A stretch of 64,000 nt of DNA, taken from the NCBI RefSeq assembly GCF_003148625.1, contig NZ_QGGO01000013.1:1-64000 (forward strand). The letters run 5' to 3'. A model generated the notes under the pieces. It had not been told where the DNA came from and made no database searches. It worked only from the letters and a program-made list of their open reading frames with translations. Position 1 is the first letter of the stretch; each line of letters starts with the position of its first letter. The translations under genes were made by a program, and so were the position numbers. Shown piece after piece: positions 1 through 64,000 of this stretch. The stretch comes from Arcicella aurantiaca. Lineage in GTDB: Bacteria > Bacteroidota > Bacteroidia > Cytophagales > Spirosomataceae.

Positions 1-271
1 TCAATTTACCTTTGGGTAAAAACATTACTAAAAGGATAGCAACTTGTTGATAGTCAAATTCAAAATCTTTAAAAAATGCTTGTATTCTTCTTTCATTTGA
101 CTCCACTTTTGAGTCAGTTGTAAAATGTAATCCAACTTCTTTGAATTGGACATTTCTACTTTTTATGATACCGAGAGTGAACTCTGAAATAAACGTTTGT
201 CTGGCTAAATTCTTGGCTAATGGGATTTCTGAAAATAAATTTTTAATTTTGCTACTGATGATATTTTTCAT
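1..271 (-). CDS. IS4-type transposase, N-terminal part (cut by window edge)
   Basis: The minus strand reads open from an ATG at 271 to the window edge and gives 90 residues. They contain ARQTFISEFTLGIIKSRN, then a SNERRIQAFF stretch, then a hydrophobic helix ending LLVMFLPKGK. This is the N-terminal helical region typical of IS4-family DDE transposases in Bacteroidota; the DDE core would lie outside the window. Reading frame and motif spacing are seen directly, the family is recognised by pattern. The element's end should lie in 272-340, but with the other end missing I cannot define its inverted repeat. Whether the gene is intact is unknown. Confidence 0.75.
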   Translation of the reverse strand, partial: MKNIISSKIKNLFSEIPLAKNLARQTFISEFTLGIIKSRNVQFKEVGLHFTTDSKVESNERRIQAFFKDFEFDYQQVAILLVMFLPKGKL

Positions 272-357
272 TAAAGGGCTGGTTTTGTTGCTTGAGAACT
301 ACAAATTTCAGCCTTTTTTTATTAATTCTAATTTTTCATCGGGTAGAGTATTAATAA

Positions 358-462
358 CCAATAACTAATCACCAATAATCAATAACTAATAACCAATAAC
401 TAATAACCAATAACTAATCACTAATAACTAATCACTAATAACTAATCACCAATAATCACACC
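358..462. repeat. AATAACTAATCACC-type tandem array
   Basis: Seven or more imperfect copies of a phrase of about 14 bases (AATAACTAATCACC or AATAACCAATAACTAAT) fill the space between the transposase end and the aminotransferase. The array runs into the aminotransferase gene: its last residues (IIGD) and its TAG stop are written in the repeat phrase. The same phrase recurs near 32495-32520 and, inverted on itself, at 45803-45872. It is not a CRISPR because there are no spacers. Confidence 0.8.
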
Positions 463-1620
463 TGCCAAAAGACCATCTATTAAAACATCAATATCATTTT
501 GGTCATTATAAACGTGTGGGGCAATACGTATGGATTCTCCACGAACAGAAACTAATACATTTCTCTGTTTTAGAGCCGTTTGTATTTTTGTAATATCTAC
601 CCCATTTGGCACTTTCAAACCTATTAAGTGATAAGCTTTATATGGTTCTTCATCTACCCAAAAACCTTTTTCTTGCAACAATTTCAAAGGTTCTGCCATC
701 AAATTTTTACAATAGGCTTGAATGTTATCCACGCCCCAAGTTAAAATTTGGGTCAATGATGCCTCTAACATCGGATTCAAAATAAAATTACTTCTTTCTC
801 CTACATTATAGCGGTCGGCTTTGGGGCGATAATGGTCGCTATAATTTATCAAATTTCTAAATTCTTCCGAACCAACCCGATTTATCCAATTGCGTTCAAT
901 GGGTGAACCTGTGTCAAAATATTCTCCAAAATATGCCACACCCGACGAATAAGGTCCTAAAAGCCATTTATAGCCTACATTTATTAAAGCATCTGGTCTG
1001 ATTTTTTGAATATCAACAGGCAATGCTCCTACCGACTGTGTTCCGTCAATTACAAATAAAGCTCCATATAATCTACATTGCTGACCAATAGCTTCTAAGT
1101 CAAAACGTGTTCCATCTGCCCAATGTGTAGGAGAAATTACTACCATACAAGTATTAGCATTGATAGAATTGATAAACGTTTCATTCCAAATTTTCCCACG
1201 ATTCTTTAAAGTATTAGGAGGCGAAATTGTTTTAATTTTCAAACCTTTGTCCATACAAACGCCTTCCCATGCGTACACGTCAGAAGGGAATTCTTCATGT
1301 ACCATTAAGATTTCTTGTCCTGCCCGAAGATTTGGTTTAAAAGCTAAATTACGAGCAACGATTGCCATTCCATAAGAGGTGGACGGAATTAAAGCGATTC
1401 GCTCTGAATCTGGACAATTGATAAGTTGGGCAAAAAGTTTTTTTACAGGAGCAGTCGTCTCAAAAAACGTTTCTTGCGTGATAAGATGAGGTTTTGATTT
1501 TCGTAAAATACCACCAATTCCAGCTTGTTCAACTGATTTCAGGTTGGGGGACATCGTGGCACAATTGATATAATGGACGTTTTCGTCGAGACTAAATAAA
1601 GATTTTTGACAAGTAAGCAT
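442..1620 (-). CDS. Class V PLP-dependent aminotransferase (cysteine desulfurase/epimerase-like)
   Basis: 392 aa, ATG start at 1620. Fold type I PLP enzyme of aminotransferase class V: the phosphate/ring-binding region is IDGTQSVGAL (Asp near 192), and the Schiff-base lysine is in NVGYKWLLGPYS (Lys218). The family includes isopenicillin-N-epimerase-like and cysteine-desulfurase-like proteins; the substrate cannot be read from sequence. No SufE/IscU partner is nearby, so a role in Fe-S assembly is not supported. The C-terminal IIGD and the stop codon lie in the adjoining tandem repeat, so the last few residues may be an addition. Confidence 0.85.
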   Translation of the reverse strand: MLTCQKSLFSLDENVHYINCATMSPNLKSVEQAGIGGILRKSKPHLITQETFFETTAPVKKLFAQLINCPDSERIALIPSTSYGMAIVARNLAFKPNLRAGQEILMVHEEFPSDVYAWEGVCMDKGLKIKTISPPNTLKNRGKIWNETFINSINANTCMVVISPTHWADGTRFDLEAIGQQCRLYGALFVIDGTQSVGALPVDIQKIRPDALINVGYKWLLGPYSSGVAYFGEYFDTGSPIERNWINRVGSEEFRNLINYSDHYRPKADRYNVGERSNFILNPMLEASLTQILTWGVDNIQAYCKNLMAEPLKLLQEKGFWVDEEPYKAYHLIGLKVPNGVDITKIQTALKQRNVLVSVRGESIRIAPHVYNDQNDIDVLIDGLLAGVIIGD

Positions 1621-2054
1621 AATTTGTTGATTTCCAGAAATGATTTTTTTCTAAAAATACGAAAAAGTTTTTGCCACAACCTCTAATTTTTGTACAAATC
1701 GTACCGTAAACTAAATACTGCTTGTAAACCTTTGATTAACAAGGCTTTTATTCTATTATTGAGAAAACTTTTCAACTTTCCTAACCTCAAAATCTTGAAA
1801 AATTCTTCCTAATATTCTCATTCATTTGCTTCTACACGCAAGGTTTGCTCAATATCCAAAAACGTTGGATTCACTCAAAACTTTCTTAAAAACACAAAAA
1901 CAAGCTACTATTTATGTGTTGACTTTAAATGAATTTGCGTTTTTGACTATTCAAGAAGGGAAATTTGCGAAAGCTGAAAATCATCAAGCAAATTGAAAAT
2001 TTATCTAACAAATATGAACAACTAATTTTGAACTCATAAATCAGTAATAATCTC
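1621..2054. other. Gene-free stretch, possible coding remnant
   Basis: 434 bases between two divergently transcribed genes. The plus strand is open without an ATG from about 1795 to a TGA at 1997 (66 codons, containing LKTQKQATIYVLTLNEF). It could be a decayed gene fragment or chance. I see no hairpin terminator or convincing TAnnTTTG promoter here. Confidence 0.3.
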
Positions 2055-4073
2055 ATGAAAAACACACTACTTTCTCTTCTTCTATTTTTCTGTTTTCTAA
2101 CTACTTATGCCCAAATAGGCGTAAATACTGATGGTTCAGCACCACATTCATCGGCTATTTTAGATGTAAAAAGTACCACCAAAGCATTTTACCCGCCACG
2201 TATGAACACTGGTGCAAAAGAGGGAATTATAGGTGTGCAGGCGGGAGCATTGGTGTATGATGTAAATGCCCAAGACCTTAATTTTTTTACGGGTAGTCTT
2301 TGGTTAAATGTGGCAAAACTAAATTTGCCAATTTTACAATTCGGTACAACTGGTAGTTCTGATGGACTATTATCCTTAACAAATAATGCTTCATCTGGCT
2401 TTAGCACTGGCATAAGAGCCAATATTCAGGGCGACCAAGGTTTTGGCGTTGTGGGTAATGCTTATAAAACGAGCCCAACGCTACAATCTATCGGTGTGGC
2501 AGGTTTCAATTTATCAACTAATGCCAATGGTATGGGTGTTTATGGCGAACATTCTGGAAATGGTGTGGGAGTGAGTGGAAAGGCATTTGGGGCAACGGGC
2601 ATAGGTGTAAAAGGTGTGTCACAAAGTGCGTCGGGAGTGGGTGTTTTTGGCGAAAATACGGCAAACGGCGTAGGTATAATTGGAAATTCCAATTTGAATA
2701 TTGGACTAAAAGGCACAACTGTAAGTGGCAAAGCAATTCAAGGTGAAGCAACAGGTAGTGGAAATGCAGCTAATTTTGTTTCAGCTACTGAAACCACCGT
2801 AAAAATTCAGCTATCAGACTTAGCTCCTACGAATGCTAAAAACGCCCTCGAAGTAACAAATAGCTCAGAAAATAATATAGGTATTGCCATTAGAGGTTTG
2901 CACCAAAGTGCAGGAACTGGGGTAAAAGGTGAAACTCAAGCTGGTATTGGTGTACATGGTATCGGATATGATGGTGTAAAAGGCGAAGGCTATTATGGCG
3001 TACATGGAATTGGTAGTAACTATGGGGTTTTTGGTGAAAAAAGCGGTACGACTGGTAGTGCAATTCATGGTGTGGGTGGTCTCAGAGGGGTCTATGGGCA
3101 ATCTGATGTGTATGGCGTTTATGGTGTGTCTAATTTTTTAGAACCAAATCAATATAAATATAGTGGAGTATATGGAGAATCGAATTCAAATAATAATTTA
3201 GGTTCAGGGGTATATGGAAATCACAATGGATTAGGTCCGGGGGTTAGCGGAAATAGTTTTTATGGAATCGGTGGAAGATTTAATAGTGATAATGGAATTG
3301 CCTTAATAACACAAAGTGGCAATGTAGGTATTGGTACAAATACTCCCGTTGCCAAAATGGATATAATGGGTAGTGCCTATTTAAGCCATTTTTATTATGG
3401 AGCAAATGAAGACACTTATATCCGTGGGGGCAAAGCAGGCTCAGACGTGCTGATAAATGATATTGCTGGGCAAGGTAATGTGGGCATTGGCGTATCAAAT
3501 CCAGCTTATATTTTGGATATTAAAGACAGAATACGTCTGCGTGCTAATGGCTCAAATACCGCTGGTATATACCTAAATAATGCGGCAAACACTACTTGGA
3601 CGGCTTTTGCGGGCATGAAAACGGATACTCAGGTCGGTTTATTTATTGGCGGTTCTTGGAGATTTTGGGTTGATAATGCGGGTAGTGGCTATCTGAACGG
3701 AAACCTAATCCAAACATCAGACAAACGCTTGAAACAAAACTTTTCATTACTAAATAATTCATTATCAAAGATATACCAATTAAAAGGTTACCACTTTAAA
3801 TGGATAGAAGCATCCAGAAGTCAAGATTTACAAACGGGTTTAATTGCTCAGGAAGTGCAAAAAATCTTTCCAGAATTAGTCCAAACTGATGAAAAAGGCT
3901 TTTTATCAGTCAATTATATTGGTATTATTCCACATTTGATTGAGGCAGTGAAAGAATTAAAAAATGAGAATAACGATTTGAAAAAATTAAAAAATGAGAA
4001 TGAAGATTTGAGAAATCGTTTAGATAAAATTGAAGCCATGCTTTCTGCCTCAAACTCTTTAACTGGTAAATAA
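2055..4073 (+). CDS. Secreted repeat protein with C-terminal S74 intramolecular chaperone domain
   Basis: 672 aa. Residues 1-19 are a signal peptide (hydrophobic core, ends TTYAQ). Residues 20-90 resemble the ILDVKSTTKAF..PPRM head typical of Bacteroidota surface proteins. About 120-420 is a run of Gly-rich repeats (GVGVxGxxxGxGxGV), expected to form a beta-solenoid or trimeric fibre. Residues 555-650 are a peptidase S74/chaperone-of-endosialidase domain: SDKRLK places Ser555 and Lys560 five residues apart, as in the self-cleaving Ser/Lys pair of phage endosialidases. GLIAQEVQKIFPELV is the family signature. The C-terminus is a coiled coil (KELKNENNDLKKLKNENEDL). Likely an outer-surface trimeric protein that cuts off its own chaperone; target unknown. 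No phage genes surround it. Confidence 0.85.
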   Translation: MKNTLLSLLLFFCFLTTYAQIGVNTDGSAPHSSAILDVKSTTKAFYPPRMNTGAKEGIIGVQAGALVYDVNAQDLNFFTGSLWLNVAKLNLPILQFGTTGSSDGLLSLTNNASSGFSTGIRANIQGDQGFGVVGNAYKTSPTLQSIGVAGFNLSTNANGMGVYGEHSGNGVGVSGKAFGATGIGVKGVSQSASGVGVFGENTANGVGIIGNSNLNIGLKGTTVSGKAIQGEATGSGNAANFVSATETTVKIQLSDLAPTNAKNALEVTNSSENNIGIAIRGLHQSAGTGVKGETQAGIGVHGIGYDGVKGEGYYGVHGIGSNYGVFGEKSGTTGSAIHGVGGLRGVYGQSDVYGVYGVSNFLEPNQYKYSGVYGESNSNNNLGSGVYGNHNGLGPGVSGNSFYGIGGRFNSDNGIALITQSGNVGIGTNTPVAKMDIMGSAYLSHFYYGANEDTYIRGGKAGSDVLINDIAGQGNVGIGVSNPAYILDIKDRIRLRANGSNTAGIYLNNAANTTWTAFAGMKTDTQVGLFIGGSWRFWVDNAGSGYLNGNLIQTSDKRLKQNFSLLNNSLSKIYQLKGYHFKWIEASRSQDLQTGLIAQEVQKIFPELVQTDEKGFLSVNYIGIIPHLIEAVKELKNENNDLKKLKNENEDLRNRLDKIEAMLSASNSLTGK

Positions 4074-4170
4074 AAAAGAACTTAACCTTAATCCTCTCTT
4101 TGACGTTATCAACTTTTTATAATTGTGATAGCAAATCTAAAACCAATTTTAAAGATTTGATGCGTACTTT

Positions 4171-4203
4171 ACGGAAGTCGTCGTTTTGAACGACGACTTC
4201 CGT
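4171..4203. repeat. Perfect 15-bp palindrome
   Basis: ACGGAAGTCGTCGTT and its exact complement are separated by TTG. A second pair, TGCGTA at about 4161 and TACGCA at about 4214, lies outside it. No T-run follows, so it is not a classic terminator; it looks like another short interspersed palindrome placed 3' of the S74 gene. Confidence 0.7.
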
Positions 4204-4243
4204 TGAGACTCAGATACGCAATAACTTTTTTAAATTAGTATAA

Positions 4244-4429
4244 AAACAAAGTCCCAATGCTTTTGTCATTACAAAAACAGAAAGAGTTTCCGACGGGAGA
4301 ATTATTACAGGAACATTCAACGTGAAAGTTTTTGGAGGAGATAACAAGAAAAATGAACTCAATATCAAAGACAGAATAATTGTTGGAAAGTTTAGGCTAA
4401 AACACATTTTCTCTGATACTAAATTCTGA
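4244..4429 (+). pseudogene. C-terminal remnant of a small beta-rich secreted protein
   Basis: An open frame with no start codon encodes about 61 residues, including TERVSDGRIITGTFNVKV and DRIIVGKFRLKHIF, and ends at TGA 4427-4429. The alternating pattern ending in a G-(K/R)-F-R strand resembles the C-terminal part of small Bacteroidota secreted or lipoprotein families (DUF6252-like). The frame is interrupted upstream by TAA at 4241. I read it as the tail of a gene whose front was lost, perhaps when the 4171-4203 palindrome or neighbouring DNA came in. Confidence 0.45.
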
Positions 4430-4434
4430 TTTTA

Positions 4435-5217
4435 TCAAATCATGCCAACAGAAATAGCTACTTGCAGAAGTGCTGTAATATCTTTCATACCTGTACGGGC
4501 GAGCATATTTCGCCTGTGGGTATGAACGGTAGCTAAACTCAAAAAGAGCGTTTCTGCTATTTCGTTAGAATCTTGTCCTTCTTGAATCAACCTCAAAATA
4601 TCTTTTTCTCGGTCGGAAAGAATGTCACTTTCATACGTCTTTTTAGTTAAAGAATCGTAATATTTAACTTTTGAAAAATTTTCACCATAAGTATATCTCA
4701 TCCACCAAAAATCATCTTTCATCAAATGAGTAATATTCTGAATGGTATTGACAACATGAATCGGATTACGATTTTTGTCTTCGTCTAAATGAGTAGTTTG
4801 AATAAAAGTTCTCACGACTTTTCCTCTTTTGGTTCGCATTTTTGCTCCAACAAAGGCAATTTTTTGATTTTCTTTATCTTCAAAAGAAGTGTCTTTTAAA
4901 CATTTCAGATACCAACGTCCTGCTGTAATTGGAAAAAGGGCATGGTCAAAAGTCATCATTTGAACATATACCAAAACGCCTAAAGTAGGGTTATCTTCGG
5001 CGGTATAGCCAAACATTTCTTTCACATTACTACTAATATAGAGTTTCTTGTAAGATTTCAGCCCTATTATAGCAATGACAGTATGCGAGTTTTTAGAAAG
5101 TAAATCTAAAGACTCTTTGTTGTACAAACTTTCCTCTGGTTTCTCAGAATTTTCTTTTGCAAACTCTGTCCAAACCGTTTTTGCTTGATTAAGGATATTT
5201 TCAAATTGATTGCTCAT
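4435..5217 (-). CDS. PAS-domain LuxR-type transcriptional regulator
   Basis: 260 aa. Residues 40-170 form a PAS-like sensor region (VKEMFGYTAEDNP and later HVVNTIQNITHLM). Residues 198-260 are a LuxR/GerE helix-turn-helix: LSDREKDILRLIQEG, then NEIAETLFLSLATVHTHRRN. There is no receiver domain with a phospho-Asp, so it probably responds to a ligand or redox signal. A palindrome of NarL/LuxR half-site type lies 113-131 bases upstream of its start (5330-5348), which suggests autoregulation. Converges with the remnant at 4244-4429. Confidence 0.85.
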   Translation of the reverse strand: MSNQFENILNQAKTVWTEFAKENSEKPEESLYNKESLDLLSKNSHTVIAIIGLKSYKKLYISSNVKEMFGYTAEDNPTLGVLVYVQMMTFDHALFPITAGRWYLKCLKDTSFEDKENQKIAFVGAKMRTKRGKVVRTFIQTTHLDEDKNRNPIHVVNTIQNITHLMKDDFWWMRYTYGENFSKVKYYDSLTKKTYESDILSDREKDILRLIQEGQDSNEIAETLFLSLATVHTHRRNMLARTGMKDITALLQVAISVGMI

Positions 5218-5329
5218 AAATTGTAGAATAATAAATATTAAAAAACGTCATTGTTTTTTCGACACAACAAACCGAGTACACAACCCTCTGAATTTCAAAA
5301 ACTTACAAAACAAACAAGAAAATACTTAA

Positions 5330-5348
5330 AATACCTAATTTAGGTATT
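5330..5348. promoter_or_regulatory. Palindromic operator candidate for the PAS-LuxR regulator
   Basis: AATACCTAA-T-TTAGGTATT is a perfect 9+1+9 palindrome. TACCTAA resembles the heptamer half-site bound by NarL/FixJ-type HTH proteins, here as an inverted pair with a one-base gap. It lies in the gap upstream of the regulator gene at 5217. The palindrome is seen; its use as an operator is inferred. Confidence 0.45.
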
Positions 5349-5481
5349 GTAATTAACTCATTTGAATACGACCTTTGTTAAGGAAATATTTAACAATTGT
5401 TAATAATATCGCCAAATTAACCATTTATTAGAAAATTTTCGTGTTTTAAACATAAAGCCGCTACTTTATTTTTAAGAATAG

Positions 5482-5521
5482 AACCTTTCGTTGTTTATAC
5501 ACGAAAGGTTTTGTTTTTTTA
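5482..5521 (+). terminator. Rho-independent terminator with no upstream gene
   Basis: AACCTTTCGT (5482-5491) pairs with ACGAAAGGTT (5501-5510), followed by TTGTTTTTTT. The plus strand from 5218 to 5480 has no ATG, so this terminator may end a small noncoding RNA starting somewhere in 5218-5460. I could not find a full TTG-N20-TAnnTTTG promoter for it. Confidence 0.6.
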
Positions 5522-5540
5522 TTAGACTTACTACCTAACA

Positions 5541-5586
5541 GAATTGGTTAGTTAAGTTGTCCATAATTACGATTAAAGACCAATTC
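5541..5586. repeat. Interspersed element with AATTACGATT core, copy 1
   Basis: GAATTGGT (5541-5548) and ACCAATTC (5579-5586) bound a segment reading GTTAAGTTGTCC then AATTACGATT. The same string of words occurs inverted at 6788-6830. The rest of the 5218-5848 gap holds only the operator palindrome and the orphan terminator. Confidence 0.5.
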
Positions 5587-5848
5587 AATCAAAGCAACCG
5601 TCAATAATCTTGAAAAAAACGGTTCCCCTAACTATTAAATTCTCTTTATTTCCACCAATAATCATTGTTATTTCTTTGAAGTCATTTTACGACAAAAATC
5701 ACACCATATTTTATCCTAAATTACCATTTCAGCTAATATAGCTAAACTATTCATGCCTGTATAATGTCAGTTGCAAATCAATCTTTTATGTAATAGTATT
5801 TGCCGAAAATGTGTAAATTGCTTTCCCTTAATTTCATCATTTTTTATC

Positions 5849-6688
5849 ATGGACAAATTTATCCGCAATAACTTTTTAGCCATTTGTATCACATTGGCAG
5901 TCATTTTTGCCTTTGCACAAAAAGCAACTATTTTTCAACAAGACGCTCCTAAAACAGTTCAACCTGTTGTTAAAAATACCAATCAAGAAATAGAGGCAAC
6001 GTTTAATAATTATTGGAAAGAACAAGGAACAGAAACATCTCTGTTTATACTAAAACAAGATTCTGTAAAAATTGCAGAAGCCATGCTTTCTTTTACTTTG
6101 CAAGATTTTGAACAAACTGAACCCAAAGAGCATATTCAGATGCTTGCAAGTACCTTTACTCAAAAAAGTATAAATTATAAAAATTCCGTGACGACCTCAA
6201 CGCTTATGCCTTTAAATATTTTGCTTCGACCTCATGCTTTGGAGGTTTCAAGCTCGGTACAAGAATTGAATGGAACTGGATTTATGAAATTAACATTTGC
6301 CCCAAAATCTTACGCTGTGACGATTGAAGGAAATTTAATTAAGAAAGATGGTGAACACTTAGCATTGAGCAAAACCCATAATGAAGATGAAATGTGGTCA
6401 AAAATCAGACAAAATCCAGCAACGTTGCCACAAGGAGAATTTGAGATTATTCCAAGTTTAACTTATTGGAATTCACTTCATAAAACGCCAGAAGTACAAT
6501 CGGTAAAAGCGGAATTTAAAAATTATGATGGGAAAGAATTTACAGGTAAAAAACTAAAAATATACAGCCTAAATTATCCCGATTTGAAGCGAAATTTATC
6601 CATTATTTTTGAAGAGAATTCGCCTTTCAAAATTGTGGGCTGGACGGAAGAAAATGAAGGTAAAGTAGTGATTGGTAGAAGGTATTAG
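5849..6688 (+). CDS. Conserved Bacteroidota periplasmic protein of unknown function
   Basis: 279 aa from ATG 5849; a possible TTG start at 5771 would add residues that spoil the signal sequence. Residues 1-24 are a signal peptide or N-terminal anchor (LAICITLAVIFAFAQ). The rest is globular with SYAVTIEGN, QNPATLPQGEFEIIPSLTYW and a C-terminal FKIVGWTE. I recognise the pattern as a family often labelled 'septum formation inhibitor Maf' in Bacteroidota, a label not supported here because the nucleotide pyrophosphatase motifs of Maf are absent. Transcribed alone; function unknown. Confidence 0.65.
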   Translation: MDKFIRNNFLAICITLAVIFAFAQKATIFQQDAPKTVQPVVKNTNQEIEATFNNYWKEQGTETSLFILKQDSVKIAEAMLSFTLQDFEQTEPKEHIQMLASTFTQKSINYKNSVTTSTLMPLNILLRPHALEVSSSVQELNGTGFMKLTFAPKSYAVTIEGNLIKKDGEHLALSKTHNEDEMWSKIRQNPATLPQGEFEIIPSLTYWNSLHKTPEVQSVKAEFKNYDGKEFTGKKLKIYSLNYPDLKRNLSIIFEENSPFKIVGWTEENEGKVVIGRRY

Positions 6689-6728
6689 TGGTTAGATAGA
6701 TTAGGTTGTTAAGTTATCCCAAGATTAT

Positions 6729-6806
6729 TTACGATTGATTCGATTTAGACGGGGTGCGTAACCTTGACGAGTTGGAATTTTTAATCGTAAATCGAATCAA
6801 TCGTAA
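6729..6806. repeat. 19-bp perfect inverted repeat, AATTACGATT family copy 2
   Basis: TTACGATTGATTCGATTTA (6729-6747) has its exact complement at 6788-6806, with 40 bases between. The outer flanks (GTTAAGTTATCCC at 6709 and the complement of GCCAAGTTGTAC at about 6822) match the copy at 5541-5586. It sits between convergent genes. Confidence 0.65.
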
Positions 6807-6865
6807 TTGTAAGTACAACTTGGCGAACCAGTTCAACACCCAACCCCTAAATCCTAACCCCTATT

Positions 6866-7369
6866 CTATATCTTAATTCCCATTATTCCATCTGGAGAAT
6901 CATAGAATGTCATGTGACCCGTTTTCTTTGAAACCTCCGCCCATGTCAAGTTCTCAAACGTCATTCCTACTACGCCACAAGTTGGCATTGAGCCAATTTC
7001 TTCATGCGTAAGATATTCTGCAAAATAGCTAATACTCGGATTATGCCCCACAATCATCACTGAATCAACTTCTTCTGAAAGCCCATTCACGGCATCTAAA
7101 TAATGTTTTGGTGAACTTTCATAAAGAGCAGACTCCACCCTAACTATCTCATTATCAACCCCTAATTGTTCACAAAAAACTTGTGCGGTCATTTGTGTAC
7201 GTTCAGCATTTGATGTTAATATGAGGTCAATTCCTTGCATTTTTGACGCAAGATGTTTCCCCATTCTTGCCGCATCAATCATTCCGTTGGACACAAGCGG
7301 ACGAACAAGGTCAGGACTAACCGATTGGGAAGCCTCTGCATGGCGGACTAAATACAGTGTTTTTGTCAT
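6866..7369 (-). CDS. sixA: SixA-type histidine phosphatase
   Basis: 167 aa. The phosphatase RHA motif is at the N-terminus (LYLVRHAEASQ, His10 is the phospho-accepting residue), and the second catalytic His is in VMIVGHNPSISYF. Length and layout match SixA phosphohistidine phosphatases (about 150-170 aa), which act in the cytoplasm on phosphohistidine proteins. It lies 53 bases downstream of dnaG on the same strand and may be co-transcribed with it. Substrate not readable from sequence. The TAG stop is followed by a TAGGGGTTAGG phrase seen after several genes here. Confidence 0.82.
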   Translation of the reverse strand: MTKTLYLVRHAEASQSVSPDLVRPLVSNGMIDAARMGKHLASKMQGIDLILTSNAERTQMTAQVFCEQLGVDNEIVRVESALYESSPKHYLDAVNGLSEEVDSVMIVGHNPSISYFAEYLTHEEIGSMPTCGVVGMTFENLTWAEVSKKTGHMTFYDSPDGIMGIKI

Positions 7370-7422
7370 TGGTATTATTTGTAATGATTAATATTTATAG
7401 TGATTAGATATTTCTCGAATGC

Positions 7423-9516
7423 TTATTTCACAACCGACCCTAATTCCTTTGCAATTTGTTTTTCAATTTCTTTCGCTTCCATGAACATTTCTAATAAACG
7501 AGTTTGTTCAGTTAAATCTTTTGTTTGCGACATTTGCTTCATTAAGCCTTTCATTTGTTGTTCGTTATACGCTTTTTTCAAACGAAGAATATTCTGAAAT
7601 GCTAAATCCGCTAATTTATCTTCTTCCGTTGGCACGTGAATATCGTGTTTTACCCATGCTTCCGAGATACTGTAACGCTCGGTAGAAAGATTGATTGCCT
7701 CCATTTGAATATTGGCAAGTCGATGCCCAATAAAATGTTGAGCATTCAAGATATTTCCCTGCAAAAATTGTTCCCGAAATATGGTCAAAATTTCTTGATA
7801 AATGGGCGTTTCAAAGTTCATCCCATCAATTTCTGATAAAATATATTGCATTAAAGTCACTCCTGGAGCTACACCGGGGTCAACTTCTTTTGTACCATGA
7901 TTTATCAGTAAACGAATACACTCCAATTCTTGAATTCCCATGCCAGACACAACCGTTCTCGGTGCTTCAGGAGAATCAATTACGGGATTATTGACAGGTT
8001 GAGCAGGAACAAAATCAACTGGAAAACCAGAAAACTCTTCTTCTTCCGAAAAACTCATCATACCGTCCAAATCAAATGCAGGTGGCGGAGGCGTTGGTTT
8101 ACTGACGGTTACACCTTTCGGCAAATCATTCTGTAAACGCTGGCGATTTTGTTCTCTTTCTCGGTCTTTATCTTTCTGTTTTGCTCGTTCAATAGAAACT
8201 TTATTACTTTCCGAAATCAGTAATTGTTCATCAATCTGCATCAAATTAGCAGTTTTCTGAAAAAATACTGAACGTTTTATCGAATCAGGAATTTTGGAAA
8301 TACTTCCCACCATATCCTTAATCAACTCAGCACGTTTGAAGGGGTCACTCCCCGCTTCTTTCAAGGAAAGTTCTGCTTTGAAAGTAATAAAATCAGCAGC
8401 GTGGTCTTCAATATGCTTGACAAATGCGTCTGAACCAATCTTTTGAACGTAACTATCGGGGTCTTCTCCTTCTGGGAAAACGACTAATTTCACATTAAGT
8501 CCTTCTTCCAAAATCATATCCATTCCTCTTAGAGACGCTTTTATACCTGCCGAGTCACCGTCATACAGAACAGTAATATTCTGCGTAAAGCGACCAATCA
8601 AGCGGATTTGCTCAGTAGTCAATGACGTTCCCGACGATGCCACTACGTTTTCAATGCCTGCTTGGTGCAGAGAAATTACGTCGGTGTAACCTTCCACCAA
8701 ATAACAAACATCTTGCGTTCTGATGGCATTTTTGGCTTGAAAAATACCATAAAGAACATTTGATTTATGATAAACTTCGGTTTCGGGCGAGTTGAGATAT
8801 TTAGCTTGCGATTTATCCGCTTTCAGAATCCTTGCTCCAAAAGCAATCACTTTTCCTGCCACATTATGAATCGGAAATGTTACCCGATTTCTAAAACGGT
8901 CGAAGGATTTTTGAGCATTTGGATTAGCAGTTTGTTCATTTTCTTTCAAAATCGTCAAACCTGCTTTTGCCAAAATATCTAAGCTATACCCATTTTTGAG
9001 GGCTTCTTTCGTAAATGCGTCCCAACCTTCAAGGCTATAACCTAACTCAAAAGTATTAATGGTTTTATCAGAAAAACCTCTTTCTTTGAAATACGGATAA
9101 CCGATGGATTGACCTTCTTCGTGTTTAAAAAGATTATTTTGGAAGTAATTTTTGGCATAATTCAAGACAATCAAAAGGCTTTCTCTTTCGTTTTGAGCCA
9201 ACATTTGTTCGTCCGTCAAAACACTTTCTTGAATTTCTATTCCGTATTTTTTAGCTAAATGGCGTAAGGCTTCACCGTAACCTAAGCCTTCAATATCCAT
9301 AATAAAACGGATAGAATCACCTGCTTTTCCACAGCCAAAGCACTTGTAAATTCCTTTTGCGGGCGATACTGAAAATGATGGAGATTTTTCTCCGTGAAAA
9401 GGACAACACGCCCAAAGGTTCGCTCCTTTTTTCTTCAAAGACACATAATCACCAATTACATCGGCAATGTCAGCACTTTGTCGGATACGTTCTATGGTTT
9501 GTTCGTCTATACGCAT
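7423..9516 (-). CDS. dnaG: DNA primase DnaG
   Basis: 697 aa. Makes RNA primers for replication. The CHC2 zinc-binding site is Cys38, His41, Cys59, Cys62 (CCPFHGEKSP and YKCFGCGKAGD). The Toprim core has YLVEGYTDVISLHQAG and the metal-binding LYDGDSAG. A Pro-rich linker near 480 leads to the C-terminal helicase-interaction region rich in charged helices (EEDKLADLAFQNILRLKKAY). Length is at the upper end for the family, common in Bacteroidota. Upstream of sixA on the same strand. Confidence 0.96.
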   Translation of the reverse strand: MRIDEQTIERIRQSADIADVIGDYVSLKKKGANLWACCPFHGEKSPSFSVSPAKGIYKCFGCGKAGDSIRFIMDIEGLGYGEALRHLAKKYGIEIQESVLTDEQMLAQNERESLLIVLNYAKNYFQNNLFKHEEGQSIGYPYFKERGFSDKTINTFELGYSLEGWDAFTKEALKNGYSLDILAKAGLTILKENEQTANPNAQKSFDRFRNRVTFPIHNVAGKVIAFGARILKADKSQAKYLNSPETEVYHKSNVLYGIFQAKNAIRTQDVCYLVEGYTDVISLHQAGIENVVASSGTSLTTEQIRLIGRFTQNITVLYDGDSAGIKASLRGMDMILEEGLNVKLVVFPEGEDPDSYVQKIGSDAFVKHIEDHAADFITFKAELSLKEAGSDPFKRAELIKDMVGSISKIPDSIKRSVFFQKTANLMQIDEQLLISESNKVSIERAKQKDKDREREQNRQRLQNDLPKGVTVSKPTPPPPAFDLDGMMSFSEEEEFSGFPVDFVPAQPVNNPVIDSPEAPRTVVSGMGIQELECIRLLINHGTKEVDPGVAPGVTLMQYILSEIDGMNFETPIYQEILTIFREQFLQGNILNAQHFIGHRLANIQMEAINLSTERYSISEAWVKHDIHVPTEEDKLADLAFQNILRLKKAYNEQQMKGLMKQMSQTKDLTEQTRLLEMFMEAKEIEKQIAKELGSVVK

Positions 9517-9570
9517 GGGGTTTGATTATTTGTTCAAAATTACGTTTTTTTTGTGAAGTTTTTGGCGTTT

Positions 9571-9834
9571 TGCCACGAAGACACTAAGGCACTAAGATTT
9601 ATATTAGACTTTGCCACAAAGACACAAACATTTTATAAAACTTAGAGACTTTGTGCCTTCATGGCGAAACATATTAGACTTTGCCACAAAGACACAAACA
9701 TTTTATAAAACTTAGAGACTTTGTGCCTTCCTGACAAAACATATTAGACTTTGCCACGAAGACGCAAAGACTCTACGTTTTGTATTCTATTGTAAAAAAC
9801 TTAGAGCCTTCGTGTCTTTGTGGCAGAATTTAGT
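9571..9834. repeat. GCCACGAAGACAC repeat element with two 60-bp identical copies
   Basis: The left end TTGCCACGAAGACACTAAGG is an imperfect complement of the right end (CTTAGAGCCTTCGTGTCTTTGTGGCA, ending 9834). Inside, the 60 bases 9601-9660 and 9671-9730 are identical, a 70-base period. Each unit itself contains GCCACAAAGACACAAA and its inverted form CTTAGAGACTTTGTGCC. The same family fills 28533-28760. It occupies most of the 420-base gap between divergent dnaG and the CDF gene. Confidence 0.85.
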
Positions 9835-9900
9835 ACGTGTTTAAAAAACCTTAACAACAAAAAACAAGTCATTAAATATCCTTTTAGGAAACAGATAACG

Positions 9901-9908
9901 TAAATTTG
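9901..9908 (+). promoter_or_regulatory. Bacteroidota -7 box (TAAATTTG) for the CDF gene
   Basis: TAAATTTG matches the TAnnTTTG consensus and lies 29 bases upstream of the start codon. The expected -33 TTTG about 20 bases upstream is weak (the bases there are AATATCC). Confidence 0.4.
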
Positions 9909-9936
9909 TTTATAGAAATTCATTTACCTTATCATC

Positions 9937-10863
9937 ATGTCAAAAGAAAAATCCAACGACCACGGTACAGGTCATATCATTCAAAGTTTAATTGTAAACG
10001 TCCTCATTGCCTCATCAAAGGGAGTAGCAGCGTTTATGACAGGTTCAGGTTCTATGCTTGCCGAAACAATTCACTCCTTCGCCGACTGTGCCAACCAAGG
10101 ACTTTTATTAGTTGGGGTAAAACAGTCTAAACGTCCAGCCGATAAAAAACACCCATTGGGCTACGGACGCTCGGTGTACTTTTGGTCTTTTATGGTGGCA
10201 ATGTTATTATTTTCTATCGGTGGAATGTTCTCTATTTATGAAGGCTTACACAAATTCAGTCATCCCGAACCCGTAGAAAATATTGAATGGGCAATTGGTA
10301 TTTTAGTTTTTTCATTGGCATTAGAAGGATACGCAACGTATTCAAACATTGTGGAATTAAACGAAAGAAGAGGAAATACGGGCTTCGTTGAGTACATCAG
10401 AAATACCAAAGACAGTGATTTAATCGTCATTTTTGGCGAAAACTCTGCCGCTGTTTTTGGGCTAATTCTTGCAATAACCGCCTTACTTGCAGCCTACTAC
10501 ACAGGCGATGGACGTTATGATGCTTTGGGTTCTTTAGCGATTGGCGTTGTACTTATTGCAGTGGCAATTTTTCTTTCTGTTGAGGTAAAATCATTACTTA
10601 TTGGCGAAAGTGCCGATTCTGTGATTAATGATTTGGTAGAAAAAGAAGCAGAAAAAAGTCCAGAGATTTTAGAATTAATCAACTGTATTACCATTCAACA
10701 AGGTCCCGGTGAAGTATTAATGTGTATAAAAATCAAATGTAAACCAGACTTAACAGCTATACAAATCAGCCAAATGATTAATAAATTTGAGAATGATATT
10801 AGAAGTAAAGCTCCAGAAGTAAAATGGATTTATATCGAACCAGATTTACAGGAATGGAAATAA
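9937..10863 (+). CDS. Cation diffusion facilitator transporter
   Basis: 308 aa, inner membrane. Proton/divalent-metal antiporter of the CDF (ZnT/FieF) family, close to the SLC30A9-like branch. TM1-TM2 carry the metal-site pattern ETIHSFADCANQ (His and Asp four apart). HPLGYGRSVYFWSF is the conserved loop after TM2, GENSAAVFGL lies in TM5 and DGRYDALGS precedes TM6. A cytoplasmic ferredoxin-like domain follows (230-308). The TM5 site has ENSAAV rather than the usual HxxxD, as in SLC30A9-like proteins, so metal choice is uncertain. Single gene or co-transcribed with the phosphatase-like gene 83 bases on. Confidence 0.9.
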   Translation: MSKEKSNDHGTGHIIQSLIVNVLIASSKGVAAFMTGSGSMLAETIHSFADCANQGLLLVGVKQSKRPADKKHPLGYGRSVYFWSFMVAMLLFSIGGMFSIYEGLHKFSHPEPVENIEWAIGILVFSLALEGYATYSNIVELNERRGNTGFVEYIRNTKDSDLIVIFGENSAAVFGLILAITALLAAYYTGDGRYDALGSLAIGVVLIAVAIFLSVEVKSLLIGESADSVINDLVEKEAEKSPEILELINCITIQQGPGEVLMCIKIKCKPDLTAIQISQMINKFENDIRSKAPEVKWIYIEPDLQEWK

Positions 10864-10946
10864 TTGTATTTAGTGATTTGTGAATGAGTGAATTTACAAA
10901 ATCTTAAATCACTAATTCACTCAATCACAATTCACAAATTTAAAAC

Positions 10947-11429
10947 ATGAAAACACGAATATTTTGGATTGAAGAAAACCTCGGCATCATGTCCAGACCT
11001 TTGGGTGGTGATGACCTTCAAGAAGAAATTATTCATTGGAAAAAGTTAGGAATCAATACAATCGTAAGTTTTCTGACCGACGAAGAAAATGAAGAATTAG
11101 ATTTAGAATATGAACGAATGGATTGCCGAAGAGAAGGGTTTGAATTTATTAAATTCCCTATTGAGGACGGTAATGTTCCTGACAGCTATTTAAAAACAAA
11201 AGAATTGGTCATTGTTCTTGCCGAAAAAATAAAGGATAATCAAAAAGTTTTGCTTCACTCAAGAGGAGGAATCGGGCGAACTTCCATGATTGCTGCCAGT
11301 ATTTTAGCAAAAAATGGATTATCTACCCAAAAAGCTTTTGACCTAATTATCAAAATAAGAGGCATTAAAGTACCTGATTCTGATATTCAAAAAAACTGGG
11401 TAGAAGAATTTGTTTTGAAAATGAAATAA
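10947..11429 (+). CDS. Dual-specificity phosphatase fold protein with Cys-to-Ser active site
   Basis: 160 aa. The fold signature of cyclin-dependent-kinase-inhibitor-3-like dual-specificity phosphatases is clear: PIEDGNVPD carries the general-acid loop, and the P-loop reads VLLHSRGGIGRTSMIAASIL. The catalytic Cys of the HCx5R motif is Ser105 here, with Arg111 and His104 kept. The codon at 11259-11261 is TCA; Cys would need two base changes, so a simple read error is unlikely. By analogy with Cys-to-Ser mutants it should bind but not hydrolyse phospho-substrates; partner unknown. It follows the CDF gene, and a strong terminator follows it. Confidence 0.85.
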   Translation: MKTRIFWIEENLGIMSRPLGGDDLQEEIIHWKKLGINTIVSFLTDEENEELDLEYERMDCRREGFEFIKFPIEDGNVPDSYLKTKELVIVLAEKIKDNQKVLLHSRGGIGRTSMIAASILAKNGLSTQKAFDLIIKIRGIKVPDSDIQKNWVEEFVLKMK

Positions 11430-11433
11430 AATC

Positions 11434-11474
11434 AATAAGCCCTGACATAGTTTTAGCTATTGTCAGGGCTTATT
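11434..11474 (+). terminator. Rho-independent-type hairpin after the phosphatase-like gene
   Basis: AATAAGCCCTGACA (11434-11447) pairs with TGTCAGGGCTTATT (11461-11474). Seen directly; the T-run is short. Confidence 0.7.
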
Positions 11475-11547
11475 GGTGGAAATCGGTATTTGCTTTGATA
11501 TGTTAAATTCCAATACTAAAACTCAACACCTAAACCCTAACACCTAC

Positions 11548-11964
11548 TTAAACCAAAGTAGCCGTCAAAGTAATTTCAGTATTCAATAATTGCGAAATCG
11601 GGCAATTTGCTTTTGCATCTAAAGCCGCCGCTTGGAATTGTTCTTCTGTGATGTTTGGAATTGAAGCCTGTAAATCTAAATGGATATTCGTAATTTTTCC
11701 ATCTTCAAAAAGCACTTTTGCATTTGTATCAATGTTATCAGCCGTAAAACCTGCTTCATTCAAAACAAAGCTAAATTTCATTGAAAAACAACCTGCATGT
11801 GCCGCTCCGATTAATTCTTCTGGATTTGTACCAACACCGTCAGCAAAACGAGTTTTGAATGATAATTGTGCATTATCTAAAGTTGTACTTTGCGTAGAAA
11901 CGGTTCCAACGCCTTCCATTCCTGTACCTTTCCAATTTGCCGATGCTTGTCTTGTAAATTTCAT
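11548..11964 (-). CDS. osmC: OsmC-type peroxiredoxin
   Basis: 138 aa. Thiol peroxidase reducing organic hydroperoxides in the cytoplasm. Both catalytic cysteines are present: the peroxidatic Cys in GAAHAGCFSM and the resolving Cys in KANCPISQLL. N-terminal sequence ASANWKGTGMEGVGTVSTQS and length fit the OsmC subgroup rather than Ohr. Single gene on the minus strand. Its TAA stop is directly followed by GTAGGTGTTAGG, one of the stop-adjacent repeat phrases. Confidence 0.9.
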   Translation of the reverse strand: MKFTRQASANWKGTGMEGVGTVSTQSTTLDNAQLSFKTRFADGVGTNPEELIGAAHAGCFSMKFSFVLNEAGFTADNIDTNAKVLFEDGKITNIHLDLQASIPNITEEQFQAAALDAKANCPISQLLNTEITLTATLV

Positions 11965-12082
11965 ATTCTTTGTGTTTTTGAGTTAATTACTGTTTAATTA
12001 TGACACAAATTTCAACATCAAATATTACTAAAACTTTAACCCAAGTTAAAATCGTTTAGAGTTGATAAAATATTTTCAGAAG

Positions 12083-12114
12083 AGATTTGCTAACTTTTCA
12101 AAGTTAGCAAATCT
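12083..12114. repeat. 15-bp perfect hairpin, AAAGTT-core family
   Basis: AGATTTGCTAACTTT and its exact complement are separated by TC. Shares only the central AACTTT/AAAGTT with the hairpin at 12139-12171, while the outer arms differ. Confidence 0.75.
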
Positions 12115-12138
12115 TCCATCCTAAAATATGTTGAAAAG

Positions 12139-12171
12139 AGATTCTCCAACTTTTAAAAAGTTGGAGAATCT
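12139..12171. repeat. 16-bp perfect hairpin, AAAGTT-core family
   Basis: AGATTCTCCAACTTTT and its exact complement are separated by one A. No T-run follows on either strand. It lies 24 bases from the previous hairpin, between osmC and the Crp-type gene. Confidence 0.75.
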
Positions 12172-12227
12172 AAATCACATACATTGAAGATTCCGTAATT
12201 CCTTAACAACAATTCGTAAATATCTTT

Positions 12228-12818
12228 TTACTTCCCTGATAACCTTTTTCTAATTCTACTCAAAGAAGGTCCTTGTATGCCCAAATACGAAGAAATATGA
12301 TACAAAGGAATGGCGTTCATTATATCTGGATGCTGAGCTACCAAATCTAAATAACGTTCTTCTGGCGTTTGAAATAATAGACTTTCAGTTCTGTTCAAAG
12401 CCACATTTGAGGCTTGTTCGGCTATTAACCGCCCCAAACGCTCCCATTCGTGCGACTGCCGATAAAGTCCCAACAAATGGTCGATATGAATGTAAATTAC
12501 CTTTGAGTTGACCATTGCTTGCGTATAAAAATGACAAGGCACTTGATTGATAAAACTGGCATACGAAACCACAATTTGGTTGTGAGTATAGAAAAAAACA
12601 TTCTTCTCATCACCCGATTTTTCATCTAAATAATAAGTCCTAAAAACACCGTCCACTACAAAACCCAAATATTTACACACTTGTTGAAAGTCGTTATAGA
12701 GTTCTCCTTTTTTATATTCTCTAACTTGCCAATGTTGTTCCGACAAATTAAAGGCTTCATCGCTCATTCCTGCAAATGATTTTAAGGCATTTCTTAGTAA
12801 ATTTATTTCAGTCATCAT
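12228..12818 (-). CDS. Crp/Fnr-type transcriptional regulator
   Basis: 196 aa from the ATG pair at 12818/12815. The longer frame to 12854 runs into the GTAG hairpin and is rejected. N-terminal cyclic-nucleotide-binding-like beta-roll (VCKYLGFVVDGVFRTYYL, GDEKNVFFYTHNQIVVSY). The C-terminal recognition region reads YHISSYLGIQGPSLSRIRKRL. Bacteroidota Crp-like proteins of this size often lack the canonical winged HTH and cAMP contacts. No Fe-S cysteines typical of Fnr are seen. Effector and targets unknown. Confidence 0.85.
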   Translation of the reverse strand: MMTEINLLRNALKSFAGMSDEAFNLSEQHWQVREYKKGELYNDFQQVCKYLGFVVDGVFRTYYLDEKSGDEKNVFFYTHNQIVVSYASFINQVPCHFYTQAMVNSKVIYIHIDHLLGLYRQSHEWERLGRLIAEQASNVALNRTESLLFQTPEERYLDLVAQHPDIMNAIPLYHISSYLGIQGPSLSRIRKRLSGK

Positions 12819-12829
12819 TTTGTTAATTT

Positions 12830-12852
12830 GTAGGACAGCTTTCCAAGCTGTC
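12830..12852. repeat. GTAG-headed hairpin (REP-like)
   Basis: GTAG followed by GACAGCTT-TCC-AAGCTGTC, an 8-bp perfect hairpin, just upstream of the Crp-type start codon. The GTAG-plus-hairpin layout matches that of REP sequences. A second pair, GGTTAACCC (about 12867) and GGGTTAAACC (about 12964), brackets the hairpin at 12920. Confidence 0.55.
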
Positions 12853-12919
12853 AATGGAAAGACAGGTTAACCCCCAATATCGTTCAGTTAAGAAATTTAT
12901 ACGTTATTGTTTGTAGACA

Positions 12920-12952
12920 AACTTCCCGAAAGTTCAAAACTTTCGGGAAGTT
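12920..12952. repeat. AACTTCCCGAAAGTT hairpin, copy 1
   Basis: AACTTCCCGAAAGTT and its exact complement are separated by CAA. Near-identical copies stand at 56708-56740 and 62378-62410. GTAG occurs at 12913-12916. Confidence 0.8.
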
Positions 12953-13045
12953 AAAATGACGTTGGGTTAAACCTGATTAATTTAAAGCAAAGAATCATTT
13001 CAACAAGTTTCATGTTTGCATAATATACTTAAAACTATTTTTGTG

Positions 13046-13465
13046 ATGCCCAAATCAAAGGAATATCAAATAATTCTTTTTGACGGAGTTTGTAATTTCT
13101 GCAATTCATCCATCAATTTCATTATCGACCACGACCCTGAAAAAAACTTCAAATTCGCTTCTTTACAATCTGATTTTGGGCAAAAAACGTTACGCAAATT
13201 CAATAAAAACACGGAGGATTTTGATTCTGTAATTCTTATCAAAAATAATCAGCTATACCAAAAAGCAGAAGCAGCTTTAGAAATCACCAAACAACTTTCG
13301 GGTTTGTGGAAATACCTTTCCATTTTCAAGATTCTGCCAACTTCTATTCTCAATTTTTTCTACAACATTATTGCCCAAAATCGGTACAGAATATTCGGTA
13401 AATCAGACACTTGTCGTATGCCTACTCCCGACCTAAAAGAAAGATTTTTGGTTGAGAATAGTTAA
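13046..13465 (+). CDS. DCC-type thiol-disulfide oxidoreductase (DUF393)
   Basis: 139 aa from ATG 13046; the TTG at 13016 is unlikely. The family signature is at the N-terminus, ILFDGVCNFCNSS, with a CxxC pair, and the C-terminal block reads NRYRIFGKSDTCRMPTPD. Predicted thioredoxin-fold redox protein of the DCC1-like family; biochemical role in bacteria unsettled. Transcribed in the same direction as fabD, 131 bases upstream of it, with repeat debris between. Confidence 0.85.
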   Translation: MPKSKEYQIILFDGVCNFCNSSINFIIDHDPEKNFKFASLQSDFGQKTLRKFNKNTEDFDSVILIKNNQLYQKAEAALEITKQLSGLWKYLSIFKILPTSILNFFYNIIAQNRYRIFGKSDTCRMPTPDLKERFLVENS

Positions 13466-13532
13466 TAGCGTGTCAGAATAGTTAATTTTGTAATCAAGAA
13501 AATGAGACAATATGAGCTTATTGAAAGCTACA

Positions 13533-13563
13533 TTCGCTTTTCGCAAATCGCTTTTCGCTCACT
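13533..13563. repeat. AGCGAAAAGCGATTTGCG-type repeat, copy 1
   Basis: TTCGCTTTTCGCAAATCGC lies just upstream of fabD. Related strings stand at 23551-23574 and 34771-34800, always between genes. Confidence 0.55.
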
Positions 13564-13596
13564 GTATTCACACATTAACTCAATCATTCATTGAAT

Positions 13597-14472
13597 ATGA
13601 AAGCATACGTTTTCCCTGGTCAGGGTTCACAATTCAGAGGTATGGGCAAAGACCTATACGACAATTCAGCATCTGCAAAAGCTCTTTTTGAGCAAGCCAA
13701 CGATATTTTAGGCTTCCGCATTACCGACATCATGTTTGAAGGTACTGACGAAGAACTCAAACAAACTAAAGTAACTCAACCTGCTATTTTCTTACACTCT
13801 GTTATTTTAGCGAAAGAAACTGCGGATTTCAAACCAGAGATGGTTGCAGGACACTCATTAGGCGAATTCTCAGCTTTGGTTTCAGCAGGTGCATTAAGCT
13901 TTGAAGATGGCTTACGTTTAGTTTCTGCCCGTGCTTTAGCAATGCAAAAGGCTTGCGAAGCTAATCCTTCAACAATGGCTGCGGTACTCAATTTAGCCGA
14001 TAATGTTATTGAAGAGATTTGTGCCTCAGTAACCGACCAAGTTGTCGTAGCTGCCAATTATAACTGTCCAGGACAAGTTGTAATCTCTGGGTCAAACGAA
14101 GGCGTTGCACAAGCGGGTGAAAAATTGAAAGCAGCTGGTGCAAAAAGAGTATTGCCATTGCCAGTTGGCGGAGCATTCCACTCTCCTTTAATGGAACCAG
14201 CTCGTGAGGAATTAGCAGCCGCTATTCAGGCAACAACCTTTACAAGTCCAGCTTGTCCAATCTATCAAAACGTAAATGCTCAACCTTCAACTGATGTTGA
14301 AACAATTAAAGCTAATTTGATTGCTCAATTAACAGGAGCTGTTCGTTGGACGCAATCAGTTCAAAATATGATTGCTGACGGAGCAACTTCATTTGTAGAA
14401 TGTGGTCCGGGTAAAGTTTTACAAGGTTTAGTTAAAAAAATCAATGCTGAAGTAGAAACCGCAGGCGTTTAA
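13597..14472 (+). CDS. fabD: Malonyl-CoA:ACP transacylase FabD
   Basis: 291 aa from ATG 13597 (the TTG two codons upstream is less likely). Transfers malonyl from CoA to acyl carrier protein for fatty acid synthesis in the cytoplasm. Motifs: FPGQGSQFRGMG at the N-terminus, catalytic Ser87 in AGHSLGEFSAL, and the catalytic His in GGAFHSPLM. Unlike many bacteria it is not next to fabH/plsX, which sit 3 kb away on the opposite strand behind tRNA-Gln and accC. A terminator follows. Confidence 0.96.
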   Translation: MKAYVFPGQGSQFRGMGKDLYDNSASAKALFEQANDILGFRITDIMFEGTDEELKQTKVTQPAIFLHSVILAKETADFKPEMVAGHSLGEFSALVSAGALSFEDGLRLVSARALAMQKACEANPSTMAAVLNLADNVIEEICASVTDQVVVAANYNCPGQVVISGSNEGVAQAGEKLKAAGAKRVLPLPVGGAFHSPLMEPAREELAAAIQATTFTSPACPIYQNVNAQPSTDVETIKANLIAQLTGAVRWTQSVQNMIADGATSFVECGPGKVLQGLVKKINAEVETAGV

Positions 14473-14493
14473 TTTTTCAATTATAGATTCTTG

Positions 14494-14540
14494 AAAGGTC
14501 TAAAAGGCATAAATCTCATGTTTTTTAGACCTTTTTCATT
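14494..14540 (+). terminator. Terminator of fabD
   Basis: AAAGGTCTAAAA (14494-14505) pairs with TTTTAGACCTTT (14523-14534), followed by TT and further T-rich sequence; a fifteen-base loop. Confidence 0.65.
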
Positions 14541-14651
14541 TTTATCTACTTTTGAATCAATTGAGTGCATTTTTTTATCAATTTTAACCTCCACAATTTC
14601 AACAACTTAGCAAATATTATTATTTTTTTTCATTTTTTTTCTTGAATAGAC

Positions 14652-14682
14652 TTGACACATAACGATTAAAAGTGTAATTTTG
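14652..14682 (+). promoter_or_regulatory. Promoter of tRNA-Gln
   Basis: TTG at 14652-14654 and TAATTTTG at 14675-14682 are separated by 20 bases, an exact match to the Bacteroidota housekeeping consensus TTG-N19/21-TAnnTTTG. The tRNA starts 43 bases further on. Confidence 0.7.
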
Positions 14683-14724
14683 CATCACTTTTCAGAAGGA
14701 CATTAAGTCAAAAAGAAAACAGAT

Positions 14725-14795
14725 TGACCGATGGTGTAATGGTAACACAACGGTTTTTGGTACCGTTATTCATGGTTCGAATCCATGTCGGTTAA
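14725..14795 (+). tRNA. tRNA-Gln (anticodon UUG)
   Basis: Cloverleaf seen by eye. The acceptor arms TGACCGA and TCGGTTA pair (one G-U). The anticodon stem is ACGGT/ACCGT with loop TTTTGGT, so the anticodon is UUG (glutamine). The T arm is CATGG-TTCGAAT-CCATG. CCA is not encoded. Preceded by a consensus promoter and followed at once by a strong terminator, so it is a single-gene transcript. Confidence 0.93.
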
Positions 14796-14798
14796 CAA

Positions 14799-14826
14799 AA
14801 CCTCTCAGCAATGAGAGGTTTTTTGT
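14799..14826 (+). terminator. Terminator of tRNA-Gln
   Basis: CCTCTCA-GCAA-TGAGAGG followed by TTTTTTG. Confidence 0.9.
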
Positions 14827-14866
14827 TTTATAGTCCAATATGATTCAAGGAGAAATCAAATCCATA

Positions 14867-14900
14867 AAAATGCCCTTGAAAATTAATTCAAGGGCATTTT
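14867..14900. terminator. Terminator of the accC operon (bidirectional)
   Basis: AAAATGCCCTTGAA and its exact complement are separated by AATTAA; A and T tracts flank it on both strands. It lies 16 bases beyond the accC stop. Confidence 0.85.
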
Positions 14901-14916
14901 ACTTTTCTCTATCTTC

Positions 14917-16260
14917 TTACAAATTAGTCAAATCAAAACCTTCCATAAAGGCAGTTGTAAACTGTCCAGATTTGAAACGTTCATCATCCATCAATTTAAT
15001 GTGGAATGGAATCGTAGTTTTGACACCTTCAATGACAAATTCTTGTAAAGCACGTTTCATTCTTAAAAGCACTTCTTCACGGCTCTGACCCGAAACAATT
15101 ACTTTAGCAATCATCGAGTCGTAGTTTGGTGGAATGGTGTATCCAGAATAAACATGGCTATCAATACGTACTCCATGACCGCCCGGTAAATGTAAATTAG
15201 TGATTTTCCCCGGAGATGGACGGAATCCATTTGAAGGGTCTTCAGCATTAATTCTACATTCTAAAGCATATAATTTCGGGAAATAATTTTGCCCAGAAAT
15301 AGCTATACCTGCTGCAACTTTGATTTGTTCTTTAATTAAGTCAAAATCGGTAACTTCTTCTGTAATTGGGTGTTCTACTTGGATACGAGTATTCATTTCC
15401 ATAAAGTAGAAATCTCCATTTTTATCCACTAAGAATTCAATCGTTCCTGCACCTTCATATTTGATGGCTGCTGCACCTTTGATAGCTGCAATACCCATAC
15501 GCTCACGCAATTCTGGCGTAAGAGCAGGAGAAGGGGTTTCTTCACAAAGTTTTTGGTGACGACGTTGGATTGAGCAATCACGTTCTGACAAGTGACAAAC
15601 TGTACCAAATTGGTCACCTACAATTTGAATTTCAATGTGGCGAGGTTCTTCTACATATTTTTCCATGTAAAGACCATCATTACCAAATGCCGCCGCTGAT
15701 TCAGTTTTGGCATCATCCCAAAGCTTTTCAAATTCATCTTCGTGACGGATAATACGCATACCACGTCCACCACCACCAGCCGTAGCTTTAATGATAACTG
15801 GGTATTTAATTTCTTTCGCTAAAGCTTTAGCTTCTTCAACAGTATCAATCAAACCTTCTGACCCTGGAATAACAGGAACACCAGAGGTTTTCATGGTTGC
15901 CTTAGCTGTTGCTTTATCTCCCATTGAATTAATCTGCTCAGCAGTTGCTCCAATAAATTTGATACCATATTCAGCACAAATTCTTGAAAACTCAGCATTT
16001 TCAGATAAAAATCCGTAACCTGGGTGAATAGCGTCAGCTCCTGTTACTTCGGCTGCTGAAATAATGGCAGGAATATTTAAGTACGATTGACGACTTGGTG
16101 GAGGTCCAATACAAACGGCTTCATCAGCAAATTTAACATGGAGGCTTTCACGGTCGGCAGTTGAATAAACTGCTACCGTTTTGATTCCCATTTCTCGGCA
16201 CGTTCTAATAATGCGAAGGGCAATCTCACCACGATTGGCAATAAGTATTTTTTTAAACAT
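14917..16260 (-). CDS. accC: Acetyl-CoA carboxylase biotin carboxylase AccC
   Basis: 447 aa. ATP-grasp enzyme that carboxylates biotin on AccB, the first committed step of fatty acid synthesis. [21 protein letters not shown] is the N-terminal signature. [14 protein letters not shown] is the glycine-rich ATP loop, and [15 protein letters not shown] is the catalytic metal/biotin site. Full length (E. coli 449). Last gene of the minus-strand cluster, 159 bases downstream of accB; the gap is filled by an inverted repeat array. Confidence 0.97.
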
Positions 16261-16261
16261 C

Positions 16262-16423
16262 TTATCAGTTATCAGTTATCAGTTATCAGTCATCAGTACA
16301 ATAGACTTCTATTGTTACGTCTTCTCAATAACCATTTTTAATAAAACTAATAAGCAATCTTCATTATCAGCTATCAATTATGACTTATGGATAACTGATA
16401 ACTGATAACTGATAACTGCCTAC
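16262..16423. repeat. Inverted TTATCAG arrays between accB and accC
   Basis: Four copies of TTATCAG at 16262-16289 face four complementary copies at 16391-16418, so the transcript could form a long stem. The right end reads CTAC at 16420-16423 (GTAG on the minus strand), whose TAG is the accB stop codon. The element sits inside a conserved operon. Related TTATCAGTAAACAG copies are at 43172-43257. Confidence 0.8.
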
Positions 16424-16887
16424 TGTTCTACAACAAAAAGTGGTTGGTCAAATTCAACTGGAGTTGCGTTTTCAACCAAAACTTCAACAATTTTTCCTGA
16501 GATTTCAGCTTCGATTTCATTAAACAATTTCATTGCTTCAATGATACAAACTGTTTTCCCTTTCGAAATTTCTGTTCCAATTTCTACAAATGAAGCCTTA
16601 TCTGGTCCAGCTGAACGATAGAATGTTCCAATCATTGGAGATTTGATAGTTACTCTGTTTGAAGCCACAGGAGCAGCAACTGGTGCAGCAACAGGACTTG
16701 CAGGAGCAGCGGCTACCGCAACTGGTGCAGCAGCGACAACTGGAGCAGCGACTGCTACTTGTTGTACTACTGGAGCAACGCCATATCTTTTTACAGATAA
16801 TTTCAATTCTGAGGTTTCAATATTTACCTCATCAAGCGTTGACTGTGCAATAAAGTCAAGGAGTTTTTGGATTTCTTTATTTTCCAT
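16420..16887 (-). CDS. accB: Acetyl-CoA carboxylase biotin carboxyl carrier protein AccB
   Basis: 155 aa. N-terminal helical region to about 35, an Ala/Pro/Val-rich flexible linker (36-78), then a biotinyl domain (79-155) with Lys120 in [15 protein letters not shown] as the biotin attachment site. Works with AccC and with AccA/AccD, which are not in this window. The Ala-Pro linker creates long spurious open frames on the other strand. Between efp and accC on the minus strand. Confidence 0.96.
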
Positions 16888-16976
16888 GTTCTTATTTTAG
16901 GGGTTAGATATTAGGTGTTGGGTATTAGCGATAGGCGAAAAACCTAAAACCTGATACCTAACAGCCAATACCTCAA

Positions 16977-17540
16977 TTATTTAACTCTTTCTACGTACTC
17001 ATAAGTACGAGTATCTACTTTAATTTTTTCGTCTTGTTGGATGAATAATGGTACAGTAATCGTTGCTCCTGTTTCTACGGTTGCAGGTTTTTTAGGAGCG
17101 TTGGCTGTATCCCCTTTAATTCCATGTTCTGTATAAGTTACTACTAACTCAACAAACATTGGCATTTCGCAAGAAATTGGCAAATCTGTTTCTGTATTGA
17201 TAAGAATCTCAACTTCTTGACCTTCTTTCATCAAGTCCGAAGCCTCAACCATTTCTTTATTAACGGTGATTTGTTCAAACGTTTCAATATCCATAAAAGT
17301 AAAACCAAACTCTTCTGCATAAAGATATTGAAAAGCACGACGTTCTACACGTACAGGGTAAATTGTTACGCCTGAGTTGAAGGTATTGTCAATTACTTTT
17401 CCAGAAGTTAATGACTTCAACTTTGTTCTCACAAAGGCTGGACCTTTTCCTGGTTTTACATGAAGGAATTCAATAATTGAAAACAAATCGTTGTTGTATT
17501 TAATTACTAATCCGTTTTTAATGTCTGCGGTATTTGCCAT
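16977..17540 (-). CDS. efp: Elongation factor P
   Basis: 187 aa. Relieves ribosome stalling at proline runs. Three beta-barrel domains; the domain I tip loop is HVKPGKGPAFVRTK with Lys32 in the position that is modified in other bacteria. The C-terminal YVERVK region ends the OB-fold. Sits between fabH and accB, the usual neighbourhood in Bacteroidota. Confidence 0.96.
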   Translation of the reverse strand: MANTADIKNGLVIKYNNDLFSIIEFLHVKPGKGPAFVRTKLKSLTSGKVIDNTFNSGVTIYPVRVERRAFQYLYAEEFGFTFMDIETFEQITVNKEMVEASDLMKEGQEVEILINTETDLPISCEMPMFVELVVTYTEHGIKGDTANAPKKPATVETGATITVPLFIQQDEKIKVDTRTYEYVERVK

Positions 17541-17638
17541 TTCTGTTTATTAATTTAATTGAGAATTAGTCTTTCCTAAATGCTCAATTTTCTATTTTGT
17601 TCTATTTTAATGTTGTATCATGACTGAATTTCAATCAC

Positions 17639-18628
17639 TTATATCGCCCATTTCAAGTAAATACTTCCCCAAGTAAATCCACCACCAAAGGCAGCCAAGA
17701 TTAAATTATCTCCTTTTTTCAATTGAGACTCATAATCCCACAAACACAATGGTATAGTTGCAGCGGTTGTATTTCCGTATTTCTGAATGGTCATCATTAC
17801 TTTTTCTGGCCCTACTCCCATTCTATTTGCCGTTGCGTCAATAATACGTTTATTGGCTTGGTGTGGTACTAAGAATGAAATATCATCGCCTGTCAAGTTG
17901 TTTCTTTCCATAATTTCTGCCGAAACATCTGCCATTCTGGTTACAGCAAATTTGAAAACTGCTTGACCTTCTTGATGGATATAATGCCATCTATTATCAA
18001 TTGTTTCGTGAGTTGGCGGATAGGCACTACCACCCGCTTTTTGAATCAAGTGATTTGCTCCTGCTCCGTCTGACTTTAGAATGAAATCTTGAATACCAAG
18101 TCCTTCATAATTAGCTTCTAATAAAACAGCTCCTGCTCCATCGCCAAAAAGTACACAAGTAGTACGGTCTGTATAATCAACAATTGACGACATTTTATCC
18201 GCACCTACTACTACTACTTTTTTGTAACGCCCTGATTCTATGAACATTGCTCCTGTTGTAAGGGCATTCAAAAAACCAGAACACGCCGCCGCAATGTCAT
18301 AAGAACCCACTTGTGGAATACCTACGGCATTTGCAATGATATTGGCTGTTGCAGGGAAAAAATGGTCGGGTGAAATAGTGGCACAAATTAGCAAATCTAT
18401 TTCTTCGGGATTTGTATTGGTTTTAGCTAATAAGCCTTTAACCGCCTCTATTGCCATTACAGATGTTCCTTTCCCTTCTCCTTTTAAAATATGACGTTGT
18501 TTTATTCCCGTTCGAGAAGTTATCCATTCGTCATTGGTATCAACAAGTTTGGCAAGGTCAGCATTCGTAAGAATATCTTCGGGAACGTATCCCTGTACGC
18601 CTGTAATTGCAGCAGTAATTTTGGTCAT
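17639..18628 (-). CDS. fabH: Beta-ketoacyl-ACP synthase III FabH
   Basis: 329 aa. Starts fatty acid synthesis by condensing acetyl-CoA (or a branched primer) with malonyl-ACP. Catalytic triad: Cys116 in [10 protein letters not shown], His in [10 protein letters not shown], Asn in [12 protein letters not shown]. Full length. Lies between plsX and efp on the minus strand; the gap to plsX is an inverted repeat array. Confidence 0.97.
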
Positions 18629-18640
18629 ATTTTTTAGGGG

Positions 18641-18722
18641 TTAGGGATTAGGGGTTAGGGATTAGGGGTAAGAGTTGGGCAATATACCCTAATCCCTAAC
18701 CCCTAATCCCTAATCCCCAACC
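18641..18722. repeat. Inverted GGGGTTAGGGATTA arrays between plsX and fabH
   Basis: Copies of AGGGGTTAGGGATT (18641-18672) face their complement CCCTAATCCCTAACCCC (18689-18722). On the minus strand the plsX stop reads AGT TAG GGG TTG GGG, so the repeat begins at the stop codon. Shorter relatives follow the stop codons near 6866, 11548 and 62503 and occur at 16893-16970. Confidence 0.8.
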
Positions 18723-18723
18723 C

Positions 18724-19662
18724 CTAACTTAATGCTTCTTTAATTTTTTCAGTAACTTTTGATTCAACCACCTTACGGCAAAGATGAACCATATTTTTTG
18801 CCGCCGTTGCCGACGACGAACCATGGGCAATTATGACATTTCCGTTTACCCCAATTATCGGACTGCCACCCACAGCTTCGTAATTTGTTTTATCCAAAAA
18901 CTCGTCTCTAATTCCTCTATCTTTCATAATTCCGTACAGAGACTCGCCCATTTTAAGGAGAATATTTCCTGTAAAACCATCTGTTACGATAACATCTGCT
19001 TTTCCTTTGAAAAAGTCTTTTCCTTCAATATTTCCAATAAAATTAATGGAAGTATTTTCTTTCATTAATTTATAAGCTTGTTGAGCTACCAATGAACCTT
19101 TCTCTTCTTCTTCTCCGATATTCATCAAAGCAACTCTTGGCGTATCAATACCCATCGTTGCTTCTGCATAAATAGAACCTAAGACACCAAATTGAGCAAG
19201 CATTTCTGGCTTCACGTCGGCATTTGCACCAATGTCTAAAATAACGGCTAATTTACCATCTATTTGTGGTGCAAAACCTGCAATTGGTGGACGTTGAACA
19301 CCTTCAATTGTTTTAATTGAGAACAAAGAACCAACCATCATTGCACCTGTATTTCCTGCTGATGCAAAAACGTCTATCTCGCCTGTCTTTAAAAGTTTAA
19401 ACCCAACTCCGATACTGGAATTGGGTTTAGATTGTAATGCTCTAACAGGGTGTTCACCCATTTCAATAGTCTCATTTGCTTCAACGATTTCAATGTTAGT
19501 CCCTTTATAGTTCTGATTATCAATTATTTGCTGAATATCCTGTACATTACCTATCAATACGATGGTAGTGTCAGCAGGTATTTCGTTAGCTGCTAAAATA
19601 ATTCCTTCTACGATTGCCTTGGGAGCAAAATCTCCGCCCATTGCATCAATACCTATCTTCAT
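18724..19662 (-). CDS. plsX: Phosphate acyltransferase PlsX
   Basis: 312 aa from ATG 19662 (MKIGIDAMGGDFAP, the family N-terminus); the earlier start at 19695 adds an unrelated tail. Makes acyl-phosphate from acyl-ACP for phospholipid synthesis. Further motifs: DVFASAGNTGAMM, DIGANADVKPEML, VTDGFTGNILLK. Between rpmF and fabH, the standard order. Confidence 0.96.
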   Translation of the reverse strand: MKIGIDAMGGDFAPKAIVEGIILAANEIPADTTIVLIGNVQDIQQIIDNQNYKGTNIEIVEANETIEMGEHPVRALQSKPNSSIGVGFKLLKTGEIDVFASAGNTGAMMVGSLFSIKTIEGVQRPPIAGFAPQIDGKLAVILDIGANADVKPEMLAQFGVLGSIYAEATMGIDTPRVALMNIGEEEEKGSLVAQQAYKLMKENTSINFIGNIEGKDFFKGKADVIVTDGFTGNILLKMGESLYGIMKDRGIRDEFLDKTNYEAVGGSPIIGVNGNVIIAHGSSSATAAKNMVHLCRKVVESKVTEKIKEALS

Positions 19663-19740
19663 TAATATATTTTTCTGGTTAAACAATCTGACCACAAAAA
19701 TAATAGTTTATGAAGTGTTAAACAGTATTTTTTCGTAAAA

Positions 19741-19791
19741 ATAGTTTCAAAGTTTGAGTTTATTTTAAAATATCTCAATCTTTGAAACTAT
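19741..19791. terminator. Large hairpin between rpmF and plsX
   Basis: The 18 bases 19741-19758 (ATAGTTTCAAAGTTTGAG) are complementary to 19774-19791 with one mismatch. It may end the rpmF transcript or act as a processing site; A/T-rich flanks but no clean T-run. The remaining gap (19663-19922) shows nothing else. Confidence 0.5.
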
Positions 19792-19922
19792 CAGGATGTT
19801 ATTGTTATAATGTTCAAAACACAGATTATAATGCCTCATTTTAAGCTAATTTGATTTATATCAATTTATTCAAAATGTAACATTTTATCTGGAAATGAGT
19901 ATTAATCAATAGTTAGTGTTAC

Positions 19923-20117
19923 TTATACTTGAGCAGCGTAGCCTTCAACTACCATTTTGCCTTTGTACATAAGATTTCCTTCAAATACGTGAGCACGGTG
20001 ACGTAAGTGAATTTCGCCAGTTGTCGGGTCAGTAGTGATGGTTTTTGGAGTTCCAAAGTCGTGTGAACGTCTTTTATCTCTACGAGTCGTCGAGTGTCTG
20101 CGTTTAGGATGTGCCAT
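19923..20117 (-). CDS. rpmF: Ribosomal protein L32
   Basis: 64 aa. MAHPKRRHSTTRRDKRRSHD is the typical basic N-terminus. No CxxC zinc pair is present, so this is the zinc-independent form common in Bacteroidota. 42 bases downstream of the DUF177 gene, a pairing conserved across bacteria. Confidence 0.95.
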   Translation of the reverse strand: MAHPKRRHSTTRRDKRRSHDFGTPKTITTDPTTGEIHLRHRAHVFEGNLMYKGKMVVEGYAAQV

Positions 20118-20159
20118 TTCTTTATTTCCTTAATTTATGATTTCTATTTTTATTTAATA

Positions 20160-20849
20160 CTAATTTTCTCTTAATTTCATCAAAGCTGCCCAGCGTGGGT
20201 CAATTGCCTTGTCTGATTGCTCTTCAATTTCATCGTCTTCTTCATCTCCTTCTTTAATTGTTGAGTAAACTATCTCTCCTTCATCTTCTACCTCATCGTC
20301 GTTCCACTCAAAATCATCGTCATCGTCTCCAAAGTCAAAATTATCGTCATCATCTTCTTCTTCCTCATCAAAATCTTCCTCTTCGTATTCGTCTTCAAAC
20401 TTTTTCATCAGACTTTCATACGTAACTTCGTCATGCGTAAATCTTGGATGTAATTTCTTTATCGGAATTTGTAAACCAATAAAATCAAAAACATCTTGAG
20501 CAACGTTGATATACTGTGTATTACGGTCAATCAACATCAATTCTTCTGTAATTTCTTCGGTACGGTCAGAGAATTTTAAAATCATTTTCTGAGTAATATC
20601 GAATGGAAAATCAAATGTATCCAAACTACGGTCACAAGTTAGTTCTACACTACCAACTATTTTGTAAACCATCTGAATCATCGTTTCACTTTTATCTAAA
20701 ACGACAGTAGCTTTGAAATTCCCTTTAGAAATTAAATCTTGTTCAAGTGCTACAAAAAAATCATCACCGCCTTCAAATTCATGCAAATGTTGCTTGTTTT
20801 CGAGGCGAAAGATGTCAATTTTATAAGTATTTAAGATGCTCTTTTTCAC
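20160..20849 (-). CDS. DUF177 (YceD) family protein with acidic tail
   Basis: 229 aa, GTG start at 20849; no in-frame ATG lies near. The conserved region (40-140) includes VELTCDRSLDTFDFPFDI. The C-terminal third (about 150-205) is an extreme Asp/Glu run, then DPRWAALMKLREN, the usual YceD ending. YceD-type proteins are linked to rpmF and to 23S rRNA or ribosome maturation. First gene of the lipid/translation cluster, preceded by a TAATTTTG -7 box. Confidence 0.85.
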   Translation of the reverse strand: MKKSILNTYKIDIFRLENKQHLHEFEGGDDFFVALEQDLISKGNFKATVVLDKSETMIQMVYKIVGSVELTCDRSLDTFDFPFDITQKMILKFSDRTEEITEELMLIDRNTQYINVAQDVFDFIGLQIPIKKLHPRFTHDEVTYESLMKKFEDEYEEEDFDEEEEDDDDNFDFGDDDDDFEWNDDEVEDEGEIVYSTIKEGDEEDDEIEEQSDKAIDPRWAALMKLREN

Positions 20850-20870
20850 AGACTTTCATTGAAAAGACTG

Positions 20871-20878
20871 CAAAATTA
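20871..20878 (-). promoter_or_regulatory. -7 box of the DUF177-rpmF cluster
   Basis: The minus strand reads TAATTTTG, matching TAnnTTTG, 22 bases before the GTG start. The -33 region is a T/C tract rather than TTTG. Confidence 0.45.
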
Positions 20879-20964
20879 GTGAGTTTTTTTTAGAAAGAAA
20901 AGGATTGTTTTAAATATTACTTACAAGTTGTTGGTTATTAGTAGTTTGGAGTATGTCCATATAC

Positions 20965-21058
20965 GCACAAAAAGTGTTCGTTTTCGTACACTTTCCACAA
21001 ACCACCACTCTTCAATTCACTAAAAATCAAACACTTACCTTTTTGGCATAGCATTAGA
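20965..21058 (+). promoter_or_regulatory. Operator palindrome plus sigma-54-like -24 box, upstream of ABC permease 1
   Basis: AAAGTGT (20971-20977) and ACACTTT (20988-20994) form an inverted repeat centred at 20982.5. TTGGCATAGCATTAG follows with its GG at 21045-21046. Read on the minus strand, the operator nearly matches the sequence at 35992-36018. The spacing from operator centre to GG is about 63 bases at both loci. The -12 part (TAGA) is weak. Confidence 0.5.
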
Positions 21059-21137
21059 CTATTTATTAGTACAAAGAAAAATTTGTTTCAAAAAAGCAGA
21101 AAAATTCCTTTAACCCTGCTATTTAATCTCTGATAAG

Positions 21138-23543
21138 ATGTTACAGAATTATTTAAAAATCGCACTCAGAAACCTTCTTAGAAATAAGGTTTATTCATTT
21201 ATCAATATTGCTGGATTGGCTGTTGGTATGGCAGTGGCTATGCTTATTGGACTTTGGATATATGATGAAGTATCTGCTAATAAACACCATAAAAATTACG
21301 AAACCCTTTATCAGGTAAAAATGCACCAAACTTTTGACGGGCATCGTGGCACGCAGGACGCACTTCCATTTCCAATTGGTGTAGAATTGAAAACTAAATA
21401 TCCTGATTTTAAAGGAGTAGCTATGTGCGACTGGGGTTCAAAAAGCTCATTGGTATTGGGGACAAAAAAACTATTGAAAGAAGGACATTTTTTGGGCGAA
21501 GATGGTGTGGATATGTTTTCTTTAAATATCCTCAAAGGAGATAAAAACCCTTTACACGACCCGTATTCAATTGTTTTGACTGACGAAACAGCAAAAGCCT
21601 TTTTTGGCGATGAAAACCCAATCGGGAAAGTATTAAAATTTGATAATAAAACAGATGTAAAAGTAACTGCCGTTGTAGCAAAACAACCACATAATAGCAC
21701 CTTAAAATTTGATTTTTTATTGCCTTGGCAATTACAAGTGAGCATTTATCCTTGGATGAAGAACCAAGATACGGAATGGGGCAATAATTCATATCAAACT
21801 TTTGTGCAATTACGTCCAGAAGCAAATGAGGCGAATGTTAATGCCAAAGTAAAAGAGTTGGTACGTAGCCATTTCAAAGACGATAAGTTGATGTTCAACA
21901 CTATTAAACCTGAAATATTTATTCATCCAATGGCTAAATGGAGACTCTATTCTGAGTTTGAAAACGGGGTAAATACAGGCGGATTCATTAAATATGTGCG
22001 TTTATTTGGAATTTTGGGGCTTTTAGTTTTGGTAATTGCCTGTATTAATTTTATGAATTTAAGCACCGCTCGTTCTGAAAAAAGAGCCAAAGAAGTAGGA
22101 ATCCGCAAGGCTGTGGGTTCGGTACGAGAACAATTAATTGGGCAGTTTCTGAGTGAGTCGCTCATGATTTCCTTCTTTGCTTTCTTATTTGCTTTGGTTT
22201 TGGTTAGTTTATCTCTACCGTTCTTCAACACGCTGACCGAAAAGGAAATGAGTTTGCAACTGAACAATCCTCTTTTCTGGACGATTATGATTGCATTTAC
22301 CATTTTAACGGGCTTATTAGCGGGAAGTTACCCAGCGTTTTATCTATCGGCATTCAATCCTGTACGGGTACTCAAAGGAAATCTGCACGTAGGAAGGGGA
22401 AGTTCATTGCCTCGTAAGGTTTTAGTAGTGGTTCAATTTGCGTGTTCGGTCATTTTGATGATAGGTACTATCATTATTTATCAGCAAGTAAGTCATGGTA
22501 AAGACCGCCCCGTTGGATTTACGACAAAAGGCTTAATATCAATCAGTTGGACAGAAGATATTGATAAACATCATGAAGCAATTCGCAATGAGTTAGTAAG
22601 TTCTGGAGCAGCAACTTCAATTACAAAAAGTAATTCAGAACCTACCCAAATTTGGAGTAACAACAGAGGCTGGGAATGGAAAGGAAGTCAACCAAATGAT
22701 AAAGGGGTAATTTTTTCAACCATTGCTACCAGTTACGACTACGTAAAAACAATGGGTATTAAAATGATTGCAGGAAGGGATTTTTCAGAAGAATTTGCCA
22801 GTGATTCCTTAGGCGTAATCTTAAATGAATCCGCCGTAAAACGCATGGGTTTAGATAAAAAAGGGATAGCAAATGCCATAGGCGAAACATTAAAATGGGG
22901 TAACAGTCCAAATCTGAAAGTGATTGGCGTAATTCCTGATATGCAAATGGAGTCTCCTTTCAGAAAAATAAACCCTTTAACTATTGTATTTAACAAAACT
23001 TGGGTAAATAAGTTAGTAGTTCGTCTCAACCCAAGTATGTCGGCTTCTGATGCTATCAATAAGATTAAACCAATTATTGAGAAATATAATCCTGGTTTTC
23101 CATTCGACTATCAATTTGCCGATGAACAATACGCTAAAAAGTTCAATTACGAAGAGTTGGTGGGCAATTTAGCGGCTATTGTTGCACTTTTGGCAATCTT
23201 CATTTCGTGTTTGGGTTTATTTGGCTTAGCGTCTTTCATGGCAGAACAACGTACCAAAGAAATTGGCGTGAGAAAGGTTTTGGGAGCGAGTGTATTAAAC
23301 CTTTGGCAACTACTTTCAAAAGACTTTGTAATGTTGGTACTCATTGCCTGCGGAATTGCTATGCCTATTGCCTATTATGCCATGAACGAATGGCTCAAAG
23401 ACTACGAATACAAGATAAATATTGGATTGGGAGTATTCGTTTTAGTGATAGTTGTTGCGGTGCTGATAACATTACTGACGGTGAGTTATCAAGCAATAAA
23501 AGCGGCAATTGCAAACCCTGTAAAATCATTGAGAACGGAGTAG
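21138..23543 (+). CDS. MacB/FtsX-type ABC transporter permease 1
   Basis: 801 aa, inner membrane. MLQNYLKIALRNLLRNKVYS then TM1 (about 20-40), a large periplasmic domain (MacB_PCD), three TM helices near 285-425, a second periplasmic domain, and a final FtsX block (about 680-801) with QRTKEIGVRKVLGASV. The doubled FtsX arrangement with four plus four helices is typical of Bacteroidota. It has no ATPase of its own and probably pairs with an ATPase such as that at 37651. Ends in TVSYQAIKAAIANPVKSLRT, the same tail as permease 2. Confidence 0.9.
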   Translation: MLQNYLKIALRNLLRNKVYSFINIAGLAVGMAVAMLIGLWIYDEVSANKHHKNYETLYQVKMHQTFDGHRGTQDALPFPIGVELKTKYPDFKGVAMCDWGSKSSLVLGTKKLLKEGHFLGEDGVDMFSLNILKGDKNPLHDPYSIVLTDETAKAFFGDENPIGKVLKFDNKTDVKVTAVVAKQPHNSTLKFDFLLPWQLQVSIYPWMKNQDTEWGNNSYQTFVQLRPEANEANVNAKVKELVRSHFKDDKLMFNTIKPEIFIHPMAKWRLYSEFENGVNTGGFIKYVRLFGILGLLVLVIACINFMNLSTARSEKRAKEVGIRKAVGSVREQLIGQFLSESLMISFFAFLFALVLVSLSLPFFNTLTEKEMSLQLNNPLFWTIMIAFTILTGLLAGSYPAFYLSAFNPVRVLKGNLHVGRGSSLPRKVLVVVQFACSVILMIGTIIIYQQVSHGKDRPVGFTTKGLISISWTEDIDKHHEAIRNELVSSGAATSITKSNSEPTQIWSNNRGWEWKGSQPNDKGVIFSTIATSYDYVKTMGIKMIAGRDFSEEFASDSLGVILNESAVKRMGLDKKGIANAIGETLKWGNSPNLKVIGVIPDMQMESPFRKINPLTIVFNKTWVNKLVVRLNPSMSASDAINKIKPIIEKYNPGFPFDYQFADEQYAKKFNYEELVGNLAAIVALLAIFISCLGLFGLASFMAEQRTKEIGVRKVLGASVLNLWQLLSKDFVMLVLIACGIAMPIAYYAMNEWLKDYEYKINIGLGVFVLVIVVAVLITLLTVSYQAIKAAIANPVKSLRTE

Positions 23544-23550
23544 ATATTAT

Positions 23551-23574
23551 AAGCGAAAAAGCGATTTGCGAATA
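23551..23574. repeat. AGCGAAAAGCGATTTGCG-type repeat, copy 2
   Basis: AAGCGAAAAAGCGATTTGCG between two permease genes, matching the complement of the repeat at 13533-13563. Confidence 0.5.
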
Positions 23575-23630
23575 ACACAATCGCCCGATAATTAACATTT
23601 AGCATATTCATCTTTCAAACATTGGATAAA

Positions 23631-26090
23631 ATGTTCAGCAATTATTTGAAAATAGCCATCAGAAATCTTCTGAAAAATAAAATTTATAGCCTCATTAATG
23701 TCGTTGGATTATCCATCGGCATTAGTGCTTGTTTGGTGATTTACTTAATTGTGAGTTTTGAATTTAGTTACGAAAACTTTCAACCCGAACGTGATAGAAT
23801 TTATCGAGTAACTTCTGGATTTAAAGGTTTAGATGGCAATTCTAATCAAAACGCTGGAATTTCCGCCCCCATTCCTTCGGCAATACGAAAGGACATTTCG
23901 GGCATAGAAAAAGTGGTTGGCTTTCATTCATTTTGGGGAAGTGTAATTGTTCCAACGAATAATCAGAACAAGAAAATTTTACCCAAAGATGAATCTGACA
24001 TTATTATTTGTGAACCTGAGTATTTTGATATTTTTCAATACGAATGGTTGCAAGGAAACCAAAAAATAGCCTTGCATTCGCCCAATGAAGTGGTTTTAAC
24101 GGATAAAAAAGTAGAGCAATATTTTGGTAAAATCCCGCTTGAACAAGCAATTGGTCGTAAACTTAATTACCAAGATTCTCTAATTGTTACTGTTGCGGGC
24201 GTGGTAAAATCCTTACCCAAAAATTCAGATTTTGCCTTTAATGATTTTATTTCTTTCAAAAGTATTGAACCTAAAAATTGGCGAAAAGATTTTGAGTTAG
24301 ACGAATGGACAAATACCAATTCCAGTTCTCAGGCTTTCATAAAACTTACCAAAGGAACAAATCCGAATAAAATTGTAGCACAATTTCCTACATTTTTATT
24401 GAAACATTTAGACCAAAAAGACCAATGGAATCACGGGCGTTCGTTGGGTCTTCAAGCTTTGACGGATGTACATTTCAATACAAAACTGCAAGGAAATTAT
24501 GGCAGAGTGGTTCATTTGCCCACTTTGTATATTCTCATGGGCGTTGCTATTTTTCTGTTGTTAATTGCCATTATCAATTTCATTAATTTATCGACGGCAC
24601 AGTCTATCAATCGGATTAAAGAAATTGGCGTTCGTAAAGTATTGGGAAGTAGCCGTAAAAGTCTCATACAACAGTTCATGATTGAGACTTTCGTTATTAC
24701 AACCGTAGCGGTTTCGTTATCAATTATTTTGGTTGAGCCTATTCTTTGGGCTTATCAAGATTTCATTCCTCCGAATCTCCATTTTAATATTTTACAACCT
24801 CAAATTATAGCTTTTTTGCTATTGGTGTTAATCATTACGGCAACATTTTCGGGACTTTACCCTGCTTGGATTATTTCGGCTTACAACCCGATTTCTTCTA
24901 TCAAAAATCAATTACCCAATGGACAAAACAGAGCCGTATTTCTTCGGAAATCGCTGATTACGTTTCAGTTTACCTTCTCACAAGTTTTCATTTTGGGAAC
25001 AATTGTAGTAGTTGCCCAAAGTCGTTTTTTGCTTAATAAAGACATGGGTTTTAAGAAAGATGCTATTGTATATTTTCCGACTGATTGGCGAGCGGATAAA
25101 GAGAAAAAGAGCGTTTTGATTGAAAAATTAAAGCAAATTCCAGCAGTAGAAGGAATTAGTGTTGGCGATGCTGCCGCAAGAGGTGGTTATTCGACGCAAA
25201 GAATAAAATATTTTAACGGAAAAAATGAAGTTGAATTAGACCCAAATCGTAGGTCGGTAGATGACAATTTTATTCCTTTATACGGACTAAAAATTATTGC
25301 AGGAACAAATATCAGCAAAAGCGATACCTCCAAAGATTTTGTGGTTAATGAGGCATTTGTAAAAGCAATGGGCTTGAAAAAACCACAAGATGCCATCGGA
25401 AAAATGTTGGGGTATTGGGACACCAAGGGAAATCCAATGAAATTTCCGATTGTGGGAGTTGTAGCAGATTTTCATTTTAGGTCTTTGCACAATGCCATTC
25501 AACCCCTTTTTATTGTTTCGCAACCAAAAGAAGCAGTCACGATAAATGTAAAATTTAGAAATGCCGAAGCAAATGCTAAAAATATGACTGCTGTTTTGGA
25601 TAAAATGAAAAAGGCTTACAATCAGGTTTATCCAGATAATGAAGTTGCTTTTCAGCCTCAATTTTTTGATGAAACGATTGCCAAATTTTACGAAAATGAA
25701 AAGAAAATGGCTCAACTTTTAAATAGTGCAACGGCAATTGCCATTCTAATATCTTGTTTAGGACTGTTTGGTTTAGCCACATTTGCCACCGCACAACGCA
25801 CCAAAGAAATTGGTATCAGAAAAGTTTTGGGAGCAAGCGTTAAGCAGATTGTAGGATTACTTTCTCAAGATTTTATCAAATTGGTCATTATTGCCATTTT
25901 CATTGCAAGTCCAATTGCCTATTATTTTATGAATGAATGGCTACAAGATTTTGCTTATAGAATCAATATTGAATGGTGGTTCTTTGCCTTAGCGGGAGTC
26001 ATTGCCATTATCATCGCTTTATTGACGGTGAGTTATCAAGCCATTAAAGCAGCCATTGCTAATCCTGTGAAGTCGTTACGGACGGAATAA
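23631..26090 (+). CDS. MacB/FtsX-type ABC transporter permease 2
   Basis: 819 aa from ATG 23631 (MFSNYLKIAIRNLLKNKIYS); a TTG nine bases earlier is less likely. Same architecture as permease 1, 87 bases downstream: N-terminal TM, MacB_PCD domain, TM block with NRIKEIGVRKVLGSSRKSL, second periplasmic domain, and a final FtsX block with QRTKEIGIRKVLGASV. The last 20 residues match permease 1, pointing to tandem duplication. Likely exports a peptide, lipid or drug; substrate unknown. Confidence 0.9.
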   Translation: MFSNYLKIAIRNLLKNKIYSLINVVGLSIGISACLVIYLIVSFEFSYENFQPERDRIYRVTSGFKGLDGNSNQNAGISAPIPSAIRKDISGIEKVVGFHSFWGSVIVPTNNQNKKILPKDESDIIICEPEYFDIFQYEWLQGNQKIALHSPNEVVLTDKKVEQYFGKIPLEQAIGRKLNYQDSLIVTVAGVVKSLPKNSDFAFNDFISFKSIEPKNWRKDFELDEWTNTNSSSQAFIKLTKGTNPNKIVAQFPTFLLKHLDQKDQWNHGRSLGLQALTDVHFNTKLQGNYGRVVHLPTLYILMGVAIFLLLIAIINFINLSTAQSINRIKEIGVRKVLGSSRKSLIQQFMIETFVITTVAVSLSIILVEPILWAYQDFIPPNLHFNILQPQIIAFLLLVLIITATFSGLYPAWIISAYNPISSIKNQLPNGQNRAVFLRKSLITFQFTFSQVFILGTIVVVAQSRFLLNKDMGFKKDAIVYFPTDWRADKEKKSVLIEKLKQIPAVEGISVGDAAARGGYSTQRIKYFNGKNEVELDPNRRSVDDNFIPLYGLKIIAGTNISKSDTSKDFVVNEAFVKAMGLKKPQDAIGKMLGYWDTKGNPMKFPIVGVVADFHFRSLHNAIQPLFIVSQPKEAVTINVKFRNAEANAKNMTAVLDKMKKAYNQVYPDNEVAFQPQFFDETIAKFYENEKKMAQLLNSATAIAILISCLGLFGLATFATAQRTKEIGIRKVLGASVKQIVGLLSQDFIKLVIIAIFIASPIAYYFMNEWLQDFAYRINIEWWFFALAGVIAIIIALLTVSYQAIKAAIANPVKSLRTE

Positions 26091-26095
26091 TTAAT

Positions 26096-26157
26096 GTAGG
26101 AGCGAATAGCATTCGCCCTTGTATTTGATAAAATGGGCGAATACTATTCGCCCCTAC
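26096..26157. repeat. GTAG-bounded GCGAATA palindrome pair
   Basis: A 62-base element. The left end is GTAGGAGCGAATAGCATTCG and the right end its near-perfect complement ending CTAC (26154-26157), two mismatches over about 23 bases. Each end is itself a GCGAATA..TATTCGC hairpin. It begins six bases after the stop of permease 2. Second family member at 43960-44121. Confidence 0.85.
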
Positions 26158-26286
26158 CCCTACCGAAAAATAATTTTAAAATATTTTCAATTTTACTGTA
26201 ACCTTTCTCCATCTCCTCAGTTTTCACATTCAAATAACCGAAAAAACACAAAAAATCCATTGAACGCATTGACTGACAACAGCCTT

Positions 26287-26817
26287 ATGCTTAGTGTAAA
26301 AGCAGATAATTTAGACAAGATGGGCTTGCTTTTCGAGCGTTACCATCGAGTGTTATTTGCATTCCTTTATCACTCAACGGGGCAAGCTGCCATTAGTGAA
26401 GATTTGGTGCAAACTGTGTTTTATCGGATGTTAAAATATCGTCATACCTTCACAGGTGATGGCGAATTTAGAACTTGGATGTATCATTTAGCTCGCAACG
26501 TATTGAACGATTATTTCAAAAAAAATCAGCGAGTAATTTACCAAGAAGACATTACCAGCATCAGCGAACGAAATCAGGCTGAACCCTCAGCAGATTTTCA
26601 ATTAGAGAAAAAACAAGAGTCAGAAGCTTTGCATCAAGCTTTGGCAAAATTGAGCCCTGAATATAGAGAAGTATTAATTTTGAGTCGTTTTCAAGAATTA
26701 TCTTACCAAGAAATTGCCGACGTTTTGAAAACCTCAGAAGGAAATATCAAAGTGAAAGTTCATCGTGCGATGAAAGAATTAAAAAACATTTATTTGAAAA
26801 GTAGCAGTACGCTGTAA
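26287..26817 (+). CDS. ECF-type RNA polymerase sigma factor
   Basis: 176 aa from ATG 26287. A TTG at 26269 would add TDNSL and is a fair alternative; starts before 26269 run back towards the repeat element. Region 2: LLFERYHRVLFAFLYH, then SEDLVQTVFYRMLKYRHTF and FRTWMYHLARNVLNDYF. Region 4: LAKLSPEYREVLILSRFQELSYQEIADVLKTSEGNIKVKVHRAMKEL (about 110-165). Directs core polymerase to a small regulon. Heads a set with the HEAT-repeat protein, two DUF4097 proteins and the DUF5916 protein. Confidence 0.92.
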   Translation: MLSVKADNLDKMGLLFERYHRVLFAFLYHSTGQAAISEDLVQTVFYRMLKYRHTFTGDGEFRTWMYHLARNVLNDYFKKNQRVIYQEDITSISERNQAEPSADFQLEKKQESEALHQALAKLSPEYREVLILSRFQELSYQEIADVLKTSEGNIKVKVHRAMKELKNIYLKSSSTL

Positions 26818-26912
26818 GGTAATTCAGTAAAAAGTATAATGTATTAAGATTTATGATTGTTTGGTAGGCAATTTCTTAATACTTGAGACATAATACTTAA
26901 TACACAAGAAAT

Positions 26913-27644
26913 ATGGAAAATAAAGATTTTGAGTTTGACAAAGAAGAACAAGATTTGTGGGAACAACTCGGGAAAATAAACACGCCTAATCCAAGCCCAG
27001 CATCTCGAACACGCTTTTATGCCATGCTCGATACTTATCAAAATGAATTAGAATCGAAGAAAGAAAAATCGTTTCAAGCAGTTTTTGAGCGATTGAAACA
27101 AGCCTTTCAATACAAACCTGCTTATAATTGGGCTTATGCTTTGGTTTTATTGGCTTTGGGCGGCATGATTGGCTATTTTTCTGGAAAAACAACCGCCAAT
27201 GAAACACTTGCCAATCGAGAAACAGTTGAGCAATTATCGTCGGAAGTACAAGAAATGAAACAAATGATGATGCTGTCAATGCTTGAAAATCCAACGGCAA
27301 CCGAACGACTAAAAGCCGTAAGTTATACCCAAGAACTCAGTACCGTTGACGACCAAGTGATTGATGCTTTATTGACAACTTTGAATTTCGACCAAAATGA
27401 AAATGTACGCTTAGTAACTTTAGAAGCACTGATTCAATTGGCTCATCACCCTAAAGTGCGAGAAGGTTTGGTACAATCTCTATTAAAACAGGAATCGCCA
27501 CTGATGCAAGTGGCTTTGGCTGATGCGATGGTAAAATTGCAAGAAAAACGCTCGGTAAAACAGTTTAAAAAATTACTCAAAAAGGATAATCTTAACAATT
27601 CAGTAAAAAGCAAAATTGAGAAAACCATTCAGGTACTTTCTTAA
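26913..27644 (+). CDS. HEAT-repeat membrane protein, candidate anti-sigma factor
   Basis: 243 aa. Residues 1-65 are a charged cytoplasmic N-terminus (EEQDLWEQLGKINTPNPSP). One TM helix lies at about 72-92 (WAYALVLLALGGMIGYF). A coiled coil follows, then HEAT-type helical repeats (about 125-243: VIDALLTTLNFDQNENVRLV, TLEALIQLAHHPKVREGL). Single-span layout and position right after an ECF sigma gene fit an anti-sigma factor, but the zinc motif of ZAS anti-sigmas is absent. The role is inferred from context. Confidence 0.65.
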   Translation: MENKDFEFDKEEQDLWEQLGKINTPNPSPASRTRFYAMLDTYQNELESKKEKSFQAVFERLKQAFQYKPAYNWAYALVLLALGGMIGYFSGKTTANETLANRETVEQLSSEVQEMKQMMMLSMLENPTATERLKAVSYTQELSTVDDQVIDALLTTLNFDQNENVRLVTLEALIQLAHHPKVREGLVQSLLKQESPLMQVALADAMVKLQEKRSVKQFKKLLKKDNLNNSVKSKIEKTIQVLS

Positions 27645-27673
27645 TCCTCCAACATTTAAAAATCGACAATTTT

Positions 27674-28519
27674 ATGAAAAATTTAATAATCCCGATTTTA
27701 GCGGGGATGGTATTGTCATGTGCCAACTCGACCGCTCAAGAAAACAAATTCAAGGAAGAAATCCACAAGGAATTTACCGTTTCTCCTAATAGTTTGGTAG
27801 CTGTTCACGACCTCGACGGCTCAATAAATGTAGAAGGTTACGACGGCGACAAAGTGGTCATTGACATCAATAAAGTCATTTCTGCCAAGAATAGTCAAGC
27901 ATTGGAAGAAGGAAAACGGGATACAAAATTAGGCTTCGACCAAGCGGGAGATTCGCTCATTGTATATACCGCCGCCCCGTATGATACACGTCCAAATGTT
28001 AGAAATCAGAATGTTCATATTGAGTATAACATTCACCTTGATTATACGATTAAAGTTCCGAAAAACGTAAGTTTGCGACTTTCAACGATTAATAACGGCG
28101 ATATTCTGGTAGAAAATGTAAATGGCATAATGAAGGTTAATAATATCAATGGGAAAATCACGCTAAAAAATGCTAAAGCTGCCAACGATGTTCATACAAT
28201 TAATGGCGATGTGACGATAAATTATACTTCTCTCCCACCCGACAATTCAAAATATTATACCTTAAATGGCAATTTGAATATCACTTATCCAGCCGACTTT
28301 TCTGCTGATTGTGAGTTTAAAAGTTTTCAAGGTGATTTTTTTACAGATTTTGAAAATGTAGAAAAATTACCTACTAAAATTTCTAAAACCACTGAAGAAA
28401 ATAAAAACGGAACAACTCATAAACTCAATAAAGCAAGTATCATCAGAATTGGAAATGGTGATAAAAAACTAAAATTTGAAACGTTCAACGGTAATATTTA
28501 TATCAAAAAACAGGTTTAG
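27674..28519 (+). CDS. DUF4097 family secreted protein 1
   Basis: 281 aa. Signal peptide, possibly a lipoprotein: the N-terminus IPILAGMVLSCANSTAQ has a Cys at 16. Then a DUF4097 right-handed beta-helix: repeated short strands such as LRLSTINNGDILVENVNGIM and VNNINGKITLKNAKAAN, and a closing FETFNGNIYIKK. DUF4097 proteins are predicted adhesin-like or polymer-forming; no enzyme activity is known. 29 bases after the HEAT protein, in the same likely operon. Confidence 0.82.
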   Translation: MKNLIIPILAGMVLSCANSTAQENKFKEEIHKEFTVSPNSLVAVHDLDGSINVEGYDGDKVVIDINKVISAKNSQALEEGKRDTKLGFDQAGDSLIVYTAAPYDTRPNVRNQNVHIEYNIHLDYTIKVPKNVSLRLSTINNGDILVENVNGIMKVNNINGKITLKNAKAANDVHTINGDVTINYTSLPPDNSKYYTLNGNLNITYPADFSADCEFKSFQGDFFTDFENVEKLPTKISKTTEENKNGTTHKLNKASIIRIGNGDKKLKFETFNGNIYIKKQV

Positions 28520-28532
28520 GTTTGAATTTGCC

Positions 28533-28760
28533 ACAAAGGCTCTAAGAATTATAAGTTTCTAATTGCCACGAAGGCTCAAAATTATAAGTTTTAAAATTGC
28601 CACGAAGGCTCTAAGAATTATAAGTTTCTAATTGCCACGAAGGCACGAAGACTCTAAGAATTATAAGTTTTTTAATTGCAACGAAGGCACGAAATTATGT
28701 TAATAAAAACTTAAAGCCTTAGTGTCTTAGTGGCAAAACAAACGATTCGTGGCAAAAAAT
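28533..28760. repeat. GCCACGAAGGC repeat element
   Basis: About five copies of ATTGCCACGAAGGCTC(TAAGAATTATAAGTTT) in one direction, closed by one inverted copy (CTTAAAGCCTTAGTGTCTTAGTGGCAA at about 28710-28736). Same family as 9571-9834. It separates the two DUF4097 genes. Confidence 0.8.
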
Positions 28761-28773
28761 ACAATACAAAAAT

Positions 28774-29601
28774 ATGAAAACAAATAAATTAATATTCGCC
28801 ATTTTAGCTTTATCTATTTCGGTATCATTCTTCGCAAAAAGTCAAGATAGAGACCAATTAACTGTTCCTCTTTCTGACCCTAATAAAGAAGGAAAAGTAA
28901 AAATAGAAATCATTACAGGTTCAATAAAAGTAGTGGGATACGACGGTAAAGATATTGTCATTGATGCCGTTTCAGGAGATAAAAGCGAGAAACGAGTTAA
29001 TAAAGAACGCTCGGATGGTATGAAAAGAATATCCACCAATTCGGGTTTTGAACTCACCGCTAAAGAAAACAATAATACCGTTTCTATTGGTGTAGATAAG
29101 GTGAATATGAATGTAAATATCACTGTAAAAGTACCTCGTAAATGTTCCCTCAAACTCAGCACTATCAACGACGGCGATATTTTGGTAGAAAACGTAAGTG
29201 GTAATCTTGAAATTTCTAATATCAATGGAAATATCAAAATGAAAAACATTGCGGGGTCAGTCGTTGCCAATACCATTAATGATGACATCATTGTCAATTT
29301 CACTACCATTACGCCTAATACGCCAATGGCATTTACCAGCCTCAACGGTAAAGTTGATGTTACGTTTCCTGCTACCCTCAAAACAAACGTAAAGTTAAAG
29401 TCGGATATGGGTGAAGTTTACAGCGACTTTGATATTGATGTGGACAAAACGCCTTCTAAAATCAATCATTCGGCTGATAAAGAAAAGGGATTGTACAAAA
29501 TCAAAAAAGATGAATGGACTTATGGAAAAATCAACGGCGGAGGCTCTGAAATTATGATGAAAACCTTCAATGGAGATATTTTTATTCGTAAAGCTAAATA
29601 G
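28774..29601 (+). CDS. DUF4097 family secreted protein 2
   Basis: 275 aa. Signal peptide 1-23 (FAILALSISVSFFAKSQ), then the same beta-helix pattern as its upstream paralogue (LKLSTINDGDILVENVSGNL, FNGDIFIRKAK at the end). Probably arose by tandem duplication followed by insertion of the repeat element between the copies. Extracytoplasmic; function unknown. Confidence 0.82.
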   Translation: MKTNKLIFAILALSISVSFFAKSQDRDQLTVPLSDPNKEGKVKIEIITGSIKVVGYDGKDIVIDAVSGDKSEKRVNKERSDGMKRISTNSGFELTAKENNNTVSIGVDKVNMNVNITVKVPRKCSLKLSTINDGDILVENVSGNLEISNINGNIKMKNIAGSVVANTINDDIIVNFTTITPNTPMAFTSLNGKVDVTFPATLKTNVKLKSDMGEVYSDFDIDVDKTPSKINHSADKEKGLYKIKKDEWTYGKINGGGSEIMMKTFNGDIFIRKAK

Positions 29602-29645
29602 TTGATGCAACATTTGAAGCTCTAAAAGCATCTATCTTCTATTAA

Positions 29646-29673
29646 CTTCCTGAAAAACCCAATTTTCAGGAAG
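29646..29673. terminator. Hairpin between DUF4097-2 and DUF5916 genes
   Basis: CTTCCTGAAAA-ACCCAA-TTTTCAGGAAG, a perfect 11-bp stem; no T-run, so possibly an attenuator or mRNA-stabilising stem. Confidence 0.5.
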
Positions 29674-29710
29674 CTAAATTAACAAACTCTATTAAAATCA
29701 ATATCTTTTA

Positions 29711-32380
29711 ATGAAATCTTTCATTTTAACCTCTATCTTCCTTTTGGGGAGCTTGACCTTTTACGCTCAAAAAGAGTCAAAAGACACGCTTAATATTCCG
29801 AAAAAGCAATATTTTACCCAAAAACTAACTGTTCCAATTCGTTTAGATGGCATTATCGACGACAAAGCGTGGGACGACGTACAATGGGCAGGAGATTTTC
29901 TCCAATACCAACCCAATGAAGGAAAAGCACCTTCACAACCTACCAGTTTTAAGATTTTATATGACGATAAATTTCTTTACGTAGCTTATCGTTGTCATGA
30001 TTCTGCTCCAGATTCTGTCGTAAAAAGAATGAGCCGTCGTGACCAATTTCCTGGCGATTTTGTAGAAATAAACATCGATAGTTATCACGATTTACGAACG
30101 GCATTCTCTTTTACCATTTCAGTTTCGGGCGTGCGTGGCGATGAATTCATTTCTAATAATGGTAATAATTGGGATGACAGTTGGAATCCAATTTGGTTTG
30201 CCAAAACACATACTGACAACAAAGGTTGGACGGCTGAAGTTAAAATTCCTTTAAGTCAATTACGTTTTGGCAATGAACCCGACAAAGTTTGGGGTATTCA
30301 AGTTACCCGTCGAATTTTCAGAAAAGAAGAACGTTCCACTTGGCAAAAAATCCCACAAAACTCTGGTGTTTGGGTAAGTGGTTTTGGTGAATTACATGGT
30401 TTAAAAGACGTAAGACCACAAAAACAAGTGGAAATTGCTCCTTATACCGTTGCCAAAACTGAAGGCTATAAACCCGAAGTGGGCAATCCATTTGCAACGG
30501 GTAGAGATTCTAAAATGACATTTGGGGTAGATGGAAAAGTAGCCGTAACGAGTGATTTAATTTTAGATTTTACTGTAAATCCAGATTTTGGACAAGTAGA
30601 AGCTGACCCTTCACAAGTAAGAATTGATGGTTTTCAGAACTTTTTTGAAGAACGAAGACCATTTTTTATTGAAAGCAGAAATATTTTCGACTATCAATTA
30701 ACAGGCTCAGAAGCAGGTGATGATTATGACTCAGACCTCCTTTTTTATTCTCGTCGAATTGGCGGTTCTCCGCACGGTTATCCAAATCTAAAAGACGGAG
30801 AATTTGCCCAAGTCCCGCAAAATACTTCTATTTTGGGAGCAGCAAAATTTAGTGGAAAAACAAAAAATGGTTGGAGTATCGGTTTACTCGAAAGTGTAAC
30901 CCAAGAAGTTTCCGCTGTTATCGACAACAGCGGTTCACGTCGAACAGAAGTCATTGAACCTCTTACCAACTACTTTGTGAGTCGTTTACAGAAAGATTTT
31001 AAAGGAGGACAAACCGTTATTGGAGGAATTTTTACAGGCGTTAATCGTGATAATAATTTGAATAATTCGCTTCACACAGGAGCCTATTCGGGAGGTTTTG
31101 ACTTTTTACATTATTGGAAAAATCGTACTTGGTATTTACGTGGAAATTTAGTTTTTAGCCATGTTTTGGGTTCAAAACAAAAGATTTATGAAACCCAAAC
31201 GGCTTTTGAACACCTTTTTCAAAGAACTAACGCCACAGAAGTTTCTCTTGATTCTACTCGTACATCCTTAACAGGTACAGGCGGAACGTTTCGTATTGGA
31301 AAATCGGGCGGAAAATCAGGGAAATTAGGACAAGTTTTCAAGTTTGAAACGGGTGTTACCTATCGTTCTCCAGAATTAGAAGTGAACGACATTGGTTTTA
31401 TGTTGACTGCCAACGAAATCAACCATTTCACATGGGCGGGGTTACATTTCCAGAAACAAGTGGGTATTTTCCGTAATGCTCGAATCAATTATAATCACTT
31501 TTCTCGTTGGGATTTTGGCGGTCAGTTTCTTTACCAAGCCTTCAATACCAATATGCACGGCAATTTTAAAAATAACTGGCGTGTGGGTACAGGCACAACT
31601 TGGATGCCCTATTTAATTTCAAATACTGCTTTGCGTGGTGGTTCGTCTTTACGTATGCCTGCTGGAATCAATCATTGGGCTTATGTTCAAAGTGATACTC
31701 GTAAAAAAATTAATGTCGGCTTCGAAATGTTCAATTATTGGGGAGCAGAAGAAACCTCAAGACAAAGCAATTATAGCCTGAGTGTAAGGGCTCAACCTTT
31801 AGACGCCATGACGGTAAGTTTAGGCGTTGGTATCAATCATAATTGGAAAAAACAAGACCAATTTGTTAGTAGCACCGATTTTAATGGCAAACAAAGAATT
31901 GTGGTGAGTGAAGTTGACCAAAATACCTTGCGTTATACCTTACGTTTAAATTATAACATTACGCCAGATTTGACACTCCAATATTACGGACAACCTTTTA
32001 TTACTCGCCCAACTTATAAGAATTTTGGCTATGTGGTTGACCCGTTGAATCAGTCGTATGATGCACGTTTCCATCGTTTTAACAACGAAGAAATTGCCTT
32101 CAGAAATGGTAGTTATGAAGTAGATGAAAATCGTGATGGAAAAGTAGATTATACTTTTGGCAAGCCAGATTTTAACTTTGTCCAATTTCGTTCAAACTTA
32201 GTGGCTCGTTGGGAATACAAAGCAGGTTCAGAGTTTTATTTAGTGTGGTCGCAAGGCAATACACCTGATGCAAGTACAGATTTCGACTCAACGGTAGGCA
32301 CAAGTTTGTTCAACAATATCTTTGCGGGACAAGCCAGAAACATCTTTTTAATGAAATTTACGTATCGCTTTTTGAAATAA
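29711..32380 (+). CDS. DUF5916 outer-membrane protein with CBM9-like N-terminus
   Basis: 889 aa. Signal peptide 1-19 (SIFLLGSLTFYAQ). Residues 35-215 are a carbohydrate-binding family 9-like domain (IRLDGIIDDKAWDDVQWAGD, LYVAYRCHDSAPDSVVKRM). The remainder is DUF5916, rich in amphipathic strands with aromatic girdles and a C-terminal strand ending KFTYRFLK, typical of an outer-membrane beta-barrel. Predicted surface protein of unknown ligand. Last gene before a strong terminator; likely part of the sigma-factor gene set. Confidence 0.85.
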   Translation: MKSFILTSIFLLGSLTFYAQKESKDTLNIPKKQYFTQKLTVPIRLDGIIDDKAWDDVQWAGDFLQYQPNEGKAPSQPTSFKILYDDKFLYVAYRCHDSAPDSVVKRMSRRDQFPGDFVEINIDSYHDLRTAFSFTISVSGVRGDEFISNNGNNWDDSWNPIWFAKTHTDNKGWTAEVKIPLSQLRFGNEPDKVWGIQVTRRIFRKEERSTWQKIPQNSGVWVSGFGELHGLKDVRPQKQVEIAPYTVAKTEGYKPEVGNPFATGRDSKMTFGVDGKVAVTSDLILDFTVNPDFGQVEADPSQVRIDGFQNFFEERRPFFIESRNIFDYQLTGSEAGDDYDSDLLFYSRRIGGSPHGYPNLKDGEFAQVPQNTSILGAAKFSGKTKNGWSIGLLESVTQEVSAVIDNSGSRRTEVIEPLTNYFVSRLQKDFKGGQTVIGGIFTGVNRDNNLNNSLHTGAYSGGFDFLHYWKNRTWYLRGNLVFSHVLGSKQKIYETQTAFEHLFQRTNATEVSLDSTRTSLTGTGGTFRIGKSGGKSGKLGQVFKFETGVTYRSPELEVNDIGFMLTANEINHFTWAGLHFQKQVGIFRNARINYNHFSRWDFGGQFLYQAFNTNMHGNFKNNWRVGTGTTWMPYLISNTALRGGSSLRMPAGINHWAYVQSDTRKKINVGFEMFNYWGAEETSRQSNYSLSVRAQPLDAMTVSLGVGINHNWKKQDQFVSSTDFNGKQRIVVSEVDQNTLRYTLRLNYNITPDLTLQYYGQPFITRPTYKNFGYVVDPLNQSYDARFHRFNNEEIAFRNGSYEVDENRDGKVDYTFGKPDFNFVQFRSNLVARWEYKAGSEFYLVWSQGNTPDASTDFDSTVGTSLFNNIFAGQARNIFLMKFTYRFLK

Positions 32381-32412
32381 AACTTTGCCTTATTCATTTA
32401 TCGATAAAATAA

Positions 32413-32448
32413 AAAAAACCTGTAAAACTTTCGTTTTACAGGTTTTTT
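32413..32448. terminator. Bidirectional terminator between DUF5916 and hemD
   Basis: AACCTGTAAAAC pairs with GTTTTACAGGTT around TTT C, with A- and T-runs on the two sides. Confidence 0.9.
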
Positions 32449-32521
32449 GTTTTGCAGATGATTATTAAATTTCTAATTAATTTACCAGTTTTCTAATAAC
32501 CAATAACTAATCACCATACAC

Positions 32522-33307
32522 TTAAATACTATTGGCTTTTTTGATATACAACTCCAAAGCACCAGTCATTGACGGAGCATTTGGAAGTGGTGCTTGAATA
32601 TCCAAAATCAAACCAGCTTCGGTAACGGCTTTGGCAGTTGTAGGACCAAATGCAGCGATACGAGTTTTGTTTTGTTTGAAATCTGGGAAATTATCCATCA
32701 AAGATTTGATACCTGATGGGCTAAAAAACGCCAAAATATCGTAATAAACATCTTCTAAGTCAGACAAATCTGCTGAAACTGTTTCATACATCACGGCTTC
32801 TGTCAAGTGCAAATCGTTCGTTCCCATAAATCCGGGAATATCGTTTGTGCGTTTGTCAGAACATGGAAATAAGAATTTCTCAGTCTTATGTTTTTTAATA
32901 AGTTCTAATAGCTCAGCAGCAGTTTTTGTACCTGTGAATATTTTTCGCTTACGGATAACGATGTATTTCTGCAAATAATTAGAAGTCTGCTCAGTGATAC
33001 AAAAATATTTCATATCAGCAGGGACTTCAATACGTGCTTCTTTACAGATTCGGAAGAAATGGTCAACAGCATTGCGGCTTGTAAAAATAATAGCCGTATG
33101 GTCAAGAATGTTAATCTTTTGCTTACGAAATTCTTTGAAAGAAACTCCTTGTATTTCAATAAATGGGCGGAAATCAACCTTAATGTTATACCTACGTGCC
33201 AACTCGAAATAGGGTGACTTTTCGTCAGTTGGACGGGCTTGCGTAACTAAAATACTGGTTACTTTGGTCAATCTGTCTGGATGTGCGGTTACTGTGATTT
33301 CGCTCAT
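32522..33307 (-). CDS. hemD: Uroporphyrinogen-III synthase
   Basis: 261 aa from ATG 33307. Closes and inverts ring D in heme/siroheme synthesis. The HemD family varies strongly in sequence. Recognised by the N-terminal SILVTQARP, IIFTSRNAVDHFF, FLFPCSDKR, and the C-terminal DILAFFSPSGIKSLM followed by RIAAFGPTTAKAVTEAG. The two-lobed length is right. Paired with the DUF4271 gene upstream on the same strand, a common Bacteroidota arrangement. Confidence 0.88.
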   Translation of the reverse strand: MSEITVTAHPDRLTKVTSILVTQARPTDEKSPYFELARRYNIKVDFRPFIEIQGVSFKEFRKQKINILDHTAIIFTSRNAVDHFFRICKEARIEVPADMKYFCITEQTSNYLQKYIVIRKRKIFTGTKTAAELLELIKKHKTEKFLFPCSDKRTNDIPGFMGTNDLHLTEAVMYETVSADLSDLEDVYYDILAFFSPSGIKSLMDNFPDFKQNKTRIAAFGPTTAKAVTEAGLILDIQAPLPNAPSMTGALELYIKKANSI

Positions 33308-33415
33308 GCTCAATGCAGTTTTATCTATTGGGGCTAATCGTTGTTGAGTTGCAAGACTACTAAATGTACCTCTGAAACAACTTTATGGAACTAATGCTAA
33401 TGAATTAATACAAAA

Positions 33416-34618
33416 CTACAAGGCGAAACGTATGCCTATAATCAGGGGGATTAATTCAATGATGCAAAGGTACGAAAATAAATACAGATTTTTTAGTGTC
33501 GTCATCTTATTTATCGTAAAGTAAAGTAATGCTAACCTTGCAACAAAGAATAAAGAAATAGGAAAGAACAAATATTTTTCAGCATTTTTCACGATTTCTG
33601 GCACTGAAACGGTACTAAAAGTTAGTACAATCAGAATAATCAAAAAGAATAAACTTGACGCCTGAATTATCTTAAAATAGTGAACATTGGTAATATTATC
33701 AAGTCTGTAAAGGTTTGATAAAACTCTCAAAGCCACATATTTGAATATCAAAGAAACAAACACAATTACGGAAACTTCCAAGAAATTTATGAGCAAAGCT
33801 CCTAATGTTTCGCCTTCAGGTAAAATATCACTCGCCGAAAATAAATCAGTTTTTTCATGGGTAATCATCATGAAAATAAATGCTAAAGTAAAGCTAAGAT
33901 TTACGACAAAAAGTATATTTCCTAAGTCAAAAGGTTTATTTACGACAAAAGAATCATCTCGTGTACTAATGGTCAATAAGTCTCTCGGACTAAAAAAACG
34001 CTCAAATGATTTTGGTTGATAATTGTATAAGAAGGCATAAGCACAAGCTAAAAAAATCAATCCAACCACAAAAAAGTTTTGAAAAGGAGACATTTCTCTT
34101 GGCAAAATAGTCAATAAAGACTGTGTCATTTCAATAGCTTTTTGGGCTTTTGAAATTTTATTTCCAATCTGAATCGTTAAATCTTCAACGCTTGAATTGG
34201 TGCCGTAAACGGTAAGAAATAATTTAGTTTTCCCGAAAACTTCCTGCAAACTATCAATATCCATCACTACCCAAGTGCCTACGGGCATTTTTTTTTGAAG
34301 AGAGGCATCAATGAAAAGGTAGTTTTCTTTTTCAGAACGATATAAAATTTTGTATCCTTTGTAATTCTCAATATCAAAAAACAAGCTAAAAGAATTATAA
34401 TCTTTGTGTTGTTCTCGGACATAAGGTACATACGCTTTGTATCGGTCATCAAAAACCTGCCAATCGTCTTGATAATCATGGACAAGAAAAAATCCGTTAT
34501 CAGGCCCTATACCTCCACCTTTTGCATTTATTTCGATTGGCAATAAGCTGTAAACTGTAAACAATAATAGGGTTGCAAAACGTAAAATTGATGATTGATG
34601 AGATATATTTTTGTCCAT
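33416..34618 (-). CDS. DUF4271 membrane protein
   Basis: 400 aa from ATG 34618 (MDKNISHQSSILRF). Longer starts run into a repeat-bearing leader. An N-terminal signal-like helix precedes a periplasmic domain (about 40-185). Six or seven TM helices from about 185 on form the DUF4271 region (NFFVVGLIFLACAYAFLY, FLEVSVIVFVSLIFKYV, ending LIIGIRFAL). Function unknown; consistently next to hemD in this phylum. Confidence 0.8.
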   Translation of the reverse strand: MDKNISHQSSILRFATLLLFTVYSLLPIEINAKGGGIGPDNGFFLVHDYQDDWQVFDDRYKAYVPYVREQHKDYNSFSLFFDIENYKGYKILYRSEKENYLFIDASLQKKMPVGTWVVMDIDSLQEVFGKTKLFLTVYGTNSSVEDLTIQIGNKISKAQKAIEMTQSLLTILPREMSPFQNFFVVGLIFLACAYAFLYNYQPKSFERFFSPRDLLTISTRDDSFVVNKPFDLGNILFVVNLSFTLAFIFMMITHEKTDLFSASDILPEGETLGALLINFLEVSVIVFVSLIFKYVALRVLSNLYRLDNITNVHYFKIIQASSLFFLIILIVLTFSTVSVPEIVKNAEKYLFFPISLFFVARLALLYFTINKMTTLKNLYLFSYLCIIELIPLIIGIRFAL

Positions 34619-34770
34619 TTTAGGGCGTAAAGTATTCAACAAATGAATCAAAAAAGAAAACCTGCCAGACTTTTGAAATCTATCAGAGTAAAAGTTTTTT
34701 GTATGAAATATCGTTATGTTCAATGATTGGCTTGGCTTTTTTACAAAATTACGAAAAATCGGGTAATATA

Positions 34771-34800
34771 GTAAGCGAAAAGCGAAAAGCGATTGGCGAA
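34771..34800. repeat. AGCGAAAAGCGATTTGCG-type repeat, copy 3
   Basis: GTAAGCGAAAAGCGAAAAGC followed by GATTGGCGAA. It lies in the 330-base gap 34619-34948 between sucD and DUF4271; the only other feature seen there is the sucD terminator. Confidence 0.5.
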
Positions 34801-34885
34801 CTCCTCAACTTTCTTAATTTCAGTAGCTTATCGTATTAAGTCTTTATAATCGTGGCAGCAAACCGTTCTGAATATTGATAATAAA

Positions 34886-34920
34886 AAAAGAAGGCTTCGT
34901 TCAATACGAAGCCTTCTTTT
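34886..34920 (-). terminator. Terminator of sucD
   Basis: The 15-base arm AAAAGAAGGCTTCGT and its exact complement flank TCAAT; a T-run follows on the minus strand. Confidence 0.9.
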
Positions 34921-34948
34921 AAACTTATAAGACTTATAGACTAAAATA

Positions 34949-35824
34949 CTACAAACCTAAAGCTTTCAACATTGTTGCACCAATATCAGCTGGAGAGTGT
35001 ACTACGTGAATACCACAAGCTTCCATGATTGCCATTTTAGCAGCAGCAGTATCATCAGCACCACCGATGATTGCACCAGCGTGACCCATTCTACGTCCTT
35101 TCGGAGCAGTTTGTCCTGCGATAAAACCAACTACTGGTTTACGGTTACCATCAGCTTTAATCCAGTTGGCAGCTTCAGCTTCCATTCCACCACCAATTTC
35201 ACCAATCATTACGATACCTTCAGTTTCTGGGTCATTCATCAATAATTCAACTGCTTCTTTAGTAGTTGTTCCGATGATTGGGTCACCACCAATACCGATA
35301 GCAGTAGTTTGTCCTAAACCTGCTTTTGTTAATTGGTCAACCGCTTCGTAAGTTAATGTTCCTGATTTTGAAACGATACCGATTTTTCCTTTTGTGAAGA
35401 TAAAACCTGGCATGATACCTACTTTACACTCATCAGCAGTCATAACACCCGGACAGTTTGGTCCGATAAGTGTTGTTCCCTTACCTTGAATATATTCTTT
35501 AGCATAAATCATATCCTTAGTAGGAATACCTTCTGTGATACAAATAATCACTTTGATACCTGCATCGGCTGCTTCCATGATGGCGTCAGCCGCAAATGCT
35601 GGCGGAACAAAAATAATTGAAGTATTCGCACCTGCTTTCTCAACTGCTTCTGCAACAGTATTAAAAACTGGACGGTCAAGATGAGATGAACCACCTTTTC
35701 CTGGCGTAACACCACCCACTACATTAGTGCCGTATTCTATCATTTGTTGGGCATGGAACGACCCCTCAGACCCTGTAAAGCCTTGTACGATTACTTTTGA
35801 GTCTTTGTTTACAAGTACACTCAT
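34949..35824 (-). CDS. sucD: Succinyl-CoA ligase alpha subunit
   Basis: 291 aa. Citric-acid-cycle enzyme; the alpha subunit binds CoA and carries the phosphohistidine. N-terminal Rossmann [18 protein letters not shown]. Catalytic His248 in [12 protein letters not shown]. Also [20 protein letters not shown] and [11 protein letters not shown]. sucC is not adjacent, as in many Bacteroidota. Single gene with its own terminator. Confidence 0.97.
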
Positions 35825-35985
35825 TTCTTTGGTATGAATTATTGTTTTATGAAAATCAAATATTTAATTAAGACGGACGTCGAAATTTTGTGTAAAGGTA
35901 TAGTTTGAAAAGCAAAGGACAAAAGAGAGTTTCGGAAATTAAGTATAGCTACGCTAATTTAAAATAAAAAAGGTTGTCCGCTGGC

Positions 35986-36080
35986 GTACAAAAAGTGTAT
36001 CAAAAGCGAACACTTTTTATACTCAAAAAACAAACAACACCCTAAATATCAGACACTTAAATTATTGGCACAAAGTTATC
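35986..36080 (+). promoter_or_regulatory. Operator palindrome plus sigma-54-like -24 box, upstream of the HlyD efflux cluster
   Basis: AAAGTGT (35992-35998) and ACACTTT (36010-36016) form an inverted repeat centred at 36004. TTGGCAC starts at 36065 with GG at 36067-36068, followed by TATC where TTGC is expected. The segment from AAAGTGTA to CGAACACTTTTT matches the complement of the site at 20965-20997 with few differences, and spacing to the GG is the same (63 bases). The rest of the gap 35825-36187 shows nothing else. Confidence 0.5.
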
Positions 36081-36187
36081 AATAATATTTAACGTTGATA
36101 AACATAAACGAAAAGATAAGCTTGAAGTATTAACAAAAATTATTTAATACCTAAAACCAGCACAAAAAACTTATAAATCAAAAAGTC

Positions 36188-37447
36188 ATGGATAGAATAA
36201 TAGAAAAAAAGAAATGGTCGATGAAGCGTATTCTTCCAATTGCGGGTGGAATAGCTATCATTGGTCTTATTGCAACAGCCTATTTTAACAATACGGGTAA
36301 TTCTAAACTAAATGTTGAACAAGAAAGGTTGACCATTTCGGAAGTTTCAAAAGGAAATTTTCAAGAGTTCATTCCAATTAATGGCGTAGTTCTACCGATT
36401 CAGACTATTTATTTGGATGCCATTGAGGGCGGACGAGTGGAAGAACTTTATGCAGAAGATGGTGCGATGTTGAAAAAGGGACAAGCTATTATGAAATTAG
36501 CAAATACGGATTTGGAATTGTCTTTGGCAAATCAAGAAACTTCTGTTTTTGGACTACAAACCCAAATGCAATATACCCGCAATTTGGCAGCTCAGGCAAC
36601 TATTCAATACCAAAATTCACAAGCTGATATTGACAATGGATTTGCCGAAGCGGAACGACTTTTCAAGTTAAATGAGCGTCTTTACCGTGAAAAAGTGATT
36701 TCTGAACAAGACTATAAAGCTTCTCTGAACGCCTACAATTATCAAACTCGCAGAAGAAAATTGGTTAGCCAGACTTTGAAACAAGACTCAATGACTACCA
36801 ATCAACAGATAAATCAAATGCGTGAAACCATCGCTCGTAACCAAACGACTTTGGCATTGATGCGTAAAAAGGCTCAAGATTTGATTGTAAAAGCCCCTGT
36901 TGATGGTCAATTAACTTCAAGAAATGCGGAGGTTGGAGAATTGAAAACTCGTGGACAACGCTTAGGACAAATTGATGTTTTGAGTGGTTTTAAAGTTCGT
37001 GCAGATATTGACGAACATTATATTTCAAGAGTATTCATTGGTTTGATGGCTGAATTTACGATTGCAGATAAGACTTATAAATTGAAAGTCAAAAAGGTGT
37101 ATTCGCAAGTTACAAATGGACGTTTTCAGGTGGACATGGAATTTGTGGGAACGCCTCCAAGCAATATACGCCGTGGACAAACTTTGCAAGTTAGACTTTC
37201 ATTGAGCGATGACACACAAGCTATACTATTGACCAAAGGCGGGTTTTATCAACAAACAGGTGGTAACTGGATTTTCAAAGTGAATGAAAACGGTACAAAA
37301 GCTTACAAAGTTGACATTCAGTTAGGTCGCCAAAACCCTGACTATTATGAAGTTATGGGTGGTTTGAAAGTGGGCGACAAAGTAGTAACCAGTAGCTATG
37401 AAAATTATGGAGATATGCAGGAGTTGGTAATTAAGGCACCCAAATAG
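36188..37447 (+). CDS. HlyD-type periplasmic adaptor of an efflux system
   Basis: 419 aa. One N-terminal TM anchor (about 15-32: ILPIAGGIAIIGLIATAYF). A lipoyl-like barrel half (PIQTIYLDAIEGGRVEELYA, Glu-Asp-Gly loop near 95) is followed by a long alpha-helical hairpin (about 110-225) and the second lipoyl half (VKAPVDGQLTSRNAEVGE). Beta-barrel and membrane-proximal domains complete it. Links an inner-membrane ABC permease to an outer-membrane channel. First gene of a cluster with the ATPase and permease 3, under the shared operator. Confidence 0.88.
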   Translation: MDRIIEKKKWSMKRILPIAGGIAIIGLIATAYFNNTGNSKLNVEQERLTISEVSKGNFQEFIPINGVVLPIQTIYLDAIEGGRVEELYAEDGAMLKKGQAIMKLANTDLELSLANQETSVFGLQTQMQYTRNLAAQATIQYQNSQADIDNGFAEAERLFKLNERLYREKVISEQDYKASLNAYNYQTRRRKLVSQTLKQDSMTTNQQINQMRETIARNQTTLALMRKKAQDLIVKAPVDGQLTSRNAEVGELKTRGQRLGQIDVLSGFKVRADIDEHYISRVFIGLMAEFTIADKTYKLKVKKVYSQVTNGRFQVDMEFVGTPPSNIRRGQTLQVRLSLSDDTQAILLTKGGFYQQTGGNWIFKVNENGTKAYKVDIQLGRQNPDYYEVMGGLKVGDKVVTSSYENYGDMQELVIKAPK

Positions 37448-37453
37448 AAATAA

Positions 37454-37625
37454 ACCGCAAGGACGGGAAGACGCAAAGTTTGAAATATTTCTTTCATCTC
37501 CTACAACAAATTCTTAATACATAATTAGCGTCTTTCCGTCTTTGCGGTAAACAATTATAAGTTCATTAGCGTCATCCCGTCTTTGCGGTAGGAAAACTTT
37601 TTTAGCGTCTTCCCGTCCTTGCGGT
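37454..37625. repeat. ACCGCAAGGACGGGAAGACGC element
   Basis: The 21 bases 37454-37474 have their exact complement at 37605-37625. Two further degenerate right-hand copies lie between (GCGTCTTTCCGTCTTTGCGG at about 37530, GCGTCATCCCGTCTTTGCGG at about 37569). It separates the adaptor from its ATPase inside an operon. Confidence 0.85.
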
Positions 37626-37650
37626 AAAAATCATTAAAACCAAAAATACC

Positions 37651-38328
37651 ATGTTAAAAATAACCAATTTAGAAAAAATCTATCGTACTGAAGACATCGA
37701 AACGGTAGCTCTTAATAAAATTTCGGCGGACGTAAAAAATGGTGAATTTGTTGCCATTATGGGTCCTTCGGGTTGTGGTAAATCTACCCTCCTCAATATC
37801 ATTGGACTTTTAGATGATGCTGACACAGGAAGTTTCCTTTTCAATAACGAAGAGGTAATTTCTTACAACGAACGCAAACGTGCCGACCTCCGCAAACGTA
37901 ATATTGGTTTTGTGTTTCAATCTTTCAATTTGATTGATGAATTGACGGTTTATGAAAACGTGGAATTGCCATTATTGTATTTAGGAATTGATGCCGACGA
38001 ACGTAAAAAACGGGTAGAAGCGGTTTTGGAAAAAGTACAAATTATGCACCGTAGAAACCATTTTCCTCAACAGTTATCGGGGGGGCAGCAACAACGTTGT
38101 GCCGTGGCTCGTGCCGTGGTGAATAATCCAAAATTGATTCTTGCCGATGAACCAACGGGTAATTTGGACTCGAAAAATGGTAATGAAGTAATGGAATTAT
38201 TGACCGATTTGAACAGTAATGGAACAACGGTTGTAATGGTTACGCACTCGGAACATGACGCTCGTTATGCTCACAGAATTATTAGAATGTTGGATGGACA
38301 GGTGGTTATGGAAAATGTCCTTTCGTAG
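37651..38328 (+). CDS. ABC transporter ATPase (MacB/LolD type)
   Basis: 225 aa. Walker A GPSGCGKST (near 40), Q-loop FVFQSFNLIDELTVYENVELP, signature LSGGQQQRCAVARA, Walker B LILADEPTGNLDS, H-loop MVTHSEHDARYA. The LDE/LolD-type hallmark NVELPLLYLG fits MacB-like lipoprotein or macrolide exporters. Partner of the adjacent adaptor and permease 3, and possibly of permeases 1 and 2. Its TAG stop is formed by the GTAG that begins the repeat element at 38325. Confidence 0.95.
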   Translation: MLKITNLEKIYRTEDIETVALNKISADVKNGEFVAIMGPSGCGKSTLLNIIGLLDDADTGSFLFNNEEVISYNERKRADLRKRNIGFVFQSFNLIDELTVYENVELPLLYLGIDADERKKRVEAVLEKVQIMHRRNHFPQQLSGGQQQRCAVARAVVNNPKLILADEPTGNLDSKNGNEVMELLTDLNSNGTTVVMVTHSEHDARYAHRIIRMLDGQVVMENVLS

Positions 38329-38569
38329 AGACGTTGCCCGCAACGTCTTGTTCAATTATAAAATCCCGTTTCCTCTAAACTAAATATTTCACGATGAAGA
38401 CGTTGCTATCTCTAAACTAAATATTTCACCATGAAGACGTTGCTATCTCTAAACTAAATATTTCACCATGAAGACGTTGCTATCTCTAAACTAAATATTT
38501 CACGATGAAGACGTTGCAACCTCTAACCTAAATGTTTCACGATGAAGACGTTGCTGGCAACGTCTCTAC
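38325..38569. repeat. GTAG-bounded AGACGTTGC element with five 37-bp units
   Basis: The left end is GTAG plus hairpin AGACGTTGC-CC-GCAACGTCT (38325-38348). The right end is hairpin AGACGTTGC-TG-GCAACGTCT plus CTAC (38546-38569). Between them are five tandem 37-base units starting at 38373, 38410, 38447, 38484 and 38521, each holding one half-hairpin AGACGTTGC. The GTAG gives the ATPase its stop codon; the right end stops 12 bases before the permease 3 start. Confidence 0.9.
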
Positions 38570-38586
38570 AAATAACAACAATGACC

Positions 38587-40998
38587 ATGTTACAAAATTA
38601 TCTAAAAATAGCCTACCGAACTTTGCTTCGTTACAAAGCATATACAGCTCTAAATGTGTTGGGGCTTACACTTGGGTTGACTTGTGCCATTCTGATTTAT
38701 TTGATGGTTTCTTTCCACCTTAGCTTTGATAAATTTCACTCAAAAGCTGACCGTGTGGTTAGAATCGTTTCTTACTTCAACACACCCGATGGTGAATTTT
38801 ATACCCCAGGTGTACCCGCTCCTTTGGGTGATGCCGCTCGAACTGAAATTGCTCCATTAGAAAAAGTCTCAATGGTGTATAATGAAGATAACGTTACGGT
38901 TGCCTTGATAGAAAACAACGTACCGACCAAAAAATTCAAAGAAGATAATGGAGGTTTATTTTTTGTTGAACCCGACCTATTTTCAATCCTTGATTTGAAG
39001 ATTTTGAAAGGAAATGTTCAAGATTTAACACAACCTAATGTCGTTTTTTTAACAGAAAAAATGGCTAAAAAATACTATGGAGACAAAGACCCAATTGGCA
39101 AAATATTACGCCTTGATGCTCGGTTGAACGTAAAAATTGTAGGTATTGTACAAGACTTTCCATCAAATACCGACATAAAAGGTTCAATAATAGCCAGTTA
39201 CCTTACTCGTGACACATATAGTCCCGAATGGGCTAAACACATGAAAATGCACTGGGGAGGTATAAATAGTTCAACTCAATGTTTTGCTTTACTAAAGCCC
39301 AATACCAATATTGAGCAAGTTCAAAAGTTGACTCCCGCCTTCATGGCGAAACACTATACTTCAGCCGAAGAAAGAAAATCTCGGTTTTTATACATTCAAC
39401 CAATTTCAAATATCCACTTCAACGAAAATTATAATGGAATGCCCAAAAGTATTATTACTACTTTGGCAATCATTGGTTTGCTCTTATTAATTACTGCCTG
39501 TATCAATTTTATCAACATGGCTACCGCCCAAGCACTCAAACGCTCAAAAGAAGTAGGTGTTCGTAAAGTAATGGGAAGTTCGAGAGGTCAGTTATTCTGG
39601 CAATTCATCGCTGAAACTGCCATTATTACTATTTTGGCTGGTTTAATATCATATCTTTTAGCCACGATGCTTTTCCCATTGTTGAGTAATTGGCAAGAAG
39701 GAATTATTGGTTACAGAATGATTTTCTCAGAATTAATTGACCTTCGTTTTGGGGTAATTTTCACTTTCACCATAGTCTTGGTAATCTTTATTTCTGGCTC
39801 ATATCCAGGATTCGTTTTGAGTGGGTTTAATCCTGTGGTGGCTCTGAAAGGTAAAATCAGCACCCAAAGTCTGGGAGGTGTTTCAATTAGAAAAGCCTTA
39901 GTTGTAACGCAATTTGTGATTACCCAAATGTTGATTATTGGAACAATTGTAGTGAGTTCTCAAATGAATTATTTCATAACATCTGAAATGGGCTTCAAAC
40001 ATGACGCTATCTTACAAATGCCTGTACCTCAACAAGATGCCACAAAACTACAAACGCTCAAAACGCAATTCAAAGAAATCCCATCTATTGAAAAAGTAAC
40101 CTATATTTGGACTCCTCCTATGTCGCAAAGTCATAACACAACCAATGTAAAATATGATAATCGACAAACCGATGAAAAATTTAGTTTGAACACAAAATTT
40201 GCAGACGAAGACTATGTCGGCTTATATGGTATCAAAATCGTTGCGGGAAGAAACATTGCACATATAGACACCATGCGTGAAACATTGGTAAATGAAGAAT
40301 TAGTGAAACGTTTGGGAGAGAAATCTAACGATAAAGTTTTGAATAAAATTTTGGAATTTAATGGTCGTAAAATCACCATTGTAGGCGTTGTAAAAGATTA
40401 TCACGTAGAGACATTACACTCAAAAATTCCACCATTGGCAATCACTTCCACAACAAATATGTACCATACCGTTGCTGTCAAAATGAACATGGCGGATGCT
40501 CAAAATACCATTAAAAAGTTGGATAAAATTTGGAGTGCTACCTTCCCTGACTTTGTGTTTGAATATGAATTTTACGATGAAGCTATCGGTAAAATGTACC
40601 AAATTGAAACGGCTATGTTAGACTTAATTCAAGCATTTGCTTTAATCGCTATTCTGATTGGTTGCCTCGGACTTTATGGCTTAGTTAGTTTTATGGTTGC
40701 ACAAAAAACCAAAGAAGTAGGCGTAAGAAAAGTGCTTGGAGCTTCGGTAGGACAGATTTTGTGGTTATTTGGGAAAGAATTTTCAATACTAATTATCATT
40801 GCATTCATCATTGCAGCTCCGCTTGCATGGTGGGTTCTGAATGGGTGGCTACAAGATTTTCAATATCGTATTGATATTGGTGTAGGGATTTTTATTATGG
40901 CGGTTTTACTCACAGGATTAATTGCCGCAATTACCGTTGGCTGGCAATCTTCCAGAGCAGCCTTAGCAAACCCTGTAAAGAGTTTACGAACAGAGTAG
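38587..40998 (+). CDS. MacB/FtsX-type ABC transporter permease 3
   Basis: 803 aa from ATG 38587 (MLQNYLKIAYRTLLRYKAY, matching permease 1). ATG 38581 would add two residues, and the ATG at 38542 lies inside the repeat element. Same doubled FtsX architecture as the other two permeases: periplasmic MacB_PCD, TM block with RSKEVGVRKVMGSSRGQLF, second periplasmic domain, closing QKTKEVGVRKVLGASV. Works with the ATPase and adaptor upstream. Its TAG stop is the GTAG of the element at 40995. Confidence 0.92.
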   Translation: MLQNYLKIAYRTLLRYKAYTALNVLGLTLGLTCAILIYLMVSFHLSFDKFHSKADRVVRIVSYFNTPDGEFYTPGVPAPLGDAARTEIAPLEKVSMVYNEDNVTVALIENNVPTKKFKEDNGGLFFVEPDLFSILDLKILKGNVQDLTQPNVVFLTEKMAKKYYGDKDPIGKILRLDARLNVKIVGIVQDFPSNTDIKGSIIASYLTRDTYSPEWAKHMKMHWGGINSSTQCFALLKPNTNIEQVQKLTPAFMAKHYTSAEERKSRFLYIQPISNIHFNENYNGMPKSIITTLAIIGLLLLITACINFINMATAQALKRSKEVGVRKVMGSSRGQLFWQFIAETAIITILAGLISYLLATMLFPLLSNWQEGIIGYRMIFSELIDLRFGVIFTFTIVLVIFISGSYPGFVLSGFNPVVALKGKISTQSLGGVSIRKALVVTQFVITQMLIIGTIVVSSQMNYFITSEMGFKHDAILQMPVPQQDATKLQTLKTQFKEIPSIEKVTYIWTPPMSQSHNTTNVKYDNRQTDEKFSLNTKFADEDYVGLYGIKIVAGRNIAHIDTMRETLVNEELVKRLGEKSNDKVLNKILEFNGRKITIVGVVKDYHVETLHSKIPPLAITSTTNMYHTVAVKMNMADAQNTIKKLDKIWSATFPDFVFEYEFYDEAIGKMYQIETAMLDLIQAFALIAILIGCLGLYGLVSFMVAQKTKEVGVRKVLGASVGQILWLFGKEFSILIIIAFIIAAPLAWWVLNGWLQDFQYRIDIGVGIFIMAVLLTGLIAAITVGWQSSRAALANPVKSLRTE

Positions 40999-41262
40999 AG
41001 ACGTTGCCTGCAACGTCTTCTTTTCACAAAAAACAACGTCTTCGTAAGAATTATTAATAAAATTTCTTGCGAAGACGTTGATGATCATAAATTTAAGACG
41101 TTGGTAAATGCAAGACGTTGATAATCACAAATTTAAGACGTTGGTAAATGTAAGACGTTGATAATCATAAATTTAAGACGTTGGTAAATGCAAGACGTTG
41201 ATAATCATAAATTTAAGACGTTGGTAATCATAAATTTAAGACGTTGCAGGCAACGTCTCTAC
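40995..41262. repeat. GTAG-bounded AGACGTTGC element with 24-bp perfect terminal inverted repeats
   Basis: Bases 40995-41018 (GTAG plus hairpin AGACGTTGC-CT-GCAACGTCT) are exactly complementary to 41239-41262 with the loop and CTAC. Inside are about four 40-base units of TTGATAATCATAAATTTAAG then ACGTTGGTAAATGCAAGACG. The GTAG at each end contains the TAG stop codon of a flanking gene: permease 3 on the plus strand (40996-40998) and the TPR protein on the minus strand (41259-41261). Layout equals a BIME: a REP and an inverted REP with outward GTAG. Confidence 0.92.
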
Positions 41263-43157
41263 AACAAACTCGCTAAACTTTTCTTCGCCGCTTCATAATT
41301 GGGTTGCATAGTCAATGTCTTTTGGAAATCTGCAATTGCCCCTACTCTATCACCTAAAGTTTGTTTGGCTAATCCACGATTATAAAAATGTACAGGGTCT
41401 TGGCTACCTTCTTTGTCAATTACTTGATTGAAGTTTTCTAAAGCCTTCGTTGCATTGCCCGAAGCTAAATAAGAAGTAGCCAATAAGCCTCTTGACATAA
41501 CAATTTTATCATTTTTCATCGTCAGCGATTTCTCAAAATCAGGAATTGCTTTAGCGGGCTGATTGAGGTTAAAATACGCCATTCCACGATTCATATAGGT
41601 TTCTCCTGAACTTGCTCCACGTTTAATTGCTTCCGAGAAGTATTCCAACGCTTTTTGTGTATCACCTTTAATTCCATAAGCCGTTCCAAGATTTTCCCAA
41701 GGACCTGCATCATCTTTATAGCCCAATTCAATGGCTTTTTTATTGGCTTCAATAGACTCTTCTAATTTCCCTTCTTTCTCTCCCACATATTTGCCATAGG
41801 TATAATACGCACGGTAATCCTTCGGGAAAAGTTTGATAATTTGTCCGAACAAGGTACCTGTATTTTGCCAAGTTTCTACTTGTTTACGAGTTTGGAACAA
41901 ACAAAAAGCGACAAAGGCAAACGCTCCCACCCAAACCACTTGCTTCAGACGTTGATTTTTTTCTGCCAATTGGTCTAAAAGCATTGCTAACACAAAAAAC
42001 AGTCCAATGTACGGAATGTATGTATAACGGTCTGCCATGATAGCTGCACCCACAGAAATAAACTGTAAAACTAACGCTACTGTAACGGCAAAAAAGCCAA
42101 TCCCGAAGAGAAACAATTTTGATTTTCGAGCTGAAAAAATCGTTAATCCAACAATAATTAATGAGAAAACAATACCTGTTGAGTATAATTTATTGGCTCC
42201 ATCGGGTTCATAAGGATAAAATGTACAAAGATTTATTGGCACAAAAAGATGGTAGAAATACATTACAAATCCATAACCTGCGTACTGAATTCTGTCCATC
42301 ATTGAGAACACTTTTAGGCTCAATGCAGAACGCTGTTCACCAATAATATGAATCGTACCATGAAAATCCCCTCCACTTTGAATATTGGTGGCAATCAAAC
42401 CAAAAAGTAATGAAAATACTAAAAAAGGCACTTTTTCAAGAATGGCTTTTGTGTCAATTTTACGGTCACGCCAATAATCGAACAAGAAGAAAACAATCGG
42501 TAAAACAACCGCTTGGGCTTTTGACAAACACGACAAAACGAACAATATCAAACTGATTATCAGATACTTATTTTTCTTTTCAGAATCTAAATAATATAAG
42601 TATGAAATACATCCTGCAATAAAAAAGAAGCCGTACAAAACGTCTTTTCGCTCCGAAATCCATGTTACGGACTCTACTCTCATGGGGTGAATAGCGAATA
42701 ATAAAGCGGCAAAAAACGATGCCATTAAACGGCGTTTTGTCAGAAGCATCATCAACCAAAAGACCATCAAAGTATTCAATAAATGAATGAAAAAGTTGGT
42801 AACGATAAACGCTTTTGGATTTTCAGCCCCCGACACAGACGAATTTATCATCATCGAGACAATCGTCAATGGGTGATAGTTAAGGGCAACGTGGCTCTTA
42901 AAAGCTTCGCCAAAATGTCCTTTGGGTTCAGTTACGAGATAGTCATTTTCAATATAAACGTGGTCGTCCCAATCAACAAATTGATTGTCAAATCCACCCG
43001 AAAATGCGACAAAAAGCGTGATGATTAATGCTCCAATAGCGAGCCATTTTCCGTAACTGAATGAAGTTTTAGAAGAACCACTTTCATTTTTAACCGTTTG
43101 ATTAACAGTTACTTGAGAAATGTTCGATTTCTTTTGAGGTTTATTATTTTTTGACAT
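41259..43157 (-). CDS. TMTC-like membrane protein with C-terminal TPRs
   Basis: 632 aa. About ten to eleven TM helices occupy 30-430, after a Lys/Ser-rich cytoplasmic start. The first luminal/periplasmic loop has FVDWDDHVYIENDYLV and HYHP-like NYHPLTIVSMM; the next reads AIHPMRVESVTWISERKDVL. These are hallmarks of the TMTC/DUF1736 GT-C-like family. Residues 440-632 hold five TPR repeats (YGIKGDTQKALEYFSEAIKR and others). Eukaryotic TMTCs O-mannosylate proteins; in bacteria a glycosyltransferase role is plausible but unproven. Confidence 0.82.
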   Translation of the reverse strand: MSKNNKPQKKSNISQVTVNQTVKNESGSSKTSFSYGKWLAIGALIITLFVAFSGGFDNQFVDWDDHVYIENDYLVTEPKGHFGEAFKSHVALNYHPLTIVSMMINSSVSGAENPKAFIVTNFFIHLLNTLMVFWLMMLLTKRRLMASFFAALLFAIHPMRVESVTWISERKDVLYGFFFIAGCISYLYYLDSEKKNKYLIISLILFVLSCLSKAQAVVLPIVFFLFDYWRDRKIDTKAILEKVPFLVFSLLFGLIATNIQSGGDFHGTIHIIGEQRSALSLKVFSMMDRIQYAGYGFVMYFYHLFVPINLCTFYPYEPDGANKLYSTGIVFSLIIVGLTIFSARKSKLFLFGIGFFAVTVALVLQFISVGAAIMADRYTYIPYIGLFFVLAMLLDQLAEKNQRLKQVVWVGAFAFVAFCLFQTRKQVETWQNTGTLFGQIIKLFPKDYRAYYTYGKYVGEKEGKLEESIEANKKAIELGYKDDAGPWENLGTAYGIKGDTQKALEYFSEAIKRGASSGETYMNRGMAYFNLNQPAKAIPDFEKSLTMKNDKIVMSRGLLATSYLASGNATKALENFNQVIDKEGSQDPVHFYNRGLAKQTLGDRVGAIADFQKTLTMQPNYEAAKKSLASLL

Positions 43158-43171
43158 GGGAAAGGAATTAC

Positions 43172-43257
43172 AGTTATCAGTAAACAGTTATCAGTAAACA
43201 GTTATCAGTAAACAGTAAACAGTAAACAGTAAACAGTAAACAGTAAACAGTAAACAG
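43172..43257. repeat. CAGTTATCAGTAAACAG array
   Basis: Three copies of CAGTTATCAGTAAA run into seven or more copies of CAGTAAA, just upstream of the TPR gene's start on the minus strand. Related to the TTATCAG array at 16262-16423, here in one direction only. The rest of the gap to 43426 shows nothing clear. Confidence 0.75.
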
Positions 43258-43426
43258 ATTTTATTTACCAATATAGATATTTTGTTGTGATTTACAGGTT
43301 AATGGCGTTTGTAATGCTAACGCCTAAAAACTAAACTCTAACGACTACATTATTGTAAAATTTGGTCAACAATCATTCCAAAAATACGGGAATTTTAAGA
43401 TATTTACAGAGATAAATTTTCAAATT

Positions 43427-43963
43427 ATGTCTTCAAAAATCAATAATATAAACTTTAAACTTCGTCATTTTCAAACTGGCGACCAAGATTCTTTGGTAGC
43501 CAACGCCAATAATATCAAGATTTTCAATAATGTCAGAGATGTTTTCCCACACCCTTATACGCATGATGATGCTTCGTGGTGGATTGATGCTAACAAGGAA
43601 ACGGATAAACCTGTTACTTGCTTTGCGATTGATGTTGATGGAACGGTAATTGGAGCGGTTGGTTTTGTTCTCGGCAATGATATTTATCGAATATCCGCAG
43701 AAATTGGTTATTGGTTAGGCGAAAATTATTGGGGAAAAGGCATCGCTTCCGAAGCGGTCAAATTAATGACGGATTATACTTTCAAAAGTTTCCCCCACAT
43801 CGAAAGAATTTGGGCAGGAATTTTTGACTTCAATAAAGCGTCGATGCGAGTTTTAGAAAAGGCTAACTACCATTTTGAGGGAATTCAGAAGAAATCAGCC
43901 ATTAAAAATGGGGTTGTTTTGGATATTCATGTGTATGTGAAATTTAGAGAAATAACAAAGTAG
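43427..43963 (+). CDS. GNAT family N-acetyltransferase (RimJ/RimL type)
   Basis: 178 aa. GNAT fold: N-terminal NFKLRHFQTGDQDSL, acetyl-CoA loop IGYWLGENYWGKGIASEAVK, and C-terminal ERIWAGIFDFNKASMRVLEKANYHFEG, all typical of the RimJ/RimL-like group (acetylation of protein N-termini or small amines). Single gene; nothing ties it to the sugar-acid cluster 11 kb away. The TAG stop overlaps the GTAG that opens the next repeat. Confidence 0.88.
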   Translation: MSSKINNINFKLRHFQTGDQDSLVANANNIKIFNNVRDVFPHPYTHDDASWWIDANKETDKPVTCFAIDVDGTVIGAVGFVLGNDIYRISAEIGYWLGENYWGKGIASEAVKLMTDYTFKSFPHIERIWAGIFDFNKASMRVLEKANYHFEGIQKKSAIKNGVVLDIHVYVKFREITK

Positions 43964-44121
43964 TGTCGAATAGCATTCGCCTGTTTATTTTGACGAATAC
44001 TATTCGCCTATTTATTTTGACGAATACTATTCGCCTATTTATTTTGACGAATACTATTCGCCTATTTATTTTGGCGAATACTATTCGCCTATTTATTTTG
44101 GCGAATACTATTCGCCACTAC
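43960..44121. repeat. GTAG-bounded GCGAATA element with five internal units
   Basis: The left end is GTAGTGTCGAATAGCATTCG (from 43960) and the right end its near-complement ending CTAC (44118-44121). Between them are five units of about 25-26 bases, CCTATTTATTTTGACGAATACTATTCG. Both neighbours stop within it: the GNAT gene at the left GTAG and the MFS gene at 44108-44110, where GGC GAA TAG is the hairpin sequence itself. Confidence 0.88.
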
Positions 44122-45259
44122 CCAACTCTTTAAATCCTTTCAACAACCAAGCCGTTAGAACAATAAGGACGACTTCAAAAAATATTAGAGCATTTACAAT
44201 GCCTAAACTGTCAGAAAGATAACCTAAGAAAATAGCAGGAATCCCAAAACCTAAATAGCCAAAAAGCATATAACCAGATACGGCTCTGGCACGTTGCTGA
44301 CCACCATAATTAGCGATTAGAGCCAATCCGCCCACATAAGAATATCCGTAAGCCGCCAAACCGACGATAAATGTTCCGAATAAAATAATGATAATTTGCT
44401 CGAAATGGCAACCTAAAATCACAAATAAAAAACCCGTCGGAATTAAGAAATAACCAATTGTTACCGATTTTATTGGATTCATTTTTCGGATAAATGGTTG
44501 CGTAAATGCACCCGTCCAATTAATTAAAACCAAGCAAAATCCCGCAAAAGCAGTCATGCCAAATTTGGCTAATTGGGTCGGGACAATGGCGATGACAACG
44601 CCCGTAGTCGCCCAACAAAGAGCAATCGACATATTGACAGGGAATGAACCTTTCGGAAAATAAGGCAGACGAATAATATCACCTCCAATGGGCGTTGGAT
44701 TTGGTAAAAATAATACCAATAAAATACCGATTGCGGTAATAATTAATAGCAGATAATAAGAAGGAGGCACTAAAGTAAACTCGTAAAATAAATACAAAGT
44801 AGTGGATAACGCCCCGCCACTAAATCCAATGGCGGTTGATAAAGAAGCTAAATTCGCCGCTTTGGTGGGTGCATCGGGAATTTTATCTCGCAGAACTTCT
44901 GTTAAATATGCCGTTCCTGTTCCCATGCTCAAAGCTAAGGCAATTCCCTGACACATTCGGGCGATAATCAAAGCCCAAACCGTTGGATTTAAGGTAATTA
45001 CCAATGTCGCTAAAAAAGCGAAACACAAACTGATAAATAAAACAGGCTTGCGTCCTAATTTATCAGAAATTCCCCCTAAGAAGATATAACAAGGTAGCAT
45101 TCCAGAAATGTAAGCCGCCAAAACTAAGGCGGTTTGTCCATTATTCAGATTCGCTTGGGCAGCATAAACTCTGAATAATGGCATTGACACATTGACCGCC
45201 AAAGTCACCAAAAGCAATCCGTAAGCAATAATATTATGTGGGGCTAATATTTTTTTCAT
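44108..45259 (-). CDS. MFS transporter
   Basis: 383 aa from ATG 45259 (MKKILAPHNIIAYGLLLVTL); the GTG at 45283 is less likely. Twelve TM helices. The MFS motif A loop after TM2 reads GGISDKLGRKPVLF, and RMCQGIALALSMGTGTAYL follows. Resembles bacterial drug or sugar efflux carriers; substrate unknown. The final GSGE residues and stop come from the repeat element. Confidence 0.85.
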   Translation of the reverse strand: MKKILAPHNIIAYGLLLVTLAVNVSMPLFRVYAAQANLNNGQTALVLAAYISGMLPCYIFLGGISDKLGRKPVLFISLCFAFLATLVITLNPTVWALIIARMCQGIALALSMGTGTAYLTEVLRDKIPDAPTKAANLASLSTAIGFSGGALSTTLYLFYEFTLVPPSYYLLLIITAIGILLVLFLPNPTPIGGDIIRLPYFPKGSFPVNMSIALCWATTGVVIAIVPTQLAKFGMTAFAGFCLVLINWTGAFTQPFIRKMNPIKSVTIGYFLIPTGFLFVILGCHFEQIIIILFGTFIVGLAAYGYSYVGGLALIANYGGQQRARAVSGYMLFGYLGFGIPAIFLGYLSDSLGIVNALIFFEVVLIVLTAWLLKGFKELGSGE

Positions 45260-45319
45260 AGAGCAAAGGTCGCAAAAACTCACAATTCTCTCTTTTGATT
45301 CTTTGCTTAATACATATAG

Positions 45320-45799
45320 CTACTCCTTAATAATCAAAGCAACGCATTGAGCCGCAACGCCTTCGCCACGACCTACAAAACCGATGTGTTCGGAAGTAGT
45401 TGCTTTGATGGATAAATCTTCTTCGGGAATATTCATGACCTCCGCCAAACAAGCTTTCATGGTTGGAATATGTGGATTCAATTTAGGTTCTTGCAAAATA
45501 ATGGTTACGTCCAAATTATTCACTTCCCAACCTGCTCCACGCACCATTTCAAGCACTTTTCTTACTAATACTTTAGAATCTACACCTTTGTATTGTGGGT
45601 CTTTATCCGAAAAATGATAGCCGATATTTCGCATATTGGCAGCTCCCAAAAGGGCATCACAAATTACGTGGCAAACAATATCTGCATCTGAATGCCCAAC
45701 GGCTCCGTGTGTGTGCGGAACGATGATTCCGCCTAACCAAAAATCTCTGCCTTCTTCGAGGCGATGTACGTCGTATCCTTGTCCTACTCTTATTTTCAT
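45320..45799 (-). CDS. ispF: 2-C-methyl-D-erythritol 2,4-cyclodiphosphate synthase
   Basis: 159 aa. MEP-pathway enzyme making isoprenoid precursors. Metal ligands in GYDVHRLEEGRDFWLGG (Asp8, His10) and GHSDADIVCHVICDALLG. C-terminal TTSEHIGFVGRGEGVAAQC. Full length. 60 bases upstream of the MFS gene on the same strand. Confidence 0.96.
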   Translation of the reverse strand: MKIRVGQGYDVHRLEEGRDFWLGGIIVPHTHGAVGHSDADIVCHVICDALLGAANMRNIGYHFSDKDPQYKGVDSKVLVRKVLEMVRGAGWEVNNLDVTIILQEPKLNPHIPTMKACLAEVMNIPEEDLSIKATTSEHIGFVGRGEGVAAQCVALIIKE

Positions 45800-45802
45800 A
45801 TT

Positions 45803-45872
45803 TTAGTGATTGGTGATTGGAAATTGGTGATTGGAAACTGGCTTCGTGATACAACTAATTTCCAATCACCAA
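45803..45872. repeat. Inverted GATTGGTGATTGGAAA arrays
   Basis: TGATTGGTGATTGGAAATTG at the left faces CCAATCACCAATAACTAATCA at the right (about 45852-45872). Same phrase as the array at 358-462. Fills the gap between the hydrolase and ispF. Confidence 0.7.
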
Positions 45873-45879
45873 TAACTAA

Positions 45880-46743
45880 TCACAAAGATTCAATGATTGC
45901 TTTTTTAATCAGTTGCGGATGCGACCACGGCACAAAATGATTCATGGTATCAACTCGCACAACTTTTAAACTTTTGGTATTTACCAACATTTTCTCGGCA
46001 AAATCCGCATTCTTGGGACTCACCAATACATCCTTTCCGCCTTGAATAACAATGACGGGTTGACGGATATTCTTCCACAAAGGTAACATCTTTTCTAATT
46101 CGGGTTTCAAATAAAGTATTTCATGATTGGAAGCCCGAAAAGAAGCAGGTACTAAAAATCGTATCGGAACAATTTCCATCGGAATTCTAAACCATTTTTC
46201 GTTGGGTTCAAGTTCTGGAGCAATTGAACCCGCCACAATGATAAGATTATCAATTAATTCTGGATAATCCATTGCCATTCGAGCAATCAGAGGACCGCCT
46301 AAAGAATGACCAATAAGGATAATTTTCTTGCCTAATTTCTTATATTTTGCCACAATCGGCTTCAATAATTCTGCTTGCACCATCAGTGATTTCTCAGCAT
46401 CGCCAAAATCTGATTCTCCAAAACCTACTCTATCCACCGATACCATTTTTACTTTTTTCAATAAAGTGGTATCTCTCATAAAATCAATAAACGCTCCCCA
46501 AGAACCTGGTGAACCATGCACGAAAAAAGCTACGGGTAATGAATCTGAGCCAATTTCGGCATAATTCATACTGATTCCTTTCTCCTCAATTTGATGTTGC
46601 ACAGGCATTTGAGCATATCCCGCAAATTTCTCATCAATCTCTTTTTGCTTTACTTTAAAAGTTAAACACGAAGAGAGTATTTGCGAAATTATGAAAAGAA
46701 TTCCGTAGCCAATTAGAATACGTTTTGAGATTTTGAGGAACAT
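45880..46743 (-). CDS. Alpha/beta hydrolase, membrane anchored
   Basis: 287 aa. N-terminal hydrophobic segment (about 8-26, with Cys26 in SQILSSCLTFK), possibly a lipoprotein signal. Oxyanion strand FVHGSPGSWGAF, nucleophile elbow LIGHSLGGPL, late-strand Asp in GGKDVLVSP and catalytic His in MNHFVPWSHP. General serine hydrolase; substrate unknown. Second gene from the MFS transporter on the minus strand, with a terminator between. Confidence 0.88.
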   Translation of the reverse strand: MFLKISKRILIGYGILFIISQILSSCLTFKVKQKEIDEKFAGYAQMPVQHQIEEKGISMNYAEIGSDSLPVAFFVHGSPGSWGAFIDFMRDTTLLKKVKMVSVDRVGFGESDFGDAEKSLMVQAELLKPIVAKYKKLGKKIILIGHSLGGPLIARMAMDYPELIDNLIIVAGSIAPELEPNEKWFRIPMEIVPIRFLVPASFRASNHEILYLKPELEKMLPLWKNIRQPVIVIQGGKDVLVSPKNADFAEKMLVNTKSLKVVRVDTMNHFVPWSHPQLIKKAIIESL

Positions 46744-46788
46744 AGTAAGTCAATTAAGTAACAGGTTGGAAACCTATTCTACAAAACA

Positions 46789-46825
46789 AAAGCCTTACAG
46801 ATTATACGAAAATCTGTAAGGCTTT
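46789..46825 (-). terminator. Terminator of the sugar-type MFS gene
   Basis: AAAGCCTTACAGATT and its exact complement (46811-46825) around TATACGA; T-rich on the minus strand. Confidence 0.85.
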
Positions 46826-46857
46826 GTTTTAATTATTCAGCCAATAACACAAATAAA

Positions 46858-48078
46858 TTATGCGTGAGAAGCTGTTTTATTTTTACGCATATAGAAATAA
46901 AGACCTGCAAAAGCTACTACTAAAATAGCAGGAAAAACTGCCATATTATCAAGCGTTGCTTGTCCAGCAGCTAATTCAGCTACGTCACCTGTAAGCCCTT
47001 GAGCAGCGGCAGCAGCTTTTTCATCATCTAACCATTTACCAATAATTGGTTGGAAAATTGACGTTGAGAACATTCCCATACCACCAATAATTGACATACC
47101 GAATGCTCCTGTTCTTGGAAGATTTTCTGCCACAAAACCAATCATTGTTGGCCAGAAGTAACAAACTCCAATCGCAAAGATAATAGCAGAAATATACACC
47201 ATTCCACCAGTAGCTTGGCTCATTAAAACTACCCCAATCGTTGCTAATATCGCAGAACCCAATAAAACACCTGTTGGGTTAATACTATGAACAATTGGCC
47301 CTGCAAAATAACGTCCAACTGCCATCAAACCTGTTACTAAAGCCAAGATAATCATCGGACTTGCTCCTGCTTTACCTAAAACTGGTCCAATCCATTGCTC
47401 TGGGCCGAATTCAGAAATGGCAGTTAAAGCCATACAAGCCAACATGAAAATATATAATGGCGACATCATCGCTTTTAAGTTATCACCTGTTGAAGCAGCT
47501 CCTTCATCTTGGCTTTCTGGGAATGCTTGTCCGAAGAACAAGAACGCATAAATTACCGCAGGAATCAAGATTGAACCAATTTGCAATTGCCAGTTCATCC
47601 CAGCAGAAGTCATGAATTGAGAAAGAAGACTACCAATTACAATTCCCCCTGGAAACCACATGTGGAAACGGTTCAACATTTTTGTTTTTTCGTTTCCTTC
47701 GTACATATCCGAAATCATCGGATTACAAGCAGCTTCAACTGTACCATTCCCAAAACCAACAAAGAAAGTTGATAATAAGAGTGTCCAGAAACCACCTGAA
47801 AAAATGGTCATGACTAAACCTAAAACGTGCGTAATGAATGCTACCCAAATAATTTTTTTAGGTCCAAGAGCATTATAAAGAGGGCCACCAACAATCATTG
47901 CGATTGGGAAACCTAAAAATGCCATTTGGTTTACATAACCAAGTTCTTGTGAATTAAGATTAAATTCTACACCAAGTTGTGTAAGCACACCTGCACGAAT
48001 ACCGAAAGCCATCGCCGTTGTGATAAGGGCAAAACAGCTTCCTAAGAAAAGCTTGTCACGGTTAATGATTTGAGACAT
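46858..48078 (-). CDS. MFS transporter, probable sugar uptake
   Basis: 406 aa, twelve TM helices. N-terminal RDKLFLGSCFALITTAMAFG, then FGNGTVEAACNPMISDMY in the centre of the first half, and IFAIGVCYFWPTMIGFVAEN in the second. The pattern is that of Bacteroidota sugar-type MFS carriers. Divergent from a Gfo/Idh oxidoreductase gene, a common pairing in carbohydrate use. Confidence 0.85.
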   Translation of the reverse strand: MSQIINRDKLFLGSCFALITTAMAFGIRAGVLTQLGVEFNLNSQELGYVNQMAFLGFPIAMIVGGPLYNALGPKKIIWVAFITHVLGLVMTIFSGGFWTLLLSTFFVGFGNGTVEAACNPMISDMYEGNEKTKMLNRFHMWFPGGIVIGSLLSQFMTSAGMNWQLQIGSILIPAVIYAFLFFGQAFPESQDEGAASTGDNLKAMMSPLYIFMLACMALTAISEFGPEQWIGPVLGKAGASPMIILALVTGLMAVGRYFAGPIVHSINPTGVLLGSAILATIGVVLMSQATGGMVYISAIIFAIGVCYFWPTMIGFVAENLPRTGAFGMSIIGGMGMFSTSIFQPIIGKWLDDEKAAAAAQGLTGDVAELAAGQATLDNMAVFPAILVVAFAGLYFYMRKNKTASHA

Positions 48079-48241
48079 AGTGAATTAGGGATTTTAATTG
48101 TGAATAAATTAGTTATTGTATTGGTTTTATGAAAGTTCATCTTTGAAAAATCTAACAAAAAAACAATTTTTTTTTCAGATTCCATGCACCGTTTTATCAG
48201 TATTTTTATGAAAATTTGTATTTGTTCCAATATAGGACAGG

Positions 48242-48272
48242 TTTTAAGAACATTTCCTGCATTGTAAATTTG
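48242..48272 (+). promoter_or_regulatory. Promoter of the Gfo/Idh gene
   Basis: TTTT (48242-48245), 19 bases, then TAAATTTG (48265-48272): a good -7 match with a three-of-four -33. 62 bases upstream of the start codon. Confidence 0.55.
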
Positions 48273-48334
48273 TTTCAAAACACAATAAACATAATTGTCT
48301 TCTACTAAATATTGAAGACACATAGCTAAGAAAA

Positions 48335-49549
48335 ATGGCACGTAAAATTAGAATGGGTATGATTGGTGGAAGCTTAGATGCTTTCATCGGAGCGGTTCAC
48401 CGTCGTGGGGCGGCTTTGGACGGCGAAGTAGAATTAGTCTGCGGAGCGTTTAGCTCTAATCCTGAAAAATCAAAAGCAACGGGCGAAGCTCTTTATCTTC
48501 CTGCCAACAGAGTTTATGGTTCTTTCGAAGAAATGATTTTGAAAGAAAAAGAACTCCCAGAAGGAGAAAGAATGGATTTTGTTACAATTGTAACCCCCAA
48601 TCACGTACATTTTGCAGCCGCTAAAATGGCTCTTGAAAATGGTTTTCATGTAGTTTCTGACAAACCTGCTACACTCAATACCGAAGAAGTTTATTTATTG
48701 AGAGATATTATTGAAAAATCTGGTTTGATTTACTGTTTGACGCATAATTACTGTGCTTATCCGATGGTGAAAGAGGCAAAACAGATGATTAAAAATGGCG
48801 TTATCGGTAAAGTTCGCAAAGTAATTGTAGAATATCCTCAAGGGTGGCTTTCGCAATTGTTGGAGGCTACGGGACAAAAACAAGCAGGCTGGCGTACAGA
48901 CCCCGCACGTTGTGGTGCAGCGGGTGGTGTGGGTGACATTGGTACGCACGCTGAAAACTTAGCAGAATACATCACAGGTTTGAAAATCACTGAAATATGT
49001 GCCGATTTGACCATTTTCGTGGAAGGTCGTCAGTTGGACGATGATGCTAATATGCTTTTACGTTTTGACAATGGAGCGAAAGGAATTTTGCATAATTCAC
49101 AAATTTGTAATGGCGAAGAGAATGATTTGAACATCAGAATTTACGGAGAATTTGGTGGCTTGAAATGGAAGCAAATGGACCCAAATACTTTGATTTTGAC
49201 CAATCAAGAAAAAGGCTCACGCATTATACGCACGGGCGTAGGTGATTTATCGCCACAGGCTCAGGCACACACTCGCCAACCAGCAGGACACCCAGAAGGA
49301 TATATTGAGACTTTTGCAAGCATTTACCGTAATTTCTCTTACGCTTTAAGAGCAAGATGGGGCGAAGTTGCCAAAGAAAATGCCGCAGGTGGTTTAGCAG
49401 GAGAAAGCGAAATTTTGACAGGTGGCTACAATCCAGAAATCCATGATTTTCCGGGAATTGAAGAAGGCATCAGAGGAATGGTATTTATTGATACTGTGGT
49501 AAAATCTAATGAAGCTGGGGCGGTTTGGACAAAGGTGGAGGAGCATTGA
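48335..49549 (+). CDS. Gfo/Idh/MocA family oxidoreductase
   Basis: 404 aa. N-terminal NAD(P)-binding Rossmann fold (RKIRMGMIGGSLDAFIGAVH), FVTIVTPNHVHFAAAKMAL and the Lys-containing HVVSDKPATLNTEE (catalytic Lys of the family). The C-terminal substrate domain has GGVGDIGTHAENLAEYITG with the conserved Asp/His. Oxidises or reduces a sugar or cyclitol; substrate unknown. Divergent from the MFS transporter, suggesting uptake and metabolism of one sugar. Confidence 0.9.
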   Translation: MARKIRMGMIGGSLDAFIGAVHRRGAALDGEVELVCGAFSSNPEKSKATGEALYLPANRVYGSFEEMILKEKELPEGERMDFVTIVTPNHVHFAAAKMALENGFHVVSDKPATLNTEEVYLLRDIIEKSGLIYCLTHNYCAYPMVKEAKQMIKNGVIGKVRKVIVEYPQGWLSQLLEATGQKQAGWRTDPARCGAAGGVGDIGTHAENLAEYITGLKITEICADLTIFVEGRQLDDDANMLLRFDNGAKGILHNSQICNGEENDLNIRIYGEFGGLKWKQMDPNTLILTNQEKGSRIIRTGVGDLSPQAQAHTRQPAGHPEGYIETFASIYRNFSYALRARWGEVAKENAAGGLAGESEILTGGYNPEIHDFPGIEEGIRGMVFIDTVVKSNEAGAVWTKVEEH

Positions 49550-49552
49550 TAT

Positions 49553-49590
49553 AAATAGGTCGGTAAAGATTTAGCTTTACCGACCTATTT
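49553..49590. terminator. Bidirectional terminator between Gfo/Idh and the methyltransferase
   Basis: AAATAGGTCGGTAAAG and its exact complement around ATTTAG, a 16-bp stem with A/T flanks on both strands. Confidence 0.9.
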
Positions 49591-49593
49591 ATT

Positions 49594-50496
49594 TTAGAAT
49601 AACTCTAATTGTAAAATCTCTTTTTCAGATTTTCTTTTTTTGATAAAGAGTTCTTCAGAAACGGCACAATTGGTTATTAATGCTTCTAAAACTTCATTTC
49701 TATTACTTTCTTTTGCTCCAACATGATAAAAATGTTGCGTAGTAGCGAGATTATAATCCCCCCAAAGAGTTTGTAAATATTCATTTTTACGATAAGAATT
49801 ACTGTGCCAAGTGGAAATTCCAAAACGGCAATTTGTAGCTTCTAAGTATTTTTTCAAGTCAAATTCATCTTCTTCAGTCCAACTATCATAATAATCTACG
49901 TGTCTGCCAATATATGGTGGGTCGCAATAAATAAAACTTTCTGAATTTGCTTCTGATAGTGTTTTTCTAAAATCTTGACACTTAAACTCCCAATCATTCA
50001 TTTCAATAAGTCCTTGAACATACTTGATTTGATTCGTTATTTTAGTGATATAGGCTTGGGCAAAACGTTCTGGTTTATGTCCGTAGGGAACGTTAAATTT
50101 AAAACTTTTATTAAAGCGAATCATTCCGTTAAAACAAGAACGATTTAAAAATAAAAAGTCAATGGAATTACCTTCTGCATTAAATCTGTCTCTAATAAAT
50201 TTAAAATGTTCAACGCCAAATTCAGACAATTTCTGACCTTCTTTTTCTAAAAAATCTTTGACAATTGACGGATTAATAGTTCCGTTTTTTACTTCGTTAT
50301 AGAAATTGATGATATGGGGATTACTGTCTGCAAAAAGAGCTTTTTTCTTAGCAATATTCATTCCCACAACCCCCGAACCCATAAATGGTTCAATATAAAG
50401 TTGTTCATCATCAAGGTTAATACACGTATTTAACCATTCTATTAGTTGTGTTTTTTTCCCTTGAATTTTGATTGGAGGTACGATAATTTTATCCAT
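49594..50496 (-). CDS. EcoRV-type adenine-N6 DNA methyltransferase
   Basis: 300 aa. Class D12 (Dam-type) N6-adenine methyltransferase: N-terminal VPPIKIQGKKTQLIEWL, SAM-binding motif I EPFMGSGVVGMNIA, catalytic motif IV YCDPPYIGRHVDYYDSW. Matches what I recall of M.EcoRV through most of its length (FLFLNRSCFNGMIRFN, RFAQAYITKI, HFYHVGA), so GATATC is the likely target. Overlaps the restriction gene's end by 8 bases and is translated after it. Confidence 0.93.
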   Translation of the reverse strand: MDKIIVPPIKIQGKKTQLIEWLNTCINLDDEQLYIEPFMGSGVVGMNIAKKKALFADSNPHIINFYNEVKNGTINPSIVKDFLEKEGQKLSEFGVEHFKFIRDRFNAEGNSIDFLFLNRSCFNGMIRFNKSFKFNVPYGHKPERFAQAYITKITNQIKYVQGLIEMNDWEFKCQDFRKTLSEANSESFIYCDPPYIGRHVDYYDSWTEEDEFDLKKYLEATNCRFGISTWHSNSYRKNEYLQTLWGDYNLATTQHFYHVGAKESNRNEVLEALITNCAVSEELFIKKRKSEKEILQLELF

Positions 50497-51349
50497 TCAT
50501 CCCTCCTTTTTTTGATGTTCTCGGATTAATTAATGATTCATCATGACCTCGGTATTTTAAAAATTCTTTTAGAGATGTCAGTTTTTTTGTATTTCCATTT
50601 TCATCTTTAATAATAATCTTACCGAAATTCATCCAGTATTCATCAAACCATTCTTCTCCAAGATGCTTAAATGTTCCATGACCTGCTAAAATGTCTTCTA
50701 TGTTATTAATACTCCCAATATTAGCAGTATTCCCACTACCACCCTTATCACTGGCTATTGTCCATTTTTCACACGCAAAAAATGTCATATTACCAATAAC
50801 TGAAGGAATCGTATTTAACTGATTTAATGGAAAAGTAATTGATTCAAAGTTTTCTCCTAAAATGGTTCTGGTATAGATAATTCCAAGGCAATAATGCCCT
50901 AAATAATCATTATAGGGGAATTGAATATTTTTACTACTGGTACGTTCTGTAAAATATGCTCCGTGTGAACCAAGTGTAAAACCGTTACAGAATTGAGGAT
51001 TTTCTTCTGTGCGATAAGTAGTTTTTAAATCAACTGCAAACTTAATACTTGAATCATTTTTTGAGACAAATGAGACATCTGGATACCAATTTTGTTTTTC
51101 TGCAAGCACTAATCGAAAGTCATTTTGTTGAGCAAACTCTACAAATTTTGAAAACAACTGTATTTCCAAAATCTTAGAGACAATTTTAGTATCGTTAGAA
51201 ATAGTATATATATTCTCGAAAACATCAATAAACCCTTTGATAGTCCACTGATTATCAGGTGTTGTCACATAATCATTAAGTGTACTGGCAAATACTTTTA
51301 GTTTTTCTAAAAATAGCTTTTTTATTTTATCTTTTTCAAGTTTATCCAT
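50489..51349 (-). CDS. EcoRV-type type II restriction endonuclease
   Basis: 286 aa from ATG 51349. Active site Asp91 (NWYPDVSF), Asp107 and Lys109 (FAVDLKTTY): the D-x15-D-x-K spacing equals EcoRV Asp74/Asp90/Lys92. Two further blocks recall EcoRV closely: KNIQFPYNDYLGHYCLGIIY and GGSGNTANIGSI (Q-loop/DNA contact region). About 40 residues longer than EcoRV, mainly at the N-terminus. Expected to cut GATATC bluntly. Precedes its methyltransferase on one transcript. Confidence 0.92.
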   Translation of the reverse strand: MDKLEKDKIKKLFLEKLKVFASTLNDYVTTPDNQWTIKGFIDVFENIYTISNDTKIVSKILEIQLFSKFVEFAQQNDFRLVLAEKQNWYPDVSFVSKNDSSIKFAVDLKTTYRTEENPQFCNGFTLGSHGAYFTERTSSKNIQFPYNDYLGHYCLGIIYTRTILGENFESITFPLNQLNTIPSVIGNMTFFACEKWTIASDKGGSGNTANIGSINNIEDILAGHGTFKHLGEEWFDEYWMNFGKIIIKDENGNTKKLTSLKEFLKYRGHDESLINPRTSKKGGMNG

Positions 51350-51409
51350 GTACAAAATTAAACCTTTTTTGATGACTTTTCTGTATTTTACAGTTACATA
51401 TCATTCAAA

Positions 51410-51443
51410 AAATGGTCAAAGTAATATCTTACCTTGACCATTT
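51410..51443 (-). terminator. Terminator of the prolyl oligopeptidase gene
   Basis: AAATGGTCAAAGTAA pairs with 51429-51443 with one mismatch; a T-run follows on the minus strand. Confidence 0.75.
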
Positions 51444-51462
51444 ATGAATGAATTATCACCTC

Positions 51463-53577
51463 CTACATCCCTTTCACCACAACCCCCATATTCGCAAAAA
51501 TAAAGGCGTACAAATCAGCGGTTAATTCAATATTTTTCTTCGTATTACTTGCTCCGTGACCAGAATTTACGTCAATTCTAATCAATAACGGATTCTTACT
51601 TTTTCCTGCTTTTTCTTGTAGTGTCGCTGCGTATTTGAATGAATGGGCTGGTACAACACGGTCGTCGTGGTCGGCAGTTGTAATCATCGTGGCAGGATAT
51701 TCCACGCCTTCTTTGATGTTATGAAGTGGCGAATAACCGTAGAGATTTTTGAAATCTGTCGCATCATCTGAATTACCGTATTCTGGCGACCAGTTCCAAC
51801 CAATCGTGAATTTATGATAACGCAACATATCCATTACACCCACTTGTGGAATGGCAACTTTGCATAAATCTGGACGCTGATTAATAACTGCACCCACCAA
51901 AAGTCCACCGTTTGAACCTCCACGAAGAGCCAAGAAATCTTTCGTACAATACTTTTGAGCAATTAAATATTCTCCCGCCGCAATGAAATCGTCATACACA
52001 TTTTGCTTTTTCAACTTCATGCCTGCTTCGTGCCATTTTTCGCCGTATTCTGCACCACCTCTAATATTTGCCAACGCATAAACACCGCCTTGTTCTAAAA
52101 ATGGAATCAACGTAGCTGAAAAACCGGGTTGAGAACTGATATTAAAACCTCCGTAAGCGTACAAAAGCGTTGGATTTTTACCGTTCAATTGTAAACCTTT
52201 TTTGTAAGTAATGAACATTGGCACTTTTGTTCCGTCTTTTGATGTGTAAAAAATTTGCTTCGTTTCAAACGCATCTGGATTAAACTGGACTTCTGGTTTA
52301 CGGAAGATTGACGTCTGTTTTGTTGCAATATCATAGCGATAAATTGTTGGCGGAAACGTAAATGACGTAAATGTATAGAATACAAATTTATCGTCAGCTT
52401 CGCCACCAAAACCGCCCGCAGTACCTAATCCCGGCAATTTCACTTCATTTTCCAATTTTCCTGTGAGGTCATACACATACACACGAGTAGTTACGTCTTT
52501 CAAATAAGTAGCGAACATTTTTCCACCTGCTGTTCCAACCCCTTGTAATGGTTCTGGTTTTTCTGGGATAATATTTTTCCAAGATTTCGTAGCAGGGTCG
52601 TATAATTGTACTTTTGAGTTTTGGGCTTTTTCGTTGGTTTCTACCAAGAATTTATCGCCAATATTATCAACAATACTATATTGAAAATCACCAACCTCTG
52701 CCACAATCGGCGTAAATTCCTTCTGTCCTAATTTTCTAAAATAAATAGCATTTCCTTCTTTTCCTTTTCCACGGTCACTGATATTTAAGTAAGCAAATTT
52801 TTCATCGTCAGAAACCGACATCGTGTTGAATCGTTGTGGATTTTCTTTGTTTTCATATACCAATTCATCTTGCTCTTGTGACGTCCCAACTTTGTGGTAA
52901 TATATCTGGTGGTTTTCATTCTTCGCTGCCAAAGCACTTCCGTCTGGTTTTGGATAACGGCTATAATAAAAACCATTGCCTTGCCACTCTGCTCCCGACA
53001 CCTTTATCCATTCAATATGGTCGGGAAGATTTTGTTTCGTTGACAAATCCATAATATAAGCTTCCTGCCAGTCAGAACCTCCTTTTGACAGATAATAAAC
53101 GGCATATTTCCCATCTTTTGAGACTGAAAATGCTCCCAAGCGAGTCGTTCCATCGGGAGAAAGTTTATTAGGGTCAAGTACAATTTCAGGCGTGCCATCT
53201 AAACCCTTCTGACGATAAAGTACCGATTGATTTTGTAAACCATCATTTTTCGAGAAATAAAACCATTCATTTTTGCGAGACGGAGCCGAATATTTTGGAT
53301 AATTAAACACCTTTTCAATACGCTCTTTTAACATATTTCGGTACGGAATTTTATCCAAAAAATCAAAAGTAACTTTATTTTCGGCTTTCACCCATTCGGC
53401 AGTTTCAGCAGAACGGTCGTCTTCCAACCAACGGTAAGGGTCAGCCACTTTCACTCCATGATATTCGTCGATGTGGTCAATTTTTTTAGTTTGCGGGTAC
53501 TGCATTTGAGCGTTAGAAACATGAACTCCCAACATCAGCGAAGTGCCAAGCAGGAGGTTTTTGTGAAGATTTTTCAT
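51463..53577 (-). CDS. Prolyl oligopeptidase (S9A), secreted
   Basis: 704 aa. Signal peptide 1-23 (LLLGTSLMLGVHVSNAQ). N-terminal YPQTKKIDHIDEYHGVKVADPYRWLEDD is the POP start, followed by a seven-bladed beta-propeller (about 90-420) and an alpha/beta hydrolase domain with catalytic Ser in LRGGSNGGLLVG, Asp in DHDDRVVPAHSF and His in DVNSGHGAS. Cleaves short proline-containing peptides, probably in the periplasm. Single gene. Confidence 0.95.
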   Translation of the reverse strand: MKNLHKNLLLGTSLMLGVHVSNAQMQYPQTKKIDHIDEYHGVKVADPYRWLEDDRSAETAEWVKAENKVTFDFLDKIPYRNMLKERIEKVFNYPKYSAPSRKNEWFYFSKNDGLQNQSVLYRQKGLDGTPEIVLDPNKLSPDGTTRLGAFSVSKDGKYAVYYLSKGGSDWQEAYIMDLSTKQNLPDHIEWIKVSGAEWQGNGFYYSRYPKPDGSALAAKNENHQIYYHKVGTSQEQDELVYENKENPQRFNTMSVSDDEKFAYLNISDRGKGKEGNAIYFRKLGQKEFTPIVAEVGDFQYSIVDNIGDKFLVETNEKAQNSKVQLYDPATKSWKNIIPEKPEPLQGVGTAGGKMFATYLKDVTTRVYVYDLTGKLENEVKLPGLGTAGGFGGEADDKFVFYTFTSFTFPPTIYRYDIATKQTSIFRKPEVQFNPDAFETKQIFYTSKDGTKVPMFITYKKGLQLNGKNPTLLYAYGGFNISSQPGFSATLIPFLEQGGVYALANIRGGAEYGEKWHEAGMKLKKQNVYDDFIAAGEYLIAQKYCTKDFLALRGGSNGGLLVGAVINQRPDLCKVAIPQVGVMDMLRYHKFTIGWNWSPEYGNSDDATDFKNLYGYSPLHNIKEGVEYPATMITTADHDDRVVPAHSFKYAATLQEKAGKSKNPLLIRIDVNSGHGASNTKKNIELTADLYAFIFANMGVVVKGM

Positions 53578-53679
53578 TTGTTGTTTAGTTCTTAAATTGA
53601 TGAGTAATTTACTAAACTACAAGTTACGAAATGATTTTTTAAGAATATTTAAGAATTGGTTGAAAGGCTTTGGATTAAC

Positions 53680-54729
53680 CTACCTCATTCGTAATACAGT
53701 AAAAGGAATACAAGCCGTAATACCTTCACAAGGATTACAGTTTTTAATCAAAATGGTAGCATCTGCCGTTGAAATCTTATTTGGGAAGCACAAATCATCT
53801 TCTATAACTTCTACGGATATTTTCACTTGATAATCCGATGCTTTATTTTGGGAATCATAGCTAAATATTGATGCACTTGTCTGACTTCCAACGTTTACAC
53901 CATCAACTTTCCATTGATATTTTGCTGATACAGAGGCTCCATTAGCAGTAAATATAACTTGTTCTCCTCCGCAAGTTGTTGATTGATTAGCGGTTATAGA
54001 GATTATTTTCCCATCAAAAAGAGCTTGAGCTTCGTCGGCAGTTATTGCTCGGTTATAGATATGAATGTCATCTATGATTGCCTTTGCAGATTGGAAATAT
54101 CCATCTGCCCCCACTCGTGAGCCTATTTCTGCATAAGTTGGATTGGCATAAGCGGCGTCCGTTCCATTTGTACCAATATTGGCTGAATTATTGGCAATTA
54201 ATACGCCATCAACGTACAATTTTACAGAAATATTATCTCTCACACTAACCACATGATACCATTTTCCAATTGTAGGGAGCGTTCCCGTCAAATTATTTGA
54301 AACCGCAGGACTTCCAGTATTATAACCTCCTGCATTAAAACCTATATTGGTACTATTCCCATATTGATTCAAAACAGAAACTGACTGGTCGGCACCAGGC
54401 CCTCCAACTGAAAAGAATGAATTATTATCTCCTTCAAAAGGAAGTTCATCTAAATTGACCCATAAAGAATAGCTGTAATTTTTATTTTTGAATGGCTCTG
54501 GCACTAAAGAAATGTAGGAATATCCGTCAAATCTATAAGCACTATTGGGTTTTCCGAGGCGGTCTGTGGTTAAAGTCGCTCCATTAACAGTTCCATGATT
54601 TCCATTGCCAGATTCATCCTTGGCATTGGCGTTAAAAGTGTAACAAGCAACAAGTCCATTTTTTAAATCAACTTGACTAAATGCTGATAACGACAACATC
54701 AGCAAAACAATGGTGTAAAGACATTTCAT
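53680..54729 (-). CDS. Secreted LamG (concanavalin-like) domain protein
   Basis: 349 aa. Signal peptide 1-18 (TIVLLMLSLSAFSQ). LamG/laminin-G-like jellyroll at about 20-240: CYTFNANAKDESGNGNHGTV is the family start, then WYHVVSVRDNISVKLYVDGVL and IDDIHIYNRAITADEAQALF. A PKD/Ig-like module follows (TCGGEQVIFTANGASVSAKY). Four Cys lie near the end. No clear T9SS C-terminal sorting domain. Probably binds glycans or surface protein partners. Confidence 0.85.
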   Translation of the reverse strand: MKCLYTIVLLMLSLSAFSQVDLKNGLVACYTFNANAKDESGNGNHGTVNGATLTTDRLGKPNSAYRFDGYSYISLVPEPFKNKNYSYSLWVNLDELPFEGDNNSFFSVGGPGADQSVSVLNQYGNSTNIGFNAGGYNTGSPAVSNNLTGTLPTIGKWYHVVSVRDNISVKLYVDGVLIANNSANIGTNGTDAAYANPTYAEIGSRVGADGYFQSAKAIIDDIHIYNRAITADEAQALFDGKIISITANQSTTCGGEQVIFTANGASVSAKYQWKVDGVNVGSQTSASIFSYDSQNKASDYQVKISVEVIEDDLCFPNKISTADATILIKNCNPCEGITACIPFTVLRMR

Positions 54730-54878
54730 TTTATGGTAAGTTTATGGGTTATTGAAAATACCGAAAATGAAAGGTTATCTAAATTTGTATTTTGTGCAGA
54801 AAGCTAATTTTAATATTTCCTTTTTTCGGTAAGAATCTTATAAGAAACTTACAAAAATCTTGCCAAAACAAAGGTAAT

Positions 54879-55580
54879 TCACTGATTATTAAGCTGAAGC
54901 AGATATTCACAATAATTCCAATCTTTCATTGTATCTAAATCTACTTTATACTTTTCGTCCATCACATATTTCTTAACATTGACAAAATCTTTGAAAGAAT
55001 TTGCTTTTAAAAGTGAAGGAATAGAAAAAATATAAATTGAACCATTAAAAGCATAAACAGGTGGACAATCTTGACGACGAGTATAGCTTCCATCTCCTTT
55101 AGATATTTTCAAGAAACCATCCTGATTTTCTTCAAATATATTAAAATATGGATTATTATGTTCTTGCACCACAGACACCGTTACATCTGCCTCATCGTTC
55201 ATCAACTCAAAGGCTTCGGCAAGGTGATTTTCTTCTCTGAAAGGAGACGTTGGTTGTAATAAAACTAATTTTTTATACTGCTTCCCCTTTTCTTGAAAAA
55301 ACGAAATGGCATGATGTAATACCGCAAATGTGCTGGCGGTATCCGTAGAGATTTCGGGAGGGCGAACAAAAGGAACAGCTAAATTAATTTGATTGGCACA
55401 TTCAATAATTTCTTGGTCGTCTGTTGAAAGGCAAATATTTTCATCTTCTGTAAAAAGACGTGCATAGTCAATGCTGTAATGAATCAGAGGCTTGCCTGCT
55501 AATGGCTTGATATTTTTACGGGGAATGCCTTTTGAGCCTCCACGAGCAGGAATTACAAAAAGTGTATCGGCAATTTTCAT
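54879..55580 (-). CDS. legF: CMP-nonulosonate (legionaminate) cytidylyltransferase
   Basis: 233 aa. Acylneuraminate cytidylyltransferase family: VIPARGGSKGIPRKNIKPLAGKP is the CTP-binding N-terminus (about 9-31), LLQPTSPFREENHL follows and DLDTMKDW is near the end with the metal-binding Asp. Activates the finished nonulosonic acid as its CMP form for transfer. Last gene of the minus-strand cluster; its start overlaps the ptmE stop by one base. Confidence 0.9.
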   Translation of the reverse strand: MKIADTLFVIPARGGSKGIPRKNIKPLAGKPLIHYSIDYARLFTEDENICLSTDDQEIIECANQINLAVPFVRPPEISTDTASTFAVLHHAISFFQEKGKQYKKLVLLQPTSPFREENHLAEAFELMNDEADVTVSVVQEHNNPYFNIFEENQDGFLKISKGDGSYTRRQDCPPVYAFNGSIYIFSIPSLLKANSFKDFVNVKKYVMDEKYKVDLDTMKDWNYCEYLLQLNNQ

Positions 55581-56635
55581 CAGAATCTTAAATGTTTTAT
55601 GTCTTCTTGGGCTTTATAAAAATCTTCCATTCTGCCAATATCTAACCAATAACTCAAAATTGGCTCGGCAATTAGTTTTCTGCCCGAAGCTACTACTTCA
55701 TTCATTAAATCAGTCGCATCATACTTTTGGTTTTCAGGAATTAGCTTGATAAGTTCTTGCTTGAAAAGGTAAATTCCAGCGTTAGAATAATAAGTATATT
55801 TCGGTTTTTCCTTGAAACTCTTAACGATATTTCCATGCTCCAATTCCATTACAGCATACGGAATATTCACATCATAAGGAATAGTAGCCACCGCCATATC
55901 TGCCGATTCATTCAAAAAAGCCTCGTGTAATTGTTCAAAATCCACATTGGTCAACAAATCAGAATTCATCACTAAAATGGTTTCTTGCTCAAAAGATTTA
56001 ATGTCTTTTAATGCTCCAATCGTACCAAGAGGTTTGTCTTCGGTAATGTATTTTATATTGGCTTGATGTGCTGAACCATCACCAAAATATTCAATCAGTT
56101 GGTCGCCTAAATAACGAATAGAAATAGTAATATCTGTAATACCGTGACGTACTAAATGCTCGATATTATACTCAATAATAGGCTTTCCTCCTACTTTGAG
56201 CATGGGTTTTGGCGTTCCGTCGGTTAAAGGCATTAAACGCTCGCCACGTCCACCCGCCATTATGACGGCACTGGCAGGAATATTGGCTCGATTATTCTGT
56301 AAATCAAGCACTTGAATCAATTTATTGGTATCGTCTAAAACAGGGATAAAACGAATATTACGAGCTTTAAAAGCTTGAATTTCCGTTTTGGGGAATTTAT
56401 TGTTTGTAAAATATCTAAAATTTGAGAACATAAAATCCTCCACTAAATCATCAATTCCGAGTTTATTAATTAGTCCTCTCCGAATATCGCCATCTGTTAA
56501 TGAACCCACAATTTTTTCGTCTGAATCATGGACAAACAACACAGGAGCTATAATTCCTTTTGCTTCGGAATCTAACTTTCTGAGTGCCTCACGGGCAGTA
56601 GCTTTATGACTGATTAGATGTTTTTGAAAGTTCAT
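55580..56635 (-). CDS. ptmE: Sugar-1-phosphate nucleotidyltransferase with CBS pair (PtmE-like)
   Basis: 351 aa. Residues 1-115 are two CBS domains (ALRKLDSEAKGIIAPVLFVHDSDEKIVGSLTDGDIRRGL). Residues 120-351 are a nucleotidyltransferase with AVIMAGGRGERLMPLTDGTPKPML and the metal site VMNSDLLTNVDF. In Campylobacter, PtmE makes GDP-glucosamine for the legionaminic pathway; the same role fits here. The CBS pair may sense adenine nucleotides. Separated from legG by the 124-base repeat at 56680-56761. Confidence 0.85.
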   Translation of the reverse strand: MNFQKHLISHKATAREALRKLDSEAKGIIAPVLFVHDSDEKIVGSLTDGDIRRGLINKLGIDDLVEDFMFSNFRYFTNNKFPKTEIQAFKARNIRFIPVLDDTNKLIQVLDLQNNRANIPASAVIMAGGRGERLMPLTDGTPKPMLKVGGKPIIEYNIEHLVRHGITDITISIRYLGDQLIEYFGDGSAHQANIKYITEDKPLGTIGALKDIKSFEQETILVMNSDLLTNVDFEQLHEAFLNESADMAVATIPYDVNIPYAVMELEHGNIVKSFKEKPKYTYYSNAGIYLFKQELIKLIPENQKYDATDLMNEVVASGRKLIAEPILSYWLDIGRMEDFYKAQEDIKHLRF

Positions 56636-56679
56636 GTAAGAATGCTCAATTTTAGTTATTTAATGTTCTAATAGACTGC

Positions 56680-56761
56680 GACATAACTTATTGGAAGTAA
56701 AATGCTCAACTTCCCGAAAGTTTTAAACTTTCGGGAAGTTCCAATTCAAATAAGCTATGTC
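56680..56761. repeat. Nested palindrome inside the sugar-acid cluster
   Basis: Outer arms GACATAACTTATT (56680-56692) and AATAAGCTATGTC (56749-56761) pair with one mismatch. The inner hairpin AACTTCCCGAAAGTTT with its exact complement is 56708-56740. The legG stop codon (56760-56762) overlaps the outer arm. Confidence 0.8.
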
Positions 56762-57923
56762 ACTCTCTATATAAATCGTAAAAAGATTTCTTCAAGTTTA
56801 TTTCTCCTTGAAACCTTTTTAATATCTCCATAATTTGTTCTGTGGTATCGCCTTTTCCGTAAATGTTTTCAACGGTTTGACAAAATGCTTGAAATTCGGG
56901 CGAAATGGCTTGATTGATTGCTTTGGTAATTTCTTCTTGAGTGGTTTCACAATCAATTACTGTATTGGCTCTGGCTCTTCCTTTTTGACGGTCGCCAATA
57001 TTGACCGTTGGTACTTTGAATGATGCCACTTCAACCACTCCACTCGATGAATTACCTATGACTGCCGCAGCGTATTTAATAGCCGACAAATACCGTAATT
57101 GTCCCAAACTGGTATGCACAGAAACTCTTTCGGGATTTTTTCGGGCATATTCTTGAATCATTTTGATGATGACTCTACCGTCTGCATCAGAATTTGGTAA
57201 AGTTATCAAGACCTGATAATCTGGAAATTCATCAAAAGAATCTAATAAGGCTTGAAACTGACTTTCAGAAGACTGACTTTCTAAAGTGACAGGATGAAAA
57301 GTAACCAAAAAATAAGGTTTGCTTAAATCAAAATTGACGGACTCGCTCAAAGCCTCATGAGTCAGCAAGGTCATTTTTACGATGTTATCAATTCCGATAC
57401 CTCCTACATTAAATACTCTTTCGGGAGCTTCCCCCAATTGAATAACACGTTTGCGATATTCTTCCGTTGTGGCAAAATGTAAGTATGACATTTTACTAAT
57501 CGAATGTCTCAAAGCATCATCGGTTGCCCCTTCGGTAACGTCTCCTCCTGATATATGAATAATGGGAATTTTCATTAAAAAAGCAGCAGTTGCAACGGCA
57601 AATGCTTCGTAACGGTCGCCCAAAATAACCAACCAATCTGGCTTCAATCGGTTCAAAGCATCGGCATAACCAATCATGCCCAAACCCGTAGATTTGACAA
57701 TTCCCACCGAAGTATCCGACGAAAGTAACATTTCTACTTTCTCCGAAATCTCAAAACCATCATTTTCAATTTGCTGATAAGTCAAGCCAAATTCTGGCGA
57801 CAAGTGCATTCCTGTTGCTAAAATTTGCAAACAAAAAGCATCGTCATTTTGTATTGCTTTCATCAAAGGCGAAAGCAATCCGTATTCGGCACGAGTACCC
57901 GTTATGACGCATATTTTTTTCAC
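56760..57923 (-). CDS. legG: Nucleotide-sugar 2-epimerase, hydrolysing (LegG/NeuC type)
   Basis: 387 aa, GTG start at 57923 overlapping the legI stop (GTGA). KKICVITGTRAEYGLLSPLM is the family N-terminus, then LVILGDRYEAFAVATAAFLM and HISGGDVTEGATDDALRHS. C-terminal GNSSSGVVEVASFKVPTVNIG is the UDP/GDP-binding loop. Removes the nucleotide and inverts C2 to give the mannose-type precursor used by LegI. Confidence 0.92.
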   Translation of the reverse strand: MKKICVITGTRAEYGLLSPLMKAIQNDDAFCLQILATGMHLSPEFGLTYQQIENDGFEISEKVEMLLSSDTSVGIVKSTGLGMIGYADALNRLKPDWLVILGDRYEAFAVATAAFLMKIPIIHISGGDVTEGATDDALRHSISKMSYLHFATTEEYRKRVIQLGEAPERVFNVGGIGIDNIVKMTLLTHEALSESVNFDLSKPYFLVTFHPVTLESQSSESQFQALLDSFDEFPDYQVLITLPNSDADGRVIIKMIQEYARKNPERVSVHTSLGQLRYLSAIKYAAAVIGNSSSGVVEVASFKVPTVNIGDRQKGRARANTVIDCETTQEEITKAINQAISPEFQAFCQTVENIYGKGDTTEQIMEILKRFQGEINLKKSFYDLYRE

Positions 57924-58930
57924 AATTCTATCAATTCATCTGCTTGAAAATCTCTTATCGCAACTTTCCCAATTATTTCATCCCAACGCATTGGATTAAT
58001 ACCATTTCCGGGGCGTTTTACAATTAGATTATTTTCGTCAAAAACTTCACCTTTTTTAATATCTTTTGCTGCTAAAATGCTTTTGCGAGCAATGACCATA
58101 TTTTTACGTTCTGACTCAGAAGTATCTTTAATCCCTGTTCCTGCAATGGCAATTTCTACGTTTCTGATAGCATCAACCATCGCTTTCAATTCTTGCGGGT
58201 CTAAACTGGCTTGGTGGTCAGGACCTTCCATGTTTTTATCCAACGTAAAGTGTTTTTCAATAACGGTTGCCCCCAAAGCTACCGCCGCAATGGGTACTTC
58301 AATCCCATTGGTATGGTCAGAATATCCAACTTTCACGCCCAAAGCATTCTGAATGGTATTCATAGCCCGCAAGTTTACGTCGTGCATAGGCGTTGGATAT
58401 TCGGTATTGCAATGTAAAACCGTGATGCGGTCTTTACTCGTTCCTGCTTCTACCAAAACCTTGATGGCATCTTCAATTTCTTGTAAATTTGCCATGCCCG
58501 TTGAAATAATAATCTCTGTGCCTAACGAACCTATTTTCCGTAAATAAGGCAAATTGGTAATTTCTCCCGAAGGAATTTTGAAAATTCTTTGGTTCAACTC
58601 AATCAAAACGTCAATCGAAACCATGTCGAAAGGCGTTGAAAGAAACTCAATGCCAACTTCGTTACAATATTTTTGAAGCGATTTATAAGCATCTAATGGC
58701 AAATGGATTTTCTTCGCCATTGCCAATTGCGACTCGCCTTCTCCCGTCGAAACCTTCTGATAATCAGCTTTTTCAGCAAATTTAGACATTACCAATTCTG
58801 GAACTGCCGTCTGGAATTTGACAATATCAGCACCTGTTTTTTTAGCTTCGTCAATCAATTTGATTGCCAAATCATAGTTACCGTTGTGGTTTACACCTGC
58901 TTCGGCTATAATTAATACTTTTTCGCTCAT
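57920..58930 (-). CDS. legI: Nonulosonic acid synthase (LegI/NeuB type)
   Basis: 336 aa. NeuB TIM barrel (1-260): IIAEAGVNHNGNYDLAIKLI, STPFDMVSIDVL, IIISTGMANLQEI, HCNTEYPTP, GYSDHTNGIEVPIAAVALGA and EKHFTLDKNMEGPDHQASLD. C-terminal SAF antifreeze-like domain (RKSILAAKDIKKGEVF). Condenses PEP with the N-acyl mannosamine-type sugar. Overlaps its neighbours by 4 bases on each side (HAD upstream, legG downstream). Confidence 0.93.
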   Translation of the reverse strand: MSEKVLIIAEAGVNHNGNYDLAIKLIDEAKKTGADIVKFQTAVPELVMSKFAEKADYQKVSTGEGESQLAMAKKIHLPLDAYKSLQKYCNEVGIEFLSTPFDMVSIDVLIELNQRIFKIPSGEITNLPYLRKIGSLGTEIIISTGMANLQEIEDAIKVLVEAGTSKDRITVLHCNTEYPTPMHDVNLRAMNTIQNALGVKVGYSDHTNGIEVPIAAVALGATVIEKHFTLDKNMEGPDHQASLDPQELKAMVDAIRNVEIAIAGTGIKDTSESERKNMVIARKSILAAKDIKKGEVFDENNLIVKRPGNGINPMRWDEIIGKVAIRDFQADELIEL

Positions 58931-59250
58931 TTTTTCTTGTCAATTTTCTCTTGAATTGCCTGTTTTGTTGCCTCCCAACTCTTAAAACCCAAAGCTCGGT
59001 CATCAATCCACATATCGCCAATAGGTTTGCCCATCATCAATTGATGATATTTAACTTCGTGTCTTTGTAGCCAATCAGTGGTCATTTCAAACTCCATCCA
59101 AGTACGGGCAGTATAAATAATAATAGTATGCCCGTCTTCATAAAGTTTGTTGAGGTTTTCAATAGCCCCCTCCAAAGGTTTTGCCATCGAACGGCTATAT
59201 GTTTTTTCTTCGGTACAAATTGTTCCGTCTAAATCTATGATAAATTGCAT
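58927..59250 (-). CDS. Small HAD-family phosphatase-like protein
   Basis: 107 aa. HAD motif I IIDLDGTICTEEKTY, motif II TIIIYTARTWMEF and motif IV-like DMWIDDRALGF. The size and the ARTWMEF-type sequence match capsule-locus HAD phosphatases. The usual legionaminic route has no phosphate-removal step, so it probably works with the ATP-grasp protein one base upstream or on a sugar phosphate before PtmE. Overlaps the legI start by 4 bases. Confidence 0.82.
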   Translation of the reverse strand: MQFIIDLDGTICTEEKTYSRSMAKPLEGAIENLNKLYEDGHTIIIYTARTWMEFEMTTDWLQRHEVKYHQLMMGKPIGDMWIDDRALGFKSWEATKQAIQEKIDKKK

Positions 59251-59251
59251 T

Positions 59252-60190
59252 TTATGTTTGGATAAAAAACTCTCGATTTGCTCTCATCATCAACAAATTG
59301 TTCGTCCAATTTGTAACTTTTGTATTTTTAATATTCAAATAATCTTTCAGAATCATTAGTGGAATATCTGCTCCTGCTTCAATAGAAGTAATTACGCCAC
59401 CACCCAAACGAGGATTTATTTCCATGATGTAAGCATCAGTTGAATCTTTCAAAAATTGAATGGTAATTGCTCCAAGAAAATTAGCTTTCTTTAGGATTTG
59501 TGCCGAAAATTCAATCAATAAATCATCTTTTTCCGTAATTGATTTACTTACTTCTCCACTGATAGTTTCTAATCTTTTACGGGGAACAATACTCATTATT
59601 TCTCCTTCAATATCTACATAACAATCAACTGTATATTCATCACCTTCAATAAAACCTTGAATTAAATAATCCTCTGCTTGATGACTGGCTAAGAATTGTG
59701 TTAATTCTGCTTCATTTTCTATTTTTTCAATACCTTGCGATGCTGAACCTTTAATGGGTTTTGCAATCAAAGGAAATTTACTCAAATCTTGATGAGGAAC
59801 GGGAAAGTTTTCACCTAAAAACCATTGATTTGCTTTGGCTTTATCGAAAAAAATATCACAAGTTTCAATACTTGAAACGGGAATGAAAACATTGGGCAAT
59901 TTCTCTTTCAAAACCGAAGCCGTTAGCGTAGCAGGGTCAACAAAAGGCAAAATAATATGAATTTGATATTGATTTACAATTTCCGTAAGATGGGTATAAA
60001 TTTGTTCATCTTTCCATTTTAAGCCAATAATCACCTCACCCACACCTGCAATAGGAACGTATTTATCTAATTCATAAGAAAAGATTTTGACTTCTTTTCC
60101 CAACGATTTTCCTGCCGAAATTAACCTTTCCGCTAAAGAAACCCGTTTTGCTCCTCCTAAAAAGAGAATATTTAGTTGATTATCTGGCAT
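59252..60190 (-). CDS. ATP-grasp ligase of the sugar-acid cluster
   Basis: 312 aa. N-terminal pre-ATP-grasp fold (LNILFLGGAKRVSLAERLI), ATP-grasp core with FPLIAKPIKGSASQGIEKIE, DYLIQGFIEGDEYTVDCYVD and the metal site AYIMEINPRLGGGV (Glu-x-Asn). Carbamoyl-phosphate-synthase-like/PylC-like branch; such enzymes join a carboxylate to an amine through an acyl phosphate. Starts inside the end of legC (11-base overlap), so it is tightly coupled to the amine-forming step. I infer that it may acylate the LegC amino sugar; no LegH is present. Confidence 0.85.
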   Translation of the reverse strand: MPDNQLNILFLGGAKRVSLAERLISAGKSLGKEVKIFSYELDKYVPIAGVGEVIIGLKWKDEQIYTHLTEIVNQYQIHIILPFVDPATLTASVLKEKLPNVFIPVSSIETCDIFFDKAKANQWFLGENFPVPHQDLSKFPLIAKPIKGSASQGIEKIENEAELTQFLASHQAEDYLIQGFIEGDEYTVDCYVDIEGEIMSIVPRKRLETISGEVSKSITEKDDLLIEFSAQILKKANFLGAITIQFLKDSTDAYIMEINPRLGGGVITSIEAGADIPLMILKDYLNIKNTKVTNWTNNLLMMRANREFFIQT

Positions 60191-61316
60191 AAAAATCTTT
60201 AATCAATTCAATAACAACCTTTACTTCTTCGTCTGTAATATTGGTTGAGCAAGGTAAACTTACACATTGCCCATATATATTACCTGCTACATCGTTTTCA
60301 GTAATATATAATTCTTCCGACATAAACGGTAAACGGTTCATGGGTACCCAAAACGGACGAGCCTGAATACCGTTTTCTCCCAAAAATTTCAGCAATTCTT
60401 TTTGTCGAGGTGCTTTTACTGTATATAACCAATGATTTGCTTGAACGCCATCCGTAATTTTTTGAGGAATAATTCCTTCAATTTTCAATAATTCGGCATT
60501 GTACAAATCAGCAATTGCTTTTTTTCTAATCAAAAAAGCAGGCAATTGCTCCATTTGAGCCACGCCCATTGCCGCCAAAATATTTACCAAACGATAATTA
60601 TACCCTACTTCATCATGAAAATACTCGTAAGCATCGGCTTTCGCAGTTGTTGTGATGTGTTTGGCTCGTTTTGCCAAGGTTTCATCATTGGTCAAAATCA
60701 TTCCTCCGCCACCCGTTGTGATAATTTTATTTCCGTTGAAACTACTCGTTCCAAATAGTCCAAAAGTACCAGCGTGTTTGCCTTTGAAAGTGCTTCCTAA
60801 TGCTTCCGTAGAATCTTCAATGACCTGCAAATGAAAGCGATTGGCAATCTCCATCAATCTTTCCATATCACACATATTGCCCAATACGTGTACGGGCATA
60901 ATAGCTTTGATACGCTTCTGATTGTCCAAATGATAGGTTTCTCCGTTAATGATTTGGGTGTTATTTCTCAGAAATTTTTCTAATAAATCTAAATCAATTT
61001 GCCAAGTATCGGTGTCAATGTCAATTAAAAGTGGACTTGCACCTGTGTATTTTACGGCATTGGCAGTTGCAACAAACGTAATATTGGGTACAATGACTAA
61101 ATCGCCTTGTTTTACGCCTGATAATTGCAGACCGATATGTAAAGCTGATGTTCCGTTTGAGGTGGCAATGGCATATTTTGCTCCTGTGAAATCAGCTAAT
61201 GCTTGTTCAAAACGATTGACGTAACTTCCAACCGAAGAAACCCAGTTGGTATCTAAACAATCTTTGATGTATTCCCACTCATTGCCAGCAAGGTTGGGGA
61301 CTGAAAGAGGAATCAT
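60180..61316 (-). CDS. legC: LegC-type PLP aminotransferase
   Basis: 378 aa. DegT/DnrJ/EryC1 fold: ATSNGTSALHIGLQLSGVKQ, Asp168 in VIEDSTEALGS, Schiff-base Lys197 in SSFNGNKIITTGGGG. NEWEYIKDCLDTNWVSSVGS at the N-terminus is typical of LegC. Adds the C4 amino group to the 4-keto sugar from LegB. Overlaps legB by 4 bases and the ATP-grasp gene by 11. Confidence 0.92.
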   Translation of the reverse strand: MIPLSVPNLAGNEWEYIKDCLDTNWVSSVGSYVNRFEQALADFTGAKYAIATSNGTSALHIGLQLSGVKQGDLVIVPNITFVATANAVKYTGASPLLIDIDTDTWQIDLDLLEKFLRNNTQIINGETYHLDNQKRIKAIMPVHVLGNMCDMERLMEIANRFHLQVIEDSTEALGSTFKGKHAGTFGLFGTSSFNGNKIITTGGGGMILTNDETLAKRAKHITTTAKADAYEYFHDEVGYNYRLVNILAAMGVAQMEQLPAFLIRKKAIADLYNAELLKIEGIIPQKITDGVQANHWLYTVKAPRQKELLKFLGENGIQARPFWVPMNRLPFMSEELYITENDVAGNIYGQCVSLPCSTNITDEEVKVVIELIKDFYAR

Positions 61317-62311
61317 ATATTATAAATGTCTGCTTTGTACTGTGAAAGGTTTGCTTTGTTAGAAAACCACTGAATCGTTTCGGCAATGCCGCTTTCGAGG
61401 GTATAATCAGGCTTCCAATTGGTTAATTCTTTGATTTTTTGGTTTGAACCAAATAATCTTTCTACCTCACTTTTTTCAGGTCTTAATCTGATTTCATCCG
61501 TAATGATTTTTGCATCAGGATTGATTTGATTAATGATATTTTGAGCCAAATCCCCAATCGTTATTTCTTCTTGCATGGCAATATTGACTTCATGCCCGAT
61601 TGTTTTGTCTGATTTTGCAATTTCGATAAAGCCTTTGGCGGTATCTTTCACAAACAACAAATCACGAGTTGGGTGTAATGAGCCTAATTTTATATCGGTC
61701 TTTCCGTTCAATAATTGGGTAATAATCGTTGGAATTACCGCCCTTGCCGACTGACGTGGACCATAAGTATTAAACGGGCGGACAATGCTGATTGGCACAT
61801 TAAAACTTCTATAAAACGAATCCGCCATGGCATCTGCTCCAATTTTAGTGGCAGAATAGGGCGATTGCCCTTGTCTTGGATGTTTTTCATCAATTGGCAC
61901 ATACATAGCGGTTCCGTAAACCTCTGAAGTTGAGGTTACAAGAACTCTTTCCGTGCCTAATTCACGAGCCGCTTGTACGATATTCAATGTACCTTTTACG
62001 TTGGTATCAATGTACGTATCGGGCGAATGATAACTGTAAGGAATTGCAATAAGTGCGGCCAAATGGAAAACTACTTCGATGCCTTTCATGGCATTTTTCA
62101 CCCCATGTGGGTCACGAATATCTCCCGTGATGACTTCGATTTTCTGTAAAGTTTCCTTCGGGAGGGAATCTAACCAACCCCATGAATTGAAAGAATTATA
62201 ATACACAAAAGCAGTTACTTGACAACCTTCTTCTATGAGTTTTTCAACCAAATGACTACCGATGAACCCATCAGCACCCGTTACTAACACTTTTTTATTT
62301 TGTAAATCCAT
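61313..62311 (-). CDS. legB: LegB-type NAD-dependent 4,6-dehydratase
   Basis: 332 aa. SDR fold: KVLVTGADGFIGSHLVEKL, then AFVYYNSFNSWGWLD, a string I associate with LegB. STSEVYGTAMYVP and YSATKIGADAMADSFY carry the catalytic Ser/Thr and YxxxK; RPFNTYGPRQSARAVIP is also present. Converts the nucleotide-linked GlcNAc to the 4-keto-6-deoxy sugar. First gene of the minus-strand cluster; the 191 bases before it hold a nested palindrome. Confidence 0.93.
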   Translation of the reverse strand: MDLQNKKVLVTGADGFIGSHLVEKLIEEGCQVTAFVYYNSFNSWGWLDSLPKETLQKIEVITGDIRDPHGVKNAMKGIEVVFHLAALIAIPYSYHSPDTYIDTNVKGTLNIVQAARELGTERVLVTSTSEVYGTAMYVPIDEKHPRQGQSPYSATKIGADAMADSFYRSFNVPISIVRPFNTYGPRQSARAVIPTIITQLLNGKTDIKLGSLHPTRDLLFVKDTAKGFIEIAKSDKTIGHEVNIAMQEEITIGDLAQNIINQINPDAKIITDEIRLRPEKSEVERLFGSNQKIKELTNWKPDYTLESGIAETIQWFSNKANLSQYKADIYNI

Positions 62312-62343
62312 TATTTATGTCCAGTGTTTAATTCTACGTTAGG

Positions 62344-62452
62344 ACTTTAAAGAAATAGACCAAATTTGACTTGGAAGAACTTCCCGAAAGTTTTAAACTT
62401 TCGGGAAGTTGAACGGTAAATACCCAAATCCCCATCTATATTTCTTTAAAGT
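62344..62452. repeat. Nested palindrome upstream of legB
   Basis: Outer arms ACTTTAAAGAAATA (62344-62357) and exact complement (62439-62452), with imperfect extension outwards to about 62330 and 62467. The inner hairpin 62378-62410 is identical to that at 56708-56740. Confidence 0.8.
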
Positions 62453-62502
62453 GCCAAAGTAGAATTAATAAGTATTCTAAATGATTTTATCCTAACCCCT
62501 AT

Positions 62503-63357
62503 TTAAAATAATTTAATTTTCTCAAAAACATCAATATAGCTACGCTTGCTGGCATTTAAAACCTTTGTTCCTCGATATTGAGCATATCTCGCCAAGACTT
62601 CATAACCTTTAAATGCTTTGTGTAAAGACAAAAATTGACGTGCCATGTAAGACTCTTCTTGACTAACTAACTGATTTATTTGGTAGGTTTTATTACCATA
62701 AAAATGAGAATCATCGGCAATAATTTCGTTATTTTCATCCAACCTTATCGACTCGTGCCAAGTGTGGTCAGCTCCCAAAAGATAGATGTTTTTGTATCCT
62801 AAATTGATACATCTAAAAACAGAAGCAATCAAAACATTCTGACTTTGAGGCATTCCCAAATCTTTTTTATATATCCAAAAACGAAGCCAATCGAACCCGC
62901 CAAAGATAACATAATTGAAATAAACAGGCTGAATAAATTGATTTTTCGAGAATTTATCTTGAAAGTAAGCCGATTTCTTGAATTTATAAGGAATAAAAAC
63001 GTTGATTTTCCAAGCCGTATCTTTTACTAAATGTTCAATAGCTTGGCTTGCTCTTTCATGATTTGGATTAATAAATGCTTCATCTAACAATAAATAATTA
63101 TTCGGCTTTAGTTGCGTGTAATAATCGGAAATAGCAAAAAGATTAACACAGAAAATATCCGACTGAAGAATAAAATCTTTATGATTATCCATAGAATCTT
63201 TCAATGAAGGACCATTTCCAAGAATAACACAATTTTCAGATTGAACTGGCGGATGAGATACACTAAATTTCGACCAAACAATGACCTTTAATATTGAAAA
63301 AATACTATCAAATAATTGCTCAAAAAAGCGTTGAATATTAAGAATACGTTGAATCAA
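62503..63357 (-). CDS. GT42-like/DUF115-like candidate nonulosonate transferase
   Basis: 284 aa, TTG start at 63357; no ATG is available upstream or in the first 50 residues, so the start is uncertain. CVILGNGPSLKDSMDNH (about 44-60) resembles the nucleotide-binding start of GT42 sialyltransferases such as CstII (IAGNGPSLKEI). Later ASVFRCINLGYKNIYLLGAD followed by HTW resembles their second conserved block (ALGYKEIYLSGIDF). A helix at about 18-30 may associate with the membrane. Next to genes for CMP-nonulosonate, so it is a good candidate for the transferase. Similarity is by eye. Confidence 0.6.
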   Translation of the reverse strand: MIQRILNIQRFFEQLFDSIFSILKVIVWSKFSVSHPPVQSENCVILGNGPSLKDSMDNHKDFILQSDIFCVNLFAISDYYTQLKPNNYLLLDEAFINPNHERASQAIEHLVKDTAWKINVFIPYKFKKSAYFQDKFSKNQFIQPVYFNYVIFGGFDWLRFWIYKKDLGMPQSQNVLIASVFRCINLGYKNIYLLGADHTWHESIRLDENNEIIADDSHFYGNKTYQINQLVSQEESYMARQFLSLHKAFKGYEVLARYAQYRGTKVLNASKRSYIDVFEKIKLF

Positions 63358-63509
63358 GGGATTAGCGGATTAATGTTTAGTGAAGCTTTCCAAGCATAAA
63401 ATTACCTATTATTATACCAATTTGCCAAACTCAACCTAATTTTGTAGAAATAACAACGGAATTCATCGCAAGACAAATCTTAAATAATTCCGAATAACAA
63501 AATCACTGA

Positions 63510-64000
63510 ATGGGAATTATTATTAAACAAACCATAAAAAGTTCTATTTACGCTTACATTGGCATTGCTTTAGGCTTTATCACTACGGCATTTTTAATGC
63601 CTAAAGTATTGACAGAGGCGGAAGTTGGCTTAGTTAGATTATTGGTTTCTGTGATGGTGTTGTTGGCTCAAGTTTCCAATCTGGGATTTAATGCCGCAGG
63701 CGGACGACTATTCCCCTATTTTAGAAACTCCGAACGGCAACATAATGGTTATTTATTTTGGGCTTGTGTGGTTTCCTTTGTGGGTTTGTGCATCACGCTT
63801 GGCACATTTGCCATTAATTACGAGTTTGTTCTAAATTTACTCAATGTAAAAGCCTCTCCTTTACTTCGAGAATACCTGTTTTGGATATTTCCACTTACCA
63901 TCTTTGGCGTTTTCTTTTTAGTATTTGACAATTATGCCAGAGTGCTTTATGATACTGTTTCAGGAACGTTTTTAAGAGAATTTGGGCAACGAGTTTTTCT
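63510..64000 (+). CDS. Polysaccharide flippase (Wzx-like), N-terminal part
   Basis: ATG 63510, open to the window edge (163 codons). MGIIIKQTIKSSIYAYIGIA, LMPKVLTEAEVGLVRLLVSV and NLGFNAAGGRLFPYFRN: the start of an oligosaccharide flippase of the MOP/polysaccharide-synthase group, with about four TM helices seen. Divergent from the GT42-like gene. Would carry lipid-linked glycan across the inner membrane, fitting a surface-glycan locus that continues to the right. Confidence 0.85.
   Translation, partial: MGIIIKQTIKSSIYAYIGIALGFITTAFLMPKVLTEAEVGLVRLLVSVMVLLAQVSNLGFNAAGGRLFPYFRNSERQHNGYLFWACVVSFVGLCITLGTFAINYEFVLNLLNVKASPLLREYLFWIFPLTIFGVFFLVFDNYARVLYDTVSGTFLREFGQRVF

Follow-up and report, generated by a model that had tools for sequence, protein, structure and literature searches.

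A GTAG REP-like inverted dimer whose outer TAG triplets are the stop codons of two convergent Arcicella genes

In Arcicella aurantiaca, a permease gene and a TPR gene converge on an element of 268 bases (40995-41262), and both genes end within its outermost four bases. This arrangement, found in a window of 64,000 nucleotides (the whole stretch of DNA that was analysed), raises the question of what kind of element this is and how its ends came to serve as stop codons, which bears on how REPs come to sit at the ends of genes. The initial annotation had described the element as BIME-like, with 24-base perfect terminal inverted repeats that each consist of GTAG and a 9-bp hairpin, and had taken the outer TAGs as the in-frame stops of the permease on the plus strand and the TPR protein on the minus strand. 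All of this is confirmed by the sequence and by the open reading frames 38542-40998 and 41259-43157. In each terminal REP, GTAG is followed by the arms AGACGTTGC and GCAACGTCT, which pair over 9 bp and enclose a loop of 2 bases. When the 268 nt were folded as RNA, a free energy of -93.8 kcal/mol was obtained (z -10.4), and none of 200 shuffled sequences was equally stable. By its repeats and its RNA fold, this copy is an inverted pair able to form one large hairpin, that is, a GTAG REP inverted dimer comparable to a BIME or REPIN. With considerable confidence, we regard the element as a non-autonomous GTAG REP of the double-foot kind of subclass 2.4, mostly present as an inverted dimer with the feet outside. 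The features of the locus are collected in Table 1.

Table 1. Positions of the element, its neighbours and related repeats in the window
Feature	Position	Strand	Remarks
ABC transporter ATPase (ABC_tran)	37651..38328	+	stop within the GTAG of the second copy
Second copy of the element	38325-38569	.	between ABC ATPase and permease; spacer with AGACGTTG at 37-bp steps
MacB/FtsX-like permease ORF	38542..40998	+	stop is the TAG of the left GTAG
Left terminal REP	40995..41018	+	GTAGAGACGTTGCCTGCAACGTCT; GTAG and 9-bp hairpin; TAG 40996-40998 is the permease stop
Spacer	41019..41238	.	tandem copies built on half-hairpins (AAGACGTTG...) and a 17-bp internal hairpin
Internal hairpin of the spacer	41034-41050/41064-41080		17 bp; counterpart in the nearest relative, G088
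Right terminal REP	41239..41262	-	exact reverse complement of the left REP; TAG 41261-41259 (minus strand) is the TPR stop
TPR protein	41259..43157	-	three element-free relatives have C-termini longer by 1-2 residues
Paralogous permease, internal control	21138..23543	+	ends NPVKSLRTE, GTAG stop, without element
REP dimer of another GTAG family	26096..26157	.	5 nt past a permease stop
REP dimer of another GTAG family	43960..44121	.	left TAG ends the 43427-43963 gene

A second copy, absent from the earlier description, lies directly upstream of the permease, and the ABC ATPase frame is terminated by its left TAG (38326-38328). The listed start of the permease frame falls within this copy; because the paralogue begins MLQNYLKIA, the sequence suggests that the true start is the ATG of the same MLQNYLKIA shortly after the second copy. 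The permease and its paralogue share their last nine residues, and the paralogue stops at a bare GTAG. In the G088 counterpart of the spacer hairpin, a reading by eye gave a similar sequence with paired base changes.

Ends and spacers of the genomic copies

Copies were located by pattern search and then examined as sequence stretches. In the genome (5.93 Mb, 70 contigs), the 13-base end occurs 35 times exactly and seven times with one mismatch, as compared to a single match for the reversed pattern used as a control; in the window there are six matches to GTAGAGACGTTGC (four exact, two with 2 mismatches) where 0.51 are expected. Thus, the repeated ends are not due to chance. The copies are dispersed, mostly extragenic and in a few cases intragenic. 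They comprise 15 convergent pairs of 90 to 442 bp, one of which is a GTTTC variant, five exact single ends and one 28-bp palindrome (contig C31), which carries GTAG and CTAC feet on one hairpin and is present in many copies in other genomes. Compared with the usual REP copy number of more than 100 (PMC2817692), the family is small.

The terminal hairpins are kept while the DNA between them rearranges. At the loci shared with G088 (genes A, B, C, L and M), 7 of 192 bases differ in eight ends, two of these differences constituting a paired change in one hairpin, as compared to 7 to 20% in the coding flanks. The spacers are wholly different at gene C and at the RadC locus, alike only in their first bases at gene L, and related but rearranged at genes A and M. 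At gene B, G065 has a bare 28-bp palindrome in which both feet have changed together (TTAG...CTAA). Twelve natural 28-mers from several genomes, which were chosen from palindrome scans and are therefore biased towards structure, share a 13-bp helix with 98.7% of cells paired, a value reached by none of 500 shuffles, and six of their pairs are changed on both sides. At genes L and M (L160 and L167 as compared to L045 and L050), the gene-side end is kept in G088 and a different sequence, with other right neighbours, follows beyond the other end, as if the breakpoints fell at the ends of the element.

These spacers also bear on the question of whether the whole 268-bp unit could be one MITE-like mobile element that carries its spacer along. 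The 15 convergent end pairs would suit such a unit, as would the 7 of 15 spacers that share 15-66 nt with another spacer (best match 66 nt at 77%, between two copies 9 kb apart). However, the shared stretches are short and resemble the half-hairpin repeats of which the often tandemly repeated spacers are built, 8 of 15 spacers match none, and among the 15 pairs we did not find a whole spacer common to two loci, that is, a conserved spacer moving as one unit. The different spacers at the RadC locus likewise speak against it. Moreover, the terminator-like hairpin in the spacer of the IDH pair recurs at this locus in three relatives: G088 and G077 are element-free there, and G065 has only a decayed element hairpin at the far side. 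The IDH 'element' is native intergenic DNA capped by two hairpins, and we consider a single MITE-like unit very improbable.

Three copies or repeats deserve mention on their own. Locus L043 (4682-4994, contig C31 of G000) contains tandem hairpin copies inside an open frame, read by eye as EKTLQATS repeats, and the palindrome seems to be used there as protein-coding sequence. The spacer of the element copy at L046 (4917-5172, contig C45) holds a complete REP dimer of another GTAG family, and L289 (1501-1786, contig C9) consists of five direct copies of another GTAG hairpin at steps of ~71 bp.

Stop codons at the element ends

Throughout the genome, the TAG of the GTAG closes an open frame of at least 60 codons at 15 of 39 ends, or of at least 80 codons at 14 of 39, a denominator that includes L047 (GTTGG, probably not a member) and L048 (a decayed single end). 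With the 60-codon criterion, at least one end is a stop in 12 of the 15 pairs, and both ends are stops in two. Seven further ends lie 4 to 9 nt past a stop and one 19 nt past, so that 22 of 39 ends are found at a stop or no more than 9 nt after one.

Two other GTAG families of the same genome, which resemble classic REPINs more, differ sharply: among their 63 distinct ends (65 places), two are stops at 80 codons and four at 60 codons (Fisher test, p 1.6e-5 and p 1e-4, respectively). The same family was also counted in stretches of seven genomes, which belong to four other genera; there, stops make up 13 of 104 ends (80 codons, p 0.003), which is close to background. The latter was determined with a strict ORF caller in 292 kb around the copies, where 22 of 172 other noncoding-compatible GTAGs are stops, as compared to 13 of 32 noncoding element ends (binomial p 8e-5); 7 of 32 element ends and 10 of 172 background GTAGs lie within 10 nt after a stop. 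This caller placed 7 of the 39 ends inside genes, some of them by its own error, and missed two of the 15 stop ends. In view of the low shares in other GTAG families and other genera, the stop bias is both strong and specific to the family as found in this genus. Hence, the earlier proposal that the tetranucleotide of the element serves as a stop holds for the other copies in this genome and for the comparison with GTAGs placed elsewhere, but not as a general property of the family. Of 16 ORFs that run into an end, 15 do so in the TAG frame (binomial p 8e-7). This frame test was not used as main evidence, since entry in another frame is possible only via insertion within a gene; background GTAGs, other families and other genera provide the fairer controls.

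Since the first search pattern required GTAG, and selection on stop codons would preserve an intact GTAG, the overlap might in principle be produced by the search itself. A genome-wide search for the hairpin only (up to 2 mismatches) returned 41 hairpins, 35 of them perfect, and many GTAG-less hairpins away from stops were not found among these matches: 33 of the 35 carry a GTAG or CTAC foot, and the two footless ones sit in a tandem array inside a gene. The other GTAG families were moreover subject to an equal search bias. An artefact of this kind is scarcely credible.

Native protein ends in element-free relatives

The initial annotation had further proposed that insertion truncates or replaces native 3' ends. 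For 13 of the 15 stop-end genes (A to M), orthologues from seven congeneric genomes served for comparison; the other two genes, ABC ATPase and permease, have many paralogues and were left out. Nine of 79 orthologue rows were excluded: seven carry the element, a decayed copy lies close to gene E of G088, and gene B of G105 is situated at the end of a contig. The protein ends at the identical position in 47 of the 70 element-free comparisons, and one or more element-free relatives of this kind exist for 11 of the 13 genes: all relatives agree for genes C, D, H, J and K, some for B, E, F, G, I and L, and none for A (the TPR gene) and M. The stops of the relatives are a mix of TAA, TGA and TAG. 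Replacement is thus not the rule, and element-free homologues with the same C-terminus, which had been named as evidence against it, exist in part, including the paralogous permease with its bare GTAG.

Replaced ends are nevertheless indicated in two genes. In G088, the TPR protein has its native end, SLGV-TAG, with the element 2 nt further; here it ends in SLL and the TAG of the element is the stop, which makes it look like a fusion in which the native end was lost and the element's TAG took over. The last codon of gene D is AGT or AGC in six of seven relatives and AAT in the seventh, whereas TCG-TAG is read here, and this end looks like one in which GTAG was brought in or the end was replaced. 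At gene G, the filled site is exactly 20 nt, or one hairpin, longer than the G088 site, which reads GTAA, and the 22 nt to the next ATG are kept in length; we read this as what would be a clean insertion adjoining the stop. A bare GTAG stop at the equal position was observed in eight comparisons (gene F in G052; G in G105; H in G077, G036, G105 and G097; J in G088; K in G052). GTAG may therefore have pre-existed at J, K, F, G and H, and the route may be a different one there.

These sites invite the reading that the mobile unit is a 20-nt hairpin core (with CTAC), that GTAG is its target, and that bare xxG-TAG stops were hit with the protein left intact. The exact gain of 20 nt at gene G, the bare GTAG stop of the nearest relative at gene J and that of the paralogous permease, the prevalence of unchanged ends and the abundance of GTAG among sampled stops (35 of 230, element ends included) are all in line with it. 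However, it is weakened by the codons of gene D, which, as with the TPR gene, would call for several prior changes. In the available text of PMC8266576, moreover, GTAG is part of the REP and its guide, and cleavage occurs at CT or CA. Nor do the other two GTAG families of this genome, or the same family in other genera, favour stops. We consider this reading rather unlikely.

A further explanation, to which we assign a minor but somewhat greater probability, is that the hairpins are RNA elements of gene ends, kept for transcript ending, mRNA 3' protection or translation, with the stop overlap resulting from close packing. Hairpin selection at RNA 3' ends would equally keep the ends alike, and the small change of the ends over a divergence that rearranged the spacers, the paired changes in the helix of the natural palindromes, the clustering of ends at or just after stops and the stability of the fold (z -10) agree with it. 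On the other hand, intragenic copies exist, and packing alone does not produce exact overlap: 11 of 63 ends of the other families lie within 10 nt past a stop and two overlap one. Furthermore, the 3' hairpins of element-free orthologues are no stronger than elsewhere. When the 90 nt after stops were folded, z < -2 was obtained for 44% of 70 element-free orthologues, 48% of 188 genes genome-wide and 21% of 5' sides. The notion of a pre-existing hairpin slot at these gene ends was rejected, because the element sites are not special as compared to the genome.

The RAYT clade, published relatives and a possible route to gene ends

PF01797 has seven RAYT-like matches in this genome, and the motif is absent within ~1.5 kb of all seven genes; in seven other genomes with 45 matches, it was found near none of the 30 loci scanned. 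This profile, however, missed the relevant RAYT clade, which was reached via the L057 protein and then the G007 protein. In G007 the RAYT is surrounded by GTAGAGACAGGGCATGCCCTGTCTCTAC. A palindrome with the family stem GTTGC lies inside the RAYT gene in G112, G049, G123, G111 and G095, and by position only in G075, and G049 in addition has the stem palindrome on both RAYT flanks. In the five translated RAYT genes the inner palindrome is in frame, and sister stems (AGGGC, AAGGC) occur within the RAYTs of G007, G095 and G111. Across nine RAYT ORFs scanned, eight exact palindromes were counted (five with the family stem), all in frame 0 and reading VET.HA.SL. The proteins contain NHVH or NHIH, together with YIxNNP in some and YIxxNP in others (the subclass 2.4 motifs are NH[IFV]H and YIxNNP). 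Their best named family is NF047646 (REP_Tyr_transpos) with 56-70 bits, under its cut-off of 80, and a structural-chain match was obtained to TnpA_REP (4er8_A, E 8e-4).

With E <=1e-10, the clade is present in 19 of 21 element-bearing genomes and in 67 of 179 others (p 2.7e-6, uncorrected for kinship). At this threshold it was found neither in this genome, where the best match is 5.7e-4 and the assembly is rated 99.88% complete, nor in G053. As to the suggested check for a RAYT gene flanked by the same hairpin, a RAYT family thus accompanies the palindrome in related genomes, but none of the RAYT-like genes here is flanked by the motif. Because a close RAYT of the carrier clade was not found in this genome, the mobility of the family here is something that we infer. 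In all, a concrete palindrome of Bacteroidota and cyanobacterial plasmids is tied to a RAYT clade.

Several of these properties have precedents. Double-foot REPs, with GTAG and CTAC at opposite ends of a hairpin, belong to RAYT subclass 2.4 (group 4) of Cyanobacteria and Bacteroidetes, possibly arose by central deletion of an inverted dimer according to the authors, and have been described inside RAYT genes (PMC6006769, 2018). The present family resembles them in the two feet on one hairpin and in the palindrome inside the RAYT of six related genomes, and differs in its mostly long inverted dimers, variable spacers and strong stop overlap, as well as in that no close match to a cognate RAYT was found in this genome. 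Members of the GTAG super-family likewise have this foot and stems of 6-13 bp, many of the families have loops of 2-3 bases, and dimers with GTAG outside occur near gene 3' ends; their description (Di Nocera 2013, PMC3733652) already states that these REPs 'often provide' TAG stops. In the part of that paper available, GTAG repeats are listed for other phyla, Bacteroidetes appear only among the CGTC repeats, and the spacers of HH dimers tend to be conserved, whereas they are variable here. REPINs are likewise inverted REP doublets that form one hairpin, although 71 bp separate the two 16-mers in GI doublets (Bertels and Rainey 2011, PMC3116915) and the present elements measure 90-442 bp. Hairpins close to stop codons are also known from E. 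coli, in the form of REPs that lie within 15 nt of stops and for which an effect on translation has been proposed (RepRanger, PMC12306157); in the present family, the foot is the stop codon itself. Hence, GTAG REPs, their dimers, position at gene ends and use as TAG stops, as well as double-foot REPs and REPs inside RAYTs, are already known from these texts. A limited literature search returned no paper giving this sequence as a REP; new are the occurrence of this family in the genus, the RAYT clade that probably goes with it, the strong family-specific stop bias, the native ends that are mostly kept, and the kept ends as opposed to rearranged spacers.

On the favoured reading, a RAYT acting on single-stranded DNA would have placed single hairpins at or up to ~10 bases past gene ends, and the repeated hairpin arms would have allowed dimers to grow or shrink through exchange and tandem duplication. 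The terminal GTAG could have become a stop along two routes, either by landing on an existing xxG-TAG stop, or by loss of the bases between the native end and the element, where the in-frame TAG would have covered the loss. We think that fusion after arrival is overall more likely than landing on an existing stop, and that both are in use. Intragenic copies would be tolerated in another open frame (GTA GAG ACG...). A bolder version, which we hold to be unlikely, is that in this lineage a RAYT-type REP used G-TAG stops as landing site or fusion base, whereby genes would have acquired a hairpin that begins at the stop codon, with the protein little changed or unchanged, and that the same palindrome in another frame is a harmless VETL.ATS linker, the sequence being tuned as a stop at gene ends and as a peptide inside genes. 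Since related empty sites exist, landing, later fusion and selection can be separated by sequencing of strains.

The palindrome and its variants were also encountered further afield. In G123, the RAYT has beside it a series of GTAGATACGTTGCATGCAACGTATCTAC palindromes, whose stem is a paired variant of that of the family (L379, 2428-3157, contig C25). Among 72,556 plasmid records, 16 contain the palindrome or near copies, in cyanobacteria and Persicobacter (E <=0.1); exact or near-exact 28-bp palindromes are found on plasmids of Planktothrix, Anabaena, Nostoc, Calothrix, Persicobacter and others (L323-L326), and one palindrome on the Persicobacter plasmid abuts the end of an Hsp70-family gene. 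In another genus, many of the 28-bp palindromes are clustered within ~100 kb, where they accompany tandem genes of ~800-900 codons and often lie 3-14 nt past the stops of these genes (L228-L232 on G123 contig C1, 5.5-122 kb; L237-L240 on G086 contig C6; L265-L267). All three of the tandem genes tested encode MacB/FtsX-like permeases, like the permease of the window, and in these genes of genus g32 the palindrome either is separated from a TAA by about ten bases or joins on directly, as GAGTAG.
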